8,976 nucleotides of DNA from a bacterium (GTDB lineage: Bacteria; Blakebacterota; Blakebacteria; Blakebacterales; Blakebacteraceae), in NCBI GenBank assembly GCA_025774205.1, contig JALGWK010000121.1, positions 955-9,930 on the forward strand, written 5' to 3'. The position numbers and the translations under genes were made by a program. Each line of letters opens with the position of its first letter. Within the stretch, counting starts at the first letter, position 1. Under the pieces are notes generated by a model that worked only from the letters and a program-made list of their open reading frames with translations, was not told the origin of the DNA and made no database searches. Shown one piece after another: positions 1 through 8,976 of the stretch.

Positions 1-1413
1 GGGGCTGCTGGAGGCGGCACCGACTGGGCCCGGCAGATGGGAATCAACTACCTCGGTGCCGACCTGCGTCTCGGACTCTCGAGCAATCTCATCCTCGACA
101 TGACGGTGAACCCCGATTTCGGCCACATCGAGGCGGACCAGGAACAGATCAACCTGACCCCCTACGAACTCTTTTTCGAGGAGAAGCGGCCCTTCTTTCT
201 TGAGGGACAGCGCATCTTCGAGATGCCGATCAACCTCTTCTACTCCCGCCGGATCTACAACCCGATCGGCGGGGCGAAACTGACGGGACAGATCGGTTCG
301 ACCCAGGTCGGCCTGGTCACCGCCTACAACGAACCGCTCGGTTCAGATGACCCGTTCCCCTATGCCATGCAGTCGGCCCTGCGGCTGAAGCAGAACCTCG
401 GCAGTTCCTATATCGGGGCGATGATGACGAGCCAGGAAATGCCGGCCCAGTCAAGGACCGGGCACGATTCGGGCTATCACCGGAATATCGGTTTCGATTT
501 CGACTACAAGCCATCCGACCGGATCTCGGTCACCGGACAGATCGCGACCTACGCATCACCCGAGGCCGGGAGTCGGAAGAGCGCCTACGTGCTGGCGGCC
601 GCATACACCAGCCGGAGCCTGATCTCGACCCTCGCCCTGATCGATGTTCAGCGCGACTTCGAAGCCCACCTGGGCTTCGTGCCGCGCCAGAATCAGCTGC
701 TGATCGAACCGTTCATCGGCTACCGGCATGAAGCCGACTGGGGCCGGATCAAGTGGATCACCCCGAACGTCAGGGTTCTGCGGTTCCAGAACAGCACCAC
801 CGGTGAACTGGTGGAGCAGAGGATCGGTCCCGGGGTGAGTGTCCAGATGCGGAACAACTCCAGTTTCAATTTCGATGCCTGGATCTGGGATGTCCGGCGG
901 AACGGCATCACCTACCCAGGCACCAATTTCGCCATCAGCTGGAACGCGAACCAGTCAGGTGCATTGAACGGCTACGGGGGGATCGATGTGGGTGACGGCT
1001 TCGACTACGGGGATGATCGGGTTGTAGATGATTACGCGGGATGGGGTGGAGTCACCTGGCGACCGACGATGCGTGCCTCGATCTCTTTAAGCGGTCAATA
1101 CATTCAACGCAACGCCATCAATGCCGGCGTGGTCGACGACTATACCATCGGTTCGCTGAGAGGGAGCTACCAGTTCACCCGGGAGCTGTTCGGACGGATA
1201 TACCTGCAGCGTCGACTCGATCACACCGGCCAGGACGTCGGGATCGGATCGAAGCGCCGACGGATGATCATGAACGCTCTCCTTGGCTATGAAGTCGGTC
1301 CGGGGAGCGTGATCTACCTGGCTTACAACCATTACGACCTGGGAAGCATCCCGGATGTGGGAGAGCCCGATCGGGTCCTCTTCCTGAAGGTGGCCCGGCT
1401 CTTCGCCTTCTGA
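1..1413 (+). CDS. DUF5916 family outer-membrane protein, C-terminal part (5' end outside window)
   Basis: The frame is open from base 1, so the gene is cut by the window edge. About 470 residues are visible. Near the start is the hallmark of DUF5916 proteins: DMTVNPDFGHIEAD followed by NLTPYELFFEEKRPFFLEG. In full-length members this follows a signal peptide and an N-terminal carbohydrate-binding family 9-like domain, which would lie upstream of the window. The rest alternates short amphipathic strands with Gly/Asn/Tyr-rich turns and ends VLFLKVARLFAF. A C-terminal phenylalanine is typical of outer-membrane beta-barrels inserted by the BAM complex. The family is found in Gram-negative bacteria and its function is not established; transport or surface binding has been suggested. 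ATG 37 is only an internal methionine, because the conserved region already runs across it. The next gene starts 133 nt downstream on the same strand. Family assignment is firm, function unknown. Confidence 0.88.
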   Translation, partial: GAAGGGTDWARQMGINYLGADLRLGLSSNLILDMTVNPDFGHIEADQEQINLTPYELFFEEKRPFFLEGQRIFEMPINLFYSRRIYNPIGGAKLTGQIGSTQVGLVTAYNEPLGSDDPFPYAMQSALRLKQNLGSSYIGAMMTSQEMPAQSRTGHDSGYHRNIGFDFDYKPSDRISVTGQIATYASPEAGSRKSAYVLAAAYTSRSLISTLALIDVQRDFEAHLGFVPRQNQLLIEPFIGYRHEADWGRIKWITPNVRVLRFQNSTTGELVEQRIGPGVSVQMRNNSSFNFDAWIWDVRRNGITYPGTNFAISWNANQSGALNGYGGIDVGDGFDYGDDRVVDDYAGWGGVTWRPTMRASISLSGQYIQRNAINAGVVDDYTIGSLRGSYQFTRELFGRIYLQRRLDHTGQDVGIGSKRRRMIMNALLGYEVGPGSVIYLAYNHYDLGSIPDVGEPDRVLFLKVARLFAF

Positions 1414-1465
1414 CCCGGGCTGAACGATTGGTGTCCTGCTCTGTCACCCCACAGCAGAGCCGGAC

Positions 1466-1495
1466 TTGTCACGGTCGGGACGCTACCGCTACACT
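1466..1495 (+). promoter_or_regulatory. possible sigma70-type promoter of the racemase gene
   Basis: TTGTCA (1466-1471) and TACACT (1490-1495) are separated by 18 nt. They match the -35 and -10 consensus at 5/6 and 4/6 positions. Transcription would begin near 1502, leaving a leader of about 45 nt before ATG 1547. This is pattern matching only, and matches of this quality also occur by chance. It fits the choice of ATG 1547, since the in-frame TTG at 1466 would lie inside the -35 box. Confidence 0.3.
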
Positions 1496-1546
1496 GGCGG
1501 CGTTCCGGCCCTCTGGCAACAACCTCCTCTGGGGAACCTGCCCGGC

Positions 1547-2266
1547 ATGTTGATCGTCACTCGCAAAACTGACAGAAAGATCGTCGGCATCATCGGCGGG
1601 ATGGGGCCGGAGGCAACCGCTGATTTCTACATGAGACTGGTGAAGCGGACTCCGGCCGATCGGGACCAGGCCCACCTCCACGTGGTGATGGACGGGAATC
1701 CGGCCATACCCGATCGCACCGAGTCATTCCTCAATGAAAGCGACGCCACCATGGAGGCCGTGGTGGAATCGGCCCTCAGGCTTGAAGGGATGGGAGCCGG
1801 TATCCTGGTCATGCCGTGCAACAGCGCCCACATCTGGTTCGACGGGATCGTCTCCCGGCTGTCGGTTCCTCTGCTGAACATGGTCGAGGAGGTGTTTTCA
1901 GCCGTCAGGAAAGCGGATCTGCGAACGGTCGGCCTGCTGGCGACGGCCGGTACCGTGCGTTCAGGCCTCTATGAACGGTATGCCGGTGAGGTGAACCTGC
2001 TGGTTCCTGCGGATGATGAGCGTGAACGGATCCACGAGGCTGTCTATGCGGTCAAGGCCGGTATCGGACCCGGAGAGGCCAGGGGGGGGAAAGACGTGCT
2101 GTTGGAGGTTGTCGCCGGTTACCGGGAACAGGGCGCGGAGGGTGTGATCCTCGGTTGTACCGAGATCCCCCTCCTGATCTGTCAGGCGGACCTGCCCGGT
2201 TTTCCGGTATTCGATTCCACCGACATCCTGGTGGACGCGACCCTGCGTGAGGCCCTACCCCGGTAG
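1547..2266 (+). CDS. aspartate/glutamate racemase family protein
   Basis: A 239-residue cytoplasmic enzyme of the Asp/Glu racemase superfamily, which interconverts L- and D-amino acids without a cofactor using two cysteines. Both are present in classic context: MPCNSAH (Cys91) and GCTEIPLL (Cys204). The N-terminus KIVGIIGGMGPEAT (residues 11-24) is the usual opening of aspartate racemases, and the length fits that family. Start choice: ATG 1547 has a GGGGAA stretch (1531-1536) 10 nt upstream. It also places the GIIGGMG strand near the N-terminus as in relatives. An upstream in-frame TTG (1466) would add 27 residues unlike the family. Aspartate is the likeliest substrate, but other amino acids or hydantoin-type substrates cannot be excluded. 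D-aspartate or D-glutamate is used in peptidoglycan by some bacteria. The gene converges on the aminotransferase gene across a short repeat array. Confidence 0.9.
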   Translation: MLIVTRKTDRKIVGIIGGMGPEATADFYMRLVKRTPADRDQAHLHVVMDGNPAIPDRTESFLNESDATMEAVVESALRLEGMGAGILVMPCNSAHIWFDGIVSRLSVPLLNMVEEVFSAVRKADLRTVGLLATAGTVRSGLYERYAGEVNLLVPADDERERIHEAVYAVKAGIGPGEARGGKDVLLEVVAGYREQGAEGVILGCTEIPLLICQADLPGFPVFDSTDILVDATLREALPR

Positions 2267-2376
2267 CGCCGGTTTCGGTCCACAGTCCCCTGTAATTCAG
2301 GAAACGCCGGTTTCGGTCCACAGTCCCCTGTAATTCAGGAAACGCCGGCTCCGGTCCGCAGTCCCCTGTACTTCAG
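2267..2376. repeat. 38-bp tandem repeat, about 2.9 copies, between convergent genes
   Basis: Units run 2267-2304, 2305-2342 and a partial third at 2343-2376. The first two are identical. The third matches 30 of 34 bases and loses the final four. The array starts at the base after the racemase stop codon and ends 13 nt before the stop of the opposing aminotransferase gene. Each unit contains ACAG-TCCC-CTGT (2282-2293 in unit 1), able to form a small hairpin. CCGGTTTC of one unit can pair with GAAA..CCGG at the junction with the next, leaving a two-base bulge. No T-run follows, so it is not a textbook terminator, although it sits where a bidirectional one would be useful. There are no spacers, so it is not CRISPR. 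A REP-like or simple minisatellite origin is possible. Confidence 0.85.
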
Positions 2377-2389
2377 TGTGCCCTCAGGA

Positions 2390-3424
2390 TCAGAGGACCT
2401 CGATCCAGCCGTAGGGATCGTCGCGTTCCTCCCTGATGATCCCGTTCAGTCCGTTGTAGAGAGCGAGGGTCTTCTCGCCGACCTCGCCGCCGCAGAATTC
2501 CCTCTTCCGGTCGTGATGGATCATCGAGAGGATGGGAGTGATCACCGCGGCGGTGCCTGAACAGAACGCCTCGTCGGCCTCGAAGATCTCCTCGACCGCG
2601 ACCGGCCGCTCCTCGACGGTGTAGCCGAACTCGGTCGCCGCCATCTCGCAGATTGATTTCCGGGTGATGCCCGGCAGGATCGAGCCGTCGAGTTCGGGCG
2701 TTGCCAGTACATCCCCCTTGATGAGGAAGAAGTTCGCCGCTCCCACCTCCTCCAGGAAACGCTGCTCCCTGGCGTCGGTGTACACGACCTCCGCGAAGCC
2801 ATTCGCCTTGGCCAGCGAACCGGGGAGCATCCCGCCGGCGTAGTTGCCGATCGCCTTCACGCCGCCGGTGCCGAACTGGGGGGCGCGGTGGAACTCCTCG
2901 GTCACGAGCAGGTTGATCCCTGCCAGGCCTTCCTTGAAGTAGGGGCCGACCGGGGAAACGTAGATCAGGAAGGTATAGGAGGGTGCCGGCTTGACGCCGA
3001 GCACCGGACCCGATCCGAACACCAGCGGACGCAGGTAGAGAGCGCCCTTGTCGACCGGGGGCACGTAATCGAGGTTATCCCGGACCACCATCCGGATAGC
3101 GTCCACGAAGAGGTTCTCAGGCACCTCCGGCATGCAGAGTCGGCGGCAGCCGGTATTGGCGCGTCTGGCGTTCTCCACCGGGCGGAAGAGGACGATGTTG
3201 TCCTTCACGGTCCGGTACGCCTTCATCCCTTCGAAGAGTCCCTGACCGTAGTTGATGACGCAGGCCGCGGGGGAGATGGTGATATCTCCATAGGGTACCA
3301 ATCCCTGCGGAGTCCATGTTCCGCCCTCGGGGCATTCAGCGATGTACATCGATCTGGTCGGTGTGACTGAAAAGGTAAGCTCGTCCCAGTTGATCGCCGC
3401 GGGGTCCTTCAGTTCGGTCTCCAT
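2390..3424 (-). CDS. ilvE: branched-chain amino acid aminotransferase (class IV, PLP-dependent)
   Basis: A 344-residue fold-type IV aminotransferase. This family reversibly moves the amino group between leucine, isoleucine or valine and 2-oxoglutarate, the last step of branched-chain amino acid synthesis and the first of their breakdown. The PLP-binding lysine is Lys190 in GTGGVKAIGNYAG. Other family marks are QGLFEGMKAYR (61-71), RPVENARRAN (81-90), EEVGAANFF (225-233) and FCSGTAAVITPI (287-298). Length, the long N-terminal section and the GGVKxxGNYA context fit the BCAT type II group (the eukaryote-like branch) rather than the roughly 300-residue E. coli type. ATG 3424 is preceded by GAAAGGG about 7 nt upstream. 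The gene follows the Lon-like gene by 25 nt and is probably cotranscribed with it. Only one cysteine of the CxxC redox motif of human BCATs is seen. The symbol is given by family; the substrate is inferred. Confidence 0.94.
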   Translation of the reverse strand: METELKDPAAINWDELTFSVTPTRSMYIAECPEGGTWTPQGLVPYGDITISPAACVINYGQGLFEGMKAYRTVKDNIVLFRPVENARRANTGCRRLCMPEVPENLFVDAIRMVVRDNLDYVPPVDKGALYLRPLVFGSGPVLGVKPAPSYTFLIYVSPVGPYFKEGLAGINLLVTEEFHRAPQFGTGGVKAIGNYAGGMLPGSLAKANGFAEVVYTDAREQRFLEEVGAANFFLIKGDVLATPELDGSILPGITRKSICEMAATEFGYTVEERPVAVEEIFEADEAFCSGTAAVITPILSMIHHDRKREFCGGEVGEKTLALYNGLNGIIREERDDPYGWIEVL

Positions 3425-3449
3425 GATCAGCCCTTTCAGATGAGTCGTC

Positions 3450-5887
3450 TCAAATGTCCGAAAGCATTCCCTTCCCGTTTCCGTTGCCTGAGGCCTCCTT
3501 CATGCTACGGAACAGGAACTCAAGGTGTTCCGCAACCCGGTGGTTGAGGGATCCCTCCGGCCAGGTTCCATCCTCCAGTTGCTCTCCTGCTTCAATCCCG
3601 GTAAGGAGTGCGATCCCCTGATCGATATGTTCGATCGGGTAGATACTGAACTGACCGGCTTCCACCGCTTCGATCACCTCATCCTTCAGCTGGAGGTTCC
3701 GGACGTTCGAGGCGGGGATCATCACCCCCTGGGTGCCCGTGAGGCCCTTCAGCCGGCAGGTGTGGAACCACCCCTCGATCTTCTGGTTCACGCCGCCGAT
3801 GGCCTGCACCTCGCCGAGCTGATTTACCGAACCGGTCACCGCCAGGTCCTGGCGGAGGGGAACCCGCGCCAGAGCCGACAGGAGGCAGTAGAGTTCGGTC
3901 GAGGAGGCGGAATCGCCGTCGATACCACCGTAAAGCTGTTCGAAGGTCAGGCTCGCTGAGAAGGAGAGAGGAGTCTTGCTGGCGTATCGGGAGGCGAAGA
4001 ATCCCTGCAGGATCAGCACTCCCTTGTTGTGCAGGTTACCCGCCAGTTCGGTGTCGCGATCGATCTGGATGATCCCCGCCTTGCCGGCGTAGACCCGGGC
4101 TGTAAGCCGGGAGGGCTTTCCGAAGTCATAATCACCAAAACCGAGAACCGCCAGTCCGTTGATCTGACCTTCCATACTCCCTTCGGTATCCACCAGCACC
4201 GTACCCTCGGTGATCATCTCCTGGAGCCGTTCCTCGATCCGGTTCGACCGGTAGACTTTCTCCCCGATCGCCTGGACGACGTGTTCGCTGGTAACGATGT
4301 CGGAGTCGTTCTGCTGAGCCCAGTAATCGGCTTCGCGAAGGAGATCGGCGATCTCCACGAAGCGGGTGGAGAGTTTGCCCTGGTCGGCCACGATCCGGCC
4401 GCCATGCTCAACGATCCGCGCCATGGCCGAGCGATGGAAGGGGAGGAGATTCTCTTCTCTGGCGAGGGAGGTGATAAAGCCGGCGTAAGCCTGAACCGTG
4501 TGGTCATCATGATCCATGATGAGCCCGAAATCCGCCTTTACCTTGAACAGCTTGCTGAAATCCTCTTCCTGGTCGTACAGGAGCATCCCCAGCCTTGGTG
4601 AGCCGATCATGATGACCTTCACGTCGATCGGGACCGCTTCCGGTTTCAGACCCTGGGTCTGGACCATCCGGAACTGGTCGTTCAGGTCTTCGAGTCTTAT
4701 CTCGTGGGTCTGCAGGGATCGTTTGAGCGCCTCCCAGGCGCCCGGGTTCCTCAGGACATCGAGGGCCTGGACCACGAGATAACCGCCGTTGGCCTGGTGG
4801 AGGGCACCGCCCTTGATCATCGTGTAATCGGTGGTCATGGTGCCCATGCTGGCCCGGTACTCCATCCGCCCGACCAGGTTGTAGAAAGAAGGGTTCGACT
4901 CCCAGATGACCGGTGCCCCTTCCTGTCCGCAATTATCCACGAGGACGTTCACACCATACCGGAGCAGGGTATCTGTTTCCCTCGGCATCTTCATGCCCGG
5001 GAAGGGCATCTGCTGCTCTTCCTCTTCATCCTTGAAGTCCTCAAGGTGCGTGAGGACATCCTCTTTCAGGTCCTCGAGGTAGTCGATGACAGGCTTGTGA
5101 TTCTCGAAGGCCTCCTTCACCTCGTCGATCGCGTGCGTCACGGGCATCGCCGCGATGATACGCTCAAGATCGCGCAGTTTCTGTTTGGCGCTCTTCTCCA
5201 GGTCCCTGACCTGCCGGGTGATGTCGCGCATCACCTTCTGGAGGTCTTCCTGCTTCTGCTCCAGATCGGATCGGTCTTCCTCGTTCAGGTCTTCCCATTC
5301 CTGGGATGACATCGGCTTACCGTCCTTGACCGGCAGGGTCATGATGCCGCCGCCCGACTGTTCAACCGTGAAACCGCGGTCCTCGGCTTCCGCTTTGAAG
5401 GCGTTGAACAGTTCATCCCGCTTCTCGGACAGGTCCTTGACAAGGTGAGCCCGCCGCTCCTCGTATACCGGTCCTTCGAAGGCCTTCGGGATCTCGTCCT
5501 TCAGTTCCTCAACCAGGTCTTCCACAGCTCTCTTGAATTCACATCCCATTCCGGCCGGCAGCCGGAGGGCCCGGGGGGAGTCGGGCTGGGCGAAGTTATG
5601 GACGTAGCACCAGTCTTCAGGGGTGGGACGTTCAGCCGCGGTTCTGTTCACCGCGATCTTGATGGAGGTCTTCCGGCCCGTGCCGGGCTCACCCGCCACG
5701 AAGAGGTTGTATCCGTCGGCCGAGACTCCGAGCGCGAATTCGATCGATTTCGCCGCTCTCGGCTGTCCGGCTGTCCGATCATGACGATCTCTGATTCCAT
5801 CTCGGCAGTGGATTCGGTGGGGAAGACCGCGGGATCACAGTGGGTACGCAGTCGGTCAGGTGTCAGGGCAACCGGCTGGTCTGGCAT
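3450..5887 (-). CDS. AAA_32/Lon-like ATP-dependent protease, frameshifted by an 8-bp duplication
   Basis: Continuous translation runs from a GTG at 5699 to the stop at 3450 (749 residues), but the true start is ATG 5887, with AAGGA 7 nt upstream. The first 40 residues end EIVMIGQP. The long frame then carries RAAKSIEFALG, GYNLFVAGEPG and on. A duplicated 8-mer at 5761-5776 separates the frames, and deleting one copy gives 809 residues, the usual size. In restored numbering the domains are: P-loop GEPGTGRKT (63-71, Arg at the usual Lys position), a charged helical/coiled-coil insert (about 115-285), the rest of the AAA domain including GGYLVV and WEALKRSL (about 365-390), then the C-terminal Lon protease domain. 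The Ser-Lys dyad is Ser657 (DGDSAS) and Lys700 (IGGVNQK), 43 residues apart as in E. coli Lon. Relatives include E. coli YcbZ. No transmembrane segment is seen. Predicted role: cytoplasmic ATP-dependent degradation of regulatory or damaged proteins. As sequenced it is probably inactive, unless the duplication is an artefact or reverts. Confidence 0.88.
5648..5887 (-). pseudogene. 5' fragment of the frameshifted Lon-like gene
   Basis: This is the product actually read from ATG 5887: 79 residues. Residues 1-40 are genuine Lon-like N-terminus (LTPDRLRTHCDP is the usual short helix before the AAA domain of this family, then VMIGQP). Residues after 40 (DSRERRNRSNSRSE and on) are out-of-frame, low-complexity Arg/Ser sequence ending at 5648. 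The fragment would have no P-loop and no protease domain. It is listed separately because it overlaps the 3' frame and could be mistaken for an independent small gene. Confidence 0.8.
5761..5776 (-). repeat. 8-bp perfect tandem duplication (GGACAGCC x2) causing a frameshift
   Basis: On the minus strand the octamer GGACAGCC occurs twice in immediate succession. Eight is not a multiple of three, so the reading frame shifts. The residues Gly-Gln-Pro are encoded by the first copy in the upstream frame and again by the second copy in the downstream frame, the footprint of a duplication inside a coding motif. Collapsing it restores IGQPRAAKSIEF. Confidence 0.9.
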
Positions 5888-5906
5888 GCGAAGATCCTTG
5901 CTGAAG

Positions 5907-5919
5907 TGTATTTAATACA
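5907..5919. promoter_or_regulatory. AT-rich 13-bp palindrome upstream of the Lon-like gene
   Basis: TGTATTTAATACA is a perfect inverted repeat with 6-bp arms around one central base, in otherwise GC-rich DNA. It lies between the TPR gene stop and ATG 5887, ending 20 nt before that start codon. It could be an operator for a dimeric regulator. On the minus strand it also contains TGTATTAA, which resembles an extended -10 element, but no good -35 lies at the right distance (5935-5940 reads GGGACC). The palindrome is certain, its function is inference. Confidence 0.35.
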
Positions 5920-5929
5920 TATTCCGATC

Positions 5930-6913
5930 TTACCGGTCCCGGCTCAACTCTTCGAGCATTCTCCGGGCACTCTCCTTAATTTCTTCTCCGTCAGCCCAGA
6001 TGATCGCCTGCTGGAAGGCCCGCCGGGCATTGGTTGTCTGATTCCGTTTCATATAGGCGAATCCGAGATTGAAATGCGCCTCGGCGTAACCGGAATTGAT
6101 GCTGATAGCCCGTTCGTACTGTTCGATGGCCCGGCGGGTATAATTCTTGGAAAAGAGGGCATTGCCCAGGAGATAGTAGGCGCGTTCTTCCCGGGGATGG
6201 GTGTCGATGTACAACCGGTACGACCGCTCCGCCTCATCGATCCGGTCGAGTTCGATGAGCGCAAGCCCCAGCTCGAAATGAGCGTTGGTATACCCCGGAT
6301 CGATGGTGAGGGCCCGTCTCAATTCTGTCGCGCCTCGCTGGAACTGGCCCCGGTCCACGTAGATCTTGCCCATGGCGTGCCGGATAGCAGGATCGTCGGG
6401 ATTCATGATCGCTGCCATCTGCCAGTAGGAGAGGGCCTCGTCCCAGTCGTCGGCGTGTTCGGCTGCCTCCGCGAGGAGCTTGTAGATGATCGCCTCGCGC
6501 GGCATCTCAACGATCAGGATGTCGAGGTTCACCCGGGCGTTCCGCCACATCCCTTTCTCAACCAGGAGCCTGACGAGCGCGAGCCGGGTTTGGCTGAGTG
6601 TCTGATCGGTATCGAGGATTACCTGGTATCGATTGATAGCCTCATCGATGAAACCGCGACTCTCCTGGATCTCGGCGATCTTCAGCTGGACCTGCAGGTT
6701 GTCCGGTTCTTCGTTGAGCACCTTGGTATAGGCGCTGACCGCCTGCGAGATATTGCCCGCCGCGATCAGGCGGTCACCCTTCTGCTCGTACTCATCGGGA
6801 GTGAGACTGAGGTTGCAGCCCTGGAGCAGCATCAGGCCCGCCAGCAGGAGGACCGGCAGCCCCCATCCGGGTCCCCGGTTGTCGTTTCGGATTCTCAGGC
6901 AAAGTTCAGGCAT
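5930..6913 (-). CDS. tetratricopeptide-repeat lipoprotein
   Basis: A 327-residue protein. An Arg-containing N-terminus, a hydrophobic stretch (about 18-30) and LLQGC (Cys33) form a lipoprotein signal peptide, so the mature protein is probably anchored in the inner or outer membrane. From residue 41 to the end there are about eight consecutive TPR units of 33-35 residues, with consensus A/G and Pro positions (for example AHFELGLALIELDRIDEAERSY, then AHFNLGFAYMKRNQ). TPR solenoids bind partner proteins. In lipoproteins they often serve envelope assembly complexes, but no specific partner is identifiable here. ATG 6913 is the only reasonable start, since an in-frame stop lies 6 nt upstream. There is no Shine-Dalgarno at normal spacing, the nearest AAGG being about 15 nt away. 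It is 65 nt from the preceding PAS-protein gene and 42 nt from the Lon-like gene. Confidence 0.9.
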   Translation of the reverse strand: MPELCLRIRNDNRGPGWGLPVLLLAGLMLLQGCNLSLTPDEYEQKGDRLIAAGNISQAVSAYTKVLNEEPDNLQVQLKIAEIQESRGFIDEAINRYQVILDTDQTLSQTRLALVRLLVEKGMWRNARVNLDILIVEMPREAIIYKLLAEAAEHADDWDEALSYWQMAAIMNPDDPAIRHAMGKIYVDRGQFQRGATELRRALTIDPGYTNAHFELGLALIELDRIDEAERSYRLYIDTHPREERAYYLLGNALFSKNYTRRAIEQYERAISINSGYAEAHFNLGFAYMKRNQTTNARRAFQQAIIWADGEEIKESARRMLEELSRDR

Positions 6914-6921
6914 AGAATATC

Positions 6922-6949
6922 AAGATACCTTCATTCTCCAGAGGGACAA
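6922..6949 (-). promoter_or_regulatory. weak candidate promoter for the TPR gene, placing the start near-leaderless
   Basis: On the minus strand TTGTCC (6944-6949) and TATCTT (6922-6927) are spaced by 16 nt, each a 4/6 match to the sigma70 consensus. Only 8 nt separate the -10 from ATG 6913, so a transcript from here would start almost at the initiation codon. That would agree with the missing Shine-Dalgarno. The match is weak. Confidence 0.2.
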
Positions 6950-6978
6950 GGTGAGGTTGACGCTCTGAACAGGGGAAA

Positions 6979-7890
6979 TCAGTCGGTGGCGGATCGTTCT
7001 TTCGGTTCGGTCATTCTGACCATGAAACTGTTGCCGACGAGGTATTCGAACTCCACGCTCTCGAGATCGGTCAGCGCCTGCAGTTCATCGGCGATGGCGT
7101 CAGCGGCGGTGATGATCCGCTGATATCCCTCGGCATCGGGGCCCTCCCGATCCCGGCGCAGCAGTACCTCCGCCTGCCCTCGAACCACCATGAGGGCGTT
7201 GTTGATCACGTGGTTGAGGCGGGAGACAGTCGCCAGGAGCGTCTGAAGTCGTTCCCGGCGGACCGCCCGTTCCTGGTCTTCGATCTGATCAGTGATATCG
7301 ATGAAGATTCCGAACGAACCGAGGTAGCGATCCGGTTCGACGATGATCGGTGAACCGAGCACCTGCAAGGTCCTGGGCGGGCCCTCCTGCCGCTTGATCT
7401 CAACCCGGTAGGCGCTGGCGATCCCCTGCGGCCGCAACTTCACGTGCTGTTCGATTATCTTCCAGTTCTCGGCCGAGAAGTACTCCTCGATAGCCGTGCC
7501 CTCTCCGGGGACGGCCCCCAGCAGCAGATTCATGCTGTCATTGGTATAGATCGTCTGACGATTCTCATTCAGGATCCATACTCCTGCCGAGGTACCGGCA
7601 AGCAGTCTCTCGAGCAGTGAGGAGCGGTTCAGGATTTTCCGGTTTTCCCGACTCGTCATCCAGGAGACGACGATGCCTGCGATTGCTCCGAACAGGGCGC
7701 ATTCAAAGATGCTCAGGAAGGTATAATCGTCATGAGGAATGTTGAACACGTAACGGCGCGACAAGAACCAGATGGCGCCGAACAGACCGGAGGCGGCAGC
7801 ACCGACGAGTAGATGAAAGATGAGTCTTGAGAAGGGGAGGGCCCCCGCTCCGATCAGCCTTGTCGGAGCGGTGAGCCTGCTGTCTGTCAT
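6979..7890 (-). CDS. membrane PAS-domain protein with histidine-kinase H-box region, no ATPase domain
   Basis: A 303-residue protein. Two hydrophobic segments (about 22-44 and 57-78) form a membrane hairpin. A PAS fold follows (about 92-200: GVWILNENRQTIYTND, then LQVLGSPIIV and GSFGIFIDITD), the usual exit from a PAS/PAC unit. Next is a helical region ERLQTLLATVSRLNHVINNAL with MVVRGQAEVLLR. It resembles the dimerisation/phosphoacceptor helices of kinases whose motif reads H-x-x-N-N-L; the candidate His is 227. The protein ends about 75 residues later with no HATPase_c N, G1 or G2 boxes, and the next gene starts 65 nt on. It may be a sensor or scaffold that is phosphorylated by, or dimerises with, another kinase. 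ATG 7890 has AGAGGA 8 nt upstream and begins the recognisable protein. The longer open frame from 8049 overlaps the upstream gene and is Arg/Ser-rich non-coding-like sequence. Confidence 0.82.
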   Translation of the reverse strand: MTDSRLTAPTRLIGAGALPFSRLIFHLLVGAAASGLFGAIWFLSRRYVFNIPHDDYTFLSIFECALFGAIAGIVVSWMTSRENRKILNRSSLLERLLAGTSAGVWILNENRQTIYTNDSMNLLLGAVPGEGTAIEEYFSAENWKIIEQHVKLRPQGIASAYRVEIKRQEGPPRTLQVLGSPIIVEPDRYLGSFGIFIDITDQIEDQERAVRRERLQTLLATVSRLNHVINNALMVVRGQAEVLLRRDREGPDAEGYQRIITAADAIADELQALTDLESVEFEYLVGNSFMVRMTEPKERSATD

Positions 7891-7921
7891 GGGGCGGGTC
7901 CTCTTTATTTGACCAATTCGT

Positions 7922-8413
7922 CTACGGCTTGAGGATACCCGTTCCCAGCGTCTCCTTGGTTGCGATCCACGATCCCTGGAGGCCCAGGCCCTGGACGGAG
8001 GTGTTCCCGCTGAACGCCCCGATGGCGCCTCCGTTCTTGGTGAATTCACCCGTGAAGTTCATCTCACCCGTGGCAGGGACAAAGGTCGCCGGTGTCGATA
8101 CATCCGGGGTGCTGTCGTATTCGAACGAAATAGTCGCCGACATGCTAGTGATCTGGGCGTTGGTGTAAGTGCCGGTGAGGATGACGTCATGCTCCGCGCT
8201 CCCGCCCCTGAAGAACGAATCTAGCTTGAGGTCCCCCGTACCGGTCATGGTGCCGTTGTTCGCAACGAAGGTGATGGATACTTCCGGCGCGCCGGTCATG
8301 GCGCCGTTGTACGTGCCGTCGATCGGTTTCTGCACCTGCGGACCCGTTGTACAGGTCGTCAATCCCGCGATGAGTGCAATTGCCCCGACTGTGGTCATGG
8401 TTTTACGCGACAT
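7922..8413 (-). CDS. small exported Thr/Gly-rich protein, hypothetical (possible lipoprotein)
   Basis: I do not recognise this 163-residue protein. It opens with a signal peptide: MSRKTMTTVG, hydrophobic AIALIAG, then LTTC (Cys21). The cysteine suggests a lipoprotein, but Thr at the position before it is unusual for a lipobox, so type I cleavage is also possible. The mature part is rich in Thr, Gly and Ser and reads as short beta-strands with Gly/Asn turns (DGTYNGAMTG, NNGTMTGTGDLKLD, ATGEMNFTGEFTKNGG, LQGSWIATK). This is a pattern seen in small beta-sandwich or lipocalin-like envelope proteins. A single further cysteine is not seen. ATG 8413 has a strong AGGTGA about 7 nt upstream. It lies 31 nt before the PAS gene, so the two are probably cotranscribed, while a 206-nt gap separates it from the peptidase gene upstream. 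Existence is well supported, function unknown. Confidence 0.78.
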   Translation of the reverse strand: MSRKTMTTVGAIALIAGLTTCTTGPQVQKPIDGTYNGAMTGAPEVSITFVANNGTMTGTGDLKLDSFFRGGSAEHDVILTGTYTNAQITSMSATISFEYDSTPDVSTPATFVPATGEMNFTGEFTKNGGAIGAFSGNTSVQGLGLQGSWIATKETLGTGILKP

Positions 8414-8619
8414 CGAAAATCACCTCACAAGCAACGTTGGTTTGTTTTTAATCGGCTGGCTACGGTTTCGTTTCATGGACCGACCCTGACGTTATCTAAG
8501 AGTACGTCCGAATTCAAGAACTGATTGTCCGAAACCCGGCTTTTCTTCTCGACGATCAGAACAGCGCGATCTCCCGGTTGCCCTCTGTCAGACAGCCCTC
8601 AGGCCGGTCATTCTTATCG

Positions 8620-8976
8620 TCACCGATATCTACCGTCAGGTGAACGGTCACCTTCACCCTTGAGATAATGATCGAACCACGCCATCTGCCGCAGGTAGAG
8701 ATCGACCCGGTGACGGGGTTCGCCGATCCCGTGACCCTCTCTCGGATAGCGCAGGAACACCACCGGCAGATCCTGTCTGTCCATGCCCCGCCAGAACTGT
8801 TCGGCCTGGGCGATCGGTACCCGGCGATCCTCTTCCCCATGGGTGATGAGCAATGGAGTCGTGACTTCAGTAACATACTCCATGCCGGACCACCGCTCCC
8901 AGATCTCCTTCGTCTCCCACGGCAGGCCCAGGAATCCGTACTCGAGGTAGGTCGGAATGTCGGTCTGCCCCCAGAA
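8620..8976 (-). CDS. S9 (prolyl oligopeptidase-type) peptidase, C-terminal end (N-terminus outside window)
   Basis: The frame is open to the window edge, showing the last 118 residues of an alpha/beta-hydrolase of the S9 family. It reads FWGQTDIPTYLEYGFLG, PWETKEIWERWSGMEY, TPLLITHGEEDRRVP, then FLRYPREGHGIGEPRHRVD and ends WFDHYLKGEGDRSPDGRYR. The catalytic Asp is the one in GEEDRRVP and the catalytic His is in EGHG. The nucleophile Ser (GxSxGG) lies in the missing part. Such enzymes cleave short peptides or acyl-peptides and are commonly exported in this type of bacterium, but location cannot be judged without the N-terminus. The C-terminal helix WFDHYLKG is where family members end, so the 3' end looks intact. 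ATG 8883 is an internal methionine, not a start, because the homology continues upstream. Confidence 0.88.
   Translation of the reverse strand, partial: FWGQTDIPTYLEYGFLGLPWETKEIWERWSGMEYVTEVTTPLLITHGEEDRRVPIAQAEQFWRGMDRQDLPVVFLRYPREGHGIGEPRHRVDLYLRQMAWFDHYLKGEGDRSPDGRYR

Follow-up and report, generated by a model that had tools for sequence, protein, structure and literature searches.

The locus raises the question of how the reading frame of a Lon-family protease gene came to be interrupted at an exact 8-bp repeat, and whether the interruption belongs to the organism, to a genetic switch or to the assembly. We analysed a window of 8,976 bp (the whole stretch of DNA under study, lying in contig C376 of genome G000), which comes from a MAG of 3.09 Mb in 527 contigs with 85.9% completeness. 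The phylum comparison set consisted of this genome and three others, among them the only congener, G001 (83% identity; JALGVQ01, isolate Meg19_1012_Bin_119, sampling series Meg19_1012, Guaymas Basin), and a member of the same family, G002 (69% identity).

The octamer duplication and the interrupted gene

On the minus strand, GGACAGCC is present twice head-to-tail at 5776-5761, at the exact point of the frame change, and the first-pass annotation had placed both copies correctly. The order along this strand is ...GTCATGATC GGACAGCC GGACAGCC GAGAGCGGCG..., period-8 identity extends over 18 bases (5760-5777, Tandem Repeats Finder), and a search across the window found no occurrence of the octamer beyond these two. 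The upstream frame opens with ATG 5887, reads MPDQ...VMIGQP and is then out of frame until TGA 5650-5648. The downstream frame, which reads GQPRAAKSIEFALG..., is open from before copy 2 to 3450, and its earliest ATG, GTG or TTG codon is GTG 5699, giving a product of 749 residues. The features of the locus, all on the minus strand, are as follows.

5930 to 6913, minus strand: TPR-repeat lipoprotein-like gene, the upstream neighbour in this genome, in G001 and in G002
5895 to 5899, minus strand: Shine-Dalgarno-like AAGGA, 7 nt 5' of ATG 5887, conserved in G001 by alignment
5648 to 5887, minus strand: ORF of the 5' fragment, 79 codons, from the true LonC-like start through the duplication and then out of frame
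5769 to 5776, minus strand: GGACAGCC copy 1, read GGA CAG CC. in the upstream frame
5761 to 5768, minus strand: GGACAGCC copy 2, read GGA CAG CC. in the downstream frame, absent from G001 and G002
5728 to 5762, minus strand: imperfect inverted repeat CCGAGAGCGG...TTCGCGCTCGG, adjoining the duplication
5700 to 5709, minus strand: CAACCTCTTC, ten bases absent from G001 by alignment (L003/L032, contig C83)
3450 to 5699, minus strand: 3' ORF from GTG 5699, 749 undamaged codons, with a P-loop-like segment, LonC helical domain, AAA_32, LonB_AAA-LID and Lon_C protease domain
5664 to 5693, minus strand: Walker A-like GEPGTGRKTS, with Arg where Lys is usual
3909 to 3911, minus strand: codon of the catalytic Ser (Ser657 in 809-residue numbering, in GDSAS)
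3780 to 3782, minus strand: codon of the catalytic Lys (Lys700)
2390 to 3424, minus strand: branched-chain amino acid aminotransferase (ilvE type II), the downstream neighbour here and in G001

The intact length of 809 residues, the positions Ser657 and Lys700 and the 749 undamaged residues had also been given by that annotation, and they are correct in the numbering of an unbroken homologue (37 + 772 residues); the G002 protein likewise has 809 residues.

Four Pfam families (PF20437, PF13654, PF20436 and PF05362; LonC helical, LonB-like AAA and Lon_C) scored over their cut-offs on one chain, and the best solved-structure match was MtaLonC (4fwd and others, E 2e-93, over two stretches). Both LonC-specific insertions are present, CRLKGLTG for CX3GLX(G/E) and VIEAV for phi-X2-A-phi (consensus from PMC3391209), and Walker B is degenerate (GGYLVVQALD, with the acidic pair absent). 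Because of these features and the Walker A Arg, we assign the broken gene from its sequence as LonC-like. The Ser-Lys dyad is invariant in 17 aligned homologues. Canonical LonA identity was rejected, since the NCBIfam lon equivalog TIGR00763 scored 23 bits against a cut-off of 608; the earlier description of a broken Lon-family gene stands, for a LonC-like protein and probably not an ATP-dependent Lon. The LonC enzymes characterised so far degrade unfolded proteins and have no ATPase activity (PMC3391209). We take the gene to be an ordinary chromosomal one. The viral contigs that we searched held no copy of the locus, its own genome held no other, and the named genomes returned only the same sister assembly (L032). 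It is the sole convincing Lon_C gene found in the G000 assembly. Across the four phylum genomes (G000-G003, all incomplete assemblies), canonical LonA was found in none, and the LonC-like gene was the only Lon_C match above ~30 bits.

Elsewhere in the window, a 38-bp unit stands in three head-to-tail copies between two convergent genes (2262-2375), the other copies being 95% and 84% like the first, and the racemase gene at 1466-2266 scores over the NCBIfam cut-off for cysteate racemase CuyB. A frame switch in the racemase region was rejected as a coding break, being intergenic.

Comparison with relatives

Taken as sequence alone, exact tandem octamers are no rarer than expected by chance; G000 has 3 in 362 kb, where a composition-matched shuffle gave 10, and G001 has 10 in 670 kb, where shuffling gave 20. 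The duplication gains its meaning from the frame break and from the relatives G001 and G002, in which the site carries a single copy. In G002 the one-copy site lies in an unbroken 809-residue protein. The one-copy site of G001 lies in a gene with a frame break of its own, a 10-bp deletion that starts 51 bp downstream of the G000 duplication, just before the P-loop, and creates a TAG in the upstream frame, after which 753 open codons remain. The breaks in the two species are thus different events, 51 bp apart. At the other homologous loci the frame was unbroken in 34 of 34, and the P-loop was preceded by 56 codons or more; a few of these loci are closely related to one another, and the independent lineages are fewer. 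Since these 34 loci are unbroken and both G001 and G002 have one copy, the two-copy state is, on this sequence comparison, private and derived, in agreement with the earlier view that one copy is ancestral; a two-copy layout with a working frame switch was found in none of the homologues.

This distribution bears on the suggestion, made in the first-pass annotation, that slipped-strand mispairing might turn the protease on and off by gain and loss of the octamer. An exact two-copy tandem of this size can in principle revert by slippage, and reversible microhomology-mediated tandem duplications are known within a coding gene, ssp1 of fission yeast (review PMC13207564). However, the repeat is private to this assembly and has only two copies, the site in G001 and G002 holds no repeat tract and so no conserved switch, and the sister gene is broken by an unrelated loss of 10 bp, which slippage has no means of undoing. 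That a new duplication may happen to be reversible does not make it an evolved switch, and because the near relatives lack the repeat and the sister break is of another kind, we consider phase variation quite improbable.

We compared substitution rates between G000 and G001. The 749-codon part gave a dS of 1.10, a dN of 0.097 and an omega of 0.089, and 36 of 39 residues were identical in the 39-codon N-terminal part, which showed no excess of amino-acid change relative to G002 in either lineage. Purifying selection on the 749-codon part is strong, and the N-terminal piece is conserved to the same degree. Since neither half has decayed, both breaks are either recent relative to the split of the two species or not real; the recency proposed earlier is borne out to this extent. 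The gene start and ribosome-binding region (5820-5906) are near-identical in the two genomes, with 59 of 60 bases the same at 5820-5879 against ~80% elsewhere and a synonymous divergence of 0.25 against 1.10, and a regulatory or mRNA-level constraint on the gene start is possible.

To place the two breaks among others, we surveyed about 45-47 kb of aligned DNA (~45 genes) from G000 and G001. Three interior coding frame breaks were found in G000, of 8-26 bp and none of 1-2 bp: the octamer duplication, a 26-bp loss in a methyltransferase gene (L060 ~3587, against L145) and an 11-bp loss in a CHASE2/guanylate-cyclase gene (L158 ~13087, against L180). In G001 the 10-bp deletion in the LonC-like gene was the only one. 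Most of the gene-end events first flagged in the survey proved to be misassigned starts or antisense ORFs. As ~42 kb contained no further G001 break, the probability that one lies no more than 60 bp from the G000 duplication is ~1% by a rule-of-three bound, a post hoc estimate. So small a chance gives a hint of a hotspot, of relaxed selection or of an assembly difficulty common to both genomes, and is not proof of any of them.

Consequences of the break for the protein

A frameshift at the duplication would stop translation of the main ORF after ~39 correct residues. We looked for a Shine-Dalgarno-like sequence at GTG 5699 and found none in G000 or G001. In the AlphaFold model of an intact homologue (L034, mean pLDDT 83), a helix spans 38-49 and a strand 57-60. 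The GTG corresponds to residue 59 there, and a product started from it would lose the helix and most of the strand before the P-loop, which are the first helix and strand of the AAA-like domain; the family-invariant residues G36, Q37, R39, A40, F46, G54 and N56 also fall upstream of the GTG. As the GTG lacks a Shine-Dalgarno sequence and its product lacks the helix, the strand and the invariant residues, the assembled allele probably has little or no function.

The same evidence speaks to the idea that the N-terminal segment is dispensable or separately encoded in this genus, and that termination-reinitiation at GTG 5699 yields a short LonC beginning at the P-loop. In both congeners the break lies 5' of the same in-frame GTG and the sequence beyond it is intact, the new stop in G001 overlaps this start (TAGTG), and the 749 codons are strongly selected. 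Against it, neither species has a Shine-Dalgarno sequence at the GTG, the upstream ORF of G000 ends 51 nt past it, the N-terminal piece matches the rest in conservation, which would not be expected of a long-dispensable segment, the missing helix and strand are structured elements that contain family-invariant residues, and all 34 other loci keep the segment. We regard a short LonC of this kind as unlikely. The related proposal that the gene was split twice independently in the genus, into a short N-terminal peptide and a protease started from the same GTG by termination-reinitiation, seems to us slightly less probable again.

Programmed -1 ribosomal frameshifting could link the two frames, and the downstream part does lie in the -1 frame after the break in both species. 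However, neither species has an X XXY YYZ slippery heptamer in the shared stretch or overlap, and RNA structure near the junction is at the level of shuffled sequence (z 0.30); these two results make such frameshifting unlikely. The layouts moreover differ between G000 and G001, and none of the other homologues (34 loci) uses it. We give programmed frameshifting very little credence, the least of the readings considered.

Origin of the duplication and comparison with known systems

The reading that we favour, at about even confidence, is a real, recent and private 8-bp tandem duplication that breaks the LonC-like gene. The likely mechanism is backward slippage of the nascent strand in replication, which the two-base CG repeats on both sides of GACAGC would help; pausing at the inverted repeat that starts within copy 2 may perhaps assist. 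The inverted repeat begins in the final two bases of that copy and, as single-stranded DNA, falls in the most stable 0.1-1.6% of the contigs' 40-nt windows in G000 and G001 and in the top ~2% in G002. A role for this DNA hairpin is suggestive, its stability being modestly unusual and variable with strand and window size; at the other two G000 breaks we found no comparably strong hairpin. A local mutation hotspot, or recurrent loss in the genus, would be consistent with the breaking of the same gene end in both species.

The main competitor is an assembly artefact, in which ends or graph paths overlapping by eight bases were joined unmerged, or strain variants were collapsed, and the organism has one copy and an intact gene. 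A missed 8-base overlap at a join would yield exactly this duplication, and assembly error accounts for many of the putative pseudogenes in draft genomes (PMC11017572). The fragmented state of the MAG and the two other medium-sized frame breaks in ~45 kb, which with the duplication make three in ~45 aligned genes, count against a real mutation. The gene is otherwise intact, and its standing as the only clear Lon_C gene in the assembly makes a fixed null allele less expected. On the other side, tandem octamers show no excess in the G000 assembly, the sign of systematic joining error for which we looked, and the different break at the same gene end of the sister would need two unrelated errors ~50 bp apart. 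The annotation's exclusion of a homopolymer error as the cause is supported. We rate an artefact as a serious possibility, and the duplication would be present in cells, beyond the assembly, if the favoured reading of a real mutation is right.

A duplicated octamer in a single draft genome does not establish a switch; variation among relatives or reads would be needed. In both species of the genus that were compared, the only clear Lon-family gene is interrupted, and the two unrelated indels fall within a span of ~70 bp. If both breaks are real, they point to a mutation hotspot or to repeated loss of an ATP-independent quality-control protease; if they are not, the site is a place where assemblies fail.

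Set against known systems, the gene resembles LonC (MEROPS S16.007; MtaLonC of Meiothermus taiwanensis and TTC1975 of Thermus) in PF20437, the Ser-Lys dyad, both insertions and the degenerate Walker B. Unlike those proteins, it encodes ~809 rather than 719 residues, with a longer insertion between the Walker motifs and Arg at the Walker A Lys position, and the assembled allele is frameshifted. An isolated break in an intact, selected gene, with similar breaks in the same assembly, recalls the spurious draft-assembly pseudogenes of PMC11017572, whose error type is tied to assembler, platform and coverage, whereas the break described here is known from assembled sequence. The duplication is also like the short tandem-duplication frameshifts that arise by replication slippage or microhomology-mediated events, being an exact head-to-tail copy with matching dinucleotides at its ends that breaks the frame and is in principle revertible; it differs from them as a single snapshot in one assembly, where an assembly join gives an identical picture.
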